Shown piece after piece: positions 1-64,000 of a DNA stretch of 64,000 nt (positions within the stretch are counted from its first letter, which is position 1; each line of letters starts with the position of its first letter). The translations under genes were made by a program, and so were the position numbers. The stretch is taken from positions 42,599 to 106,598 of the forward strand of contig JAKIUF010000010.1 of NCBI GenBank assembly GCA_021647705.1, written 5' to 3'. The notes under the pieces are model-generated. The model saw only the letters and a list, made by a program, of their open reading frames with translations. It made no database searches and was not told the DNA's origin. Origin of the DNA: Gammaproteobacteria bacterium. GTDB lineage: Bacteria; Pseudomonadota; Gammaproteobacteria; SZUA-152.

Positions 1-112
1 CCACACCGTTGCTTCACATGTCAAACACATCTATCGAAAATTAGCGGTACGTTCCCGCAGTGAGGCCGTTTACGAGGCCTTGCAACTGGGTTTGATCGAG
101 ATTGGCAGGTGA
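1..112 (+). CDS. LuxR/NarL-type response regulator, C-terminal end (partial)
   Basis: The window opens inside a gene read from base 2 and ending at the TGA at 110-112. The 36 visible residues ([20 protein letters not shown], then [10 protein letters not shown]) match the last two helices of a LuxR/GerE helix-turn-helix: the recognition helix [13 protein letters not shown] followed by the dimerisation helix. Such domains end NarL/FixJ-type response regulators. The stop overlaps the start of the following sensor kinase (GTGA), so the two are almost certainly a translationally coupled two-component pair. The receiver domain lies outside the window. The stimulus and target genes are unknown. Confidence 0.8.
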
Positions 113-2016
113 CGTTTATGCCTGGGAGCGGTTCGCTGGTCAGAGGGCTTCTTGGCAATATTCTCGTTGCTTCGCTGATGGTCGCGGCATTCTATTTTTT
201 TTACCAGCAATTGATGGAGCCCCCAGACGGGGTGGATGTGATTGAGCGGATGACGTTTTTTCCGGGTGCTTCCATCAGCCCGGTTCGACAGCAGTTATCG
301 GACGGAGAGCAACGGCCCCTGCCTGATGACTGGTTGAAAACCGCGCCTGGGGAAACGGAAGGCTGGTATCTGGCTGACGTGGAACCGGCTGCGAACTTGT
401 CTGATGGTTGGGGTATTTACTTGCCCGTCATACACATGAATGCGGACGTTTTTTTAAACGGCCGGTTGATCGGTCGCATTCGGCAATATGCTGATGAGTA
501 CAGCCATGGTGACCCCTATGCCCGTGAGATAAACCGACCTGTCTATTTTCCTGCTCCCGATGATTTGACCGCCGGGGAGCGCTATACACTGCGTATTCAT
601 GTCACTTCAAGCAGGCCGGGCAGCGGTTTGTTGGGACCGGTTTATACAGGCGCAGATATGCTGCTAAAAGCCGCTTACAAGAAACGTTTTGCCGCCAGAG
701 TTACCACGGTACAGGTTATTTCAGCGGGCATGTTGACGATGGCCATTTTTATGACAGTGCTGTGGTTTTTGCGGCGCGAAGACAGTGTGTATGGTTGGTA
801 TGCACTGCTTGTATACACCTGGGCGGCACATAACATTTTCTTTCTGGGAGTGGATACGCCGTTTCCTGCCCCTGTCGAAGACGCTTTGTCAACAGCCACA
901 CTCGGTTGGTTTGTGGTGTTCATGGTTATTACGACGCATCGTTATCTGGGTGTGCAACTCATACGTTTCGAGCGAATCATCTTGATCAGTGCCACGTTGG
1001 GCAGTCTCGCACTGGTCATATCCAATGGTTTTGACTGGTCACCGGTAGCTGTACACCGCGTCTGGAGTACACTCGTCATCGGGCTTGGCATTTATACGCT
1101 TGCAATGGTTGTCCCGGCTTACCACTACCGTGACGATCTTAAAAATCCTTTTATGCTACCCGCAGGGTTTTCTGTGCTTTTGCTCGGGGCTCATGACCTG
1201 TTAGTGGTCATGGGACAGTGGCCGCGCGATGGCGGTCTGCTGTTACATTTCAGTGCGCCAGTCACGCTGATCGTATTCGGCTCGTTGTTACTGGAACGTT
1301 TTTCCGGTGTGTTACGAACAGCCGAGTCCCTGAACCTGGCGCTTGAACAGCGTGTTGCTGAAAAACATCAGGAGTTGGAAGCTAATTTCGAAAAATTGCG
1401 GAAAATGGAAAACCGGCAAACACTTGCGGATGAGCGTGAACGTTTCACGAAAGAAATGCACGACGGCGTTGGAGGGCACCTTGTATCCATGCTGTCGATG
1501 ATGCGTGGTGGCGAAAAAAGCCCGGATAAAATAATGCGGGCGATAGAAGCAACGCTCAGTGATTTGCGCATCATGATCGACTCACTTGACCCCCGTGAAC
1601 ATGATATTCCGACCCTCCTTGGTGCGATGCGGATGCGACTCGAACCCCAGCTTGCCAATAACCAGTTACGATTTGAATGGCAGGTTGGGGAAATACCGCC
1701 AATTCCGGATTTCGGGCCACGCAACGCTTTGCAGGTCATGCGAATACTGCAAGAGGCGATCACCAATATCATTAGTCATGCGGAAGCGACACTGATAAGA
1801 GTCAAGGCGCGTGTTGATGTTGATGCTCAGGGCATCAGGGTTGCTGTTCTTGATGTCATTGACGATGGCAAAGGGTTTTTACCTGACATCCGTCGTGGGC
1901 ATGGTCTCAATAATATGGAGCAACGTGCAACCAGTATCGGGGCAATACTTGAAATTGCGTCGGCTGATCCGGGAACACGGGTTCGGCTGATTTTTTCATA
2001 TGCGCCGCATCAGTGA
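109..2016 (+). CDS. Sensor histidine kinase, 7TM-type membrane sensor with HisKA_3 core
   Basis: A 635-aa membrane kinase. One membrane segment near residues 13-30 precedes an extracytoplasmic domain (about 31-195) resembling the 7TMR-DISM extracellular module. A block of about seven hydrophobic helices (about 200-400) and a short coiled coil follow. The dimerisation/phosphoacceptor motif is [14 protein letters not shown] with His451, the NarX/DesK (HisKA_3) type, which pairs with LuxR-type regulators such as the gene just upstream. The ATPase domain shows [12 protein letters not shown] (N box) and DDGKGF...[11 protein letters not shown] (G boxes). The start is GTG at 109, overlapping the upstream stop; an ATG at 118 is an alternative. 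The ligand is unknown. Confidence 0.88.
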
Positions 2017-2183
2017 ATGATCAACTCACCCGGATATCTCCATAAGTTTGTTCCAATATCATCAAATAATGCGGAAATGATGAATAAACGACCCTGCAGC
2101 AAGCTCTCTCGCTAACGCTCGATTTTCGCTACGCGAAAATGGGGTATTGATATCATCCGTTACTCCGGTGAAGACCATTTCAG

Positions 2184-2220
2184 CCTCTGGATTCCGGCTA
2201 AAAACAGGCCGGAATGACGG
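2184..2220. repeat. Palindromic intergenic repeat, family C (copy 1)
   Basis: A short palindrome with arms GGATTCCGGC and GCCGGAATGACGG around an A-rich loop. Related copies lie at 53443-53479 and 56278-56310 in the opposite sense. It sits in the 466-bp gap 2017-2482 between the kinase and rpsO. That gap otherwise holds a small hairpin (ATTTTCGC-TAC-GCGAAAAT near 2122-2140) and presumably the rpsO promoter, for which no convincing -35/-10 pair was found. Confidence 0.6.
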
Positions 2221-2482
2221 TGTTCGCAGCGAGCGGCGAGGAAGTAAACCCTCAGCGATTAATACTCAATACACAGGCAGTCTCCGATTGTCTGAAAATG
2301 GTCCGTAATTCCAGCCCGGTTTCAATGAGTTAGCGGTGTGAGCGTAGATCGGCCGTGCGCCGGACACTCAATAACATGGTGAAGCTATACGAAATAGGGT
2401 AGTATCTCGCCCGCTCACGGGGCTGGACCTAGTAGCCGGCTCGCGACGCAAAAATTTCAGGTTAATTTACTAGGAGACACAC

Positions 2483-2752
2483 ATGTCTTTAGACGCAACA
2501 AAAAAAGCAGAAATCGTTAAAAAATATGCCCGTGATGACGCCGACACGGGCTCCCCGGAAGTTCAGGTTGCGCTGTTGTCCGCGCAAATTGATGATCTTT
2601 CCGGTCATTTCAAAAACCATATTCATGATCACCATTCACGCCAAGGTCTGTTGCGCATGGTGAGCCGTCGTCGCAAGTTGTTGGATTATCTCAAAAATAA
2701 ACATGTCGAGCGTTACCGTGAGCTGATTTCACAGCTTGGTTTGCGTCGTTAA
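2483..2752 (+). CDS. rpsO: 30S ribosomal protein S15
   Basis: An 89-aa protein of the exact family length. The diagnostic block [17 protein letters not shown] is followed by [20 protein letters not shown] and the end [13 protein letters not shown]15 binds 16S rRNA early in assembly of the small-subunit platform, using the HxxDxxS/R-rich region. A good ribosome site (TAGGAGAC) lies 8 bases before the ATG. It is followed by pnp, the usual bacterial pair. The usual upstream partner truB is absent here and a two-component system takes its place. In E. coli S15 represses its own mRNA through a leader pseudoknot; the leader here was not resolved. Confidence 0.98.
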
Positions 2753-2761
2753 GTAATCCCG

Positions 2762-2786
2762 TTGCCTGCCAGAATGCTGGCGGCAA
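2762..2786 (+). promoter_or_regulatory. rpsO-pnp intercistronic stem-loop
   Basis: TTGCCTGCCAG, loop AATG, then CTGGCGGCAA form an 11/10-bp stem with one bulged T in the gap between rpsO and pnp. In E. coli a hairpin at the same place is cut by RNase III and mediates autoregulation of pnp. The equivalent role here is inferred from position and structure only. Confidence 0.6.
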
Positions 2787-2834
2787 TTGCTGAAAAACAA
2801 CACCAGAATAACTCTTAACAGGAATTTTTCAAAA

Positions 2835-4922
2835 ATGGCGATCAAAAAAGTCGTACAGTTTGGCGAGCACACACTCACGATGGAAACGGGTGAAATAGCC
2901 CGCCAGGCGGGTGGTGCGGTGATGGTAAGCATGGGCGACACCGTGGTGTTCGTGACCTGCGTTGCCCGTAAAGAAGCAGACCCAGGCCGGGACTTTTTTC
3001 CGCTGACGGTCAATTATCAGGAACGTACTTATGCTGCGGGCAAAATTCCGGGTGGTTTCTTCAAGCGCGAAGGACGCCCCAGCGAAAAGGAAACACTGAC
3101 AAGCCGTTTGATTGATCGCCCATTGCGCCCGCTGTTTCCCAAAGGTTTTATCAACGAAGTGCAGGTCATCGCCACGGTGATGTCGCTGGACCCTGAAATT
3201 GATCCTGATGTGCCCGCTATGATTGGTGCCTCTGCTGCGGTAAGCCTGTCCGGTGTGCCGTTTGCCGGACCTATTGGCTGTGCCCGCGTGGGTTATGTTG
3301 ACGGCGAATATGTGCTGAATCCTTCTGCTACCGTGTTGCAAAGTTCGCAACTGGATCTGGTGGTTGCAGGTACCAATGACGCCGTGCTGATGGTGGAGTC
3401 CGAAGCGGAAGAACTGGCTGAAGACGTGATGCTGGGTGCAGTGACTTACGGCCACGAGCAAATGCAGACAGTGATTACGGCCATTAGTGAACTGGCCGCT
3501 GAAGCAGGCACCGTTGCCTGGGAATGGGTCGCGCCGGAAAGCAATGAAGCACTGGCCAGTGCCGTGGCAGCAGCCGGTGAGTCTGCATTAAATGCAGCCT
3601 ATCAAATCAGCGACAAGCAAGAGCGTTACACCGAATTAAGTGGTTTGCGCGCCAGCATTGTTGAGCAGCTTTGCTCCGAAGGTGATGAAAGCACTTATAC
3701 CGCTGGTGATGTGAAAGATGCCATCAGCAAACTGGAAAAAAGCGTAGTGCGTGGTCGTGTGCTGGCGGGCGAACTGCGTATCGATGGTCGCGACACCCGT
3801 ACGGTTCGTCCGATTGCGGTGAAAACCGGCATATTGCCACGCACCCATGGCTCTGCCCTGTTTACCCGTGGCGAAACTCAGGCCATCGTGGTGACGACGC
3901 TGGGTACCGCGCGTGATGCACAGTTGATTGATGCTATTGAAGGTGAGCGTCGCGAGCACTTTATGCTGCACTACAACTTCCCTCCTTATTGCGTGGGCGA
4001 AACCGGTTTTGTGGGCAGCCCCAAGCGTCGTGAAATCGGCCATGGCCGTCTGGCAAAGCGGGGTGTTGCTGCGGTCATGCCGAGCATTGATGATTTCCCC
4101 TATTCGATTCGTGTTGTGTCTGAAATTACCGAATCCAATGGCTCCAGCTCCATGGCTTCTGTATGTGGTTCGAGCTTGGCCATGATGGATGCCGGTGTGC
4201 CCTTAAAGGCACCGGTTGCCGGTATCGCCATGGGCCTGATTAAAGACGGCGACAAGTTTGCCGTGTTGAGCGACATCCTGGGTGATGAAGATCACCTGGG
4301 CGACATGGATTTTAAAGTGGCGGGTACGGCAAACGGTATCACCGCACTGCAAATGGACATCAAAATTACCGGTATTACCCACGAGATCATGGAGCAGGCA
4401 CTCAGTCAGGCCGGTGATGGCCGTATGTTTATCCTGGGTGAAATGAACAAGGTTATCTCGGAAGCCCGTGAAGAAATGTCACAGTTCGCACCCCGTTATC
4501 TCACCATCAAAATTCATCCGGACAAAATCCGTGACGTGATTGGTAAGGGTGGTGCAACCATTCGTTCCATCACCGAGCAAACTGGCGCGGGTGTGGATAT
4601 CGAAGACGATGGCACCATCAAGATTTCTTCTGTTGACAGTGCAGCCGGTGAACAGGCACTGAAACTGATCGAACAGATTACCGCCGATGTTGAAGTGGGT
4701 GTGATTTATGAAGGCAAGGTGGCCAAACTGATGGACTTCGGTGCCTTTGTGACCATCCTGCCGGGTAAGGACGGGCTGGTACACATTTCACAGATTTCCG
4801 AAGAGCGTGTTGAAAATGTCAGTGACAAGCTTTCTGAAGGTGATGTCATCAAAGTGAAAGTGCTGGAGATCGACAAGCAGGGCCGTATTCGTTTGAGTAT
4901 GAAGGCGGTTGATGCAGAGTAA
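2835..4922 (+). CDS. pnp: Polyribonucleotide nucleotidyltransferase (PNPase)
   Basis: A 695-aa 3'-5' phosphorolytic exoribonuclease of the degradosome and RNA turnover. Two RNase PH-like domains come first (about 12-210 and 300-530, with the active-site block [17 protein letters not shown]). The KH domain follows ([15 protein letters not shown], the GKGG loop), then the S1 domain near the end ([30 protein letters not shown]). The start chosen is the ATG at 2835 ([14 protein letters not shown]), which matches the family N-terminus. An in-frame start 16 codons upstream would overlap the leader hairpin region. It lies 82 bp after rpsO in one transcription unit and ends in a clear terminator. Confidence 0.97.
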
Positions 4923-4949
4923 AAACGCTATTTTGAGTGAATACGATGA

Positions 4950-4974
4950 AAAGGGGCCGCTGGCCCCTTTTTGT
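4950..4974 (+). terminator. Rho-independent terminator after pnp
   Basis: AAAAGGGGCC, loop GCT, GGCCCCTTTTT: a GC-rich stem followed by a T run, 27 bases after the pnp stop codon. Confidence 0.88.
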
Positions 4975-5092
4975 TGTACTCTGTTAAACTATCTTGAAGT
5001 TGTGAATAAAACACACATATTTTTACGAACGGTTAACAACTTTTTAGCAACCTTTCGTACCGCAAAAAACGAAAAGGAACTTACTTCTCCTT

Positions 5093-5980
5093 ATGATGAG
5101 CCAAAAAATTAAAACCGCTGTATTTCCCGTCGCTGGTTTGGGCACCCGCTTTTTGCCAGCCACCAAAGCCAACCCCAAAGAAATGCTGCCAGTGGTGGAT
5201 AAACCACTGATTCAGTACGCCGCAGAAGAAGCCATCGCTGCTGGCATTACTGAACTGGTTTTTGTAACCAGTAGTAGCAAACGTGCTATCGAAGACCATT
5301 TTGACCGGAATTTTGAACTGGAAAGCACATTGGAAGCACGCGGCAAAACAGATCTTTTGGCCGATGTGAGAGGTATTCTGCCAAAAGGTGTGAATTGCGT
5401 TTACATACGCCAGCCTGAAGCACTGGGGCTGGGGCATGCGGTTTTATGTGCAAAAAATGTCGTGGGAAATAATCCCTTTGCCGTCATTCTGGCGGACGAT
5501 CTGATTGATGATAATGATTCAGGTTGTCTGTCGCAAATGACAGCGCTGCATGCTGAACACCAATGCAGCCTGCTGGGTGTTGAACGCATCGACCCGAACG
5601 ACACGGATAAATATGGTGTAGTAAAAACTGCCACCAGTGAAGCAGGCATTGGCAAGATCGAGGAAATTGTTGAAAAACCTAAACCCGATGTAGCGCCATC
5701 AAACCTAGCGGTGGTAGGGCGTTATATTTTATCACCACGTATTTTTGACATACTGGAAGGTACAGGCAAGGGAGCGGGGGGTGAAATTCAACTGACCGAT
5801 GCCATTGCAGGATTACTTGCAGAAGAAGATGTTCTGGCCTACGAATTTAAAGGCAGGCGTTATGATTGTGGCAGCAAGCTGGGTTATTTAACGGCCACAG
5901 TAGAATATGCGCTAAAACACCCGACGTTGAGAAACGACTTTCTGGAATACCTGCGCAGTTATTGTTTACCGGCAAAATAA
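5093..5980 (+). CDS. galU: UTP-glucose-1-phosphate uridylyltransferase
   Basis: A 295-aa enzyme making UDP-glucose from UTP and glucose-1-phosphate, for envelope polysaccharide and trehalose/galactose metabolism. The nucleotide-binding signature is [20 protein letters not shown] with the catalytic block [15 protein letters not shown]. Later family motifs are [26 protein letters not shown] and YDCGSKLGY. Two adjacent ATG codons (5093 and 5096) are possible starts, and neither has a strong ribosome site. It stands alone after the pnp terminator. A palindromic repeat begins directly at its stop codon and may act as its transcript end. Confidence 0.96.
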
Positions 5981-6443
5981 AGTTGCGCAGGGTGGGCACG
6001 TGGTGTGTGCCCACGGGCTAGCTCTGTATCCGCGTGGGCAAAAAGGCGTGCCCACCCTACGGTTTGTTGCGTTGGGCTTCGGAAAAAACATTGATTCCAG
6101 CCTATGAGTTTTCTGTGCTGAGCAGATGGTCGATTTCTGCGGTCATTTTCTGAAAGTTTTTGTTCGTAGTTTCTTTATCAGCGTTACTATTTGTTTGGCA
6201 CTGTAATATCAGTTGCGTAGGGTGGGCACGTGGTGTGTGCCCACGGGCTGGCTCTGTATCCGCGTGGGCAAAAAGACGTGCCCACCCTACGGTTTGTTGC
6301 GTTGGGTTTCAGAAAAAACATTGATTCCAGTCTATGAGTTTTCTGTGCTGAGCAGATGGTCGATTTCTGCGATCATTTTCTGAAAGTGTTCGTTCGTGGT
6401 TTCTTCGTCAGCGTTTAGGCTTGTCTGGTATTGTAATGTTAGC
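5981..6443. repeat. 230-bp tandem duplication: family A palindrome plus 3' end of the kinase gene
   Basis: Two direct copies (5981-6210 and 6211-6440, offset 230 bp). Each begins with a long palindrome (core GGGTGGGCACG ... CGTGCCCACCC, at 5989-6060 and 6219-6290), followed by about 150 bp that in copy 2 runs into the 3' end of the minus-strand hybrid kinase. In copy 1 the matching stretch (6102-6210) is therefore a decayed duplicate of the last 36 codons of that gene. The same palindrome family recurs at 35698-35771 and 35816-35889. Confidence 0.9.
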
Positions 6444-9043
6444 TGATGCAATTTAGCGAAATCACAATATGCCATGCCCCCCAGCAAACGATGAACCTCA
6501 TCACGAAGGTGGAGGGAGTCTCCCGAGTCGTAAGCGGCTTGCAGTTTTTCTTTGGTTTCGGGCAATTCGCGCAATAACATTTCATTCAGGGTTGTGGATA
6601 AATTATTGTCGATGCCGAGATTGCTCGTGGAATCGTGGTATGTCGGCTTATCATCTTTGGATGATTCGTGTGCGTGTGTCCAATAGGTAATCGCTGTTAA
6701 AAGTATATTAACGGCAATGGGTTTTTCCAGAATTTCATCAAAGTCCGGATTTCGGGACAGTGGACTGTTCCTGTTTTGGCTTGCGGCCGTTAAACCGATA
6801 ATGGCTATGCGTGTTGAGGACGTTTCGGTTTCGCGTATTTCTCGTGCTGCATCCACCCCGTTTATTTCCGGCATATGGATATCCATAAGAATAACATCGA
6901 ATTTATCTTCGCTGTTGAAGGCAGTGATGGCTTCTTTTCCATTATTAACAATATAGGGTATTGCTCCGGAACGGCACAGGATAGTTTCGATCAACGTGGC
7001 ATTTATAGCATTGTCTTCTGCAACGAGAATCTTTAGCCCATCCAGTTGGGGCGATGTTGTTAATTTATGTGTCGGGCTTATTTTCGAGCCATAAAAATTT
7101 TTCGGACTGCGAAAAATAATGGCCAGTTTTTTCTCGAAATCAGCCTGGCGGAATGGCTTGCTCAGACAGGCGTCCGCTCCCCAGTCACGTAGTGTTTTTA
7201 ATGTTAATGGGTCTGATTTACTGACGATAACCAATATTTTTGAATGGGCATAATTTTGATGTTCTTCCAGAAACTCCCGGGTTGTGGTTTCAGTCGCTTC
7301 GTGACTATTAATGCTGAGCACGCAAATGTCCGGTATGCTGGATGCCACTGGTGAAGTACACAGGTTTTTGATGTCCAGGCATTCCGTTACCTCAAAGCCC
7401 AGATGCTGGAAGGCATGAGTCAGTGAGACCCGGGTGAGTTCATTGGTGTCATATAATGCGATTGATTTATTGGAATACGGTAAATTTTCACTTTTGTTAA
7501 TCCGTTTAGGTACATCTTTTGATTGGCACTGAAATGTAAACCAGAATGTAGAGCCTTTATCTTCATTACTTTCAATGCCTATTTTGCCGCTCATGGCTTC
7601 GGTGAGTGATTTTGAAATAGCCAGCCCCAGCTCCAATCCGGTGCCACTGTACTGATGGGTATCGCTGTCATTAATCTGATTGAATGCGTCAGAAATAATG
7701 GTTTTATCTTTTTCTGAAATACCCGCCCCCTGATCAGTAATGCTGATTTTGATTTGTACCCCTTCATTTTTTTGTGATTCCAGCATGGTGCGAATGGTTA
7801 TTGTTCCCGTGTCAGAAAATTTAACGGCATTGCTTGAGAGGTTAATAAGCACCTGGCGTATGCAGTCCATAGCACCGAATAACTCTTTAGGTGTGTCATC
7901 ATAATATAACGAGGTAATTTCAATGCCTTTTTCATGTGCAGAGGGCGCGATAAATACCAATATGTCTTCGATACATTTTTTCAGATTAAAATGAACATCA
8001 TTGACGGAAATATTTCCCGTCTCAATTCTGGAAAAATCAAGAACACTATTGATGATGCCCAGTAAGTTTTTTGCAGATTGTTCGATAGTGTAAAGATAAT
8101 GAATTTGTTCCTGTGTTGAGTTAGTGTTTTTTAATAATGTGACAAAACTCAAAATGCCATTTAACGGGGTTTTTATTTCGTGACTGATATTGGTTAAAAA
8201 GGCAGATTTTTCCTGATTCGCCGAAAGTGCCTGTCGCTGACTGACGGTGAGCTCGGCATTTTTTTGTTCCAACAGTTTTAATGAGTCCCGCAGTTCTTCC
8301 GTCGCTAGCTCAATGGTGTTTTGGGTCTCCTGATGTGATGACTTAATGGATTGCAGCATGTTGCTGATCCCTTTTTCAAGCGTTAATAAAACACCTGTCG
8401 GATGTGTTTTGATTGACACATCCAGGTTACCGTTTTCGATTTCGTTAACAGCATTGCTCAAGGATGAAATGGGGTCTGTGATATAGCGGCTGGTACGCAT
8501 AGTCAGAAAAATACTGCTAATCAGAATTAACAGAGTGATTGAAAGTGTTTGCAGGATGGCATCCCGTTTATTTTGTCGCACAACTTCATCGGATACTTCA
8601 ACGATGACCCAACCAATGACGGGCGGCATGATGTTATCAGCAATTTCAAAATCATTGATATCCACAGTGCGCTGAATAATCGGTTTGCTGAAAATACGCT
8701 TGTCCGTATCGTTTAATCGGCTGGAAGCCGATGAGGTATTTTTGGCTTTGGATTTTTGTATCAGCGGGTTGCCCTGATTATTGGTAATGGTGATGGAAAC
8801 AACGTCATTTTTTGTCAATGCAGACTCAATCAGAGGTGAAAGAATGGTCATGTTTCCTGAAAATACACCATATTCACTGGCGGATGCCAAATGTCCAGCC
8901 AGGGAGTTTCCTTTGTCAACAATACTGGTTTCTATGTCATCAATCTGATGGTTGACAAAATAACCGAAAAAAATAATGGAAACGATGGTAGCGGGAAGGA
9001 CCGCAAGCAATAAAATACGAAAATTAATCGTCGGAGAAATCAT
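6332..9043 (-). CDS. barA: Hybrid sensor histidine kinase, GacS/BarA type
   Basis: A 903-aa tripartite kinase. TM1 (about 9-30), a periplasmic sensor, and TM2 (about 164-182) lead to HAMP (about 185-240). The HisKA domain has His288 in FLTNISHEIKTPLNG, and the HATPase has Asn401. A degenerate receiver (about 525-645) lacks the phospho-Asp, an intact receiver has Asp721 in VILMDIHMPEING, and an HPt domain has His851 in HRLLGGMAY. Adjacency to cysM and rlmD is the conserved gacS neighbourhood of Pseudomonas and relatives. Known orthologues phosphorylate GacA/UvrY to induce small RNAs that titrate CsrA; no GacA gene is present here. One oddity is that the G2 box reads GTGLELGLAIS, with two extra residues relative to the usual GTGLGLAIS. 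Confidence 0.9.
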   Translation of the reverse strand: MISPTINFRILLLAVLPATIVSIIFFGYFVNHQIDDIETSIVDKGNSLAGHLASASEYGVFSGNMTILSPLIESALTKNDVVSITITNNQGNPLIQKSKAKNTSSASSRLNDTDKRIFSKPIIQRTVDINDFEIADNIMPPVIGWVIVEVSDEVVRQNKRDAILQTLSITLLILISSIFLTMRTSRYITDPISSLSNAVNEIENGNLDVSIKTHPTGVLLTLEKGISNMLQSIKSSHQETQNTIELATEELRDSLKLLEQKNAELTVSQRQALSANQEKSAFLTNISHEIKTPLNGILSFVTLLKNTNSTQEQIHYLYTIEQSAKNLLGIINSVLDFSRIETGNISVNDVHFNLKKCIEDILVFIAPSAHEKGIEITSLYYDDTPKELFGAMDCIRQVLINLSSNAVKFSDTGTITIRTMLESQKNEGVQIKISITDQGAGISEKDKTIISDAFNQINDSDTHQYSGTGLELGLAISKSLTEAMSGKIGIESNEDKGSTFWFTFQCQSKDVPKRINKSENLPYSNKSIALYDTNELTRVSLTHAFQHLGFEVTECLDIKNLCTSPVASSIPDICVLSINSHEATETTTREFLEEHQNYAHSKILVIVSKSDPLTLKTLRDWGADACLSKPFRQADFEKKLAIIFRSPKNFYGSKISPTHKLTTSPQLDGLKILVAEDNAINATLIETILCRSGAIPYIVNNGKEAITAFNSEDKFDVILMDIHMPEINGVDAAREIRETETSSTRIAIIGLTAASQNRNSPLSRNPDFDEILEKPIAVNILLTAITYWTHAHESSKDDKPTYHDSTSNLGIDNNLSTTLNEMLLRELPETKEKLQAAYDSGDSLHLRDEVHRLLGGMAYCDFAKLHQLTLQYQTSLNADEETTNEHFQKMIAEIDHLLSTENS

Positions 9044-9259
9044 TTATATTCCATTATCGGTCTGTTTTTCATGCCGGTGCCGAGATACATCAACACACGG
9101 TTGTTTGTTTGTCAGTTGTAGGTTTATTCTATCAGGCCCGTTACGGCGGTTCTTCTCCAGCTCTTGAAAAATATGCTTTTAGATGTGTGGGCACTTGATA
9201 AAACGGGTTAAATCGGTACATTAGGTGCCCCAAGTTATTACTCTCAAGAGCATTAGTCT

Positions 9260-10150
9260 ATGAGCTTTCCCACGATTGAATCTTTTGTCGGCAACACACC
9301 GTTAGTGCGTTTGCAGCGCCTGCCCGGAGAGTCCGGCAATACCCTGCTGGTCAAACTGGAAGGTAATAACCCAGCGGGCTCAGTGAAAGACCGGCCTGCA
9401 CTGAGTATGATCCAGCATGCAGAAGCGCGAGGTGACATTAAACCCGGTGATACGTTGATCGAAGCCACCAGCGGCAACACCGGCATCGCCCTGGCCATGG
9501 CAGCAGCCATCAAAGGCTATCGCATGGTGCTGATTATGCCAGAGCACATGAGCGTGGAACGGCGCGGAGTGATGAAAGCCTTTGGCGCAGAAATTGTGCT
9601 GGTGAGCAAAGAACAGAGTATGGAAGGCGCACGCGACCTTGCCCAGCAGATGCAAGATGAAGGTAAGGGCAGGGTGCTGGACCAGTTCGCCAACCCGGAT
9701 AATCCACGAGCGCACTATGAAGGCACAGCCCCGGAAATCATGCGCGAGACCGATGGCCGCATCACCCACTTTGTCAGCTCCATGGGGACTACAGGCACCA
9801 TCATGGGCTGCTCACGCTATTTCAAGGAAGTGAAGCCCGAGATCAACATTGTCGGCGTACAACCCACTGAAGGTGCATCCATTCCCGGTATCCGGCGTTG
9901 GCCCAAAGAATATCTGCCATCCATTTATGACGAAACCCGGGTAGACCGTATTATGGACATCTCGCAGGAAGACGCTGAAAATACCACCCGTGCCCTGGCA
10001 GCACAGGAAGGCATTTTTGCCGGAGTGTCCTCCGGCGGTGCTGTTGCCGCAGCCTTGCAGTTGTCACAGCAAGTGGAAAACGCGGTGATTGTAGTGATCA
10101 TCTGTGACCGGGGTGACCGCTACCTGTCCACGGATGTGTTTCCCGCCTAA
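9260..10150 (+). CDS. cysM: Cysteine synthase B (O-acetylserine sulfhydrylase B)
   Basis: A 296-aa PLP enzyme making cysteine from O-acetylserine and sulfide (CysM isozymes also accept thiosulfate). The PLP lysine is Lys43 in EGNNPAGSVKDR. The substrate loop is EATSGNTGIALA, and the phosphate-binding segment is SSMGTTGTIMG. The end IICDRGDRYLSTDVF is typical of CysM. It is divergent from the hybrid kinase and upstream of rlmD, the conserved gacS-cysM-rlmD order. The ribosome site is weak (AAGAG about 12 bases before the ATG). Confidence 0.95.
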   Translation: MSFPTIESFVGNTPLVRLQRLPGESGNTLLVKLEGNNPAGSVKDRPALSMIQHAEARGDIKPGDTLIEATSGNTGIALAMAAAIKGYRMVLIMPEHMSVERRGVMKAFGAEIVLVSKEQSMEGARDLAQQMQDEGKGRVLDQFANPDNPRAHYEGTAPEIMRETDGRITHFVSSMGTTGTIMGCSRYFKEVKPEINIVGVQPTEGASIPGIRRWPKEYLPSIYDETRVDRIMDISQEDAENTTRALAAQEGIFAGVSSGGAVAAALQLSQQVENAVIVVIICDRGDRYLSTDVFPA

Positions 10151-10248
10151 CGGTTTTACACTGTCCCAGCCTCATAACGCCTTCTTATCGCTCCGATTTG
10201 TATCGGAGCGGCAGATAATATTTTATCCAACATAATGTAGAGCCTCAC

Positions 10249-11586
10249 ATGTCCCGACGCCGCCGTAAAAAACTCCCCACTGAACCCGTTCGTGCCACCA
10301 TCGAAAGCCTGTCTCACGACGGGCGAGGCATTGCGCATATCGACGGTAAAGTAACATTCATCGCTCGCGCATTGCCCGGTGAAGAAATCATGTTTCGCTA
10401 CACGTCAAAACGCGGCACGTTCGATGAAGGCGATGCCATCGAGGTGCTGCAAGCCTCGCCGCAACGCATTGAACCGCGCTGCCCGCACTTTGGCGTATGC
10501 GGCGGTTGCAGTCTGCAACACCTGAGTCCGGCCGATCAGATAGCCGCAAAACAGGAACGTCTCCTGGAAAACCTGCAACACCTGGGCAAAGTCACCCCCG
10601 GCGAAGTGCTGCCCCCCCTGACGGCCACGCCCTGGGGTTACCGCCGCAAAGCTCGCCTGGGGGTGAAATACATGCGCCGGGAACAGGTCGTGCGTGTCGG
10701 CTTCCGGGAAAAGCACAGCGCCTTTCTCACCGACGCCAAGCAATGTGATGTATTGCATGAAGTGATTGCCTCCCGCCTGACGGCATTTGGCGAGCTGGTG
10801 AACCGGCTATCGGTACGCGACAAAATTCCACAGATTGAAGTCGCCGTGGGCGATACCCACACCGCACTGGTATTCCGTCACCTGGAACCGCTCAGCGAAG
10901 AAGACGAGCAGCAACTCTGTGCCTTTGGCGAAAGCCATCAATTAGGAATCTTTGTACAACCCAAAGGCCCAAAAACCGTGCGCCGCCTGTGGCCGGAAAC
11001 AGACAGTGATTTCAAACTCCACTATGAACTGCCCGCGTACGATGTTGACATTCAATTTCAACCCATAGACTTCACCCAGGTCAACGCCGAACTGAACCGC
11101 GCCATGATCGACCAGGCCATTGCTCTGTTGGACGTACAAAAGGAAGACCGCGTACTGGACTTGTTCTGCGGACTGGGTAATTTTTCCCTGCCCCTGGCAC
11201 GCAAAGCCGGAGCCGTGGTAGGTGTGGAAGGCGAAGCCAGCTTAGTGGAACGGGCGCGTGAAAACGCACAAAACAACGGCATCAGCAATGTGGCATTTTA
11301 CGCCGCCGACCTCAATGGAGACCTTGCCGCCGAGCCCTGGTACGGCGAGGGTTTTAACAAACTGTTGCTGGACCCGCCACGCAGCGGTGCGCCCGTGGTG
11401 GTTGAAAAACTTCCCCAACCTCTACCGCAACGCATCGTCTATGTTTCCTGTGACCCGGCCACGCTGGCTCGTGATGCCGGTATACTGGTCAAACAACACG
11501 GCTACACACTGGTGAGCGCCGGTGTTATGGACATGTTTCCGCATACTGCCCATGTGGAATCCATTGCCCTGTTTGAAAAAAAGTAA
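10249..11586 (+). CDS. rlmD: 23S rRNA (uracil-1939-C5)-methyltransferase
   Basis: A 445-aa SAM-dependent RNA methyltransferase of the TrmA/RlmD family, modifying U1939 in 23S rRNA. A TRAM RNA-binding domain occupies about residues 12-70. The iron-sulfur cysteines are Cys78, Cys84 and Cys87 (CPHFGVCGGC), with a fourth in KQCDVLHE. The SAM motif is DLFCGLGNFSLPLA, and the catalytic cysteine is Cys401 in YVSCDPATLARD. It sits 98 bp after cysM. In Pseudomonas relA and mazG follow; here they do not. The 346-bp gap downstream (11587-11932) is AT-rich and holds only a repeat. Confidence 0.96.
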   Translation: MSRRRRKKLPTEPVRATIESLSHDGRGIAHIDGKVTFIARALPGEEIMFRYTSKRGTFDEGDAIEVLQASPQRIEPRCPHFGVCGGCSLQHLSPADQIAAKQERLLENLQHLGKVTPGEVLPPLTATPWGYRRKARLGVKYMRREQVVRVGFREKHSAFLTDAKQCDVLHEVIASRLTAFGELVNRLSVRDKIPQIEVAVGDTHTALVFRHLEPLSEEDEQQLCAFGESHQLGIFVQPKGPKTVRRLWPETDSDFKLHYELPAYDVDIQFQPIDFTQVNAELNRAMIDQAIALLDVQKEDRVLDLFCGLGNFSLPLARKAGAVVGVEGEASLVERARENAQNNGISNVAFYAADLNGDLAAEPWYGEGFNKLLLDPPRSGAPVVVEKLPQPLPQRIVYVSCDPATLARDAGILVKQHGYTLVSAGVMDMFPHTAHVESIALFEKK

Positions 11587-11604
11587 CTGCACAGCCTGAC
11601 TTTC

Positions 11605-11665
11605 AGAGGCGCAAAGGACGCAAAGTTTATACTGTTTTTCTTTGCGCTCTTTGCGTTAAATACTC
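11605..11665. repeat. CGCAAAGGACGCAAAG-type inverted repeat
   Basis: Complementary arms (AGGCGCAAAGGACGCAAAG and CTTTGCGCTCTTTGCGTTAA) form a long imperfect hairpin just after rlmD. The family recurs at 37291-37370, 53552-53645, 54396-54495, 56113-56230 and 56380-56415. Here it may end the rlmD transcript. Confidence 0.7.
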
Positions 11666-11932
11666 CATCAGTAATAAATTTGAAATTTGAATGAGTGTTT
11701 CATGAAATACTGAAATAACCATTTATACCTAAAATCAAATACTTGTAAAATCAGCGCTTGATTTATAGGTAAAAAGCCAGCTGATTCGTGACATTTTTTG
11801 TTAATTTTCCCATTTCCGGTTATCCGTGTTTTTCCCACAAGACAAACTGAAATTTGATGCTATCTTGTGGGTGAGAGTGTGATATCACAGCAGTAATTCT
11901 GGTGTTTTTTGCGAAAATAGCAGGAGGTACAC

Positions 11933-12187
11933 ATGGCCATTGGAACCCCGGTAGTCGGCAGTTGGTATCAGGGCACAGACGAACTGAAGTTTGAAGTGAT
12001 TGCGGTGAATGAAGACGAAGGCATCATCGAAATCCATTACATGGATGGTGAGCTGGACGAAGTGGAATTCGATGTCTGGTCGCAAATGAGAGTGGAACAC
12101 CTTCCCTCCCTCGGAGACTGGGGGGAGGTTTACGACGAGTTTGCACAGGACGACCTGGACTACACCGACTTCGACTTGCGCTCCTGA
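11933..12187 (+). CDS. Small acidic conserved protein (DUF6763-like)
   Basis: An 84-aa, strongly acidic protein. It starts MAIGTPVVGSWYQ, has a middle GIIEIHYMDGELDEVEFDVW, and an Asp/Glu-rich tail (DDLDYTDFDLRS). It has no membrane segment and no catalytic motif. The pattern fits a small family widespread in gammaproteobacteria and catalogued as DUF6763; the family name is from memory. A textbook ribosome site (AGGAGG) lies 6 bases before the ATG, which argues for real and perhaps strong translation. The function is unknown. It stands alone, flanked by AT-rich sequence and a small palindrome (GGGTGCG-TTTTA-CGCACC near 12210). Confidence 0.8.
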   Translation: MAIGTPVVGSWYQGTDELKFEVIAVNEDEGIIEIHYMDGELDEVEFDVWSQMRVEHLPSLGDWGEVYDEFAQDDLDYTDFDLRS

Positions 12188-12351
12188 GTCTTATTGCTTG
12201 TGCGGGTAGGGTGCGTTTTACGCACCAACATTGTTTCAATGTTACTTACGATGAAAATTGTCAAGTATGCCGGGCTCGATATCCCGAAATCCGCCCAAAA
12301 ACGCCTACTTTTGCGTGCTGCGAATATCCCATCAGCTTGTTGCAGGATGGT

Positions 12352-12708
12352 TTATTTCTGCAATAAAGCCGATTGCTCAAACTGAACGCCACTCCATCCC
12401 TGTCGCATGAACGTGCGAATATTTTCGTGGTCATTACCCTCAGGATTTTGCAGCACATCCTCCCGGTAGTATTTTCCAAAGCAGCTCAAGGTCTCTTCTT
12501 CTGTCAGCCCCTCTGTTGTAGCAAAAGCAAAGATTTTGCAGGAACCCTCATTGCTGCCAGGCAGGTTAATCACCTGGTCATGGCCACGGCCATTCACAAA
12601 ATGCGTCGGCGTGTACTCAAAATGCTCATCGATACAATCGATTACATCCTGGAACTCCACAGTCTCCGGTCGGGTTTTAATTTGTGTAACTAACTCATCA
12701 ATCGTCAT
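12352..12708 (-). CDS. HopJ-family protein
   Basis: A 118-aa protein matching the HopJ family: FQDVIDCIDEHFEYTPTHFVNG, then NEGSCKIFAFATTEGL, then FGKYYREDVL...DHENIRTFMRQGWSGVQF. The name comes from a supposed Pseudomonas type III effector, but the family is widespread in bacteria without type III secretion. Nothing here suggests secretion: there is no signal peptide and no secretion genes. A housekeeping or stress role is likelier. It is monocistronic and converges with the small acidic gene. The biochemical function is unknown. Confidence 0.85.
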   Translation of the reverse strand: MTIDELVTQIKTRPETVEFQDVIDCIDEHFEYTPTHFVNGRGHDQVINLPGSNEGSCKIFAFATTEGLTEEETLSCFGKYYREDVLQNPEGNDHENIRTFMRQGWSGVQFEQSALLQK

Positions 12709-12889
12709 AGTGTGTTTGTCTTTTTTTTAAGTTTTCTAACAAGGGGTTTAAACCCCCGTATTTTCAGGCAGCAACCCGAAGCAGAAGGGTAAATAAAAAC
12801 CGGCAGCAGGTCAAAGTTGTGATTGAGAATGCCTCCCGGCGTTTTCTACCGCAAAGAGCGTGAAGCAAGTCACACCGGTAAAACAGTTC

Positions 12890-13047
12890 GTAGGGTGTAT
12901 GCAAGGTCTATGGTGGAACCGCTGCGCTTGTTCCACCCTACAATTTTACCCTGTGTTGAATAGAGCGAAACAAAAAGTCGATGAATACCCCAACTCTCTC
13001 TATCCTCTTATCCGAGTAGGGTGGAACAAGCGCAGCGGTTCCACCAA
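12890..13047. repeat. Composite inverted repeat, family B
   Basis: Two inverted arms, GGTGGAACCGCTGCGCTTG with TTCCACC at 12911-12937 and GGTGGAACAAGCGCAGCGG with TTCCACC at 13020-13046, flank about 90 bp. Versions of the same arm-spacer-arm unit occur at 32395-32660, and a half unit lies at 58202-58256. It lies in the 571-bp gap 12709-13279, which contains no gene. A second hairpin (GGTTGGGGTGAAT ... ATGAACCCCAAC) sits at 13083-13113. Confidence 0.8.
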
Positions 13048-13279
13048 CTTCCACGAGATCACTCTGTGTTGAATAGCGCGTAGGTTGGGGTGAATGTTTT
13101 TTATGAACCCCAACATGCCAGAACACGTCAAACTGCCCCAAAATCATATTCAGAGCACCACAAGCAAACTTATCCCGACGTTCAAAGCCAAAAATAATTC
13201 TACCCTGCACGATGAATATGTTGATGTTCAAACCTTACGCCAACCTGAAGGATCGCCAAATTGACCCATACCAGACAAA

Positions 13280-14017
13280 TTACTTCGTCAGCATACGCAA
13301 CTTGAAATCAAGCCTTTTTTGACTAAAACCGGGAATATCACATATATTTTTGCGCAACATTTTACCACTGCTGGGCGAACCCAAAAACACACCAATCACA
13401 TTCTCATACGCGGGCAGGCTCAATTGAAAAACGGACTTGAAATGCCGGGCGACATCGGGCTCCGCAATACAAGCACTTTTTCTCAACGCCTTGCTGCCAA
13501 TAAAATTCATCACCAGCGTGCCGTTTTTATTGAGATTGCGTAACAGAGTATTGCACCATGCTTTATCCGCAGGTACCGCACGCTCAACACTGTCACTGCT
13601 GCCAAACAAATCATCAATAATAAAATCAAAAGGCGGACCATCGTAATCCTGCAACCACTGAACCGCATCCGCATGATGCAACGTCGCCATGTTTTTTTTA
13701 ATACCAAAAAATTTCCGGGCAATCTGCAAATGTGTTTTGCTCAGCTCCACACCCACAATCTCCACCGGTTCCACACACTGCCGCAATAAATGAATGGCCG
13801 AACCCCCTCCCACTCCCAACAGCAAAACGCGCTTGATGCGCCCTGGTGGTCGAAAAAAGGCCGGAATCACCAGCAAATCCCACACGCCACCACTGTGCGC
13901 CCGGTCCGGGTGATACTGACTATGAAACACACCATTAGTATACAGCCGCCGGGAACGTCCAGCGGTGCGTACCTCATAACAGGTGTCGCGGGTTTGTTTT
14001 TGCCAAAGCAGAGCCAT
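13280..14017 (-). CDS. Spermidine-synthase-like SAM-binding protein
   Basis: A 245-aa Rossmann-fold protein of the spermidine synthase superfamily. The nucleotide-binding loop is RVLLLGVGGGSAIHLLRQ, followed by VGVELSKTHLQIARKFF and DFIIDDLFG. The N-terminal beta-hairpin domain of true aminopropyltransferases is short here, and no speD gene is nearby. A methyltransferase or uncharacterised paralogue is more likely than real spermidine synthesis. It is divergent from the WYL regulator across about 200 bp. Confidence 0.75.
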   Translation of the reverse strand: MALLWQKQTRDTCYEVRTAGRSRRLYTNGVFHSQYHPDRAHSGGVWDLLVIPAFFRPPGRIKRVLLLGVGGGSAIHLLRQCVEPVEIVGVELSKTHLQIARKFFGIKKNMATLHHADAVQWLQDYDGPPFDFIIDDLFGSSDSVERAVPADKAWCNTLLRNLNKNGTLVMNFIGSKALRKSACIAEPDVARHFKSVFQLSLPAYENVIGVFLGSPSSGKMLRKNICDIPGFSQKRLDFKLRMLTK

Positions 14018-14214
14018 GAGTTTCAGGTAACTTGTCGTTGTGTCACGAAGAATGAAAACGAAGTGGATTCTCTGCTGAAAAGCACCTCACTGCAACTGGT
14101 TATTCTGTTGAGTAAAACTGTCATACTGTCAATGGTATTTTTCACGCAAAAATGTGGCTTGTTCTATCTATCATGGTCATGTAACACTTCGCCATCAATA
14201 ACAACAAATAGAAT

Positions 14215-15195
14215 ATGGACAAGTTTGACCGTATATTCCAGTTAGATCAGTTGCTCAACAGCCACCGATGCCCGCTATCGCTCAACACACTGCAAGATAA
14301 AATGGAGTGTTCCGAGTCCACTGCGCGGCGCATGATCGGTACTCTACGTGACACACTGGGCGCGCCCATCGAATATGACCGGGAACAAAATGGTTACTAT
14401 TACGATGTAACGCAAGGCCAGACCTGGGAACTGCCCGGCCTGTGGTTTAATGCCCAAGAGCTTTATGCCCTGTTGGTATCCTACAATCTGCTGGATCAGC
14501 TTCAACCCGGCATGCTGAGTGATCATATTCAGCCGCTCAAGCAGCGCATTGAAAGCATTCTTCAACAAAGCCATGCAGGCGGAAGCCCGGACCTGAGCAA
14601 ACGCATCCGCATTTTTCAACAGGGCGCACGGCCCGCCAATCTTGATCATTTCCGCCAGATTGCCAGTGCCACGCTGCAACGTCGCCAGATACGTCTGCTC
14701 TACCATGGCCGTGAACGTGACCAAACCACTGAACGTACCGTCTCTCCACAGCGCCTTGTTTATTACCGCAGCAACTGGTATCTCGATGCCTGGTGCCACC
14801 TGCGCAAAGAATTTCGCACATTCTCACTGGATCGCCTCAGCCCTGTTGAAATGCAGCAAGTAGCCGCCCGGGAAATCAGTGAGGAAAGTCTGGATGAGCA
14901 CTTTGCACATGCCTATGGCATCTTTGCCGGACAGCCTACACACAGCGCGAAGTTGCGTTTCACCTCTGAAGTTGCACGCTGGGTAGCGGATGAACACTGG
15001 CATCCACAACAACAGGGAAAGGTACTGACTGATGGTGGTTATGAATTGAGCATTCCTTACAGTGATACCCGAGAACTCATTATGGATATTATGAAATACG
15101 GCCCGGATGTAGAAGTTATCAGCCCCGATACATTGCGCAAACTGCATATAGAGAAACTGGCATCGGCAATCAACAATTATAAAAATGGAAAATAA
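14215..15195 (+). CDS. WYL-domain transcriptional regulator (YafY type)
   Basis: A 326-aa regulator. The N-terminal winged helix-turn-helix (about 1-60) reads LSLNTLQDKMECSESTARRMIGTL. A WYL domain (about 135-205) has IRLLYHGRERDQTTERTVSP and LVYYRSNWYLDAWCH, and a WCX-like C-terminal domain follows. WYL proteins bind nucleic-acid or nucleotide ligands and often sit next to CRISPR-Cas or other defence loci. This one lies just upstream of cas3 in the same direction, making it a candidate regulator of the cas operon. No Shine-Dalgarno site is clear. A direct target site was not identified. Confidence 0.9.
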   Translation: MDKFDRIFQLDQLLNSHRCPLSLNTLQDKMECSESTARRMIGTLRDTLGAPIEYDREQNGYYYDVTQGQTWELPGLWFNAQELYALLVSYNLLDQLQPGMLSDHIQPLKQRIESILQQSHAGGSPDLSKRIRIFQQGARPANLDHFRQIASATLQRRQIRLLYHGRERDQTTERTVSPQRLVYYRSNWYLDAWCHLRKEFRTFSLDRLSPVEMQQVAAREISEESLDEHFAHAYGIFAGQPTHSAKLRFTSEVARWVADEHWHPQQQGKVLTDGGYELSIPYSDTRELIMDIMKYGPDVEVISPDTLRKLHIEKLASAINNYKNGK

Positions 15196-15244
15196 TCGCT
15201 GGCCTGGTCAGGTTTTGACAGGGCGGGGTGGTATAAAGCAAAGC

Positions 15245-15397
15245 ATGAAAAAGTCATCAATAAAAATGCTCGATACAGCAGCTTGCTATTTTCGTTATTG
15301 GGGCAAGGCCGGTAAAGAAAAAGAAGAAGGCGCGCTATATTATTTGTTGCCTTATCATTGTCTAAGGTCACTATGGTCAAAAATTCAGCAAGGGTAG
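15245..15397 (+). pseudogene. Fragment of a second cas3 (HD-domain N-terminus)
   Basis: The reading frame 15245-15397 encodes TAACYFRYWGKAGKEKEEGA, then LYYLLPYHCL, and then runs into unrelated residues and a stop. The pattern YWGKA ... LLPYHCL is the start of the HD nuclease domain of Cas3 proteins, where DVAAVG would normally follow. The functional cas3 directly downstream starts with the equivalent but different segment IWAKTCKDGSGKWHPLILH. This is therefore about 40 codons of a different, deleted cas3 lying 8 bp before the intact one. It is recognised by motif only. Confidence 0.65.
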
Positions 15398-15405
15398 CTT
15401 AGGCA

Positions 15406-18051
15406 ATGATCAGTCTTATTGAGTCAAAAATATGGGCAAAAACGTGCAAGGATGGTTCTGGAAAATGGCATCCCCTCATTCTCCATATGTTGGATGTGGC
15501 AGCCTGTGTGGATGCGGTTCTTGCACGCGAGCCTGAATCAACCCGAAGCAGAATAGCAGCAGTTTTTGGGATGTCATGGAAAGATGTACGGAGTTGGATT
15601 CTGCTCATAGTAGCTTGTCATGATCTTGGGAAGGCTTGCCCAGGGTTTCAGTGCAAGTGGAAAGACATGACGGAACTTCCCTTGCCTCGAATTCCTGATA
15701 CCAATATCAATCATGCATTTGTTAGTCAGATCGCACTAGCCGAGATACTAAGGGACTTGGGTTGGCCGGATGATCTGGCTGATCTAGTGGCCGATGCGGT
15801 GGGTTGTCACCATGGAAGTCGGGCGTCGCCAACAACTCTCAATAATCTTGAATACAACAGGAACGCCATTGGCAAGAATGATTGGGAATTGGCCCGTAAA
15901 AGTATTGTCGAGGCATTGGTCGTACTTTTTGAGCCTTCTCGAATTCCAGATAAGAAAAAACTCTCTGGCCCAGATTTCATGCTGTTGTCAGGTCTAACCA
16001 GTTTTGTTGACTGGATTGGCTCCAACGAAGATTGGTTTGAATTTGGTACTCCTGAAGACTGTGATGATCTGCAAGCTTGGTTTGATAAGCGTAGAAAATG
16101 TGCAGATGATGCCTTGAATGCTATTGGCTGGGATTTACGCACACCACTCAGTGATGAAAAAAGGTCTTTTCAGGACGTTTTTGATTTTCAACCCAGACCT
16201 TTGCAAAAAGCGGTTGCTGATGCATTGGCTGAAGTAACGGAGCCTGCCATTATTTTGATCGAGGCCCCTATGGGTGAGGGAAAAACCGAAGCGGCTTTTT
16301 TTGCTCATTTAGAGTTACAGCGACGTTTTGGGCATCGCGGTTTATATGTGGCACTGCCAACCAAAGCAACTGGAAATGCGATGTTTTTGCGCACGCTAAA
16401 ATTCTTGCGGGATCAAGATATGAGTCGGCCGCTTGATTTACAGCTTTTGCATGGTGCAGCACTGCTAAATGATACTTTCCAGAACCTACATGTGTCGGAT
16501 ATTCACGATGAAACAACCGGTGGAGAGGTAAAAGCTGCCGAGTGGTTTACCCAAAAAAAACGGGCATTGCTTTCTGAGTATGGAGTAGGGACTGTGGATC
16601 AAGCTCTGTTATCCATTCTACCAGTGCGGCATAACTTTGTACGACTATGGGGGTTGGCAAATCGGGTGGTGGTGTTCGATGAAATTCACGCGTATGACGC
16701 TTATACCGGTACCCTTTTAATTCATTCGATACGTTGGCTGTTGGCGTTGGGTTCTTCTGTGGTGCTGCTATCTGCAACATTGCCGCCAGATTTTCGCCGC
16801 AAGTTAGCCGAAGTGGTAAATGATAATTTACCTCCCTCAGAGAAAGAATACCCACGCCTCACTCTTTTTCAGCCTGGATCGGTAAAGCAGAGACATTTCA
16901 ATGCTGACCCTGAACGGCGTTTAACCATTAAGCTGAAAAAAATATCACCTGATTTGTCTGGCATATGCTCGGTACTGCAAGAGCATCTTGTTAACGGAGG
17001 CATGGGGCTTGCGTTGGTTAATACGGTACAGAGGGCACAGGATCTTTATCAGATATTTTCTCAAGGCGAGCCGATTGAAATAAATGGGCAGGTTGTTGGG
17101 AAACACCTTGCCGATGGTACCGATGTGTACCTTTTTCATGCTCGCTTTCCTGCTGATAAAAGACAGCAGCGAGAAGAACTGGCGCTTGAGAATTTTGGTG
17201 TGGATAGTAAGCGTGAGGGCCGAAAAATCCTCATTGCCACCCAGGTAGTTGAGCAGAGTCTTGATCTGGATTTCGATGTCATGGCAACCGACTTGGCTCC
17301 CATCGATTTGGTGCTTCAGCGAGCCGGGCGACTATGGCGGCATAAACGTGAATATAGGCCGATGCCTGAACCGGTTCTGATTGTGGCAGGGCTTGCCGGA
17401 GATGCGCCTCCCGACTTTGAAGATCCACTGTGGTGGAGTTCAGTTTACCGTGAGGATTTCCTGATACGCACATGGTGTCTGTTAAGTAATAAACCGAGTT
17501 TAGTCCTCCCAGATGAAATCGATACTTTGGTTCAGGAGGTGTACGAAGAACCAGTGGAGATACCTGAATTCCTCAAAAAGCGTTTGGATAAAGCGCTTTG
17601 TGAGGGCGAAGGGGGGGCATTAGGAGAGACGCAGCAAGCACATATAGCCTTCATTGGTTTTCCAGATGATGGTTCGTGGAATGATCCAGGCAGATTCAAC
17701 TTGTATGACGAAGATGACCCGGATGTTCATCGTACTCTCAAGGTTCAAACCCGCCTGGGAGAGGAGTCTGCTGTAGCGATTCCCATTTATTTAGAGGATA
17801 ACTTCGATCCTGACGGTATTCCTAATTCAGCACAGGCCAAACAGTGGTATTTGAGGGCAGTGAACATCTCCCGTTTGCGTGTGGTTAAAAATCTAAAAAG
17901 ATTGGGTGTACCTGAAGGCTGGAAAAAATCATCACTGTTACGCAACTGTTTTCCACTGTTATTGGATCAACAAGGCCATTGGCTGGAAGATACAACAGTA
18001 AGATTGGATGATGAGCTGGGGCTAACTTATGAGAAAAAGGAGAGCGAATGA
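15406..18051 (+). CDS. cas3: CRISPR-associated helicase/nuclease Cas3 (type I-E)
   Basis: An 881-aa (E. coli 888) nuclease-helicase recruited by Cascade to degrade target DNA. The N-terminal HD domain shows WHPLILHMLD, then His72-Asp73 in ACHDLGKACPGF, and VGCHHGS. The superfamily 2 helicase shows Walker A APMGEGKTEAA (about 287-297), DEIH in VVFDEIHAYDAYTG (about 425), SAT in LLSATLPP, and motif VI QRAGRLWRHKR. All catalytic motifs are present. It overlaps cas8e by 4 bases (ATGA). The ATG at 15406 follows only a weak AGG site, and the frame upstream contains the cas3 fragment just described. Confidence 0.97.
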   Translation: MISLIESKIWAKTCKDGSGKWHPLILHMLDVAACVDAVLAREPESTRSRIAAVFGMSWKDVRSWILLIVACHDLGKACPGFQCKWKDMTELPLPRIPDTNINHAFVSQIALAEILRDLGWPDDLADLVADAVGCHHGSRASPTTLNNLEYNRNAIGKNDWELARKSIVEALVVLFEPSRIPDKKKLSGPDFMLLSGLTSFVDWIGSNEDWFEFGTPEDCDDLQAWFDKRRKCADDALNAIGWDLRTPLSDEKRSFQDVFDFQPRPLQKAVADALAEVTEPAIILIEAPMGEGKTEAAFFAHLELQRRFGHRGLYVALPTKATGNAMFLRTLKFLRDQDMSRPLDLQLLHGAALLNDTFQNLHVSDIHDETTGGEVKAAEWFTQKKRALLSEYGVGTVDQALLSILPVRHNFVRLWGLANRVVVFDEIHAYDAYTGTLLIHSIRWLLALGSSVVLLSATLPPDFRRKLAEVVNDNLPPSEKEYPRLTLFQPGSVKQRHFNADPERRLTIKLKKISPDLSGICSVLQEHLVNGGMGLALVNTVQRAQDLYQIFSQGEPIEINGQVVGKHLADGTDVYLFHARFPADKRQQREELALENFGVDSKREGRKILIATQVVEQSLDLDFDVMATDLAPIDLVLQRAGRLWRHKREYRPMPEPVLIVAGLAGDAPPDFEDPLWWSSVYREDFLIRTWCLLSNKPSLVLPDEIDTLVQEVYEEPVEIPEFLKKRLDKALCEGEGGALGETQQAHIAFIGFPDDGSWNDPGRFNLYDEDDPDVHRTLKVQTRLGEESAVAIPIYLEDNFDPDGIPNSAQAKQWYLRAVNISRLRVVKNLKRLGVPEGWKKSSLLRNCFPLLLDQQGHWLEDTTVRLDDELGLTYEKKESE

Positions 18052-19646
18052 GTCAGTTTAATTTGGTAGACGAGAAATGGATACCGGTACGTTTTCTGGA
18101 TGGTACACGAGATGAACTTGGTATCAGCGATGTTTTACTGAAATCTAAGGAGATCGAATCCATTGAAGATTCATCTCCCTTGGTGGTGGCTGCGCTGTAC
18201 CGATTTTTGTTGGCGGTGTTGTATCGAGCGTTGGAAGGTCCAACGGATATTGATCAGGCTAAAGACTTATTCAGAGATGGACTGCCTAGCGACAAAATTT
18301 CCGCTTATCTCGAGAAGTGGAACGATCGATTTTGGTTGCTTGATGAAAAACATCCGTTTGGTCAGGTGCCGACATTTGCACCAAAAAAATGGAGGTCTTG
18401 GACAGCTCTTGCAGTTGAATATAATGCTGACACTGCCAAAGTTCTCTTTGATCATGCTAATGAAAATGATCCTGGCCGGATAACCATGGCAGCAACGGCT
18501 CGCTGGTTACTTGCTGCCCAGACTTTTGCTGTTTCGACTGGGAAAAGTGAAATATCTCATACTGGAACCGCTCCATCAGCGGGTTCAGTAATGGGAATTC
18601 CTGTTGGATTGAATTTGGAAGATACACTCATTTTTTGTCTGGTTCCACAGAATCGGATGGTTTTGTCAGATGATCTTCCTCTCTGGGAGAGAGAGCCTGA
18701 TTCACTTGAATATCTAAAAAAGAAAATCAAGGTGCCAGATGAAAAGAGTGGAAAATTTAAAGATCGTACTGTGGAAAGAGTAGCTACGGGAATCGTTGAT
18801 CTTTATACGTGGAGAACCTGCTCAGTTATTTTTAAGGAGCCAAGCTTAGATTTAATCTCTGATCTTGGTTTTGCTTCTGGTGTCGGATATAAGGAGATGG
18901 TTGATATTGATCCAATGCTTGCTTACATGATAAGAGAGGTTAAGGATAAAGGATCAAAGGAAAAAATTAAAAAAAAGTTTTCTATTCAGTTTGAAGAAAG
19001 AGGGATTTGGAGGGATTTTGATTCTCTTCTTCCTGACGAAACTAGCCTTGCACCGAAGGTTATCGAACATGCGATTAGATTAACAAAAAAAGAACACGAA
19101 AGGTTCCCGAAAGGAGTAATAGTTTTGGGTCAAAAATATTTCCCCCCTAGGCCAAATGTAGAATATTGGAGAAAAGAATATTTTACCCTTCCTGAAGCCC
19201 TTTCCGGTAATCAAAATGTACGACATGAGATCCATGAAATTCTTCAAGATGCAAAAAAATCAGGGGTTGTGTTGAAGGCTTCTTGTGAGAGTTTTGCTAG
19301 GGACATGATTGGGCATGGAAAAAGAAAGGTGGAACAATCTGATATTGATGACTTTGTCACCCAATTAACGGTTCTGCCGTACTACTGGTCTACCCTTGAA
19401 TCTAAATTTCATAATATGTTGCGTGAATATGGGCTTGATCGAGACAGTGATGATGTTCGCCACCTATGGCTTATTTCCGTATGCAGTGTCTTAAAGTCAG
19501 CATGGAATCAGCACAGTGCTTCTGTTTCCACTGGAGATGCCTGGGCCATTCGAGCCCTTGTCAAGGCCGAAGGACGAGTATTACTTCAGTTGAAGAAATT
19601 ACGAAATGAAATTTCAATTCTTAAGCCAGTAGAGGTGTCTGCATGA
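18048..19646 (+). CDS. casA: Cascade large subunit Cas8e (CasA/Cse1)
   Basis: A 532-aa (E. coli 502) large subunit that recognises the PAM and recruits Cas3. It opens with the family signature FNLVDEKWIPVRFLDG, followed by ISDVLLKSKEI and PLVVAALYRFLLAVLYRAL. The middle part has ISHTGTAPSAGSVMGIPVG and YTWRTCSVIF, the region around the L1 and PAM-sensing loops. The last 130 residues are helical. The gene is AT-richer than its flanks from about 18700 to 19450. It sits in a strictly overlapping operon: 4 bases with cas3 and 4 with casB. Confidence 0.93.
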   Translation: MSQFNLVDEKWIPVRFLDGTRDELGISDVLLKSKEIESIEDSSPLVVAALYRFLLAVLYRALEGPTDIDQAKDLFRDGLPSDKISAYLEKWNDRFWLLDEKHPFGQVPTFAPKKWRSWTALAVEYNADTAKVLFDHANENDPGRITMAATARWLLAAQTFAVSTGKSEISHTGTAPSAGSVMGIPVGLNLEDTLIFCLVPQNRMVLSDDLPLWEREPDSLEYLKKKIKVPDEKSGKFKDRTVERVATGIVDLYTWRTCSVIFKEPSLDLISDLGFASGVGYKEMVDIDPMLAYMIREVKDKGSKEKIKKKFSIQFEERGIWRDFDSLLPDETSLAPKVIEHAIRLTKKEHERFPKGVIVLGQKYFPPRPNVEYWRKEYFTLPEALSGNQNVRHEIHEILQDAKKSGVVLKASCESFARDMIGHGKRKVEQSDIDDFVTQLTVLPYYWSTLESKFHNMLREYGLDRDSDDVRHLWLISVCSVLKSAWNQHSASVSTGDAWAIRALVKAEGRVLLQLKKLRNEISILKPVEVSA

Positions 19647-20179
19647 ATAGTTTTATTGAATGGTTAGAGAAGCTGAATGCGAGTGATACACGAGTAAGGG
19701 CGATTTTGCGTCGTAGTCTGGCTTTTAGGCCAGGAACATATTTTTGGGCTGCTCCATACGTTGAACCTTTTTTAAAAAATGAAGAAAACCAACGGAGGCG
19801 AGAAATTTACTACTTGGTGGCAGGGCTTTGGGCGTTGCATTGGCGTGAGGACAGGGATGACATCTTGGTTTCTATTGGTTCAGCGTGTGGGGCTTTAGAT
19901 AGGGAAAACCGGAAAAAAATGAGTGTGAGTGATCCGAGTAAATTAACAAGTACTGAGCGACGTTTTATAAACTTTCTGGATGCCGACCATGATCAGTTAC
20001 CGCACCGCCTGCGACAAATGGTTTCCCTACTTAAAAATCAACCCATTGACTTTGGAGAGATGCTGAAAAGATTGATGTATTGGGATGATGACCTGAAGAG
20101 ATCCCAAAATGCCTGGGCACGAGATTTTTACCGCACCTTGAATAATGAAAAAAATATTGAAATGGAGACCAGTGAATGA
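19643..20179 (+). CDS. casB: Cascade small subunit Cas11 (CasB/Cse2)
   Basis: A 178-aa (E. coli 160) helical protein. LNASDTRVRAILRRSLAFRP matches the conserved start of Cse2, and ERRFINFLDADHDQLPHRLRQMVSLL matches the C-terminal helices. Two copies per complex normally hold the displaced strand along the belly of Cascade. Overlaps of 4 bp with casA and with casC show translational coupling. Confidence 0.92.
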   Translation: MNSFIEWLEKLNASDTRVRAILRRSLAFRPGTYFWAAPYVEPFLKNEENQRRREIYYLVAGLWALHWREDRDDILVSIGSACGALDRENRKKMSVSDPSKLTSTERRFINFLDADHDQLPHRLRQMVSLLKNQPIDFGEMLKRLMYWDDDLKRSQNAWARDFYRTLNNEKNIEMETSE

Positions 20180-21591
20180 AAACAATAATTGAAATTCATG
20201 CCTTACAGAACTATGCCCCATCCAACTTGAATCGTGATGATACCGGGGCGCCAAAAGACGCCTTATTTGGTGGTTCACGTCGTGCCAGGATTTCCAGTCA
20301 ATGTCAAAAACACGCTGTAAGAAAATATTTTGATGAGGTCAGTAGTGATTTCATCAAGTCACCTTATCTTGCTGATCGCACTAAACGGTTGCTTTCTGAA
20401 TTACAAAAAAAGCTGGCTGAAAAAGGAAGAGAAGGAGAAGAGGTTGAGGAAAAATTGGAAATGGTGTTTTCCTCTATGAGGCTGAAGCTGAAAGATAGCA
20501 AAACGGAATATCTGCTTTTTCTAGGAAGAAATGAAGTTGACAATTTGGCGTCACTGATTGATGAAAAATGGAATGAAATAGGTGATCCCGTCGCCCGGTT
20601 GTCTGCTATCAGAAGTAAACTAGCAGATAACCTTTCCGGTGATGAAGGAAAATTAGGCGTTATCCAGTATGTGTTGAAAGTTTCTGGCGATAAGCCGAAA
20701 GAAGAAGGTGTTGTTACTGTTGAAAACAATTTTGATGACATATTGAATGTTGTCAACAAGCATTGGGATAGCATTGATCCATCCAAGATCTTTGATGATG
20801 CCGGAAAACCAATAAAAGGGCGCAAGAAGAGTGACAAGGGTGACTGGGAACTTGATTTGGAAAAAATCCTTAAAGATGGAAAAGATGAGGTTTCGGCGCT
20901 GGGGAAATCATTGTTAGCACTTCTTGATGGCGGAAAGGCTGTTGATTTAGCACTATTTGGTCGGATGTTAGCCAACATGCCAGAGAAAAATCAACATGCC
21001 TCTTGTCAAGTTGCTCATGCAATTTCCAGTCATGCGGTTGAGCGTGAATTTGATTTCTACACGGCAATGGATCATCTCAAACCCGAAGACACAGCCGGTG
21101 CCGACATGATGGGCACGATTGAATTCAATTCAGCCTGTTTTTATCGTTATGCCGTGATTGATTGGGAAAAACTGGTTGAGAATCTTCAGGATGATACTGA
21201 TTTGGCGGCTAAGGGGTTGCAGGCATTCCTTGATGGGTTTGTAGTGGCTGAACCTACCGGAAAACAGAATAGCTTTGCTGCCCATAATGCACCTGAATTC
21301 GTGGCTGTATCGGTGCGGCGAAATACTGCGCCACGTAATCTGGCAAATGCTTTTGAAACGGCAATCCGTGTGAATAAAACTGAGTCCCTTACCAAGGAGT
21401 CGGCGACACGCTTGTCTGCTAAATCAGCAGCGTTGGACAAATTTTATGGTACTACGTGCAATGCTCGTTATGTTGTTTCTGAAGATACCTTTGGTGAGCG
21501 ATTCGACGCGAAAGGACTTGGGAAACAAGAAGAGAATGTTGCAGCAGTTATAGAATGGGCATTGAGTGAAGTTACTAAAAAGGGGGAGTGA
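20176..21591 (+). CDS. casC: Cascade backbone subunit Cas7e (CasC/Cse4), enlarged
   Basis: At 471 aa this is about 108 residues longer than E. coli Cas7e (363). The conserved start IEIHALQNYAPSNLNRDDTG plus APKDALFGGSRRARISSQCQK is the RNA-binding palm. LFGRMLANMPEKNQHASCQVAHAIS and VEREFDFYTAMDHLKPEDTAGADMMG are also present. The extra length lies between about residues 70 and 250 and is charged and helical (KKLAEKGREGEEVEEKLE, GKPIKGRKKSDKGDWELDLE). Six copies normally coat the crRNA, so any insertion would be displayed six times along Cascade. The frame is open throughout and identity is secure. Confidence 0.94.
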   Translation: MKTIIEIHALQNYAPSNLNRDDTGAPKDALFGGSRRARISSQCQKHAVRKYFDEVSSDFIKSPYLADRTKRLLSELQKKLAEKGREGEEVEEKLEMVFSSMRLKLKDSKTEYLLFLGRNEVDNLASLIDEKWNEIGDPVARLSAIRSKLADNLSGDEGKLGVIQYVLKVSGDKPKEEGVVTVENNFDDILNVVNKHWDSIDPSKIFDDAGKPIKGRKKSDKGDWELDLEKILKDGKDEVSALGKSLLALLDGGKAVDLALFGRMLANMPEKNQHASCQVAHAISSHAVEREFDFYTAMDHLKPEDTAGADMMGTIEFNSACFYRYAVIDWEKLVENLQDDTDLAAKGLQAFLDGFVVAEPTGKQNSFAAHNAPEFVAVSVRRNTAPRNLANAFETAIRVNKTESLTKESATRLSAKSAALDKFYGTTCNARYVVSEDTFGERFDAKGLGKQEENVAAVIEWALSEVTKKGE

Positions 21592-21592
21592 C

Positions 21593-22291
21593 ATGGCCAC
21601 CTTATTGCTTCGTTTAGTCGGCCCTATGCAGTCATGGGGCACTACCAGTCGTTTTGGTCAACGAGATACCGGAAAGGAGCCTAGCAAGTCGGGAGTGATC
21701 GGATTGTTGGCGGCAGCCTTGGGGATTGATCGTGAGAAGTGGACTGACTTGGAACCACTCACCCTTCTGTCGATGGGGGTTCGGCATGATCGCCCCGGTG
21801 TGTTGAAAAAGGATTATCAGACGGCGGGCTGTGCTGCCACTGACACTATCATCAAGGCGAATGGTACCCAAGAAAAGGGTGGTGGTGTTGTATCCACTCG
21901 CTTCTACCTGGCTGATGCTGCTTTTCTCGTAGGCGTTGAATCTGAAGATCGGCTTTTGCTTGAACGAATTTATAGCGCCTTGCGTGATCCGGTTTGGCCG
22001 TTGGCGTTAGGGCGTAAATCCTATGTGCCATCGGAACCGGTTTGGATAAAAGATGGTTTGCAAGAATTATCGTTGTACGAAGCATTGAAAGGATGGCGTT
22101 GGATTAGTTCACCACGAAAATGGGAATCTCTGCCTGAACAACTTTTGATCTCGTTGGAATCTGAGGATGGTTCTGGTGTGCTAAGAATGGATCAGCTTCT
22201 GTCGTCATTTGCGGAGCGGCGTTTTGGTTCGCGGTTCGTACGTTCTGAGTGGGTGGATTTTTCACAGGAGGTGACGGATGTTTCTTCATAG
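21593..22291 (+). CDS. casD: Cascade subunit Cas5e (CasD)
   Basis: A 233-aa (E. coli 224) protein that caps the 5' handle of the crRNA. The start MATLLLRLVGPMQSWGTTSR is the family signature and fixes the ATG at 21593. An in-frame start 9 codons upstream would overlap casC by 26 bases and lacks conservation. Further motifs are PSKSGVIGLLAAALGI, DYQTAG, STRFYLADAAFLVGVE and PLALGRKSYVPSEPV. The ribosome site GGGGGAG is 5 bases upstream, within the end of casC. Confidence 0.94.
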   Translation: MATLLLRLVGPMQSWGTTSRFGQRDTGKEPSKSGVIGLLAAALGIDREKWTDLEPLTLLSMGVRHDRPGVLKKDYQTAGCAATDTIIKANGTQEKGGGVVSTRFYLADAAFLVGVESEDRLLLERIYSALRDPVWPLALGRKSYVPSEPVWIKDGLQELSLYEALKGWRWISSPRKWESLPEQLLISLESEDGSGVLRMDQLLSSFAERRFGSRFVRSEWVDFSQEVTDVSS

Positions 22292-22952
22292 AATTCATCT
22301 CGATCCACGTTGCCGTGAGGCAAGACGTGATTTGGCCGATCCCTATCAACTACATTCCTCTCTTTGTCGAGCTTTCAGTCCGCCTGAAGAAAAATGTCCC
22401 AAAGGTGCTTTTTTGTGGCGGCTTGAGCCCGAAACTGACCCTTCAGGTTGTCCGCGTGTTCTGGTGCAGAGTCAGGTGAAGGCTAATTGGGAAAGGATTG
22501 CTGTTAAAGGGTGGTTGGCACAATTTGAGCCAGCCATTGATTTGAGCCAACGGCTTAAATTGGATGCACTAAAAGCTGGTCAGCGTTTTCGCTTTAGGTT
22601 GTGTGCAAATCCATGTGTAAAGCGTGATGGCAAGCGCCAAGGATTAATGCAGCTAGAGGAGCAAGAGGCATGGCTTGTGCGAAAAGGAAAGCAACACGGG
22701 TTCTCATTACCGAGGCTTGCATCTTTTGACCTAATAGAATCTCCGACGGAGCGAGTTGATGTGCGGGTATCTCAAGAACAGGTACTTCGGGGCAAACAGC
22801 ATGATGGCAACCACATTCAGGTTTTTTCGGTATTGTATGACAGTACGCTTGTAGTTACTGATGCTGAAAAGTTTAAGGCTGCACTACACGCAGGTATTGG
22901 TCATGGCAAGGTGATGGGGCTTGGATTGCTCTCAGTGGTGCCAGTTGTATGA
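22278..22952 (+). CDS. casE: CRISPR pre-crRNA endoribonuclease Cas6e (CasE)
   Basis: A 224-aa (E. coli 199) double-ferredoxin-fold ribonuclease that cuts the repeat hairpin and stays bound to the crRNA 3' end. The start is FLHRIHLDPRCREARRDLAD with YQLHSSLCRAF, which carries the catalytic-type His residues. The end AALHAGIGHGKVMGLGLLSV is the glycine-rich loop of the family. It overlaps cas5e by 14 bases. In most I-E loci cas1 follows directly. Here a 658-bp insert with an antitoxin-like gene separates them. Confidence 0.94.
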   Translation: MFLHRIHLDPRCREARRDLADPYQLHSSLCRAFSPPEEKCPKGAFLWRLEPETDPSGCPRVLVQSQVKANWERIAVKGWLAQFEPAIDLSQRLKLDALKAGQRFRFRLCANPCVKRDGKRQGLMQLEEQEAWLVRKGKQHGFSLPRLASFDLIESPTERVDVRVSQEQVLRGKQHDGNHIQVFSVLYDSTLVVTDAEKFKAALHAGIGHGKVMGLGLLSVVPVV

Positions 22953-23006
22953 CCATTTTCCTTGCCAAGTTTTTTGGCTGCGGTTTGCAGCTGGTGTAGC
23001 GCGCAA

Positions 23007-23038
23007 TAAATTGTGCTATCAATTGATAGCACAATTTA
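23007..23038. promoter_or_regulatory. 32-bp perfect palindrome (probable operator)
   Basis: TAAATTGTGCTATCAA and its exact reverse complement TTGATAGCACAATTTA, with no spacer, lie 20 bases before the ATG of the antitoxin-like gene. Phd/YefM-type antitoxins bind palindromes in their own promoters, so an autoregulatory operator is the natural reading (inference). Confidence 0.65.
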
Positions 23039-23058
23039 ATCAAGAAAAGAGGCGTGCT

Positions 23059-23382
23059 ATGGACACCTTTACTGTAAGAGATCTGCGTGAACGCACTGGA
23101 GAGTTGATTCGAGATGCCGAGACGGGTGAATTGTCGGTGATAACAAAGCATGGACGGCCGGTGTTTATCGCCGTTCCCTTTGACGAAAAGGTGATGAAAT
23201 CTGGTGTGTCTACGGCTTTGGCCATAAAACTGTATCAAGAAGAAGTATTGAGTCTGGGCAAGGCCGCAAGGTTTGCAGGTTGCTCAATGGCGGAATTTAC
23301 TGAATGTCTTGGCGAGGTCGGTATCCCCAGCGTGCGCCATTCAGCAGAAGAACTGGATGAGGAGCTGGCCGCGATTGACTGA
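23059..23382 (+). CDS. Phd/YefM-type antitoxin fused to a UPF0175 domain
   Basis: A 107-aa protein with two antitoxin-like parts. Residues 1-50 (TFTVRDLRERTGELIRDAET, then GELSVITKHGRPVFIAVPFD) match the Phd/YefM DNA-binding fold. Residues 54-107 (ALAIKLYQEEVLSLGKAARF, AGCSMAEFTECLGEVGIPSV) match UPF0175, a family usually paired with PIN-domain toxins. No toxin gene is adjacent. The start chosen is the ATG at 23059, just after a 32-bp palindrome and with an AAGAGG site. An in-frame upstream start would read through the palindrome and casE. It sits inside the cas operon between cas6e and cas1, so it could either regulate the operon or be a stabilising remnant. Confidence 0.82.
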   Translation: MDTFTVRDLRERTGELIRDAETGELSVITKHGRPVFIAVPFDEKVMKSGVSTALAIKLYQEEVLSLGKAARFAGCSMAEFTECLGEVGIPSVRHSAEELDEELAAID

Positions 23383-23610
23383 AATTGCTGGCTAAGGAAA
23401 TTCTGAATTAGTTTTGCAGGGGCATTGCTCACCAAATAAGGAAACGGATTATTTGGTGATAATACCGGAACCCTGAACGTTAAAAATCGCAAGGAAAAAC
23501 AGAAAACGTTGTGTTCTGTACATCAAATACCCGGTGACTTTTTTAAACGTAGCGTGTTTTCAAGCGCTTAATTCACATTTAAATAAACAACAAAAAAAAG
23601 GAATAACCCC

Positions 23611-24802
<1,192 letters not shown>

Positions 24803-24917
24803 CAATTCGGAAAAATATCCAGCAAACATACTGTTTTTGGTTCTTGTTCTGCCTGAAAAAGTTGGTACAATTTCCAGTGCCGGATTTTTGCTGGTGTAAC
24901 AACAAGTTACAGGAAGT
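24803..24917 (+). promoter_or_regulatory. CRISPR leader
   Basis: 115 bp between cas2 and the first repeat, AT-rich, with T and A runs. A short inverted repeat (TGTAAC-AACAA-GTTACA, 24895-24911) ends 6 bases before repeat 1. The leader should hold the array promoter and the sites guiding spacer insertion. No confident IHF site or -35/-10 pair was found. Confidence 0.75.
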
Positions 24918-27900
24918 GCGTTCCCCACATGCGTGGGGATGAACCGACACAATGATGCCGTGGATCACCAACCTGGAAGCGTTCCCCACATGCGTGGGGA
25001 TGAACCGAATTACTGATTTCAATTCAGCGTTCAAAAAGCGCGTTCCCCACATGCGTGGGGATGAACCGATATTGTTTTTACGTTAGACCGAATCCATGAA
25101 GCGTTCCCCACATGCGTGGGGATGAACCGTTACCCCCTCTAACGTTTGTGTTTCGTCGGTAGCGTTCCCCACATGCGTGGGGATGAACCGCGCAAACTGA
25201 TGGGCGCGGTTTACGGAATCGAGCGTTCCCCACATGCGTGGGGATGAACCGCCACAGGCGACGACAAGCAGGCGATTATCAACGCGTTCCCCACATGCGT
25301 GGGGATGAACCGTTTTATTTTATAAAGGGCGGAACACTGCCAGAGCGTTCCCCACATGCGTGGGGATGAACCATCTGGTAGAGCGGGGCGAAGATTATCA
25401 AGAGCGCGTTCCCCACATGCGTGGGGATGAACCGCGGGCCGATAGAAAACCGCCAAATAGAACCCTGCGTTCCCCACATGCGTGGGGATGAACCGGTTAA
25501 TGCTGAGCATGCTCTTGCCCTGCCCGCGCGTTCCCCACATGCGTGGGGATGAACCGTTGACAACGTGGTTGGATGCTGAAGAAAAAGTGCGTTCCCCACA
25601 TGCGTGGGGATGAACCGGTTATGAAAACAAAGTAAAAGATCTAAAGGAAGCGTTCCCCACATGCGTGGGGATGAACCGAAAAATCCCGGCAGTTGCCGCT
25701 AGGTGCGCTTGCGTTCCCCACATGCGTGGGGATGAACCGCAATTGTCTCGCCAGTGGATTTGATATCACGGGCGTTCCCCACATGCGTGGGGATGAACCG
25801 TCGCTGCGACTATTCTTGATATTGATTCTGGGGCGTTCCCCACATGCGTGGGGATGAACCGGCTTCTGCAAGCTCTTCAATTAAAGATGTTACGCGTTCC
25901 CCACATGCGTGGGGATGAACCGGGATCAAACAGTAGCCGCGCTTGCGCCTGCGAGCGTTCCCCACATGCGTGGGGATGAACCGGCATTGTTGGCAGACCG
26001 CCGAGGTTAATTAGTGCGTTCCCCACATGCGTGGGGATGAACCGGCGTACAGAAGCCGCTGACGGATCGCCCTCAAGCGTTCCCCACATGCGTGGGGATG
26101 AACCGCGCATCGTTGCATTTGTAGTTAATTGATTAGAGCGTTCCCCACATGCGTGGGGATGAACCGGCTTCAAAGAAAGCGGTCTCACCATCAAAAACGC
26201 GTTCCCCACATGCGTGGGGATGAACCGTAGTCTCAGTTTCCAATGATTTAAAGTAATGCGCGTTCCCCACATGCGTGGGGATGAACCGTTGAAATCGCAG
26301 AACATCTTGATATGAGCGAAGCGTTCCCCACATGCGTGGGGATGAACCGTTACTGCGCTGGTAACAGGTCTTGGCACCACCGCGTTCCCCACATGCGTGG
26401 GGATGAACCGGCTGGCATGCAGACCATTATAACGCAGTCTATGCGTTCCCCACATGCGTGGGGATGAACCGGTTAATCATAACCTGAACTATGTGCGGCC
26501 AACGCGTTCCCCACATGCGTGGGGATGAACCGTCACGCTACGGGTACGTAGCTCGCGAGTTTCGGCGTTCCCCACATGCGTGGGGATGAACCGGATGATG
26601 CATTGCTGCCCAGCGTTTTTTTTAAGCGTTCCCCACATGCGTGGGGATGAACCGTTTTTTTTGTCATTTTGTCCCCATATAGTTAGCCGTTCCCCACATG
26701 CGTGGGGATGAACCGGTAATCATCATGCACTGATTTCTGTGCCATTGGCGTTCCCCACATGCGTGGGGATGAACCGGACCCAAGCTAAAATCTTGCTCTG
26801 TCCAGGTAGCGTTCCCCACATGCGTGGGGATGAACCGCGGGCCGATAGAAAACCGCCAAATAGAACCCTGCGTTCCCCACATGCGTGGGGATGAACCGGA
26901 GCTGAATGAGTTGTACGTTTGCATACCGGGGCGTTCCCCACATGCGTGGGGATGAACCGTCGTGCCACTACCACCAAACAAATCTAATACAGCGTTCCCC
27001 ACATGCGTGGGGATGAACCGTATCCCAAACCCATTGAGATAAATAATAATGCGCGTTCCCCACATGCGTGGGGATGAACCGTCGTGCCACTACCACCAAA
27101 CAAATCTAATACAGCGTTCCCCACATGCGTGGGGATGAACCGCGGTTTTTTCTTTTTTAATCAACGTGGAAATCGCGTTCCCCACATGCGTGGGGATGAA
27201 CCGGAGTGGGTAATTATGAAATTACACAAAAAATGGCGTTCCCCACATGCGTGGGGATGAACCGAATTTGCGGTGCCTGCAACGTATTCACCGGAAGCGT
27301 TCCCCACATGCGTGGGGATGAACCGAATTGCAATACCATGAAGCGGTTGGTGATCTTGCGTTCCCCACATGCGTGGGGATGAACCGATGGGAATAATTCT
27401 TTGCTTGATGGCGCTAATGCGTTCCCCACATGCGTGGGGATGAACCGGTCTTACTGACAGGTATGCTGGAATCATTACGGCGTTCCCCACATGCGTGGGG
27501 ATGAACCGGTGATAACAATTTTTCCCGATTTTTCATGATCGCGTTCCCCACATGCGTGGGGATGAACCGCAAACGCATTGGCGAATTGCTTTCTTTGTGG
27601 GGCGTTCCCCACATGCGTGGGGATGAACCGCCTTTCTTTGATGAGGCGTATTGCATCACCCTGGCGTTCCCCACATGCGTGGGGATGAACCGTGAGGTCT
27701 GACATAATGATGGCATTACAAATTGCGTTCCCCACATGCGTGGGGATGAACCGAAGTAATGGATTCATATTCATTATTAATGCGTGCGTTCCCCACATGC
27801 GTGGGGATGAACCGTTGATTGGTGTGTAAAACCGCGAATATAAAACGCGTTCCCCACATGCGTGGGGATGAACCGTTCTTCAACCGGCCTGGTCGCGCCT

Positions 27901-29585
27901 GGCCAGAGCGTTCCCCACATGCGTGGGGATGAACCGTCACGGGAGGAGTTCAACAAGGAACAGGAGGAGCGTTCCCCACATGCGTGGGGATGAACCGCGG
28001 ATTTGGCTAAAACGAGCTGGGACTTTTCTGGCGTTCCCCACATGCGTGGGGATGAACCGCCAATAATGAGCACGGGCAAAATTGCCATGGTGCGTTCCCC
28101 ACATGCGTGGGGATGAACCGGCATGTAGACCGGCTCATTCCCACATTGGCAGGCGTTCCCCACATGCGTGGGGATGAACCGCGGGGCGTAGCCCACCGGG
28201 ATTTATTTTGTAGGCGTTCCCCACATGCGTGGGGATGAACCGTATGGATCGCACAGCGTTTGCCATGCTGGCGAGCGTTCCCCACATGCGTGGGGATGAA
28301 CCGCGCGTAAGAGCAAAACGTCTCAATGATGCAAAGCGTTCCCCACATGCGTGGGGATGAACCGCAGGGCACTGGTCAGTTCACGGTGCGAAAATCCGCG
28401 TTCCCCACATGCGTGGGGATGAACCGGCTCGTCGTCTTCCGGCACCTTTCTAACCATGGCGTTCCCCACATGCGTGGGGATGAACCGGATTTACGCCTTG
28501 AGCGCCAGAGTTGGATGTTGCGTTCCCCACATGCGTGGGGATGAACCGGTTTTGGTCACCGGGAATACAGGATGTCAGCAGCGTTCCCCACATGCGTGGG
28601 GATGAACCGCACTCCTTCATTGTTAGTCCACAGGTCGCTAAGCGTTCCCCACATGCGTGGGGATGAACCGTTGTTGGTATGAGAGTTACATCTTGGTCAT
28701 TTGCGTTCCCCACATGCGTGGGGATGAACCGGTCTAGTTCTGTTCCGTATTCATTCTCAAATGGCGTTCCCCACATGCGTGGGGATGAACCGGTCTAGTT
28801 CTGTTCCGTATTCATTCTCAAATGGCGTTCCCCACATGCGTGGGGATGAACCGTCAGTGTTCAGCCACTTGTGTTCAAAATTTGTGCGTTCCCCACATGC
28901 GTGGGGATGAACCGTTTACGTTGTGTAATAGCTTCCAAGGCTCTTCGCGTTCCCCACATGCGTGGGGATGAACCGGAACTCGGTAGTCCTTGTAACCAGT
29001 ATATTAAGCGTTCCCCACATGCGTGGGGATGAACCGGATTTTGTACTATTGGCGCGCTAACGTTTCAAGCGTTCCCCACATGCGTGGGGATGAACCGCCC
29101 ACAGAACCCTCTACAGAGCCGCCAACAGAGCGTTCCCCACATGCGTGGGGATGAACCGGGAAATACATAAAAAATACTGGGAACAATAGAGCGTTCCCCA
29201 CATGCGTGGGGATGAACCGCACGTAACGTGCTACGTAGGCAATTGAATCGAGCGTTCCCCACATGCGTGGGGATGAACCGATAGTCGAAACGAGTTTGCC
29301 CATCGTCAAGTAGCGTTCCCCACATGCGTGGGGATGAACCGAACACCCCCCAGTACCGTCAGCAGAGGAAATGGCGTTCCCCACATGCGTGGGGATGAAC
29401 CGGTTAAATTTCCAGAGGCTTATGTGGTCTTTTGGTGTTCCCCACATGCGTGGGGATGAACCGGAGGTGCATGTTAGTAGTAAAAGCAAAGTTATGTGTT
29501 CCCCACATGCGTGGGGATGAACCGCCGTACAATTCTGCGGTGGGTTTGGTCTTTGTGTGTTCCCCACATGCGTGGGGATGAATTG
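24918..29585 (+). CRISPR. Type I-E CRISPR array, 77 repeats and 76 spacers
   Basis: 29-nt repeats with the stem TCCCCACATGCGTGGGGA and the 3' handle ATGAACCG, starting GCGT. The first repeat is 24918-24946 and the last is 29557-29585. Spacers are 32 nt except three of 33 nt (27631-27663, 27998-28030, 28365-28397). Orientation matches E. coli I-E, with the leader beside cas2. Variant repeats: number 8 ends in A, number 30 starts with C, numbers 75-77 start GTGTT, and number 77 also ends AATTG, marking the old distal end. Three spacers occur twice: 25435-25466 = 26838-26869; 26960-26991 = 27082-27113; 28732-28763 = 28793-28824. The count was made by eye, and the coordinate arithmetic closes exactly. 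Confidence 0.98.
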
Positions 29586-29681
29586 GGCCGGGAGGAAACC
29601 AGATACCCGGCGGTGGTGCGAGAACGGTTAAAAATGAAGTCTGGTGACCAGGGTGATGTCATCATTGCTTATGTCAACTAG
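29586..29681 (+). pseudogene. Possible 3' coding remnant after the array
   Basis: Directly after the terminal repeat an open frame reads GREETRYPAVVRERLKMKSG, DQGDVIIAYVN and then TAG. The composition looks protein-like, and VRERLKMKSGD is reminiscent of AbrB-type antitoxins (VRERLGLKPGD), but no start codon exists outside the repeat. It may be the tail of a gene cut off when the array grew or moved. Recognition is weak. Confidence 0.3.
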
Positions 29682-29882
29682 GCATCTTGATTGGATGGTA
29701 TGTAATTGTTGTAATATGAATCAAGCGCATAAAAATATGAGAGATAATGGTATTTTCAGTAATTAAAGTGTCAACAGAATGATTTAGCCTTTAATTTATA
29801 TTGTAGTTTTTCGGTATACCCCCTTTTTTAAAGCTCACCAGTAGTGACTTTGTGACATTTTTGAATTTCAAGAGTAGAAAAA

Positions 29883-30596
29883 ATGACCCATGATGAAGCT
29901 CTGACAATTTTGAATGATTTTCTCAGTTCCCCGGAACGCAGCGAAGATTGTTTTAATTTTCACCAATTTCGGGGAGGTATGGTCGCTATATACTCCTGCC
30001 CGAAGTATGTCAGCGAAGTTGATTTTGGTTTTTTAGTTTTGGGTGATGATGAGAAGGGCGTGAGCCAGTGGTTTGATGATGAAAAAATCCGTATTGCCTG
30101 GGTCACCTGTATGAATGAGACCAGCGAAGCCTTGGCGATGGGGTGCTTCACGCTGAAAGATTGTTATGCCATTGAGAAATCCGCAACGGCACCCGATGAG
30201 GAGCTCAGCCATTGGTGTGATGGTTATTTACAGGCTTATGAGTTAACCGTAGAAGCCTGGGTAGATGCCTGTGAGCTTTTGGCTTCTGAAGACTTTGCTG
30301 AGCTGGATGAAGAACACATGGCTTTCCTGGGGCTTCTGGAGGTTTTGGCAAACTGGGATCAGGCACTGGATGAGAATGAAGACCCTGAGCATTTGAAGCG
30401 TAGTTTTCCAGTGTTATTCGCGACTGTTGACGAGGCAATTATCAAAATGCACCATTTGGCACAGATGCTTGAAGAGTATTTTGTGCGTTCGGAAATCGAA
30501 TCTGAAACCTTTGTGCGTGAGTCAGCTAAAATTGGTCGTAATGACCCTTGTCCTTGCGGTAGTGGTAAAAAATATAAAAAGTGTTGTTTGAATTAA
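29883..30596 (+). CDS. UPF0149/YecA-like protein with C-terminal SEC-C zinc motif
   Basis: A 237-aa acidic helical protein. Residues 1-200 have the general look of the YecA/UPF0149 family ([34 protein letters not shown]). The C-terminus [18 protein letters not shown] is a clear SEC-C zinc-binding motif, as found at the end of SecA. The role is unknown; SEC-C tails often mediate protein contacts. It is monocistronic, and the 297-bp region upstream contains only AT-rich sequence. A strong hairpin shared with convergent ettA follows. Confidence 0.8.
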
Positions 30597-30607
30597 AATA
30601 TGAATTA

Positions 30608-30653
30608 AACGCTAAAACACGCTATTTTCTAAAAGATAGCGTGTTTTAGCGTT
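30608..30653. terminator. 18-bp perfect hairpin between convergent genes
   Basis: AACGCTAAAACACGCTAT, a 10-base loop, and the exact complement. It lies 12 bp after the UPF0149-like stop and 23 bp from the ettA stop. It probably ends transcription both ways, though it lacks a long T tract. It contains a copy of the family D motif AGCGTGTTTTAGCG seen also near 23550 and 54513. Confidence 0.7.
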
Positions 30654-30675
30654 GGGGTTTGTGGGTTACGGATGC

Positions 30676-32355
30676 TCAGCGCGTCAGTTTTTTATATTTA
30701 ATGCGATGCGGTTGATCGGCATCTGCACCCAGGCGATGTTTGCGGTCGGCTTCGTAGTCGGCGTAGTTGCCTTCAAACCATACCACTTCACTGTCGCTTT
30801 CAAAGGCCAGTATGTGTGTGGCGATACGATCAAGAAACCAGCGGTCATGGGAGATGACCACGGCGCAGCCAGGGAATTCCAGCAGGGCTTCTTCCAGTGC
30901 GCGCAGGGTTTCAACATCAAGGTCGTTGGTGGGCTCATCGAGTAACAGTAAGTTGCCACCCGAGGCGAGTAGTTTGGCAAGGTGTACGCGGTTGCGTTCA
31001 CCGCCGGAGAGGTCGCCTACCCGTTTTTGCTGCTCTCCACCTCTAAAATTAAATCGACCGACATAGGCGCGGGAGTTGATTTCCATACCGCCATTCAGAG
31101 CGCCGATCATCATGTTGTCATGGCCGCCGGAGATTTCTTCCCACACGGTTTTGTTGCTGTCCAGGGCATCACGGCTTTGGTCAACACAGGCAACTTTGAC
31201 GGTTTCGCCCACTTTCAGTTCACCACCATCGGGTTTTTCTTCGCCGGTAATCATGCGGAACAGGGTGGTTTTACCTGCGCCGTTGGGGCCGATGATGCCG
31301 ACAATACCGCCGCGTGGCAGGTTGAAGTTGAGGTTATCGTACAGCAGGCGTTCACCGAATCCCTTTTTCAAGTTAGTCGCTTCGATTACCATGTCACCCA
31401 ATCGTGGGCCGGGGGGAATAAACAGTTCGTTGGTGGCATTGCGTGCGGTAAAGTCCTGTTTACTCAGTTCTTCAAAGCGGGCAATACGGGATTTGCTTTT
31501 GGCATGCCGGCCTTTCGGGGCAGTGCGCACCCATTCCAGTTCGGTTTTCATGGCTTTGATACGCGCGCCTTCGGTTTTTTCTTCTTGCTCTAACCGTGCG
31601 CTTTTTTGTTCCAGCCAGGAGGAGTAGTTACCTTCCCAGGGAATGCCGTGACCGCGATCCAGTTCCAGTATCCAGCCTGCAACGTTGTCGAGAAAATAGC
31701 GGTCATGGGTGACGGCCACGACGGTGCCGGGGTAGTCGTGGAGGAAACGCTCCAGCCAGGCGACGGATTCTGCATCAAGGTGGTTGGTGGGTTCGTCCAG
31801 TAACAGCATGTCGGGTTTGGAGAGCAGCAGTTTACACAGCGCGACACGACGGCGTTCGCCGCCGGAGAGTTTGCTCACATCGGCATCCCAGGGCGGCAGG
31901 CGCAGGGCGTCGGCGGCAATTTCCAGGGTACGTTCCATGCTGTGGCCATCGTTGGCTTGTAACAGAGCTTCCAGCTCGGCCTGTTTTTTGGCCAGGGCAT
32001 CGAAGTCGGCATCGGGCTCGGCATAGGCGGCGTATACGGCATCCAGTTCTTCCTGTGCGGAAGACAAGTTGCCTAAGGCTTCTTCTACATTGCCACGCAC
32101 GTCTTTGCTTTCGTCCAGCTGGGGCTCCTGTGACAGGTAACCAATTTTGATGCCGGTTTGCGGACGGGCTTCACCGATGATGTCGGTATCGATACCTGCC
32201 ATGATGCGCAGCAGGGTGGATTTACCTGAGCCATTAAGACCCAGCACGCCGATTTTTGCGCCGGGGAAAAAGGAAAGGTGAATGTCGCGGAGGATTTGAC
32301 GTTTGGGCGGGACAACTTTGCCGACGCCATTCATCGTAAAAACATATTGTGCCAT
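30676..32355 (-). CDS. ettA: Energy-dependent translational throttle protein EttA (ABC-F)
   Basis: A 559-aa (E. coli 555) cytoplasmic ABC-F ATPase that binds the ribosomal E site and gates the first elongation cycle according to ADP/ATP. Two ATPase domains are present: Walker [17 protein letters not shown] and [16 protein letters not shown]; signatures [16 protein letters not shown] and [16 protein letters not shown]; Walker [12 protein letters not shown] and [11 protein letters not shown]. The N-terminus [20 protein letters not shown] is diagnostic for EttA rather than Uup. It is monocistronic. Confidence 0.96.
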
Positions 32356-32392
32356 GTGTGATTTTCTCTTCTTTCAGTCAATCGGGTTTACA

Positions 32393-32665
32393 GGATGTAT
32401 GCAAGGTTATGGTGGAACCGCTGCGCTTGTTCCACCCTACGATTTTACGCTGTGTTGAATAGAACGGAACAAAAAATTGATGAATGCCCAACTCTAGGCT
32501 CTATCCGGTTATGGTGGAACCGCTGCGCTTGTTTCACCCTGTGATTTTACGCTGTATTGAATAGAGGGGAACAAAAATCCATGAATATCCCAGCTCCACC
32601 AATGAACGCCCAATTCCCCCTTCTGTCCGGGTAGGGTGGAACAAGCGCAGCGGTTCCACCAACGT
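32393..32665. repeat. Expanded composite inverted repeat, family B
   Basis: Three copies of the GGTGGAACCGCTGCGCTTG-type arm (about 32412-32440, 32514-32542, and inverted at 32635-32660). They are separated by repeated spacers starting near TTTTACGCTGTRTTGAATAGA. This is the 12890-13047 element with an extra arm-plus-spacer unit. It fills the 355-bp gap 32356-32710, where no gene is seen. Confidence 0.8.
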
Positions 32666-32710
32666 CAGCGTGTTTCCACCTTGGCTTTCATCAGTGGAAT
32701 ATTTTCTCAT

Positions 32711-33130
32711 TCAGAGCAAGCCATTTTCTGCAAAACTGTAATAGGATTCTGCGGAAATCACCAGATGATCGAGAACCTCAATAGTCAGTGTTTTTCCACC
32801 TTCAATAATGTTGTTTGTAATATCTTTGTCTGCTGTTGATGGTTCTAGGTTTCCACTGGGGTGATTATGCACCAGGATAATTTTGGGTGATTTTTTTCGG
32901 ACAGCCAGATTAAACACTTCAAGCGGGTTTATTATAGTGGCTGATATGCTGCCTAAACTGACCAGTTCGATATAGGAGATATTGTTGCTGGTTGCCAGAC
33001 CAATCACCCAGAAATGTTCTTTTTCCCTGGCAATACGGCTTTCCCTTAAAAGAACCTGCTGCATGATAGAATATATATCCTCGGGAGAGCCGATCTTGAT
33101 TTTTTGGTTTTTTGTCAATCTGACATTCAT
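32711..33130 (-). CDS. RadC-type JAB/MPN domain protein, stand-alone
   Basis: A 139-aa protein consisting of only the C-terminal metallo-domain of RadC/YeeS-like proteins. It reads REKEHFWVIGLATSNNI, and the JAMM motif HNHPSGNLEPSTADKDIT has both His residues and the Asp. The N-terminal helix-hairpin-helix of full RadC is missing. The start MNVRLTKNQKIKIGSPEDIY looks like a natural short form, as often seen on mobile elements and defence islands. The function is unknown, and RadC proteins are not proven repair enzymes. It is divergent from prmB. Confidence 0.85.
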   Translation of the reverse strand: MNVRLTKNQKIKIGSPEDIYSIMQQVLLRESRIAREKEHFWVIGLATSNNISYIELVSLGSISATIINPLEVFNLAVRKKSPKIILVHNHPSGNLEPSTADKDITNNIIEGGKTLTIEVLDHLVISAESYYSFAENGLL

Positions 33131-33232
33131 TGTTTTTCTCTCGTTGATACCTCGTGAGGCAGCAGGGGCCGCGCGAGTGGCTCGTTGGCGGACACTTTAC
33201 CACAGCACATTCACAGCGTAACGGAGCAGGGC

Positions 33233-34168
33233 ATGGCGAACAGAGATTCTATTGATGTTTCACAGACAGATATTCTTGATGAACTGGTTACCCTGGGCGA
33301 TTTTGTGCGCTGGGGCTCAAGCCGGTTTCGGGAAGCGGATTTGTACTTTGGCCACGGTACGGACAATGCGCTGGATGAGGCTTTTTATCTGGTGACCCAT
33401 ACGCTGCATCTGCCGCATGAGATTCCGCCATACATGTTGCAAACACACCTGACGCGGGATGAGCGTGTCAATGTGTTGGCGTTGTTGCAGCGGCGTGTCG
33501 ATACCCGGTTGCCTGCACCGTATCTCACGCATGAGGCCTGGTTCGCCGGGTTGCCGTTTTATGTGGATGAGCGGGTACTGATTCCGCGCTCACCCATTGC
33601 CGAGTTGATCGAAGCGCGTTTTGAGCCCTGGGTGGATGCGGAAAAAGTAACCCGTATTCTTGATTTATGCACTGGCGGTGGGTGTATTGCCATTGCCAGT
33701 GCGCAGGTGTTTCCCCTTGCGCAGGTGGATGCCACAGATCTGTCTGTCGATGCCTTGATAGTGGCAGAGAAAAACCGGCAAAATCACCATGTGGATGATC
33801 AGCTCACCTTGTTTCAGGGCGATCTGTTTAGTGGGCTGGAAAGGCGGCGTTACGATGTCATCGTCAGCAATCCGCCGTATGTGGATATTGAAGACATGGC
33901 TGCTCTACCAGAAGAATTCCGCCACGAGCCGGAGCTGGCACTGGCTTCGGGACAGGACGGGCTGGATATCGTCCGGCGTATCCTGCAACAGGCTGTGGGT
34001 TTTTTGAAACCAAGGGGTGTGTTGATCGTGGAAGTGGGCAACAGCGCCGCTGCGTTGATAGAAGCTTATCCCAGGGTGCCTTTTACTTGGCTGGATTTTG
34101 AGCATGGTGGCACCCATGTGTTTTTGCTGACGGCAGAACAGCTGAATCATATGCCCGCTCTACGCTAG
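33233..34168 (+). CDS. prmB: 50S ribosomal protein L3 glutamine methyltransferase
   Basis: A 311-aa (E. coli 310) SAM-dependent enzyme that N5-methylates a glutamine of L3. The N-terminal part LGDFVRWGSSRFREADLYFG with HGTDNALDEA, then YVDERVLIPRSPIAELIE, match PrmB. The SAM motif is ILDLCTGGGCIAIA, and the catalytic motif is IVSNPPYVD (NPPY). The start at 33233 has a GGAG site; an in-frame start 16 codons upstream lacks conservation. It is followed 83 bp later by hemN. Confidence 0.95.
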   Translation: MANRDSIDVSQTDILDELVTLGDFVRWGSSRFREADLYFGHGTDNALDEAFYLVTHTLHLPHEIPPYMLQTHLTRDERVNVLALLQRRVDTRLPAPYLTHEAWFAGLPFYVDERVLIPRSPIAELIEARFEPWVDAEKVTRILDLCTGGGCIAIASAQVFPLAQVDATDLSVDALIVAEKNRQNHHVDDQLTLFQGDLFSGLERRRYDVIVSNPPYVDIEDMAALPEEFRHEPELALASGQDGLDIVRRILQQAVGFLKPRGVLIVEVGNSAAALIEAYPRVPFTWLDFEHGGTHVFLLTAEQLNHMPALR

Positions 34169-34251
34169 TGAGCATGTGGTCACGGCTTCCGCTGCGGGCT
34201 ATAATCCCCCATCATTAACGGGGCAAAGCCCCAGTGCTCTGGTGAGAATTT

Positions 34252-35688
34252 ATGTCCGCTGCTTCCGACCCTTCGCTTGAACAAAAACTGGTTTTTGATC
34301 TGGACCTGATCCGTCGTTACAACCGGTCGGGCCCACGTTACACCTCGTATCCCACGGCGGTGAAATTTGACGAGGCTTTTGCGGAACCCGCCTATCGCGC
34401 GGTGGCAGAAAGAACCAACGCGCAAAGCCGGACACAGATTCAGCAAGGTGGGCAGCCAACGCCATTGTCTCTCTATTTTCATATTCCTTTTTGCGACACT
34501 GTGTGTTTTTACTGCGGTTGCAACAAAATTGCCACCAAAGACCGCAGCAAATCACAGCCGTATCTTGATCGTGTGCATAAAGAGTTGGCCATGCAGTCTG
34601 CATTGTTTGATGACAATCGCGTGGTGGATCAATTGCACTGGGGCGGCGGTACGCCGACATTTATCAGTCATGCACAAATGCGTGAACTGATGGCCGTCAC
34701 GCGCCAACACTTTCCGTTACACGATGATGATACCGGCGAATATTCCATTGAAATTGATCCGCGCGAAGTCACGCCGGAATCCATCGCCCTGTTGCGGGAG
34801 ATTGGTTTTAACCGTATGAGTCTTGGTGTGCAGGACTTTGATGCGCAGGTGCAGAAATCGGTGAACCGTATCCAGAGTGAAGAACAGACTTTTGCGACGT
34901 TAAATGCTGCCAAGTCAGAGGGTTTCAAGTCTGTCAGTATTGATCTGATTTACGGTCTGCCGCATCAGACCATTGAAAGTTTTGCCACAACCGTGGATAA
35001 AATTATTGCGGCAGGTCCGGATCGCCTGTCTGTGTTCAACTATGCACACCTGCCGGAAATGTTTAAACCACAGCGGCGTATTAACGAAGATGAATTGCCG
35101 TCAGCCAGCGAAAAGCTGGATATTCTGCAAGACACCAATGAACGCCTGATTAAGGCGGGTTATGTTTACATCGGTATGGATCATTTTGCCAAACCGGATG
35201 ACGAACTGGCCGTGGCACAACGTGAGCACACCTTGTATCGCAATTTTCAGGGTTACTCCACTCATGCAGACTGTGACTTGATCGGCCTCGGTGTGACATC
35301 CATCGGTAAAGTGGGCAACACGTTCAGCCAGAACCACAAAACACTGGAAGCGTATTATGAAAGTATCGATGCCGGGCAATTAGCGGTATATCGTGGCCTG
35401 GAGCTGGATGACGATGATTTATTGCGCAGCGAAGTGATTACACGACTGATTTGTCATTTCTCATTGCGGCCTGCTGAAATAGAACAGCGCTTTGATATTA
35501 ACTTTGCCGAGTATTTTGCGCAGGAACTGGAAGAGTTACAGACGATGGCTGACGACGGACTGTTGAAAATGACGGATGAGGTTATTGATATCGCACCGGC
35601 CGGACGCTTGCTGATCCGCAACGTGTGTATGGTGTTTGACAAATATTTGCGGCAATCCGGTCAGCAGCAGTTTTCCAAAGTGATATAA
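34252..35688 (+). CDS. hemN: Oxygen-independent coproporphyrinogen III oxidase
   Basis: A 478-aa (E. coli 457) radical-SAM enzyme of haem synthesis, converting coproporphyrinogen III to protoporphyrinogen IX without oxygen. The cluster motif is Cys81-Cys85-Cys88 in HIPFCDTVCFYCGCNK. GGGTPTFI, SIEIDPREVTPE and NRMSLGVQDFD follow. The start NRSGPRYTSYPTAVKF is the HemN signature that separates it from HemW. No FNR box was found upstream. The ends of hemN and the CBS gene converge on a duplicated palindrome. Confidence 0.95.
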   Translation: MSAASDPSLEQKLVFDLDLIRRYNRSGPRYTSYPTAVKFDEAFAEPAYRAVAERTNAQSRTQIQQGGQPTPLSLYFHIPFCDTVCFYCGCNKIATKDRSKSQPYLDRVHKELAMQSALFDDNRVVDQLHWGGGTPTFISHAQMRELMAVTRQHFPLHDDDTGEYSIEIDPREVTPESIALLREIGFNRMSLGVQDFDAQVQKSVNRIQSEEQTFATLNAAKSEGFKSVSIDLIYGLPHQTIESFATTVDKIIAAGPDRLSVFNYAHLPEMFKPQRRINEDELPSASEKLDILQDTNERLIKAGYVYIGMDHFAKPDDELAVAQREHTLYRNFQGYSTHADCDLIGLGVTSIGKVGNTFSQNHKTLEAYYESIDAGQLAVYRGLELDDDDLLRSEVITRLICHFSLRPAEIEQRFDINFAEYFAQELEELQTMADDGLLKMTDEVIDIAPAGRLLIRNVCMVFDKYLRQSGQQQFSKVI

Positions 35689-35696
35689 AACAAATC

Positions 35697-35932
35697 GTAG
35701 GGTGGGCACGTAGTTTGTGCCCACGGGTTAGTTCTGTATCCGCGTGGGCAAAAAAAGCCTGCCTACCCTACATTTGTGGGAAGAACAGTAATCAGGAATT
35801 ATCTAGTACGATTTGTAGGGTGGGCACGTAGTTTGTGCCCACGGGTTAATTCCGTATCCGCGTGGGCAAAAAAGCCTGCCCACCCTACATTTTCACGAAG
35901 AACAGCAACCAGAAATTCTCTAGTACGATTCT
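35697..35932. repeat. 118-bp tandem duplication: family A palindrome plus CBS gene 3' tip
   Basis: Two direct units (35697-35814 and 35815-35932). Each is a family A palindrome (35698-35771, 35816-35889) followed by about 43 bp ending CTAGTACGATT. In unit 2 this tail is the stop and last codons of the minus-strand CBS gene. In unit 1 the same bases are a stranded copy. The layout is the same as at 5981-6443. Confidence 0.88.
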
Positions 35933-36360
35933 GCCCAGGAAAGATGATTTTCCAGTTGCTGGATGGTGTACTGCTGCTCTTTGATGATTTCTTTCACCAC
36001 GTCGCCTACTGAAATCATGCCTACCAGCTTGCCGTTGTCCAGCACAGGTAAATGCCGGATACGTTTTTCATTGATGATCACCAGACACTCATTGACCGGT
36101 TGTTCCAGAATGGTGTGAATAACCTGGCTGGTCATGATTTCTTTCACCAGCGTTTCTTTTGAGGCGCGGTCTTTCAGGATCACTTTACGGGCATAATCGC
36201 GCTCGGAAAGAATGCCAACCAGTTTGTCTTCGTGAACAACAGCGAGTGCGCCAACATGTTTGTTGTCCATATATTTTATAGCGTCAAACACGGTGTCTTC
36301 CGGGCTGACGTGCCAGATTTCACCACCTTTATCTTCAAGTAATTTTCCAACGGAAATCAT
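35920..36360 (-). CDS. CBS-pair domain protein
   Basis: A 146-aa protein made of two CBS motifs: VSPEDTVFDAIKYMDNKHVG with ALAVVHEDKLVGILSERDYA, and ILEQPVNECLVIINEKRIRH with LPVLDNGKLVGMISVGDVV. CBS pairs bind adenosine nucleotides as an energy or redox sensor. Stand-alone forms of this size are common and act on unknown partners. It is divergent from the LOG-family gene across 199 bp. Confidence 0.9.
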   Translation of the reverse strand: MISVGKLLEDKGGEIWHVSPEDTVFDAIKYMDNKHVGALAVVHEDKLVGILSERDYARKVILKDRASKETLVKEIMTSQVIHTILEQPVNECLVIINEKRIRHLPVLDNGKLVGMISVGDVVKEIIKEQQYTIQQLENHLSWAESY

Positions 36361-36559
36361 GATAAAAACCTCCGGTTTTGTTCCGTGATGGATGAGCTTT
36401 TTTACCCTCCATCGTTACTGATTTTATTATCGGTGTATTTATGGGAAAGATTAGCAGCAAAAGCTCTGTTTTGCCTTTATTCTTACTTTCCAATGGCTTA
36501 TGTTGTAGGCAGGATGGAGTAGTAACACTACGTTTCTGATAAAACCAAAGGCTTTTAAA

Positions 36560-37243
36560 ATGATTGAAGACTTAAAAGGGGATGAATCTTGGCGCATATT
36601 CAGAATTATCAGTGAATTCACTGAGGGTGTGGATCGCCTTTCTAACCTGGGTTATGCCGTGTCTATTTTTGGTTCTGCACGCCTGCCCCCCGAAAATGCG
36701 TATTACCACCAGACTGTGGAGATGGCTAAACGGCTGGCAAAAGAGGATTTTGCCATTATTACCGGCGGCGGGCCGGGCATTATGGAGGCGGCCAATAAAG
36801 GTGCCTTTGAGTCAAAAACTAAATCCGTGGGCCTGAATATCCGCTTACCGCATGAGCAGACGGCGAATCCGTATCAGGATATTACGCTGGATTACCGTTA
36901 TTTTTTTGTGCGTAAGGTAATGTTTGTCAAACACTCCATGGGGTATGTGTGCATGCCTGGCGGGTTTGGCACTATGGATGAATTTTTTGAGTCTTTGACC
37001 CTGATGCAAACACAAAAAATTTACCCCATGCCGATGATTTTGTTTGGTGTGAAGTATTGGCAGGGGCTGATCGACTGGATGAAAAGCACGATGATTCCCA
37101 ATGGCACTGTTTCTGCGACGGATTTCGATTACATTACACTCACGGATGATATTGATCAGGTTGTGGAAACCATGATCAAACACCGTGAGTGGAAAGAGAA
37201 GGTGAAGGAGCAGGCCGAACAAGAAAATTCGTCATGCCCGTGA
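36560..37243 (+). CDS. LOG-family protein (TIGR00730)
   Basis: A 227-aa Rossmann-fold protein with GGGPGIMEAANKGA and the catalytic PGGFGTMDEFFE (PGGxGTxxE) motif of the LOG/lysine-decarboxylase-like family. Characterised members are cytokinin-type nucleotide phosphoribohydrolases or PpnN-like nucleotidases; a nucleoside-monophosphate glycosidase activity is the best guess. It is monocistronic. A partial hairpin near 37216-37255 ending CGGCTTTTTT may terminate it. Confidence 0.88.
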   Translation: MIEDLKGDESWRIFRIISEFTEGVDRLSNLGYAVSIFGSARLPPENAYYHQTVEMAKRLAKEDFAIITGGGPGIMEAANKGAFESKTKSVGLNIRLPHEQTANPYQDITLDYRYFFVRKVMFVKHSMGYVCMPGGFGTMDEFFESLTLMQTQKIYPMPMILFGVKYWQGLIDWMKSTMIPNGTVSATDFDYITLTDDIDQVVETMIKHREWKEKVKEQAEQENSSCP

Positions 37244-37290
37244 ACAGGCCTCGGCTTTTTTACAGACAAATCACAAATTTATTACTGAGT

Positions 37291-37370
37291 ATTTAACGCA
37301 AAGTTCACAGAGGCGCAAAGAAAAAACAGTACAAACTTTGCGCCTCTGTGCCTTTTGCGTTTACAACACC
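37291..37370. repeat. CGCAAAG-type inverted repeat
   Basis: Arms AACGCAAAGTTCACAGAGGC and GCCTCTGTGCCTTTTGCGTT around an A-rich loop, between the LOG and HDOD genes. It is the same family as 11605-11665. Confidence 0.7.
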
Positions 37371-37439
37371 TAGTTTGGTCGTAATAGTGCCATACACCGC
37401 TAAAAGCGAGGCTGAGCCGTTACCATTAAGCAATGCTTG

Positions 37440-38282
37440 TCAGACCAGCAAGGAAGCTTGTACTTCTTTAATGGATTCACCTTTTTCATCCATATCAATA
37501 ATACTGACATCGGTATCCAGACCCAGGCGCGCAAAGGAGGGTACGTCGCTCCAGGTGACTTTGCTGTGTGGGTGTTCTTTGCCAAAACAACTTTGCAGGT
37601 TGGCGGCGATGACAACATCGATCAGGTCCGCAGCACCGCCCGGGTCATAGCTCAGGTCTTCGTGTTTTGCGGCAACGTTGATAATGTCTTGTGGGAATTC
37701 CCAGCTGCTCAGCAGTGCCACACCAATGGTGGTATGCAGTTCATGAATAATCTCTTCCAGGATATACGGTTTTGCCAATAGCTCGGGAATATCTTCCGCA
37801 TATTTGATAATGGGCAGCGCACCGATATCGTGTACCAGACCGGCAAACATAGCCTGATCTGCTTTCAGTCTGGCCATGCCTGCCAGTGCCTGGCTGATGG
37901 CAGCCACTTCGGTACTGTGTGCCCAGAAGTTGTGAAACAGTTTGTCTGTGATGTCTGTTGTTGGCTGAAAGATTTGTTGCACAATGAGGCTGTTGACGGT
38001 GTTTTTAACGGTGGTGTTACCCATGCGGGTCACCGCCATATCGACGCTGTCAATATGCTTGGTGCCGCGTAACAGCGGACTGTTGGCCACCTGTATCAGT
38101 TTGGCAGAAAGTGCAGCATCGGTGCTGATCACTTTGGCGACAGCTTTGGTATTGGCATTTTCATCTGCCAGGGTATCCCTGACTTTTAAGGCAACTTCGG
38201 GCAGACTGGGCAGCACCAGTTTGTTGCTTTCCAGTTCTGTGATGAGTTGGGTCAGGATACGGTTTTTCAGTTCGCTGGACAT
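37440..38282 (-). CDS. HDOD-domain signalling protein
   Basis: A 280-aa protein with an HDOD domain at about 20-215: LPSLPEVALKVRDTLADEN, ISTDAALSAKLIQVANSPLL, VTRMGNTTVKNTVNSLIVQQ, GLVHDIGALPIIKYAE. The HD pair is in VHDIG, but the full phosphohydrolase metal set is not evident, as usual for HDOD proteins. Such proteins act in c-di-GMP or stress signalling, often as regulators. The last part (KVTWSDVPSFARLGLDTDV) is the usual C-terminal extension. It is monocistronic. Confidence 0.9.
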   Translation of the reverse strand: MSSELKNRILTQLITELESNKLVLPSLPEVALKVRDTLADENANTKAVAKVISTDAALSAKLIQVANSPLLRGTKHIDSVDMAVTRMGNTTVKNTVNSLIVQQIFQPTTDITDKLFHNFWAHSTEVAAISQALAGMARLKADQAMFAGLVHDIGALPIIKYAEDIPELLAKPYILEEIIHELHTTIGVALLSSWEFPQDIINVAAKHEDLSYDPGGAADLIDVVIAANLQSCFGKEHPHSKVTWSDVPSFARLGLDTDVSIIDMDEKGESIKEVQASLLV

Positions 38283-38376
38283 ATTTTTTCGCTCTGTGTG
38301 ATGCAGAAACGCGCTGCTGCTCAGCTGTCTCTATCAGGTTCCTGCTGTATTAGCGGGTCCGCAGAGGGAAAATTTA

Positions 38377-38502
38377 GGAATGGGTAGCAGTGTGCTTAAG
38401 TTAAGCCGGGTTTTCTGTTAAATGTAGGTTGGGGTTCGCAAGCTCACCACCAACCTACGATACGCTGTTATTTGTTAACTTAATGACATTGGCACCCATT
38501 CC
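38377..38502. mobile_element. MITE, family E (126 bp, TTA target duplication)
   Basis: Imperfect 28-bp terminal inverted repeats (38377-38404 starting GGAATGGGTAGCAG, and 38475-38502 ending GGCACCCATTCC) enclose a palindromic core (GTAGGTTGGGGTTCGCAAG ... CCAACCTAC). TTA flanks both sides; the right TTA is the stop codon of the kinase/phosphatase gene. A diverged copy lies at 53691-53810. Confidence 0.75.
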
Positions 38503-40230
38503 TTAGCGTGCCAGAAAATAAACCAGTACAAGATTGGTGAGTACCATGGCGACAGCCAGCAAGCGCCAGAATTCAGTGGGGTCTCTTTCCAGCAGAGGAC
38601 GTTTCTGGTCCTTCATAAATTCCGGGTTGGGGTGGGACAGGTCATGTACGAATTCTGAAAGTGTGCCGTAACGCTGTTGCGGATCGGGATGTACAGCCTT
38701 GCGCAGGGTGCGATCCATCCACAGTGGGATCATCGGGTTATGTTGTGTACCGGGTTGGTAGGTCAGTTTTGCTATTGTGCGAGGGTTATCCGCATTTTCC
38801 AGACTGTGGCCATAAGGCAGTTTTCCTGTGAGCAGTTCATAACAAATCGTGCCGAGAGAGAAAATATCCGAGCGGTTGCTGCCGGGTTGGCTTAACAAAT
38901 ATTCCGGTGCGGTGTAGTTGCGTGTGCCCAGCAGGTTGAGGCGTTCAATGGGAGAGTAAATTTCAGCGATACCGGCAATTTTGGTGGAGCCAAAGTCGAT
39001 AATGCGCACCTTGCCGCTGGCATCCAGCATGATGTTTTCCGGTTTCAGATCCTGGTGCAGCATTTCCAGCCGGTGAAAGGCGCGCAGTCCGGTGGCGATT
39101 TGTTCCACCAGCAGGCGCACATCCTTGATGTCGGGTTTGGAGTGCTGGTTCATCCAGTCGCGCAGGGTCTGGCCATCAATGTGTTCGGTAACGTAATACA
39201 AAAACTGCCGGGGGCGGTCTTTATCGTAAATGGTGAGTACACGCGAGTTGTGAATACGTTTGCCCACCCATTCTTCGCGCATGAAACTTTCGATATACGT
39301 GGCTTCGTCTTCAAAATTAACCGATGGTGTTTTGATCACCACCAGCTGGCCGGTTTCAACATCTTCTGCTTTATAAACCTGGGTACGGTTGCTGGCGTGA
39401 ATTTCACGCAGAATACGGTAGCCGTCCAGAATCATGCCCGGTTCGAGATCCGGCGGAAAGGGCAGTCGTGTAAGTTCCTGGTGTGCCTCGTTGGCGGTTT
39501 GTACCGGCAGGGTATTAACGCGCAGCACCTGGCAGGTTATGTTGTCTGTACTGCCGTGGTCTAACGAGAATTGCACGATAGACTTTGCGGCCTTATCCGG
39601 GTCATTGTTATCGGCGACAAGTTGGGCAATTTCTTTGTCCGAAATAAAATCATGTACGCCATCGGTGGTGAGCACATAAATATCACCGGCTTCCAGTTCA
39701 GTGCGACGGTAGTCGATTTCCAGATGAACATCGATACCCATGGCACGGTTGAGATAATCTTTGTCACCCACCCAGCGGCGATGGTCTGTGGTAAGGCATT
39801 CCAGATTGTTATCCTGCAAGCGATACACCCGCGAATCACCCACATGAAAAATATGTCCGGTGGTGGATTTTAATACCAGCGCACTGAAAGTAGTAATCAT
39901 GCCCTGGCTGTGGTGACGCGGATCATCCTCGTGTTGCTGACCTTTGCTGTACAGCCAGCTGTTGATGGCGGTAAGAATTTTATGGGCAGAGGTTTTGGTG
40001 GCCCAGGAATCCGGTGTGGAATAATAGTCTGATAAAAAACTACCCACACAGGTTTCTGCCGCTTCACGCCCGGCAATGCAACTGCTTACGCCATCGGCAA
40101 TGGCAATGGCGATGCCCTTGTTTTTTAATTGCGGTTCGTCGGGGATGACTGCGCCATGGAAATCCTGATTTTCTTCCTTGCGGCCTTGTTCAGAATGTTG
40201 CCCAAGGCTGATGTTGAGTGTGGAGGTCAT
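38503..40230 (-). CDS. PP2C phosphatase / Ser-Thr kinase fusion, membrane anchored
   Basis: A 575-aa protein. An N-terminal PP2C-type phosphatase (about 1-245) has IAIADGVSSCIAGREAAETC, HVGDSRVYRL and VLTTDGVHDF. A Hanks-type kinase (about 270-540) has VVIKTP Lys, the catalytic loop HQDLKPEN (HRD read as HQD) and IDFGST for DFG. A C-terminal membrane helix is LLAVAMVLTNLVLVYFLA. The same fusion sits in nitrate assimilation clusters of Pseudomonas (between nirB and nasA), which fits the transporter and nirBD-nasA downstream here. The substrate is unknown; control of nitrate uptake or reduction is inferred. A MITE ends exactly at its stop codon. Confidence 0.88.
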   Translation of the reverse strand: MTSTLNISLGQHSEQGRKEENQDFHGAVIPDEPQLKNKGIAIAIADGVSSCIAGREAAETCVGSFLSDYYSTPDSWATKTSAHKILTAINSWLYSKGQQHEDDPRHHSQGMITTFSALVLKSTTGHIFHVGDSRVYRLQDNNLECLTTDHRRWVGDKDYLNRAMGIDVHLEIDYRRTELEAGDIYVLTTDGVHDFISDKEIAQLVADNNDPDKAAKSIVQFSLDHGSTDNITCQVLRVNTLPVQTANEAHQELTRLPFPPDLEPGMILDGYRILREIHASNRTQVYKAEDVETGQLVVIKTPSVNFEDEATYIESFMREEWVGKRIHNSRVLTIYDKDRPRQFLYYVTEHIDGQTLRDWMNQHSKPDIKDVRLLVEQIATGLRAFHRLEMLHQDLKPENIMLDASGKVRIIDFGSTKIAGIAEIYSPIERLNLLGTRNYTAPEYLLSQPGSNRSDIFSLGTICYELLTGKLPYGHSLENADNPRTIAKLTYQPGTQHNPMIPLWMDRTLRKAVHPDPQQRYGTLSEFVHDLSHPNPEFMKDQKRPLLERDPTEFWRLLAVAMVLTNLVLVYFLAR

Positions 40231-40599
40231 GGTGTTGGTGTAAGTTGGAAATTCTGATTGATTATCAGTCTGTCACGTATTGTTATTTAATTCAATTCAG
40301 GTAAACCACGGCTTCTGGCGGTGAGACTCAAAAAAGGCTCTGCTGTTCCGGCGTGCAGATGAAGGTAATGGTTTCCTTTTAAATCGGCAATTTCTACAGG
40401 AACAGGCTCACGTCAAGTATTTATTCCGTGTGGGTTCCTGTCCAAAATCACAGTATATTTTTTTATGCCTCAACAGCTAATGCCTGGTAAAACAGCTAAT
40501 GCTTGGTAATGAAGTCCCGCGCGAATTGACCAGCAATGCCCAATTTTTTTGAAATGCAGTGATGGGTGTTTGGGGTTTGATTTAAGAACCCCGTAATTT
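40231..40599. other. 369-bp intergenic region without a gene
   Basis: It holds an imperfect direct repeat (ACAGCTAATGCYTGGTAA twice, 40468-40510) and a weak hairpin (GGGGTT ... AACCCC, about 40572-40592) just after the DUF2339 stop. It must contain the promoter of the kinase/phosphatase gene, but no convincing box was seen. Confidence 0.5.
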
Positions 40600-43500
40600 T
40601 TATCCGCAATTTTTTGTATTTTCGGGGATAGACACTATGTCGCCCGGCTTGCGCATCCGTTGATATTGATAAGCCGCACCGAGCAACAGTGCGCCGATCA
40701 CCATGAATGCGATGACCTTTTGGATCAGAGAGAAGTCACTCATATCCCACACTAAAACCTTGACAGCAGCGGCACCAAACAGCCCCATGGCGAGCCAGAG
40801 CAGCTTTTGAAAGCGCGGATTGAGCGTCTGAAAGAGGATCAGCGTGGCGTGCACTACCAACATGATCGATACGGCTGGCCCCATGTTGTCACCGAACCAC
40901 TGGGCAGAGAATGTAATGTAAGCCATCGTCACCAACAGATGAAACAGGCCGAGATGGAGTAGCGCGCCGCCCATGCGTCGCTGAATCAATCTGATCTGGG
41001 GACGACGGGAGTAGACCATCAGGCCGCCGCAGATCAGCGCGACCAAACCACATACAGTCTGGATCACACTCTGGAATACCATGCCACTAAACGGCAGCAC
41101 GATAAGAAACGCCATCAGCACAACGGCGAACCTGTACCAACATACCAAACTGTTACGTAGTGGCGCCAATACTGACCGCTGAAGAAGCAATGCGGTAAAA
41201 TAGACCAGCATCGTCAAGGCAGCGACCAACGGCGAACCGCTCACACCATATGCAATGATCATCAGCGCAAACCCGAAATAGTAAAATGCGGCGGCAAACA
41301 GCGGCCGGATAGCGCGACGCACAGCGATAAAATTTTCACTACCGTCGACATGACGCTGCATTCCTTTACCCAGCCATAACAGCGCCCCATAAAAAACAAG
41401 TCCTGCCCCCAATGCCTCGAAAGCACGGCCGGGCCAGTGGATAAATTCAGCCACGGCACATGCGACTATTGCGCCGATACTGGCGACGAACACGGCAACA
41501 AAAGCTTCCATGCGTACAACGGGATAGCGCACGCGACTGTATAAAAACAGCGCTAACGTCGCCGATAGCCACAAAATGACGGGAAAGAGTTCGGGGGCGT
41601 TACGCAGCGCCGACGGCAGGAAAAATACCGGGACAATCAGATAGAAGAGCTGACGCATGCCGTGCGCGATTGGCGCCAGTTTGCTACGTGGATAATAGCG
41701 GGCGTAAAACTCGGCGATGAGCCACAACGCCAGAAAAGCTTCCACCCTTGCCACCTTCGCCAGCAGTGTTTGCTCCGAAAAGCGGAAACCGCCAACCAGG
41801 TCGGCACTAATGGCTATCGGCACAAACAGCAACAGGTAGTGGGCCAGCCCTAACCATTCCCCCACTACCAGCTGCCTGCGCCGTGCATGATTGATGAGGA
41901 ACAGCGCCACCACAATACCCAGCAGCCAGAATCCATCGTGCCATATGGTTGCGATGCTCAACAGAAACAGTGCTGACAGATAGAACGGCACCGTTTCGTT
42001 AAACAGGTTCAACAAGCCCTGCTCCCGTTGACGCAATGGCAGAGCGTAGCGTTCGACGATCCATACGGCTCCGACAATTAACAGACAAGCCGTTGCGAGA
42101 TTGGCCCAGCCGAGCAGGTCGAAGTTGAGCAGCAGCAGATCCGGCAACGGCGCGAAACCGTCAGCCGTCCACGCAAAAGCCTGCACAGTAGCGGAAAAGA
42201 GTGATAACAGAAGAATCGCGTAAGCTTCCACCCGCACAGCGCTCAACTGATAACGGCTGCCCAGGTAGAGCAATAGCAGACCTTCAACACCCCAAACCAC
42301 CCCGATCAACGCGGGATCGACTAATACCAATATGCCGACACCGATGAGGAGTCCCGCATAGATCAATGCAAATGCGTGTAGCGAACCACTGCCGTGCAAC
42401 TGCTGCGCTGTATCAGACGCCAGTGTGGCACGCGTTCGCCCCGCATAGAAGAAGAGCAATAACCACGGCAATGCGTTACCTAGGTAGAGGTAACCCAATA
42501 GCTGATCATCACTGACGGTCTGATTCAAAACTGCCAGGAAAAAGAGGATGTTGGCGCTGATCACCATCAATGTGGTGCGGCTGATGGTATGCGCGCGCAG
42601 CGCTTCACTCATGGCGTAAAAGGCAAAAACATAGAAAAAGCCGTGCATCACGGCGACAAGCAGATAGCGGCTTATGGTCGCACTGCTGTAATCCAACCCT
42701 GTTTGAGCAAGAAGTGTGTATTGAATCATCGCGGCACTCACCACCATTGCAGTGTGCGCCAGCGCTTGCCAGCGGATATGGCGGGCCAGATGCAGCGTCG
42801 CCACCACCAATACCAGCAGATAAGCGAGATAAACCAGCGGCTGTTGGTCCACGTGATCCATCATCAGGGGAGACAAACCACCACCCATGAGACTCACCAC
42901 GGCAACTACCCGCGTCTCGAAAACACGCGCCAGCAGATAGGCCGTAGCGGTCACCGATGCCAGTAGCAGGAATCCATAAGTCCCGCTCAACAACCCGAAA
43001 TAGGGACCGGCAAAATAGGCGCAAAGATAGTTAAGAATAATGCCAAGCGCAATCAGGCTTGAGCCAAAGTCGGCCATATCCGGTTTTTTAACCGTAAACC
43101 AGACACTGCCAGCGGTAACGGCGATGGCACCAATAAAGGCGATCACCACTTTGCCAGTTTCGCTCAAATAATCGTTAAAGGAGTATTGCAGCAAAAAGGC
43201 GAAACCGAGCACCAACGCGGTGATGCCAGCGACGGTCATGAATAATACAGGTGCCTTGCCCTGATCTTTATAATGACGGTAAGCAGCACGGAGTTTTTCG
43301 AACAGTCCCGCGAACGGACCGAACAGCGGTGCCATCGCCGCCTCGGCACCTTCGAGAGCGATCTGCTTAATACTCACCGCTTCGCGACGGCGCCGGATGT
43401 CCGATTCGTCAACATCGTTGCCAGTCGCCTGAGCAGGGTTCGCCGCCAGCGTCCGCGCGGCATGCTGTGGCTTAGCAGGAACCGCCTCTGGCTTGAGCGG

Positions 43501-43755
43501 CAACGCCGGGGGAATTGATTCAACCCGATTGGCTGGGGCGCTTGCCCCCTGTTCCGCGACCGGCTCAGTAACGTCGGTGCGAGTCGCGGAAGCATGCTCC
43601 CCCTGTGCGGATCGTATTGACAGGCTCGCATCCTCAAGGCGCGCGACCCGCCCCTCAATCACTTTGGCGCGCTGGCCAAATTCCTGCTCAAGCTCAGCCA
43701 GCTCTCTGCGCAGGGAGGCTAGTTCTTTCTCCGCATCCTTCACAACGTGTCTCAT
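40600..43755 (-). CDS. Large DUF2339-family membrane protein
   Basis: A 1051-aa protein. Residues 1-50 are a coiled coil (ELASLRRELAELEQEFGQRA) and 55-130 a low-complexity Pro/Ala linker. From about 165 onward there are roughly 25-30 hydrophobic helices, with the DUF2339 feature of short loops between stacked helices (DKVVIAFIGAI-like GKVVIAFIGAIAVTAGSVWF). The function of the family is unknown; a role in envelope or polymer export has been guessed but not shown. It sits between the kinase and transporter of the nitrate cluster and could be an intruder there. It is GC-richer than its neighbours. Confidence 0.85.
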   Translation of the reverse strand: MRHVVKDAEKELASLRRELAELEQEFGQRAKVIEGRVARLEDASLSIRSAQGEHASATRTDVTEPVAEQGASAPANRVESIPPALPLKPEAVPAKPQHAARTLAANPAQATGNDVDESDIRRRREAVSIKQIALEGAEAAMAPLFGPFAGLFEKLRAAYRHYKDQGKAPVLFMTVAGITALVLGFAFLLQYSFNDYLSETGKVVIAFIGAIAVTAGSVWFTVKKPDMADFGSSLIALGIILNYLCAYFAGPYFGLLSGTYGFLLLASVTATAYLLARVFETRVVAVVSLMGGGLSPLMMDHVDQQPLVYLAYLLVLVVATLHLARHIRWQALAHTAMVVSAAMIQYTLLAQTGLDYSSATISRYLLVAVMHGFFYVFAFYAMSEALRAHTISRTTLMVISANILFFLAVLNQTVSDDQLLGYLYLGNALPWLLLFFYAGRTRATLASDTAQQLHGSGSLHAFALIYAGLLIGVGILVLVDPALIGVVWGVEGLLLLYLGSRYQLSAVRVEAYAILLLSLFSATVQAFAWTADGFAPLPDLLLLNFDLLGWANLATACLLIVGAVWIVERYALPLRQREQGLLNLFNETVPFYLSALFLLSIATIWHDGFWLLGIVVALFLINHARRRQLVVGEWLGLAHYLLLFVPIAISADLVGGFRFSEQTLLAKVARVEAFLALWLIAEFYARYYPRSKLAPIAHGMRQLFYLIVPVFFLPSALRNAPELFPVILWLSATLALFLYSRVRYPVVRMEAFVAVFVASIGAIVACAVAEFIHWPGRAFEALGAGLVFYGALLWLGKGMQRHVDGSENFIAVRRAIRPLFAAAFYYFGFALMIIAYGVSGSPLVAALTMLVYFTALLLQRSVLAPLRNSLVCWYRFAVVLMAFLIVLPFSGMVFQSVIQTVCGLVALICGGLMVYSRRPQIRLIQRRMGGALLHLGLFHLLVTMAYITFSAQWFGDNMGPAVSIMLVVHATLILFQTLNPRFQKLLWLAMGLFGAAAVKVLVWDMSDFSLIQKVIAFMVIGALLLGAAYQYQRMRKPGDIVSIPENTKNCG

Positions 43756-43923
43756 CTCTTGTGGAATTTACCGGGATACTGCACCCCGGAAAAGGGTTGG
43801 TACACTGTCAAGGCTGTTTTGACAGGTTCGGTTGATAACGATGGGCTGGCAAAATGGATCACAATTTTTTTGACTTTCCAGCCTGATGATCGGCAGGCGC
43901 TTTTATGGCGCACACTTAAATCT

Positions 43924-44150
43924 ACCTGATTACCCATGAAACGCAGCCAACCTAAGCTCAGCGTAACCTCGTAACCTCAATAAATACGTAAATCTCCCTC
44001 GACAGAGTTGCAAAGTATTGTGGAAATAGGGCGCATATTGAGGGTTTTTCGTCATAATGAAGTTAAGTATTCGAAAATTTATTTATAACTAGTTGAATTT
44101 GTTGATGTTAGATTTTCTGCTTTATGGCTGAGCTTCATGGGTAATCAGGT
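43924..44150. mobile_element. MITE, family F (227 bp, perfect AAATCT target duplication)
   Basis: Terminal inverted repeats ACCTGATTACCCATGAA plus CAGCC (43924-43948) and GGCTG plus TTCATGGGTAATCAGGT (44126-44150) flank about 175 AT-rich bases without an ORF. AAATCT occurs directly on both sides (43918-43923 and 44151-44156). It lies in the 538-bp gap 43756-44293 between DUF2339 and the transporter. The copy seen here is single. Confidence 0.85.
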
Positions 44151-44293
44151 AAATCTAAATCCCGGGCGCCACGGGTATATCTTCAACAGTTCTTGCCATG
44201 ATGAATGACTTCCGTTTTCCGCGTGCTTGTTTTTTACCGTCGTTCCGACCTTCACCGAAACGATGATCAGGGGATTAATCCATGTTTTCCGAT

Positions 44294-45763
44294 TCATTTT
44301 ACATCAATCATCTGTACCGTCCCGTCCGGCATGGTTTCTGCCGTTTGCCCTTTGGGTTCTTCAAGGAAGGCGAGGATTAACAGTAGCACAAAGCCTGATA
44401 CAGCTCCGATGAACAGAAAGAACTGATCATAGTCCACCAGCGAGTTGACGGTGAGGAAGATCACCGCGCCGACGTTGCCAAAGGCACCCACCATACCGGC
44501 AATCTGTCCCGTCATGCGGCGCTGTACCAGCGGCACCATGGCGTATACCGCGCCTGATCCGGCCTTGGAGAAGATGCCACCAATAATGGTGATACCCACT
44601 ACTACCCACACCGGCCAGGCTTGTTCCACCAGCCCTAGCACCAGAAAGCTGACGGTAATGCCGGTGAAGGCTATGCCCAAGGTTAACTTGCGACCGATCT
44701 TGTCGCTGATCCAGCCGCCGCCGGGGCGGGCAAACAGGTTGATAAAGGGATAGATGCCCGCCAACAGTGCGGCGGTAATTTTGGGTACGTCAAACCAGCT
44801 AACATAAAACATGGCAAGCATGGAAACCACCGCCAGTTCGGTGCCGAAGGTGACCAGATAGGCCCAGTCGAGTATGGCCACTTGTTTGAATTTATAACGG
44901 TGTAATTCCGGTACGGGGTTTTTCAGCACATAGTTGTTGATGTGCCAGATTTTCCAGACCTGCACTGCGTAAATACCTACCAGTGTGGCGTAAATAATCC
45001 ATGTGGAGCTTTCACCGATGAGACCCATATTGCCAGGAGAGAGTTTCCAGGTGAGGATGCCCAGCGCCAGGAACAGCGGGATGTTCATGAGTATGTACAG
45101 CACCAGATCGCCACTGCTGGTGATTTCCATGGCACCGCTTTTTTTGGGTTTGAAGTAGGTTGAGCCTTTGGGTGTGTTGCTGACGCGGGTGTAATACAGC
45201 AGGCCGTAGACGATGGCGGCGATACTGGCGGTGGTCAATGCAATGCGCCAGCCGTTGGCATCGCCGATATTGGCAGCAATGAAGGGCAGGGTGCCTGCCG
45301 CTCCAGCGGCACCAAAATTACCCCAGCCACCGTAGATGCCTTGTGCCAGACCGGTCTGTTTGGCTGGGAACCATTCGCCGATCATGCGGATACCCACCAC
45401 AAAACCTGCACCGATGAAGCCGGAGAGGAAACGCAGCAGAGCCAGTTGCTCGTAGCTGTCGGACCAGGCAAAGGCAATGCTGATGGCTCCGCCGCTGACA
45501 AGAATGCTGGTGTACATAATGCGCGGGCCGAGTTTGTCCACCAGCATGCCGACGATGATGCGTGCGGGAATGGTCATGGCCACATTGAGAATGAGCAGCA
45601 CTTTGGCTTGCTGGTCGGTCAGGTCCAGCGCTTCTTTGATGAAGGGCATGATGGGCCCCAGTCCCAACCACACGACAAACGTCATGAAAAACGCAAACCA
45701 AGTGTAGTGCAGGATGCGGATGTTGGCTTTGCGGAAGTCGAAGATATTGAATTGCTGCGACAT
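44294..45763 (-). CDS. Nitrate/nitrite MFS transporter, NarK/NasA type
   Basis: A 489-aa major facilitator with about 12 membrane helices. The NNP-family nitrate signature appears in GFIGAGFVVGIRMIGEWFPAK with GIYGGWGNFGAAGA, and again as GIFSKAGSGAVYAMVPLVQRR with GMVGAFGNVGA. The start MSQQFNIFDFRKANIRILHY is conserved and fixes the ATG at 45763. A longer frame would begin upstream of the predicted sigma-54 transcript start. It imports nitrate (or exchanges nitrite) for the divergent nirB-nirD-nasA genes. Confidence 0.92.
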   Translation of the reverse strand: MSQQFNIFDFRKANIRILHYTWFAFFMTFVVWLGLGPIMPFIKEALDLTDQQAKVLLILNVAMTIPARIIVGMLVDKLGPRIMYTSILVSGGAISIAFAWSDSYEQLALLRFLSGFIGAGFVVGIRMIGEWFPAKQTGLAQGIYGGWGNFGAAGAAGTLPFIAANIGDANGWRIALTTASIAAIVYGLLYYTRVSNTPKGSTYFKPKKSGAMEITSSGDLVLYILMNIPLFLALGILTWKLSPGNMGLIGESSTWIIYATLVGIYAVQVWKIWHINNYVLKNPVPELHRYKFKQVAILDWAYLVTFGTELAVVSMLAMFYVSWFDVPKITAALLAGIYPFINLFARPGGGWISDKIGRKLTLGIAFTGITVSFLVLGLVEQAWPVWVVVGITIIGGIFSKAGSGAVYAMVPLVQRRMTGQIAGMVGAFGNVGAVIFLTVNSLVDYDQFFLFIGAVSGFVLLLILAFLEEPKGQTAETMPDGTVQMIDVK

Positions 45764-45811
45764 TCTTGTGGTGCTCCGGGTTTTGTAGCTGCTTTTTGGC
45801 AGCAACTGTTT

Positions 45812-45827
45812 AGCAACAACTGTGCCA
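45812..45827 (-). promoter_or_regulatory. Sigma-54 promoter of the nitrate transporter
   Basis: On the minus strand TGGCACAGTTGTTGCT: the -24 GG and -12 GC elements have exact 12-base phasing. It predicts a start near 45801 and a leader of about 38 nt to the ATG at 45763. Confidence 0.82.
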
Positions 45828-45891
45828 TTAATTTATCTTGTTGTATTTAATGGAAAAATAACTTTTATTCCGTATTTGGACAGCAAAGTTG

Positions 45892-45906
45892 GCACTGTCA
45901 CGGTGC
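45892..45906. promoter_or_regulatory. NtrC-type enhancer site (transporter side)
   Basis: GCACTGTCACGGTGC fits GCAC-N7-GTGC, the NtrC dyad. Its centre lies about 98 bp upstream of the predicted transporter start, normal spacing for an enhancer of sigma-54 promoters. Confidence 0.65.
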
Positions 45907-46126
45907 AGATTTTTTATGCTAAAATTTCGCCCGGTTTTGGCGGGTTGTGCATAGTATGCGTGGCCCTCAGGTGCTGAAAGTCACCACAATCATTCCACGT
46001 AAATATAAATAAATCATTAGGTTACAGGGGTTCTTGATTCACTGCCGGTGCGTTGCGCCCGCATTGTTTTACTGTTCCCGCAGAAATATAAGCAGATGCT
46101 TAGCAAGGTGGCAGCCAACTTGTTTT

Positions 46127-46145
46127 ACGCACTAATTTAGTGCGT
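46127..46145. promoter_or_regulatory. NtrC-type enhancer site (nirB side)
   Basis: ACGCACTAATTTAGTGCGT is a perfect 19-base palindrome containing GCAC-N7-GTGC. It is centred about 120 bp upstream of the predicted nirB transcript start. Confidence 0.72.
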
Positions 46146-46229
46146 TAATCGGGTGCGTGAATGAATATGAATCTGTTGTCTTTATAATAATTATTTATTA
46201 ATCAGTAGGATACATTGTTTTATTGTGTC

Positions 46230-46245
46230 TGGCACATGAATTGCT
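46230..46245 (+). promoter_or_regulatory. Sigma-54 promoter of nirB-nirD-nasA
   Basis: TGGCACATGAATTGCT matches the -24/-12 consensus with correct phasing. The predicted start is near 46256, 69 bases before the nirB ATG. Confidence 0.85.
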
Positions 46246-46324
46246 ATAGCGCTGACGAAAGGCGCAGAGAAAATATTTTGTGCCACGCCCCATTAGAGAT
46301 CAATTGTGTGATCGGAGAAGTGAG

Positions 46325-48763
46325 ATGAAAGAAAAACTCGTCCTGATTGGTAACGGCATGGCAGGTATGCGAGCCATCGAGGAATTGCTCGATATTGCAC
46401 CGGAGATGTATGACATCACTGTGTTTGGTGCCGAACCCTATGGTAACTACAACCGTATTTTGTTGTCGCCGGTGCTGGCGGGTGAAAAAACCATTGATGA
46501 GATTATGCTCAATGACGAGCAGTGGTATGCGGACAACGATGTGGTTTTGCACAAGGGTAAAAAGGTCAGCTCGATTGATCGTCGCAATCGCAAAGTGATC
46601 GCGGAAGACGGTACTACAGAAGAGTACGACCGTCTGTTGCTGGCCACGGGTTCCAATCCTTTTATCATTCCCGTGCCGGGGCATGATTTGCCAGGGGTGA
46701 TCAGTTTCCGTGACATCTACGATGTGGATGCAATGTTGGAGTCTTCCAAAAAACATAAACATGCCGTGGTCATTGGCGGTGGTTTGCTGGGACTTGAAGC
46801 GGCCAACGGACTGATGCTGCAAGGCATGCACGTTACCGTGGTGCATCTTGTTGATACTTTGATGGAACGTCAGATGGACGCAGTTTCCGGTGGCATGTTG
46901 AAAAAATCACTGGAAGAGCGCGGCCTGAATTTTTTGATGGGTGCGAGCACTGAAGCGATTATCGGTGAAGACCACGTCAAGGGTGTGCGTTTTAAAGACG
47001 GGCTGGAAATTGCAGCCGATCTGGTGGTAATGGCCGTAGGTATTCGCCCGAATATGGAACTGGCGGAAAGCGTCGGCCTGCACTGTGAACGCGGTGTGGT
47101 GGTGAATGACACCATGCAAACCTATGATCCGAAAATTTATGCGATAGGTGAATGTGTGCAGCATCGCGGTGAGACTTATGGTCTGGTTGCTCCCCTGTTT
47201 GAACAGGCTAAAGTCTGCGCCAATCATCTGGCCAAAATGGGCATTGCCCGTTACGAAGGTTCAGTAACATCCACAAAATTGAAAGTGACTGGTATTGATC
47301 TGTTTTCAGCGGGTGATTTTATCGGTGACGATACCACTGAAGAAATTGTCATGCAGGATGCCGGACGCGGGATTTACAAAAAAATCGTGCTCAAGGATAA
47401 CAAGATTCAGGGTGCCGTTATGTACGGTGATACCGTTGACGGTGCCTGGTACTTCCAGTTAATGCGTGATGGTACCGATACCAGCGATTTTCGCACGGCT
47501 CTGATGCTGGGTCAGGCTCATCTGGGCGATTCAGGCCACGGGGGCAATACCACAGCAGCGAACATGAGTGACGACATGGAGGTGTGTGGTTGCAATGGCG
47601 TAAACAAGGGCACCATCGTCAAGGCCATCACCGCAAAAGGCTTGTTCACGTTAGACGATGTGCGTTCGCACACCAAGGCGTCCAATTCCTGTGGTTCCTG
47701 TACCGGTCTGGTGGAACAGATTCTGGCCAGCACTTTAGGTGGGGATTATTCAGCTGCGCCGCACAGCAAACCCATGTGCAAGTGTACGGATCATTCGCAT
47801 GATGACGTGCGTCAGGCGATTAAGGAACGGCACCTTATCAGCATTCGCGGGGTGATGGATGCGATGCAATGGAAGAGCGTGGATGGTTGTGCTTCCTGCC
47901 GCCCGGCACTGAATTATTATGTGATTGCCACCTGGCCCGCAGAGGCGAAAGATGATGCACAATCGCGTTTCATCAACGAACGCGCCCATGCCAATATTCA
48001 AAAAGACGGTACCTATTCTGTCGTCCCGCGCATGTGGGGTGGGTTGACCACTCCGAAAGAATTGCGCGCCATCGCAGATGTGGTGGATAAATTCAAAGTC
48101 CCGGAAATGAAAGTGACCGGGGGTCAGCGTATCGATTTGTTCGGCATCAAAAAAGAAGACCTGCCAGCCGTGTGGGCGGACCTTAATGCAGCAGGCATGG
48201 TGTCCGGTCATGCTTATGGTAAATCCCTGCGCACGGTAAAAACCTGTGTGGGTAAAACCTGGTGCCGCTTTGGTACGCAGGATTCTACGGGTGTTGGTGT
48301 GGAGCTGGAAAGATTGAGCTGGGGCTCCTGGATGCCACATAAATTCAAAATGGCCGTGTCGGGTTGTCCACGAAATTGTGCCGAGGCCACTATTAAAGAT
48401 TATGGCGTAGTGTGTGTGGATTCCGGTTACGAATTACATGTGGGTGGCAATGGCGGTATTACCGTGCGCGTGACCGACCTGTTGTGCAAGGTGGAAACCG
48501 AGAAAGAAGTTTACGAATACAGCAAGGCTTTTATGCAGCTTTATCGTGAAGAAGCACATTATCTGGAACGCACAGCGCCATGGATTGAGCGTGTTGGCTT
48601 GTCGCATATCAAACAATATGTGGAAGAAGATGCTGAGAACCGCAAGGCGTTGGCTGTACGTTTTGATGAGTCACAAAAATACGCGCAAATTGATCCTTGG
48701 GCAGAACGTGCCAGCAAAGGTGTTGCGAAACATGAATTCACTTCTTTGAAACAGATAGGGTGA
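46325..48763 (+). CDS. nirB: Assimilatory nitrite reductase [NAD(P)H], large subunit
   Basis: An 812-aa siroheme enzyme reducing nitrite to ammonium in the cytoplasm. The FAD/NAD(P)H domain has LVLIGNGMAGMRAIEELLD, LLLATGSNPF and VVIGGGLLGLEAANGL. The BFD-like [2Fe-2S] region is CGCNGVNKGTIV ... SCGSCTGLVEQIL. The ferredoxin-type half is followed by the siroheme/4Fe-4S block CVGKTWCRFG ... VSGCPRNCAEATIKDYG. The start at 46325 has GGAG upstream and matches NirB. A longer frame from 46280 is unsupported. It is the first gene of the nirB-nirD-nasA operon, behind a sigma-54 promoter. Confidence 0.96.
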   Translation: MKEKLVLIGNGMAGMRAIEELLDIAPEMYDITVFGAEPYGNYNRILLSPVLAGEKTIDEIMLNDEQWYADNDVVLHKGKKVSSIDRRNRKVIAEDGTTEEYDRLLLATGSNPFIIPVPGHDLPGVISFRDIYDVDAMLESSKKHKHAVVIGGGLLGLEAANGLMLQGMHVTVVHLVDTLMERQMDAVSGGMLKKSLEERGLNFLMGASTEAIIGEDHVKGVRFKDGLEIAADLVVMAVGIRPNMELAESVGLHCERGVVVNDTMQTYDPKIYAIGECVQHRGETYGLVAPLFEQAKVCANHLAKMGIARYEGSVTSTKLKVTGIDLFSAGDFIGDDTTEEIVMQDAGRGIYKKIVLKDNKIQGAVMYGDTVDGAWYFQLMRDGTDTSDFRTALMLGQAHLGDSGHGGNTTAANMSDDMEVCGCNGVNKGTIVKAITAKGLFTLDDVRSHTKASNSCGSCTGLVEQILASTLGGDYSAAPHSKPMCKCTDHSHDDVRQAIKERHLISIRGVMDAMQWKSVDGCASCRPALNYYVIATWPAEAKDDAQSRFINERAHANIQKDGTYSVVPRMWGGLTTPKELRAIADVVDKFKVPEMKVTGGQRIDLFGIKKEDLPAVWADLNAAGMVSGHAYGKSLRTVKTCVGKTWCRFGTQDSTGVGVELERLSWGSWMPHKFKMAVSGCPRNCAEATIKDYGVVCVDSGYELHVGGNGGITVRVTDLLCKVETEKEVYEYSKAFMQLYREEAHYLERTAPWIERVGLSHIKQYVEEDAENRKALAVRFDESQKYAQIDPWAERASKGVAKHEFTSLKQIG

Positions 48764-49089
48764 TGGTTATGTCAGACTGGATTGAAATAGGCACTATTGA
48801 CGATATCCCGGTATTGGGTGCGCGGGTGGTTTCAACCGCCGATGGCAACATCGGTGTATTCCGCACGGTGGACGATGAAATTTTTGCCTTGCGTGATGAA
48901 TGCCCGCATCAGAAAGGGCCATTGTCACAAGGCATCGTGCATGGCAAGCGGGTGACCTGTCCGTTGCATAACTGGAATATTGAACTGGATGGTGGCGCGG
49001 TAGTGGCACCAGACGAAGGCTGTGCCGCCAGCTATCCGGTAAAAATTGAAGACGGCAAAATTTTTCTGTCGCTGGTTGCGACCGCTTAG
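48763..49089 (+). CDS. nirD: Nitrite reductase small subunit (Rieske type)
   Basis: A 108-aa Rieske protein with the cluster ligands in CPHQKGPLS and CPLHNW (CxH ... CxxH). It partners NirB. The gene starts in the TGATG overlap with the nirB stop; GTG 48760 and ATG 48769 are alternative starts. The short gap of 35 bp to nasA implies one transcript. Confidence 0.94.
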   Translation: MVMSDWIEIGTIDDIPVLGARVVSTADGNIGVFRTVDDEIFALRDECPHQKGPLSQGIVHGKRVTCPLHNWNIELDGGAVVAPDEGCAASYPVKIEDGKIFLSLVATA

Positions 49090-49124
49090 TTGCAAGACCA
49101 TCAATAACAGCAGTGGGGTAGGAC

Positions 49125-51308
49125 ATGCTCTTTGGACGCGGCAAAAAGAATCCAATAAAAATAGCCGATAAAAAGGTTGAAAAATGGATTTATACAACTT
49201 GTGGTTATTGTTCGACAGGTTGTTCTATTGAAGTCGGTGTCACCGATGCCGGTAAACCGGTTGCTTCGCGTGGCGTGGGTTCTGCCGAGGTTAACCGGGG
49301 CAAGCTCTGCATCAAAGGTATTTTTGAACACGATATCTTTGAAGCCAGTGGTCGTGGTGAAGAACCGCTGATACGTGAAAAAGTCCGTGAAGACTATCAA
49401 ACCGTCGGCTGGGATACGGCACTGGACAAAGCCGGTTCAGAAATTCAGCGTATCCAGGAAAAATATGGGCGCGATTCTTTTGCTATTGTTTCCACGGGTC
49501 AGTTGCTCACCGAGGAATTTTACACGCTAGGCAAACTGTCTCGCGCGGTGATCGGTACCAATAACTATGATGGCAATACCACCCTGTGCATGGCCTCTGC
49601 GGCGTCCGGTTACAAACGGTCTTTTGGCTCCGACGGCCCGCCGGGCTGTTACGATGATTTTGACAATACCGATTGCCTGATTGCCTTTGGCTCCAACCTG
49701 CCTGAACAACACCCCGTTATTTACTGGCGTATGCGTGAGGCGCGTGAAAAACGTAACTTCCCGCTGATCGTGGTAGACCCTCGCGTCACCATGTTTGCGC
49801 AATTTGCTGATATGCACCTGCCCATTACGCCGGGTACGGATGTCGTTTTACTGAACTCATTAATGTACGTCATTCTTGATGAAGGTCTGGAAGATCGTGA
49901 GTACATCGAAAAACACACCAATGGCATAGAAGCCGTGGAAAAAGTCGTTGCCGATTTTGACCCGGTCAGCGCCTCAAAAGTGTGTGGTATTGATGAAGAC
50001 ACCATTCGCACCGTAGCACGACTGTATGCGAAATCCGGTGCGGCCATGTCCATCTGGACCATGGGTATCAACCAGTCCACGCACGGTTCTGATGGTGTCG
50101 TGGGGATCAACAACCTGAATCTGGTGACCGGCAATATCGGCAAACCCGGTGGTACGTCATTGTCGATTACCGGGCAATGCAATGCCATGGGCACACGCGA
50201 ATGGTCATCGTGCTCGGGACTGCCGGGGTATCGTTATCTGGAAAACCCGAAGGAACGGGAAGAGATCGCCAACTATTGGGGGATTGATCCCGAGTTTCTG
50301 CCCAAAAAACGTGGCTTGACCGAGACCGATATTTTTCCGGCCATTGAAACCGGACAGATCAAAGGGCTGTGGCTGATCGCCACCAACCCCATGACTTCCA
50401 TGGCCAATACACCGCGTATTCGCAAAACACTGGAACGGCTGGAATGTCTGATTGTGCAAGACTCCTACCGTGATGTAGAAACCACGGAATATGCCCATAT
50501 CTATTTTCCAGCAGCCACCTGGGCAGAAAAAGAAGGTGTGTTCACCAATACGGAACGTCGGGTCAATATGGTCAGGCAGGTAACGGAACCCCATGCCAAT
50601 ACCAAATCTGACCTGTGGATATTCAATGAAATGTCCAAACGGTTTACCCAAGGTGAAAAAGTTAAATTCCCGGAAAAACCAGCGCAAGTGTTTGACGAAA
50701 TGCGCGAACTGTCCAAAGGGCGTCTGCTGGATATCTCCGGCATGGATCATGACAAACTGGAACAGCAACGCGGCATACAGTGGCCACACCCGGAAGGCAG
50801 TGGACGGGACACCGGTGATCAACGTTTATATACCGATGGTAAATTTTGTTATGCCGACAGCAAGGCAAAACTCATTCCGTTACCCTTTATTGATAACAAT
50901 GAAGTGCCGGACGACGAGTATCCCCTGTGGCTGAACACGGGTCGGCTGGTGGAGCATTTTCACACCCGTACCAAAACCGGCAAAGTGGGCAACTGCAACA
51001 AATACAGCCCGACCGCATTCATGGAAATGAACCCTGATGCTGCTGCTGAAATGGGTGTAGAACACATGCAATACGTGCGTGTGGTGTCACGTCGTGGTGA
51101 TGCCATCGTGATGGCGCAACTGACGCAACGAGTGCCGCATAACATGGTCTTCATTCCGTTTCACTTTCATGACTGTGTCAACCGGCTCACCAAAGGGCTG
51201 CTGGACCCTCACTCGCGGCAACCGGCCTTTAAACAAAGTGCAGTGCGCATCGAATCTGTGGATCAGGAAGAAGCAGCACGTATGAATGTTGAGCTGCGAC
51301 AGTATTAG
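49125..51308 (+). CDS. nasA: Assimilatory nitrate reductase, catalytic subunit
   Basis: A 727-aa Mo-bisMGD oxidoreductase of the NasA/NarB group. The 4Fe-4S motif is Cys26, Cys29, Cys33, Cys62 (TTCGYCSTGC ... KLCIKG), and the Mo ligand is Cys155 in TTLCMASAASGYKRSFGSDG. There is no twin-arginine signal, so it is cytoplasmic. It lacks the C-terminal [2Fe-2S] domain of long NasA forms, so it needs an external electron donor. The DmsBC-like fusion downstream is the obvious candidate. Confidence 0.93.
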   Translation: MLFGRGKKNPIKIADKKVEKWIYTTCGYCSTGCSIEVGVTDAGKPVASRGVGSAEVNRGKLCIKGIFEHDIFEASGRGEEPLIREKVREDYQTVGWDTALDKAGSEIQRIQEKYGRDSFAIVSTGQLLTEEFYTLGKLSRAVIGTNNYDGNTTLCMASAASGYKRSFGSDGPPGCYDDFDNTDCLIAFGSNLPEQHPVIYWRMREAREKRNFPLIVVDPRVTMFAQFADMHLPITPGTDVVLLNSLMYVILDEGLEDREYIEKHTNGIEAVEKVVADFDPVSASKVCGIDEDTIRTVARLYAKSGAAMSIWTMGINQSTHGSDGVVGINNLNLVTGNIGKPGGTSLSITGQCNAMGTREWSSCSGLPGYRYLENPKEREEIANYWGIDPEFLPKKRGLTETDIFPAIETGQIKGLWLIATNPMTSMANTPRIRKTLERLECLIVQDSYRDVETTEYAHIYFPAATWAEKEGVFTNTERRVNMVRQVTEPHANTKSDLWIFNEMSKRFTQGEKVKFPEKPAQVFDEMRELSKGRLLDISGMDHDKLEQQRGIQWPHPEGSGRDTGDQRLYTDGKFCYADSKAKLIPLPFIDNNEVPDDEYPLWLNTGRLVEHFHTRTKTGKVGNCNKYSPTAFMEMNPDAAAEMGVEHMQYVRVVSRRGDAIVMAQLTQRVPHNMVFIPFHFHDCVNRLTKGLLDPHSRQPAFKQSAVRIESVDQEEAARMNVELRQY

Positions 51309-51589
51309 ACTGATGTTATGCAAGCCTCAAATTGTAGGGTGGCATGAGCATCAGACTAAGCAAGCTTGTTCATAACTATTATCAACAGTGAACAAGTCGC
51401 TTAACCTGATGACTATGGGGTAAGAGGGGTGAACGTTCACCGGGATTGATCCATGAACCCTCGCCCCGTTTTGGGAGTACCCACAGGGCATATGTAAAGG
51501 GAGAATGGGTCGTGGTGGAATATTCATAAAACCAAACCGAATCGTTACCAAAAATTTATTGCAGGATTTATTGAAGGTCAAGGCATACC
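51309..51589. other. 281-bp gap between nasA and the DmsBC-like gene
   Basis: No gene or clear promoter was seen. It holds a partial repeat arm (TAGGGTGG near 51334) and the stretch AAGCAAGCTTGTT (51358-51370). An inverted relative of that stretch lies in the junk at the end of the integrase relic (58355-58366). It is longer than the other operon gaps, so separate transcription of the next gene is possible. Confidence 0.4.
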
Positions 51590-53425
51590 ATGTTTCCAGT
51601 ACGTGAAGATGAACCCAAATACGCTTTTCTTACCGACAAGGAAAGCCGGGAAAAAAACATTCATGGCAAGTTCATTGAACTGGTCGAAAAAAACAGCCCG
51701 CTGTACGGAAAAAGTCTGAATATCAACGGCGACAGCGCCGTGGGTGATAACCCCAATCGTTACAAACAACACGGCTTCCATTTTACCGCAGACAACTGCA
51801 TTGCTTGCCATGCCTGTGAAGCGGCATGCAGTGAAAAAAATGACAACCCGGCACACCTGGCATTTCGCAGCGTAGGTTATGTTGAGGGAGGTACTTATCC
51901 CGCCTATCAGCGCATGAATATTTCCATGGCCTGTAATCACTGTGACGACCCGGTTTGCCTGACAGGTTGTCCTACTCGCGCCTATACCAAATTTGCAGAA
52001 TATGGCGCGGTATTACAGGACCCGGACATCTGTTTTGGCTGTGGTTATTGCACCTGGGTCTGCCCCTACAATGCACCACAACTGGACCCCGTTAAAGGGC
52101 AGGTATCAAAATGCAATATGTGTGTGGATCGGCTTGAAGTCGGCCTTAAACCCGCCTGTGTATCCGCTTGCCTGGGGGGCGCGCTGGAATTTGGTGTCAT
52201 CGAAAACACACCGCTGAACCGGGATCAGGCAAAACTGGACATTCCCGGGTTTCCCTCCACGGACATTACCCACCCCAATATTCGTTTTCAGCAAACACGC
52301 AGCATGCCGCGTGAAATGACCCGCCCGGATTCCATGCCGTTAAAATATCATCGTGATGACCAGCAGGAAAAATATATCCCTGTCGTAGATGAGAAAAAAG
52401 GCAAACCACAACGTCAATGGAATCTGCGTAAACTGCTGGGCTCACATGAAAATGCACACATCGCTTTTACTCTTTGTGCGCAAACTGTTATCGGTGCTTT
52501 CATGTTACTGATATTTGCACCCTGGCTGGGTTTGTCAGCGGTGGTCACGGCCAGATCCGACGCCTTCCTGCCATTGTTTGCCACCCTGTTTGTCATACTG
52601 GCCATCGGCATGTTCAAACTCAACATGCACCTCGGTAAACCGTTACGTTTTTATCGCGGGTTTAACAACTGGCGACTGTCACCGGTCAGCCGTGAAATTG
52701 CCGGAATATCCCTCTTTTTTGGCGGCATGGTGGGCTATGGTTTTTTTGCCAGCCTCATTCACTACAACTTGCTGGTACTGCCCGTTATACACTGGCTGGC
52801 AGTGGCCTCCGTCATCGCCGCGATCATCGGTGGGCTGGTCGGCTTTTATTACATGTACAAACTCTACCGTATTCCGGCACGCCCATACTGGAACCACTGG
52901 CAAACCGGCAGCAGCTTTGTGGGCACCGCCCTGGTACTGGGTTCTGTGCTGATTTTACTGGTGAGTGGCATCGCATCAGGTCTGTCTGCCCTACAAGCAT
53001 TATTACCCTCCCTGGCATGGCTGATTTTTTCCGGCCTGCTTCTGGAAGGCATTGGCCTGCTGGCTCATGCGCGTGATCTCAAACGACAGGGAGGCGAGGG
53101 CGCTGCATCGCACTTTGAACAGACCACCAAATTTGGTTATGCCTATGTGTTGCGAAACACTCTGTTGGGCGTCAATTTGTTATTGGTGTTTTTATTGACT
53201 CTGGAGAGCATAGCCCTGTCGCCAATGGCACTGGTAATTGGCAGCATCACACTGATATCACTATTGACAACAACTGTGATTGGGCGCGCCCTGTTTTATG
53301 TGTTGGTGATCCCGACCACCATGCCAGGAGCCTTCTTCTGGAAAAATAAAGCCTTCGAGGAACACGCCAGAGAAACAGGGCTGGCCAATATGCCGCAGGT
53401 GGGAGTGGTGCCGGACGGACATTAA
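51590..53425 (+). CDS. Fused DmsB-like four-cluster ferredoxin and DmsC-like quinol anchor
   Basis: A 611-aa protein. Residues 60-215 carry four 4Fe-4S motifs: CIACHACEAAC, CNHCDDPVCLTGC, CFGCGYCTWVC, and CNMC ... CVSAC. After a linker, about 290-590 form eight or so membrane helices of the DmsC/YnfH anchor type (LCAQTVIGAFMLLIFAPWLG, MHLGKPLRFYRGFNNWRLSP). In dimethyl sulfoxide-type reductases these are separate B and C subunits passing electrons from quinol to the molybdenum subunit. Behind nasA it should link nitrate assimilation to the quinone pool, replacing a NADH or ferredoxin donor. That pairing is inferred from position. Confidence 0.88.
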   Translation: MFPVREDEPKYAFLTDKESREKNIHGKFIELVEKNSPLYGKSLNINGDSAVGDNPNRYKQHGFHFTADNCIACHACEAACSEKNDNPAHLAFRSVGYVEGGTYPAYQRMNISMACNHCDDPVCLTGCPTRAYTKFAEYGAVLQDPDICFGCGYCTWVCPYNAPQLDPVKGQVSKCNMCVDRLEVGLKPACVSACLGGALEFGVIENTPLNRDQAKLDIPGFPSTDITHPNIRFQQTRSMPREMTRPDSMPLKYHRDDQQEKYIPVVDEKKGKPQRQWNLRKLLGSHENAHIAFTLCAQTVIGAFMLLIFAPWLGLSAVVTARSDAFLPLFATLFVILAIGMFKLNMHLGKPLRFYRGFNNWRLSPVSREIAGISLFFGGMVGYGFFASLIHYNLLVLPVIHWLAVASVIAAIIGGLVGFYYMYKLYRIPARPYWNHWQTGSSFVGTALVLGSVLILLVSGIASGLSALQALLPSLAWLIFSGLLLEGIGLLAHARDLKRQGGEGAASHFEQTTKFGYAYVLRNTLLGVNLLLVFLLTLESIALSPMALVIGSITLISLLTTTVIGRALFYVLVIPTTMPGAFFWKNKAFEEHARETGLANMPQVGVVPDGH

Positions 53426-53442
53426 CGTTTCAGCTGGGAACA

Positions 53443-53479
53443 CCGTCATTCCGGCACGTTTTTAGCCGGAATCCAGAGG
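53443..53479. repeat. Palindromic repeat, family C (copy 2)
   Basis: CCGTCATTCCGGCACG ... GCCGGAATCCAGAGG, just after the DmsBC-like stop. It is the inverse orientation of 2184-2220. Confidence 0.65.
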
Positions 53480-53486
53480 TTTAAAC

Positions 53487-53671
53487 CCCCAGATAAGCGT
53501 TCCAGTGCAGTGGGAGGTTATGTTCTCGTGGTACTGACAAGTGGCGTGTTATAAACGCAGAGGTCGCAGAGACGCAAAGGACGCAGAGAAAAACACTAAA
53601 AACTTTGTGTCCTCTGCGTCTTTGCGACCTCTGCGTTAAATACTCGGTGTATTTTTAAAATAGTATGTTTT
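53487..53671 (+). repeat. Long direct repeat, left copy
   Basis: About 185 bp matching 54337-54520: it starts AGATAAGCGTTCCAGTGCAG, includes a CGCAAAG-type hairpin, and ends ACTCGGTGTATTTTT. The pair brackets a MITE and the secreted-protein gene. Confidence 0.8.
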
Positions 53672-53690
53672 TTAAGAAACACATAATAAG

Positions 53691-53810
53691 TAGCTGGGTA
53701 ATGCTATTAAGTTAAGCTAAAATCCCTGTCTGGTGTAGGTTGGGGTTCGCAAGCTCACCGCCAACCTACGCTATACCATAATTTGTTAACTTGATGATAT
53801 TGGATAGCTG
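53691..53810. mobile_element. MITE, family E (second copy, 120 bp)
   Basis: Diverged terminal repeats (TAGCTGGGTAATGCTATTAA ... TTGATGATATTGGATAGCTG) around the same core (GTAGGTTGGGGTTCGCAAG) as 38377-38502. Target duplications are no longer clear. Confidence 0.65.
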
Positions 53811-53923
53811 AGGTTTTTCCGTATCTTCCACAATGTTTTGTATGTCAATTGGACGCCGACGTATATTAAATATTTCAGCGCCACTAAAGAGTGGTGCTTC
53901 ACATATAACATCAGGAAAACAAA

Positions 53924-54346
53924 ATGAAGGGGAAATGGGTTTTTGTTGTTACGATGTTTTTAAATGTTTCATGCTCCACATATACGGTTGCCAACAAAAA
54001 CCATGAGAATGTCAATTTCTCAAAAATAAAATCAGACTATCGATTAACTGATTTGAATAGTTATGGCTGCGAAAAAATTAATCCATCTGTAATAGAGCAC
54101 ATTTTACAGGCGGGCACACTGGTTACTGAAAAAGAAACCCATGATTATTATTCTACAACTGGGTGTAGTATTAAAGGAAGCGTGCTCCTGAATGGCAATA
54201 GCACTAATTTTACCTTTGATTATGGCGGTATTATGTATTTTAGTAATGGGGTAATACTGGGGTGTGGCGAGAATTGTTGCAGTGAAAATTATCCCTATTG
54301 CTCATTTGATGCACATAACCTTAAGAGGGGAGAGAGCCCCAAATAA
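53924..54346 (+). CDS. Small exported or lipoprotein-like protein, unknown
   Basis: A 140-aa protein. A basic start and hydrophobic stretch (MKGKWVFVVTMFLNVSC) form a signal peptide. Cys17 resembles a lipobox cysteine, but the preceding residues (N-V-S) are non-canonical. The mature part has six further cysteines (GCGENCCSENYPYC) that could form disulfides. It is AT-rich and unlike neighbouring genes. The last residues and stop (SPK-TAA) lie in the right-hand copy of a long direct repeat, so the present C-terminus may be acquired. No family was recognised. Confidence 0.65.
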   Translation: MKGKWVFVVTMFLNVSCSTYTVANKNHENVNFSKIKSDYRLTDLNSYGCEKINPSVIEHILQAGTLVTEKETHDYYSTTGCSIKGSVLLNGNSTNFTFDYGGIMYFSNGVILGCGENCCSENYPYCSFDAHNLKRGESPK

Positions 54347-54520
54347 GCATTCCAGTGCAGTGGGAGGTTATGTTTTGTGGTACTGACAAGTAGCGAGTTA
54401 TAAATGCAGAAATTGCAAAAATACAGAGACCGCAAGTTTTTTAGTGGTTTTCTCTGCGTCCTTTGCGTCTCTGCGACCTCTGCGTTAAATACTCGGTGTA
54501 TTTTTTTTAAATAGCGTGTT
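54337..54520 (+). repeat. Long direct repeat, right copy
   Basis: It matches 53487-53671: AAATAAGCATTCCAGTGCAG ... TGCGTTAAATACTCGGTGTA. The internal hairpin arm has partly decayed (ATGCAGAAATTGCAAAAATA). Confidence 0.8.
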
Positions 54521-54546
54521 TTTAGCGTTTAACTCACATTTTAAAT
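54510..54546 (+). repeat. Family D short repeat
   Basis: AATAGCGTGTTTTTAGCG then TTTAACTCACATTTTAAA. Relatives are at 23548-23582 (TAGCGTGTTTTCAAGCG, TTAATTCACATTTAAA) and, inverted, at 30599-30632. All three stand just before or after genes. Confidence 0.6.
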
Positions 54547-54577
54547 GCCTGCCCGCACTTTTTGCTGAAATGACAAC

Positions 54578-56098
54578 ATGAAAACACGTATCCAACAGCT
54601 TCAGACCGCCTTGCAATCAGGACTGATTGAACGCGAAACACCGGTTCGTCTGGCCTTGCTGGCAGCCCTCTCGGGAGAACACCTGTTATTGATTGGTGCG
54701 CCCGGCACCGCTAAAAGCGCACTGGCACGAAGACTCCACCTTGCCTTTGATCATGGCCAGTATTTCGAGCGACTGCTCACCCGGTTTTCTGTACCGGAAG
54801 AACTGTTTGGCCCGTTATCCATCAAGGCGCTGGAAGATGACCGCTATGAACGCCTGATACAAGCCTACCTTCCCGATGCATCCATTGCTTTTATTGACGA
54901 AATTTTCAAAGCCAACAGCGCCATCCTCAATGCATTGCTCACAATACTGAACGAACGTGAATTTGATAACGGCAGCCAGCGCATCAAAATTCCGCTGGTT
55001 GCGGTGATTGCGGCCAGCAATGAACTGCCTGAAGGTGACGAACTGGATGCATTGTATGACCGGTTTTTATTGCGCTATCAGGTTGAGCCCATCAGCCCCG
55101 AAGGCTTTAGCCGCTTGTTAACCCTGGAAAACACAGAAACACCGGTCATTGATCCACACTGGAAACTGACCCGCGACGACCTGCAACAAATACAAACGCA
55201 ATCTGCGCAAGTCCTGCTGGATGATGATGTTCAATACCTTTTGCGCCAATTGCGCGAACATTTAACAACACAAAACCATTACGTATCAGACCGCCGCTGG
55301 CGGAAACTGGTGAAACTGCTCAAAGTGGCCGCCTGGACAGATGGGCGTAATACCGTTGACGTATGGGATTGCTGGTTATTGCAGCATTGCCTGTGGCATT
55401 CACCGGAACAACGCGCCGACTTGTTGCAATGGTATGAAAAAAGCCTCGGCGCAGATGCCATTATTAATCCCGCACGCCTCACCCGTTTGGCAGATACCTG
55501 GGAAAATACCCTGAACAACGAACAGGGCAGTCGTCGGCAACTAAACGATGAAAACGGTAACCCGTTATATCTCGACACAGAAGGTGAACCGACACCGCGC
55601 TCAGGCCATCAGGAAGAACTGACGATAAACGGAGAGCCATTATATCTGGCACCCCCCGATCAGGCTGACCGTACCAATAACGGCAAAGGCTATCAGCAAA
55701 AAGAACTGGCATCACTCTTCTTTGATGATCATTATCAACAATGCCACATCGACGGGAAATGGGTCTCCCTGGCGCAATACACCGCAGACCCGGAAAACCG
55801 TTTAACCCGCGACATTCACTACCCCCCACATGCTGAACCCGTATACTTCAGCCAGACACATATCGCCGAACGGGTGCAGGAAGTACAGGTCATCCTGGAC
55901 GCCATTAAACGCTACGAACATGCCGCAGATGAAAAGCTGTCAACATTAAAAGCCGACATATCACAACGCCTGTGGGTGGAAAAAACCTTCGTTGTTCCGG
56001 CCCATGAAAACCTGCAACAAAGCCTTCGCGTTGTTCAGGCACTGGCCGAACGCATCGAAAAACTGCGTGACGGTTTTAGCCAGCTACCGGTAAAATAA
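54578..56098 (+). CDS. ravA: MoxR-family AAA+ ATPase RavA
   Basis: A 506-aa (E. coli 498) AAA+ ATPase. Walker A is GAPGTAKS (residues 40-47), Walker B is IAFIDEIFKANSAI, and sensor 1 is VIAASNELPEGDELDALYDR. A long C-terminal region (about 310-420) rich in short Asp/Gly loops corresponds to the LARA discoidal domain, and a helical end follows. With ViaA it acts as a chaperone-like system; in E. coli it touches fumarate reductase, Nuo and phospholipids. Downstream viaA is on the same strand, separated by a 376-bp repeat-filled gap. Confidence 0.92.
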   Translation: MKTRIQQLQTALQSGLIERETPVRLALLAALSGEHLLLIGAPGTAKSALARRLHLAFDHGQYFERLLTRFSVPEELFGPLSIKALEDDRYERLIQAYLPDASIAFIDEIFKANSAILNALLTILNEREFDNGSQRIKIPLVAVIAASNELPEGDELDALYDRFLLRYQVEPISPEGFSRLLTLENTETPVIDPHWKLTRDDLQQIQTQSAQVLLDDDVQYLLRQLREHLTTQNHYVSDRRWRKLVKLLKVAAWTDGRNTVDVWDCWLLQHCLWHSPEQRADLLQWYEKSLGADAIINPARLTRLADTWENTLNNEQGSRRQLNDENGNPLYLDTEGEPTPRSGHQEELTINGEPLYLAPPDQADRTNNGKGYQQKELASLFFDDHYQQCHIDGKWVSLAQYTADPENRLTRDIHYPPHAEPVYFSQTHIAERVQEVQVILDAIKRYEHAADEKLSTLKADISQRLWVEKTFVVPAHENLQQSLRVVQALAERIEKLRDGFSQLPVK

Positions 56099-56132
56099 GC
56101 AAGCCCGGTGTTGTGAACGCAGAGGCCGCAGA

Positions 56133-56186
56133 GACGCAAAGGACGCAAAGGACGCAAAGGACGCAAAGGACGCAAAGGACGCAGAG
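56133..56186 (+). repeat. 9-bp tandem repeat (VNTR) inside a CGCAAAG-type element
   Basis: Five perfect units of GACGCAAAG and a sixth GACGCAGAG. Together with the arm CCCTTTGCGCCTCTGCG (56208-56224) it forms a hairpin element between ravA and viaA. The unit number is likely to vary by slippage. The rest of the gap 56099-56474 holds a family C palindrome (56278-56310) and another CGCAAAG-type arm (56380-56415). Confidence 0.85.
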
Positions 56187-56474
56187 AAAAACGCAGAAAA
56201 TTTTAAGCCCTTTGCGCCTCTGCGATTTTATCAACCACGGATATGGTTGCTGGTTATTGAAACATGAACAACCTCTCCCGTCATTCCGGGCTTGTCCCGG
56301 AATCCAGTGGTACGGAGTGACGATCTGACGTTAACGTAACAGTAGAATTTATCACTCAAATATTTAAAGTTTCGGTGTTTTTCTCTGCGTCCTTTGCGTC
56401 TCTGCGCTTATAACACCGGGTTTGTGGCAGAGCGATATACTATTTTTTTACTACGGGTATAATTTTCCATACCC

Positions 56475-58010
56475 ATGAAACAGAATGTTCATCAACATGT
56501 TAATACGCTCACCCAGCGCCAGGCCGGAGATCCCAGACTCATGAAATCCCTATACCTGGAAGAACAGTTTCAGTTTCTGGACGCACTTCCCGAAACCCTG
56601 TTTGACCGGGTGGTGACATTGGCATACGGCAACCTGCAAGAACGGGTTCGTGGCATACTCTTTTGGCGGGAACATCTTTTACGCGGCTCTCTGCCGCCAG
56701 TTGATGATATTTTCTGGCCGGAACCGGACATCGCAAACATCATTCATCAACGTCTTCACGCGGTTGAATTGTTACCCCTTTGTCACGACGAAGAAAGCCT
56801 GGTTGACCAGATACTGCAAGACATCTGCACAGCCATTGAAAGCATTTTACAGCGGCAGGCACACAATACGTCAAACCTGTTTGACGACATCCTCGCACAA
56901 CAACCCCCAAAAAATACAACTAATTCCCATCAGTCAGAACAAAACACAGTTGACGACAATCCGCCAGCCACCATTGAATTTAACAACTTGGAAGATGTGG
57001 CTAAAGGCCTCGAACAGCAATGGATAAAATTAGTGTTTCAATGGAAAGAAACCCGCGAAACGTTCAGCAGCATGGGAACCCGGCTGGGGCGGGGCTGGGA
57101 CCTATCCAAAGGCATCCTGACAACAGCAGGCTGGCATGACTTTATCGCCTATCGAAAACTGATCCATGACCACCCACAACTCAAGAAAGTCATCAGCATC
57201 CTGGGACAAAAACAGCAAACCGTTTCAGCACACAAGCGATCCCGTATCAGCACCACATCAAATAATACATTAATAACCGCAGAAAAACCGGTAAAAACCG
57301 AATCACCACTATCAACACAAGGCGTAACCCGGAGTGGCGACATTGCCCGCATGCTGCCACAAGAAGCCGTATTCCTCGGCCACCCAAAACTGCACATGCT
57401 CTGGCATGCGCGCCGTGCAGAAAATGCATTACTAAGCTATCGGGTAGAAGGCGTACTGTCAGATCACCAGCCAGACATACCCACACTGGAAAAAAGCCAT
57501 CGGTATTCAGCACCCGCTGACACAAGGAAAAAAGGCCCCATCATCCTCTGTATCGACACCTCAGGCTCCATGCACGGAGAACCCGAACGGCTCGCCAAAG
57601 CGATTTGTCTGGAAGTCATCCGCCAGGCCACCCGTTTGAAACAACCCTGTTTATTATTTGCATTCAGCGGCCCCGGCCAACTGCTGGAACAATCTTTATC
57701 ATTTGACCGCAATGGCCTGCGGCCAATTATTCGTTTTCTGCAACAAACATTTCACGGCGGAACCGATATTCGCGAACCCTTCGCCCGCGCCCTGGAAAAA
57801 ATCACAGAACGTCACTGGCAACACACGGATATTTTACTGGTCAGCGATGGCCGGTTTCCTGTACCGGAGCACCTGACAAAAAAACTGGCAGATGCCCAAA
57901 AACGGGAAGGCCTGCGTGTTTTCGGGATAACCGTCGGTCATTGGTCATCATCTTCGATGGAGGCTGTCTGTCAAACGGTATACCGTGTTAACACAAAAGT
58001 TTCAGTCTGA
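56475..58010 (+). CDS. viaA: VWA-domain protein ViaA
   Basis: A 511-aa (E. coli 483) partner of RavA. The N-terminal 300 residues are helical (LEEQFQFLDALPETLFDRVV), and a C-terminal von Willebrand A domain carries the MIDAS motif DTSGSM starting at Asp361 (CIDTSGSMHGEPERLAK). GGTDIREPF and LLVSDGRFPVPE supply the other metal ligands. The conserved pre-VWA block EAVFLGHPKLHMLWHARRAE is typical. The operon link with ravA is interrupted by repeats and might need its own promoter. Confidence 0.92.
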   Translation: MKQNVHQHVNTLTQRQAGDPRLMKSLYLEEQFQFLDALPETLFDRVVTLAYGNLQERVRGILFWREHLLRGSLPPVDDIFWPEPDIANIIHQRLHAVELLPLCHDEESLVDQILQDICTAIESILQRQAHNTSNLFDDILAQQPPKNTTNSHQSEQNTVDDNPPATIEFNNLEDVAKGLEQQWIKLVFQWKETRETFSSMGTRLGRGWDLSKGILTTAGWHDFIAYRKLIHDHPQLKKVISILGQKQQTVSAHKRSRISTTSNNTLITAEKPVKTESPLSTQGVTRSGDIARMLPQEAVFLGHPKLHMLWHARRAENALLSYRVEGVLSDHQPDIPTLEKSHRYSAPADTRKKGPIILCIDTSGSMHGEPERLAKAICLEVIRQATRLKQPCLLFAFSGPGQLLEQSLSFDRNGLRPIIRFLQQTFHGGTDIREPFARALEKITERHWQHTDILLVSDGRFPVPEHLTKKLADAQKREGLRVFGITVGHWSSSSMEAVCQTVYRVNTKVSV

Positions 58011-58201
58011 CCGACAGGCGGATTTTATGGTAACAAAGCCTGTGAGAAAGAGTGTTTTGTTGGAGAATCAGAGATAAGGTTCATTGTATTTTTATCAAAG
58101 TCACGATTTATCGATGACGCAATGAACCTGACCGTTTAATACTGCTGGGTATCGCAGATGCTGAGTTTTTTGTTCCGCTCAATTTACCACAGCGTAAAAC
58201 T

Positions 58202-58256
58202 GTAGGGTGGAACAAGCGCAGCGGTTCCACCATGACCTTGCACGCACCCTGCAAAA
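58202..58256. repeat. Half unit of composite repeat, family B
   Basis: TAGGGTGGAACAAGCGCAGC, GGTTCCACCATGACCTTGCA: the right arm plus the end of the element seen at 12890-13047. It lies in the 342-bp stretch 58011-58352 between viaA and the integrase relic, where no gene is recognised. Confidence 0.75.
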
Positions 58257-58352
58257 TCGACTGCCTGAAGCAAGAAAAACGGCCCTCATACAACATCTGC
58301 GTTTTAAGAACCCAGCGGCTTTATCGCTGTGCGATAACAGCACAAGAAATAA

Positions 58353-59230
58353 TTAACAAGCTTGCTTAACCTGACAGCTATCCCCTTTACCCACGCCGAC
58401 CCCCGCTGCCATTCCCAACATGCGCGTAGCAAAGGAATGCCGGAATGTATGGCAAGAACCTTTTTTGTGTACCCCCCTTGCCGGATGGCCTGCTTTACTG
58501 CCCGTTGCATACTCGTTTCGTAGAGATGATGTCGGCGTCGCTGACCAGAAACCGGATCAATGGAAAGTCGTGGTGCCGCAAACAGAAACTGCCAGTGCAG
58601 ACTTTTGGCTTCCGCCGGATACTTTTTCGCCAATGCATGGGGCATCTGCACTTCTCCATAGCCATCTGCCAGATCCTGCTGGTGAAAGGCATGCACACGT
58701 TCCATTGCCCTACGCAAATCAGGCACAAGATGTTCGGGGATAATCGTCACCCGATCCTTTCCACCCTTACCGCTACGCACTACAATGGCAAGGCGCTCAA
58801 AATCGATATCCTTCAACCGGAGGCGCAAAGCCTCCATTAATCGCAAGCCGCTACCGTATAACAAAGAAGCGATAAGATGATACGGTTGATCCAGCTGGCA
58901 AAAAATGGCACGAATTTCCTCGCGGGAAAAAACCACCGGGATACGCCGCGATTGCTTCGCACGAACCACACCATTGATGTTTTCAAAAGGTCTCTCAAGC
59001 ACCTGCTTATAGAGAAAAACCAACGCATTGAAAGCCTGGTTTTGGGTAGAGGCAGAAACTTGCCGGTTAACAGCCAGAAAATTGAGAAAAGCGGAAGCCT
59101 CTGGTTCCGATATCTCCGCCGGATATCGCAGATGGTGAAAGCGAATAAAAAACCGTATCCAGTAACAGTATGCTTTTTCAGTCTTGCGGCTGTAGTGTCG
59201 CACCCGGATGGCAGTTCTGACCTAATCCAT
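58353..59230 (-). pseudogene. intI: Integron integrase IntI, inactivated
   Basis: A tyrosine recombinase of the integron type. YGSGLRLMEALRLRLKDIDF, VVRSGKGGKDRVTIIPEHL and the IntI-specific extra region (QDLADGYGEVQMPHALAKKY ... RRHHLYETSMQRAVKQAIRQ) are preserved. There are three lesions. The natural start ATG at 59230 is followed by TAG at codon 3 (MD-stop-VRTAIRVRHYS, consistent with CAG changed to TAG). A one-base loss near 58458 shifts SCHTFRHSFAT out of frame. The 3' end after HSFATRML is lost, so the catalytic Tyr is gone. A LexA box lies upstream. An alternative GTG start at 59203 would escape only the first lesion. Confidence 0.88.
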
Positions 59231-59266
59231 TAATCGTAATTCCTGCATCGTTGTTTATCCTTTTAG

Positions 59267-59282
59267 CTGTATCCATACACAG
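59267..59282. promoter_or_regulatory. LexA (SOS) box upstream of intI
   Basis: CTGTATCCATACACAG matches CTGT-N8-ACAG perfectly, 37 bases upstream of the original intI start. LexA control of integron integrases is established in Vibrio and class 1 integrons. Confidence 0.75.
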
Positions 59283-59565
59283 TATTATTGAATAACATGA
59301 AAGTAATGGAGTCAAGCAGTACGCCTTGATATTGGGTGGATATTGGTTAAATTTACATTAAATCTCTGTATTTTCAACAAGTTGCAGAGCCATATTTTTA
59401 CTTGATATCCCGACGATATCCGGCGTATGCCGGATATTTACCCATACCCCTTGTGCAGGTTTGAAAAGTACATAATAATCAGAGTGATATGAATGAAAAT
59501 TCAAAAGATGAAAAAAGACATAGACGGCTTAAGCCGGATATTAAGAGTTTAATGATGGAGAAAAT
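59283..59565. other. Region between intI promoter and first cassette gene (probable attI area)
   Basis: 283 AT-rich bases. They contain a possible recombination core GTTAAAT (59346-59352, fits GTTRRRY), a hairpin ATATCCGGC-GTAT-GCCGGATAT (about 59418-59439) and a small palindrome CGGCTTAAGCCG (about 59524-59535). An attI site is expected here by position but cannot be fixed by eye. Confidence 0.35.
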
Positions 59566-60843
59566 ATGAAGGATTTATTCCCTGGTCATTTTAAAGAAAG
59601 TGATAAAAGCCTAAAAGAAGTATGGGATACGTCGCTGTTTGTATTTGATGCAAATATCCTTCTAAACCTCTATCGATATTCAGATACGACTCGTAATGAA
59701 TTTCTGCGTATTTTGGATAAAATCAAAGATAGAGCATGGCTACCCCATAGGGCTGCTGAAGAATACTTGAACAATCGATTGTCGGTAATCGACCAACAAG
59801 AAAAATCATACGATGACACGACAAAATCAATTGAGTCATTAAAACGAGATTTAGAGAACGCTCGTCAACACCCCTTTGTTAGTAAAGGGGTTATGGATAA
59901 GGTGGATAGTGTCTTCGAAGAACTTTGTAATGAGCTAAAGAACAATAAATCCGTTCATACAACTCGTATTAGCAGTGACGAGATTAAAGATTCTATTGCA
60001 GGCATATTTGAAAACAGGGTAGGTCATCCTTACGAGAAGGAGCGGATAGAGCAACTAATTTCTGAAGGTGAAGAGCGATATAAACAAAAAATCCCACCTG
60101 GCTTTAAAGATAGTTCGAAAGCGGGTGATAGCGAGGTTTTCGCGGAGAAATGCAGAAAGTATGGCGACCTCATTGTATGGACTCAGGTGATCGATAAAGC
60201 GACTGAGTTAAATAAAGGTGTGGTGCTGGTAATTGATGACAAAAAGGAAGACTGGTGGGAAAAATTTAAGGGCAAGACGGTAGGTCCCCGTCCAGAGTTG
60301 GTAAAGGAGTTTAAGGACAGAGCAAATCAAACATTTCATATGTATCAAGCAGACCGTTTCCTTGAATTGGCCAGAGAGAATCTAGGAGAACAGGTAAGTG
60401 AAGAGATTGTTGAAGAGATAAGGGAAGTAAGGCGTCGTGATAAATTGGCGTATCGACGAATGAAAGAGAGAGAGCTATACAAACACCGGAAAATGAAGCA
60501 AATGCATTTGGCAGAAGAACTAGATAATGTTCGTCATCAAATGGCTAGTTACGAAAAAGAAATGCATGTGCTTCAAGATAAAAGTCATAGGCTTGAAAGC
60601 GAAAAAAGTAGCCTAAAAGAGTATAGAAATAAAATGTTTCACGAGGGTGGCGATGAGCATTTCGATGACGATCAATTGACCGACCATTACTATCATGTTT
60701 CAAAGAATTACGATGAAGTTATGCATCGCTTAGATACATCACGAATGAAATATCAGGAGTTGAGACAGCATATGGCTGTACTCGAACAAGAGATAAGCCA
60801 CAGCATGAAAAACATTGAACAAGAAAATGCAGCGGACTCGTAA
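59566..60843 (+). CDS. PIN-like nuclease domain protein with coiled-coil tail (integron cassette gene)
   Basis: A 425-aa protein. The N-terminal half (about 25-265) is PIN-like of the PIN_8/DUF4935 kind: FVFDANILLNLYRYSDTTRN (first acidic ligand), WLPHRAAEEYLNNR, GDLIVWTQVIDKA and VVLVIDDKKEDWW (later acidic ligands). From about 285 to 420 it is a long charged coiled coil (RRRDKLAYRRMKERELYKHR ... RLDTSRMKYQELRQHM). Proteins of this type occur in defence islands and as lone cassettes, and RNase activity is inferred. It ends inside an attC site, and its AT-rich composition differs from the core genes. Confidence 0.8.
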   Translation: MKDLFPGHFKESDKSLKEVWDTSLFVFDANILLNLYRYSDTTRNEFLRILDKIKDRAWLPHRAAEEYLNNRLSVIDQQEKSYDDTTKSIESLKRDLENARQHPFVSKGVMDKVDSVFEELCNELKNNKSVHTTRISSDEIKDSIAGIFENRVGHPYEKERIEQLISEGEERYKQKIPPGFKDSSKAGDSEVFAEKCRKYGDLIVWTQVIDKATELNKGVVLVIDDKKEDWWEKFKGKTVGPRPELVKEFKDRANQTFHMYQADRFLELARENLGEQVSEEIVEEIREVRRRDKLAYRRMKERELYKHRKMKQMHLAEELDNVRHQMASYEKEMHVLQDKSHRLESEKSSLKEYRNKMFHEGGDEHFDDDQLTDHYYHVSKNYDEVMHRLDTSRMKYQELRQHMAVLEQEISHSMKNIEQENAADS

Positions 60844-60869
60844 ACTCGCCGCTGATTTAGGCGTTAGGC
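60814..60869 (+). other. attC recombination site of the first integron cassette
   Basis: R'' ATTGAAC (60814-60820, imperfect), L'' AAATGCAGCGG (60825-60835), L' CCGCTGATTT (60849-60858), R' GTTAGGC (60863-60869). L'' and L' pair completely except for one unpaired G at 60829, the extrahelical base expected in attC. The loop is 13 nt. The crossover point is predicted between 60863 and 60864. Confidence 0.72.
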
Positions 60870-60895
60870 TTAATTGATAAATTGGAGTAAGAATA

Positions 60896-61072
60896 ATGAT
60901 TAGTTGGAATCCTGAAATATTGAATCGATGCGCAGCTCCAAAAATAAGTGAATTTACATCAATGGAGTTAGCTGATATTTCAAGTGAGTTTCCCGAATCA
61001 GCATACTGGCTGCAAAATCATTTTTTGAATAACACTCCTTTGAGGAAGCCGTTTAAGGCACCATTAAAATAA
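60896..61072 (+). CDS. Small protein of second integron cassette (58 aa), unknown
   Basis: The frame encodes MISWNPEILNRCAAPKISEF, TSMELADISSEFPESAYWLQ, NHFLNNTPLRKPFKAPLK. It begins 33 bp after the cassette junction with a TTGGAG site 10 bases upstream, the usual position of a cassette's first gene. Its stop abuts the next start (TAAATG), so the two are coupled. No family was recognised. Two short genes in one cassette recall toxin-antitoxin pairs, but no toxin or antitoxin motif is visible. Confidence 0.6.
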   Translation: MISWNPEILNRCAAPKISEFTSMELADISSEFPESAYWLQNHFLNNTPLRKPFKAPLK

Positions 61073-61546
61073 ATGGCTGTCAACTATATTCAGAAAGCAC
61101 AGTACATTTTTCACGAGTACAATATAGTTAGAGAGCTATCTGACAAATATCACAAGAATAATTCGCCAAATAATCCGAAATTATCTGAGTATTACTTACT
61201 GATATACCATTTATCAAACATATTTATTCAGTATTGTTCAGCCATAGAGGCGTGCAATACAATAAATAAATTTCTTGGTGATGATAGTAAGGCATTTAAT
61301 AAAAATGATGGTAGCGCTGAGCAGCGTGCATATGAAATCGGTAACTCCATAAAACATGTGGCAATCTGTATAGATAGTGGGGTGTGCGAAAATGATCATA
61401 CCTTGTCAATATGGCTAACTAATTCATTGGTCGAATCATTTGATGTAGAAATTTCGTTTAAAGAACTAGAAAATTGCATCAGGGATGTTGGTCGTTTTGC
61501 AGAACCTTTGGTAGACCCAATGACATTTTCTGATAAGGTCAAGTAG
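61073..61546 (+). CDS. Hypothetical helical protein (157 aa), second cassette
   Basis: It starts directly after the 58-aa gene and is 157 aa with no membrane segment. The helical content includes LSEYYLLIYHLSNIFIQYCS then AIEACNTINKFLGDD, and EIGNSIKHVAICIDSGVCEN. The pattern of long helices with scattered polar residues is loosely HEPN-like, but the RxxxxH nuclease motif is absent. AT-rich and cassette-borne. The function is unknown; an attC site for this cassette was not found before the IS element. Confidence 0.6.
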   Translation: MAVNYIQKAQYIFHEYNIVRELSDKYHKNNSPNNPKLSEYYLLIYHLSNIFIQYCSAIEACNTINKFLGDDSKAFNKNDGSAEQRAYEIGNSIKHVAICIDSGVCENDHTLSIWLTNSLVESFDVEISFKELENCIRDVGRFAEPLVDPMTFSDKVK

Positions 61547-61593
61547 GGGGTGTAGATCAGCCACTGACAAAAGCGGTCAAATCGATGGGGTCA

Positions 61594-62960
61594 GACTCTG
61601 ACGGCTCCCCACAAAAAGTTCTTTAAAAACGGAAAGTTATAGGATATATTTCGTTCAAAACCGTGCATGCATGGTGAAAATAACTTCCCCTTTGAGACTA
61701 ACCCAGTCGATAAGGAGAACCGTCATGCATACACTGAAAGTACTGCATAACAAACTCAAGCAAGCATGTCCTTTCATCCATCTAAAGCGCCTAGCTGTTC
61801 TTATGCTCGCCACCCAGGCTCTACTCATCGGCCAGCGTTTATCTTTAACGCAACTCGGTCGTCGCTTAGTCTCAACGGCATTGGTAAAACATAATATCAA
61901 ACGCATTGATCGCTTATTAGGTAACTGGCACCTGCATCAGGAACGAAACAGTATTTATCAATTTATGTCACAAGCCTTACTAAAGGGTAATCAGCGACCC
62001 TTGATCATTGTCGATTGGTCAGAATTAACCACCGATCGTGATTACCATCTGCTGCGAGCCTCCCTACCCGTCGGTGGGCGTGCCTTAACCTTATATGAAG
62101 AATCCATTCTATGAAGAAGTCCATTCGCAAAAAAATATCGGCAGCCCGAAAGTGCATAAGACATTCCTACGCACCCTGCAAAAACACTTACCTGATACCT
62201 GTTGTCCAATTATTATTACCGATGCTGGCTTTCGCAACCCCTGGTTCAAAATGGTTATAGCATTAGGCTGGGATTATGTAGGCCGCATCCGTAACCGAGA
62301 CCTCCTAAAACCCGTAAAAAGCAGTGATTGGGTGCCCTGTAAAACCCTGTATGCAACAGCGACGTATCGGGCACGCTACCTTGGAGAATACACCACAACA
62401 CGTAAAAATCCTCTCAATAGCCATCTTTATCTTGTTAGACAAAAAGCCAAAGGCCGACATCGCTACAACAAGGATGGCTCGAGAACCACTCGAGGACAAA
62501 GTGAAAAAGTCGCTCAGCGTGAAAAAGAACCCTGGCTAATCACCACCTCTCTGCACGGCAGCCAGAATAACGCGCAGCAAATTATTGCCTACTACAAAAC
62601 ACGCATGCAGATCGAAGAATCCTTTCGAGATATAAAAAGTCATCGCGTGGGATTTAGTATCAGTGAAAGTTTGACACGCAACCAGGTACGGCTGGAAATA
62701 TTATTACTCATTGGCGCTCTAGCGACATACCTTGCGTGGTTAACGGGAGTGTTTATCGAACTTAAACAATGGCACTGGCAATATCAATCCAGCAGCATTA
62801 AAACCCGGCGAGTGTTATCGACATTTTTTATCGGTTGCCAAGTGGCAAAAGAAGGTAAACTAGAACTTGAAAAACAGGAATATGAAATGGCGCTATTACA
62901 CGTTATAGATAATGCTTTGGCGCAGGGGAGCACTTGATTTTGTGGGGAGCCGTCAGGGTC
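61594..62960 (+). mobile_element. IS4-family (IS10-like) insertion sequence
   Basis: Terminal inverted repeats GACTCTGACGGCTCCCCACA at 61594 and, inverted, TGTGGGGAGCCGTCAGGGTC ending at 62960. The 1.37-kb element carries one transposase gene. No clear 9-bp target duplication was found at these borders. It is inserted just after the second integron cassette. Confidence 0.85.
61725..62937 (+). pseudogene. IS4-family transposase with a frameshift
   Basis: The protein is close in pattern to IS10 transposase: CPFIHLKRLAVLMLATQAL, KHNIKRIDRLLGNWHLHQER, then the DDE residues in VDWSEL, ITDAGFRNPWFK and YYKTRMQIEESFRDIK (the YREK block). The first frame (from ATG 61725, with AAGGAG upstream) stops at 62114. 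The rest continues in another frame from 62095, with the break near 62106. Both halves are otherwise intact, so a one-base loss is the simplest explanation. IS10-type elements do not use programmed frameshifting. Confidence 0.85.
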
Positions 62961-63299
62961 ATATATGGACACGCCCGCTAAATCAATAAAAAGGTTGTTT
63001 TAATTTACAATCTCATAAACTTCTTCTCTGAAGAAAGCATTGACACAAAACAAGAAAGATTAGCCGTCATATATTCGGCCCCAGGTGAGATCAGGGAATG
63101 GATCTCCGGCCATGATGAAAACCGCACACCTGCACCTTATCAGACTCACGGTGCAAATCACCTAACCCCATCACAGGTCTTGCAGGTGTCGGTCTAACCT
63201 GTATTGTCATCAAATACTTGCCATATCAGAGCCCGTTAAAAATCGTGTATTGACCTTGCGTTCATTTTGCGTGAAACATCGTAGCTTGTTGGTGTGCAA
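62961..63299. other. 339-bp gap between the two insertion sequences
   Basis: No gene was seen. It probably includes the 3' end of the IS110-type element. The exact end cannot be set because this family usually lacks terminal inverted repeats. Confidence 0.4.
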
Positions 63300-64000
63300 T
63301 CATTTAACAACGGTGACGTACTCATGGTCTCGTGCCATCACGGACCAAACAATTCGTGCCATTTTATTGGCTAATGCCACAGCCGCTTTTTGCAAGCCTT
63401 TCTTTTCTTGCAATTGTCTGGCCCACAGTAATTGACTGTCTGATCGGCCCTTGCATCGCGTGATGGCCGATAACGCGCCCTGAACCAGTAAAGCCCGTGC
63501 ATAGCCATCACCTCGCTTGCTAATGCCCAGCAATCGCTGCTGACCACCGGTTGAATATTGTTTCGGCACTAGCCCCAGCCAGGCCGAGAGCTCCCGTCCA
63601 TTCTTAAAATTGTTGGCATCGCCGATGGTAGAAACCAATGCCGTGGCAATCATGGGGCCCACACCGGGTATTGCCATCAGTCGCTGGCAGACAGGGTTTT
63701 CATTGGCCAATTGCTTAACCTGTTTGTCTGCTTGTTTAATCCGGTCATCCAGCGCGTACAATTCCTGCTGTAACCCATGAAAGAGTGTTCTCGCTTGTGA
63801 TGTGAGTTCATTTTCGGCATCTTCGAGTATGCCCGCAAGTTGACTGCGTATCTGACTAATCCCTTTGGGGATAGCGATGCCATATTCAAGCAATTGCCCA
63901 CGGGTTTGGTTAACCAGTGCGGTACGTTGTTGTACTTGCCGTTGACGTATACGGTGAAGCAACTGGATATCCTGCTGTGCAATGGTCTTGGATGATACAT
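63300..64000 (-). CDS. IS110-family transposase, C-terminal part (runs off the window)
   Basis: The frame is open to the right edge (from 63998, VSSKTIAQQDIQLLHRIRQ...). It contains the coiled-coil region RTALVNQTRGQLLEYGIAIP and the transposase_20 domain: LMAIPGVGPMIATALVSTIG, FKNGRELSAWLGLVPKQYST and GGQQRLLGISKRGDGYARAL. IS110/IS116/IS902 enzymes are RuvC-like recombinases with a C-terminal serine; some are guided by a bridge RNA. The N-terminal DEDD domain is outside the window. Confidence 0.92.
   Translation of the reverse strand, partial: VSSKTIAQQDIQLLHRIRQRQVQQRTALVNQTRGQLLEYGIAIPKGISQIRSQLAGILEDAENELTSQARTLFHGLQQELYALDDRIKQADKQVKQLANENPVCQRLMAIPGVGPMIATALVSTIGDANNFKNGRELSAWLGLVPKQYSTGGQQRLLGISKRGDGYARALLVQGALSAITRCKGRSDSQLLWARQLQEKKGLQKAAVALANKMARIVWSVMARDHEYVTVVK

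Follow-up and report, generated by a model that had tools for sequence, protein, structure and literature searches.

Results

The window, a stretch of 64,000 nt (assembly GCA_021647705.1, contig JAKIUF010000010.1, positions 42,599 to 106,598), contains a lesioned integron integrase gene (intI) with a LexA box in its promoter, an attI site, a cassette that carries an intact PIN_8-domain gene and ends in an attC, and the first part of another cassette, which is broken (Table 1). We are highly confident that these features make up a dead chromosomal integron platform. A sequence-only reading of the same DNA had proposed the relic of a chromosomal integron, with a LexA box and a triply lesioned integrase, and this proposal is supported by the TIGR02249 profile, the LexA box, the attC, and alignment with an intact orthologue.

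Table 1. Features of the integron locus, in window positions.
Feature	Position	Strand	Evidence or remark
intI pseudogene (attI family A)	58353..59248	-	TIGR02249; 94% aa identity to intact G004 orthologue
Junction of 129-bp in-frame internal deletion	58423..58424	-	catalytic His and Tyr segment gone
One-base deletion (frameshift)	within 58472..58477	-	alignment with intact orthologue
In-frame TAG	59222..59224	-	codon 9 from upstream ATG
LexA box CTGT-N8-ACAG in intI promoter	59267..59282		perfect motif
attI, family A	59283..59547	+	left limit putative; homology to G004 stops at right end; multi-copy alignment
Cassette 1	59548..60863	+	junction 7-mer GTTTAAT vs R'' ATTGAAC: 6/7
PIN_8-domain gene, 425 aa, intact	59566..60843	+	PF18476, E 4.7e-65
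attC of cassette 1	60814..60869	+	covariance model R1, 40.4 bits, E 3.7e-7
Cassette 2, incomplete	60864..61598	+	no attC match ahead of IS
Cassette 2 gene, split by in-frame stop into 58 aa + 157 aa	60896..61546	+	homologues cover both halves
IS4-family element interrupting array	61599..62955	+	NF033591; inverted ends

The intI pseudogene matches profile positions 12-259 of 315 in TIGR02249 with 324.9 bits, which exceeds the curated cut-off of 265 bits and identifies an integron integrase; in the whole-genome search, with the one internal TAG read through, the score was 332.5 bits. The search among relatives that the earlier reading had recommended found an intact orthologue in genome G004 of the same genus (L054:7434-8459, minus strand, 341 aa), and the identity given in Table 1 extends over 248 aa. 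The upstream ATG at 59248 is common to both genes; the nonsense codon had been placed at codon 3, which is correct when counted from the second ATG. The frameshift reported just 5' of the HTFRH motif was recovered as a single missing base. The catalytic Tyr is gone as claimed, but the end of the gene is not, since the C-terminal tail is retained and the loss stems from the internal deletion. Integron integrases rely on the catalytic residues R, HxxR, H, and Y; in the window gene the TAG, the frameshift, and the deletion of the LLGH and YTH segment prevent these from standing in one continuous frame. Judging from these lesions, IntI-catalysed cassette movement in cis is not expected. Comparison with the G004 gene over 256 codons, with one stop codon skipped, gave 35 synonymous and 13 nonsynonymous changes (omega 0.10), which suggests that the lesions are recent.

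The nearest named kin of the window IntI belong to Thiogranum and Thiohalobacter (61-64% identity). G004 shares the platform but not the neighbourhood, because homology stops about 116 bp past the intI stop. At the same locus beside ViaA in genome G007, intI is nearly gone and the box plus attI are 91.6% identical over 215 bp; in G003, of the same genus, ViaA has no adjoining integron.

The LexA box is perfect, as had been noted, and lies 18 bp 5' of the upstream ATG, inside the -100/+50 interval around the intI start, so that the integron is predicted to be of the SOS-regulated type. The box is kept in the attI copies of G004 and of contig C81 in the window's own genome, is kept with differences confined to the N8 spacer in G007 C204 and the own-genome copy C21, and has decayed in G007 C239. 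A search for a cassette promoter did not rise above shuffled sequence (3 sites vs 2.1 +- 1.0).

The crossover point falls between 59547 and 59548, i.e. after G59547, at a G/TT next to intI, and beyond it the window and G004 diverge into different cassettes. Another candidate crossover, GTTAAAT at 59346, was ruled out, as homology with G004 and other copies extends to 59544-59547. Compared with other copies, the window attI is shorter by 39 bp and by one GCCGGATAT-repeat unit. Inside attI, three full-length copies have an open 40-aa frame that is altered in other copies and has two database matches; its window version is 26 aa long and overlaps the PIN start (ATGA). The idea of an attI-encoded small protein was dropped, with pS = pN = 0.16 over three copies and no sign of coding constraint.

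The product of the cassette 1 gene is predicted to be an RNase-like PIN protein, in which the acidic residues D28, E66, D201, D224, and D225 are invariant across 11 aligned proteins. PADLOC yielded no credible match to a known defence gene (best E 0.012, residues 264-420), PDB sequences yielded nothing relevant (best E 0.38), and no phage match was found at E<=1e-10; four partial plasmid matches were obtained at E<=1e-40. The stop codon of the gene falls within the attC. Among earlier attC scripts, the first missed this site and the second found it but scored simple palindromes higher. For that reason, a covariance model (R1) was built from 26 attCs of other genera, so that it is independent of the host genus. 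Across the 64-kb window R1 produced a single match at E<=10, the attC of cassette 1, in array orientation. Folded alone as single-stranded DNA, the site reached a z of only -1.14, within the range of shuffles (27/200 folded equally well), and the structured attC proposed earlier is thus upheld by the covariance match but not by the bare fold. The extrahelical G in the same proposal is the unpaired base, a G on the plus strand and hence a C on the folded bottom strand. Of the 22 AAC-ending words between 150 and 1,700 bases downstream, three score 6/7, and that of the attC is one of them, so that our claim for this attC rests on the model match and not on the 7-mer.

It is conceivable that the PIN gene is not a cassette but a resident gene that merely lies 3' of a decayed tyrosine recombinase, and the weak single-strand fold of the attC would suit that idea. 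However, the covariance match lies far above chance, the crossover is mapped by comparison with G004, and at E<=1e-10 the gene occurs in 1 of 23 genomes, namely its own (0/22 relatives); in 369 genomes drawn from the class, its own was again the only one at E<=1e-100. No relative with the PIN gene was found, and we regard a resident gene as hardly credible.

The second cassette is less well preserved. Both of its frames are covered by each of the homologues P0124 (213 aa) and P0125 (219 aa), and by this comparison they are the halves of one 213-219-aa protein; the description of preserved cassettes therefore holds for cassette 1 but not for cassette 2. The transposase of the IS4-family element behind it is split over two overlapping frames.

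In all, 18 attI copies occur in the genome, the one in the window included, and they fall into three families labelled A, B, and C in this analysis; six crossover-reaching copies belong to family A, and seven and five to the two others. A cassette-end test, in which the junction 7-mer is compared with R'' of the first attC, showed a fit at 13 of the 18 copies (11 at 7/7, 2 at 6/7), and none of 100,000 permutations did as well; at C102 of G004 the same test gave 7/7. Both 6/7 junctions are in family A, i.e. two of the four counted there vs none of the nine counted in B and C. Five copies are without a counted match: a 7/7 word at C12 and a 6/7 word at C32 were left out of the 13, neither being an attC, and no junction match with an attC was found at C48 (near a contig end), C81, or C2. 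As C12 shows, a perfect 7-mer picked up by a word search on its own may be misleading. Two intact integrases were found in the genome, on C54 and C45; they are of other lineages than the window IntI (55% and 41% identical to it, respectively), and family A has no intact integrase there. Remnants of intI persist at C81 (about the first 50 codons) and, truncated, at C38 and C4, with none at C21, C8, or C19. The long inverted repeats close to the integrons of C45 and C54 are located within variable loops of attCs. C47 has half an attC only. At C8 an attI tail lies within an array, joined to the end of a truncated gene, presumably GyrI-like, and followed by another cassette.

Discussion

Known integron biology suggests how the platform would have worked. 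SOS induction would release LexA from its box, and IntI would join the attC of a cassette, as a folded bottom strand, to attI at the G/TT. The newest cassette would occupy the first position and be transcribed from a promoter inside attI or close to it. The cassettes of the window were likely inserted by the local integrase during its working life, and they are predicted to be immobile now, unless another locus of the genome supplies an integrase that moves them. Platforms may have been duplicated or moved around the chromosome, with integrase genes eroding from the intI side and attI-array ends surviving.

According to PMC12444791, with the survey PMC3108266, the chromosomal integrons of Xanthomonas resemble that of the window in that intI was inactivated by nonsense mutation, frameshift, or deletion beside retained cassettes, and in a lineage-specific manner. 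Unlike the present genome, in which attI itself occurs at many loci in three families, those integrons are described in PMC12444791 as retaining intI at one place (ilvD), with other arrays elsewhere as CALINs. PMC3108266 also reports that intI inactivation correlates with the absence of LexA control, whereas the inactivated window intI still has its box. Mobile class 3 integron integrases belong to the same subfamily as the window IntI, with 45.9% identity among the matches listed, and the best 5,000 plasmid records are all below 60% identity.

A CALIN is a cluster of attCs, by default >=2, without a neighbouring intI (IntegronFinder, PMC9024848), and arrays of the present genome that are without intI (C21, C57, C51, C40, and others) are similar to this type. 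However, a recognisable attI precedes 12 of the 17 places with attC model matches, which makes them truncated integrons and not bare attC clusters; since 150 of 1,273 first-look candidates were scored, the number of attCs is a lower bound. The window itself is not a CALIN, as it keeps an intI pseudogene and attI and has one attC only. The attI tail at C8 is reminiscent of the Delta-attI-type cassettes of class 1 and 2 mobile integrons (PMC12901181), although it is chromosomal; PMC12901181 merely surmises that such cassettes occur 'probably, also in SCIs'.

It is necessary to ask whether the scattered copies are real. If the assembly were a mixture, each family could be a single integron whose strain variants ended up on separate contigs; the genome is in 82 contigs, the G004 attI copy on C54 (99.7% over 298 bp) stops at the contig end and may be a strain variant, and C4 and C38 differ from C45 by only 3-4%. 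However, the divergence of own-genome copies from the query copies ranges from 3 to 30%, and most of them are internal to contigs of at least 40 kb, where their neighbours differ. The completeness of the assembly is rated at 96.06% and its contamination at 0.62%. An artefact of this kind appears quite improbable.

If the copies are genuine, they may be nothing but frozen relics: several integrons entered the lineage and were copied or moved, all but two decayed, and the attI copies are scars. Ragged left ends and intI remnants at several copies are consistent with this, as is the prediction in PMC3108266 that 43% of 1,135 intI genes are inactive. Contrarily, 11 of the 13 counted junctions have exact cassette ends, which speaks against long decay there, and we consider the chances of this explanation to be evenly poised. 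The integron of the window was itself called frozen by the sequence-only reading; the label is uncertain because two intact integrases, both from other lineages, are encoded in the same genome.

We hypothesize that integrases encoded elsewhere serve attI arrays in trans. Applied to all scattered arrays, the window's included, this would mean that they are still used, that the C54 and C45 integrases serve them, and that loss of a local intI is cheap. Two intact integrases are available in the genome, and seven B and C copies without an intact intI (C38, C4, C47, C21b, C57, C51, and C40) show 7/7 cassette ends. However, attI use is usually integrase-specific, the attI family of the window has no intact integrase, and the two candidates are just 55% and 41% identical to its IntI; moreover, both 6/7 junctions lie in family A, as would be expected if that family were frozen. 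A functional IntI can move CALIN cassettes in trans, according to PMC12444791 and PMC9668308. Continued use of every array, the window's among them, seems rather doubtful to us. What we put forward, as a tentative account that is possible though not the one we would bet on, is a distributed integron. In it, 12 contigs of the genome carry at least 13 attI-cassette arrays from three attI families, an intact integrase accompanies only two of these arrays, and service in trans to many chromosomal docks would let local intI genes, such as that of the window, die while attI sites and cassettes are kept.

Inactivated chromosomal integrases are well known. Arrays bearing attI at a dozen loci and accompanied by few integrases are apparently new in the literature searched, and the usual view of an integron is that of a single platform with a single array. 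To our knowledge, current software annotates attI for classes 1-3 only, and the matched-end test of junction 7-mer against the first R'' offers a cheap attI finder. With many attI docks and few integrases, it becomes testable whether the service of other integrases makes integrase loss tolerable. Such a genome also allows one to ask how attI sites come to be scattered over a chromosome, and if attI-array units may persist for the expression of cassettes and not for their capture.

The inactivated integron

The sequence-only reading had proposed a relic integron with a triply broken integrase and preserved cassettes; the finding is real and its main reading correct. The window (G000:C68:42599-106598) forms the right-hand end of a contig in a genome of 82 contigs (completeness 96.06%, contamination 0.62%), and RavA- and ViaA-like genes (54578-58010; NCBIfam matches under their cut-offs) adjoin the integron.

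The integrase gene, intI, does carry an early nonsense codon (TAG, codon 9 from the ATG at 59248) and lacks one base directly before HTFRH. The supposed loss of the end with the catalytic Tyr holds in part: an in-frame deletion of 129 bp (43 codons) between HTFRHSFAT and the tail TRML removed the YTH segment, but the tail itself is retained, in a shifted frame. The intact copy sought in relatives is present in the same-genus genome G004 (L054:7434-8459(-)), with 94% protein identity to the window integrase over 248 residues, and its LLGH and YTH motifs fall inside the segment deleted from the window. Both group together (100/99) in a 34-row tree, in which the own-genome integrases on contigs C54 and C45 fall in other lineages. 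Among named records, JAKISS010000032.1, from a 'Gammaproteobacteria bacterium' metagenome assembly, matches the window integrase best, and TIGR02249 exceeds its cut-off in 21 of 40 genomes (first relatives search, own genome counted). The comparison of window and G004 intI covered 256 codons, leaving out one stop, and counted 35 synonymous against 13 nonsynonymous changes (omega 0.10), which suggests that purifying selection acted on the window gene during most of the period after the two diverged and that its lesions are recent.

Main features of the window and distribution of attI copies in the own genome
Feature	Position or contigs	Strand	Basis or remark
intI pseudogene, open piece	58306-59203	(-)	TIGR02249 324.9 bits (cut-off 265), PF13495/PF00589
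LexA box CTGTATCCATACACAG	59267-59282		sequence; putative site
attI crossover GATATTAAGAG/TT	59547/59548		end of homology among copies
Cassette 1	59548-60863		encodes intact 425-aa PIN_8 protein
attC of cassette 1	60814-60869		covariance model 40.4 bits, E 3.7e-7; sole window match at E<=10
IS4-family element	starts 61599		cassette 2 runs into it
attI family A, crossover-reaching copies	window, C21, C81, C19, C2, C8		attI similarity search
attI family B	C45, C4, C38, C12, C48, C47, C32		C32 with altered crossover base
attI family C	C54, C21b (second C21 site), C57, C51, C40		attI similarity search

The LexA box described upstream of intI, together with the attI, can be aligned with G004, G007 and further own-genome copies. 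At the same place beside ViaA in G007 (L068, G007:C204:1-4230), intI is almost wholly gone, while box and attI are retained at 91.6% identity over 215 bp, the contig stopping within attI. The far flanks of the window and G004 diverge past about 58237, although the platform itself is common to both; in G003, of the same genus, ViaA is followed by a different gene and the integron is absent. Beyond the crossover homology stops, and cassettes differ between copies. A small open frame lies in the attI (59489-59569), and its stop shares an ATGA overlap with the start of the PIN gene. Other copies have a related open frame, yet no coding constraint was detected.

The attC closing the first cassette was recovered by a covariance model of 26 attCs, script-found in loci of other genera with this genus excluded; the proposed fold of the same segment as bare DNA was weak (z -1.14). 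Preservation of the cassettes is partial: the PIN gene of cassette 1 is intact, but the single gene of cassette 2 is interrupted by an in-frame stop, and this cassette runs into the IS4-family element with no attC match of its own from the model. Given a captured cassette with its attC and a second, incomplete cassette with a split gene, the array was assembled through capture, decay beginning afterwards. The PIN protein has 1,162 protein-database matches including its own, the best other being 90% identical, and among the matches listed the named ones are mainly gammaproteobacterial. Relatives with the PIN gene at this locus and no integrase, which the reading had envisaged as a counter-case, were not encountered: the own genome alone carried the gene, both in a set of 23 (E<=1e-10) and in 369 genomes sampled from the class (E<=1e-100). 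A second transposase-like frame, presumably IS110, lies at the contig end (63300-63998), and an S15 ribosomal leader (2415-2539) is the sole Rfam gathering match within the window.

attI copies elsewhere in the genome

Two intact integrases are encoded in the own genome, on C54 (479.5 bits against TIGR02249) and C45 (386.7 bits); further matches are the window's intI and pieces on C38, C4 and C81, the remainder being weaker tyrosine recombinases under the cut-off. Searches with attI regions returned 18 copies in three families, here labelled A (including the window), B and C; this total leaves out shorter pieces (C75, C32:72491 and C21:133594), and C38:6419 is part of the C38 copy, which an insertion splits. 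One locus (L170:2041-4060; G000:C21:1-12000) combines a LexA box, a family A attI, two attCs and two cassette genes, with no intI match. At L173 (C57), L171 (C21:136000-147000), L172 (C51) and L176 (C40), a family C attI stands ahead of each array and cassette ends match exactly, and these arrays gave no integrase match. On C8 (L195:4880-6000; G000:C8:48000-60000), a cassette array contains an attI tail where a truncated gene ends. To the right of the tail follows a cassette whose ends match, and to its left lies a degraded attC-like stretch seen by eye, on which the model made no call. This tail shares the form of the Delta-attI-type cassettes described in class 1 and 2 integrons (PMC12901181). 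Five more places have attC matches (C66, C16, C15, C60 and C38:24465, the last two weak), and there the applied thresholds yielded no attI of family A, B or C. Frames near attCs at L050:210-1577(-) and L049:1444-2280(-) resemble group II intron reverse transcriptases.

Across 24 genomes of the order including the own (E<=1e-5), attI matches occurred in 3 for family A, 4 for family B (short matches only in three) and 12 for family C, the last with several matches per genome in G017 (eight across five contigs), G019, G020, G007 and G008.

Complementarity at the junctions

An inserted cassette supplies its own first bases, which are expected to be complementary to R'', the cassette-end 7-mer of its own attC. 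Such a match was present at 13 of the 18 copies (7/7 at 11; 6/7 at the window and C19), and no acceptable match was found at C81, C2, C12, C48 and C32. Agreement extended to 89 of 91 positions, against a mean of 67.8 and a maximum of 85 in 100,000 permutations (none reaching 89), a test that takes all junctions as pre-fixed and therefore overstates independence. For the seven family A junctions, the observed value was reached in 6 of 20,000 permutations, and outside the own genome 7/7 was obtained at G004 C102, G004 C54 and G007 C239. The attCs of 11 of the 13 junctions came from the model, independent of the junction, with weak scores at C45 (16.2 bits, E 0.49-0.93), C8 (17.5, E 0.052, filters off), C4 (20.9) and C54 (24.2). 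At C19 (11.8 bits, filters off) the 7-mer helped acceptance, and at C47 it located what is half an attC only; leaving out both, 11 junctions remain, of which ten match 7/7 and the window's 6/7. The family A crossover was set by comparison with G004; those of B and C were initially placed by the match itself (C54, C45, C38, C4), a placement supported because the pre-junction sequence is common to the other copies.

Discussion

According to earlier papers, putative LexA sites occur in 56.6% of 1,103 intI sequences and 43% of 1,135 intI are predicted inactive (PMC3108266), intI has been inactivated repeatedly in Xanthomonas with CALINs at other loci (PMC12444791), 22% of IntI-bearing genomes hold more than one IntI (PMC9024848), and CALIN cassettes may be put to use in trans (PMC9668308). 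Taken alone, the window's dead integron is a further instance of something already known. The titles and abstract openings searched describe no scattered or multiple attI sites, with subscription journals mostly outside coverage; since this coverage is limited, the absence of a prior description is weak evidence that scattered multi-family docks are novel. For family A, to which the window's attI belongs, the evidence leans towards freezing. What is unusual is the setting, a genome with two intact integrases and numerous attI docks that fall into three families, and we hypothesize that these docks may be served in trans.
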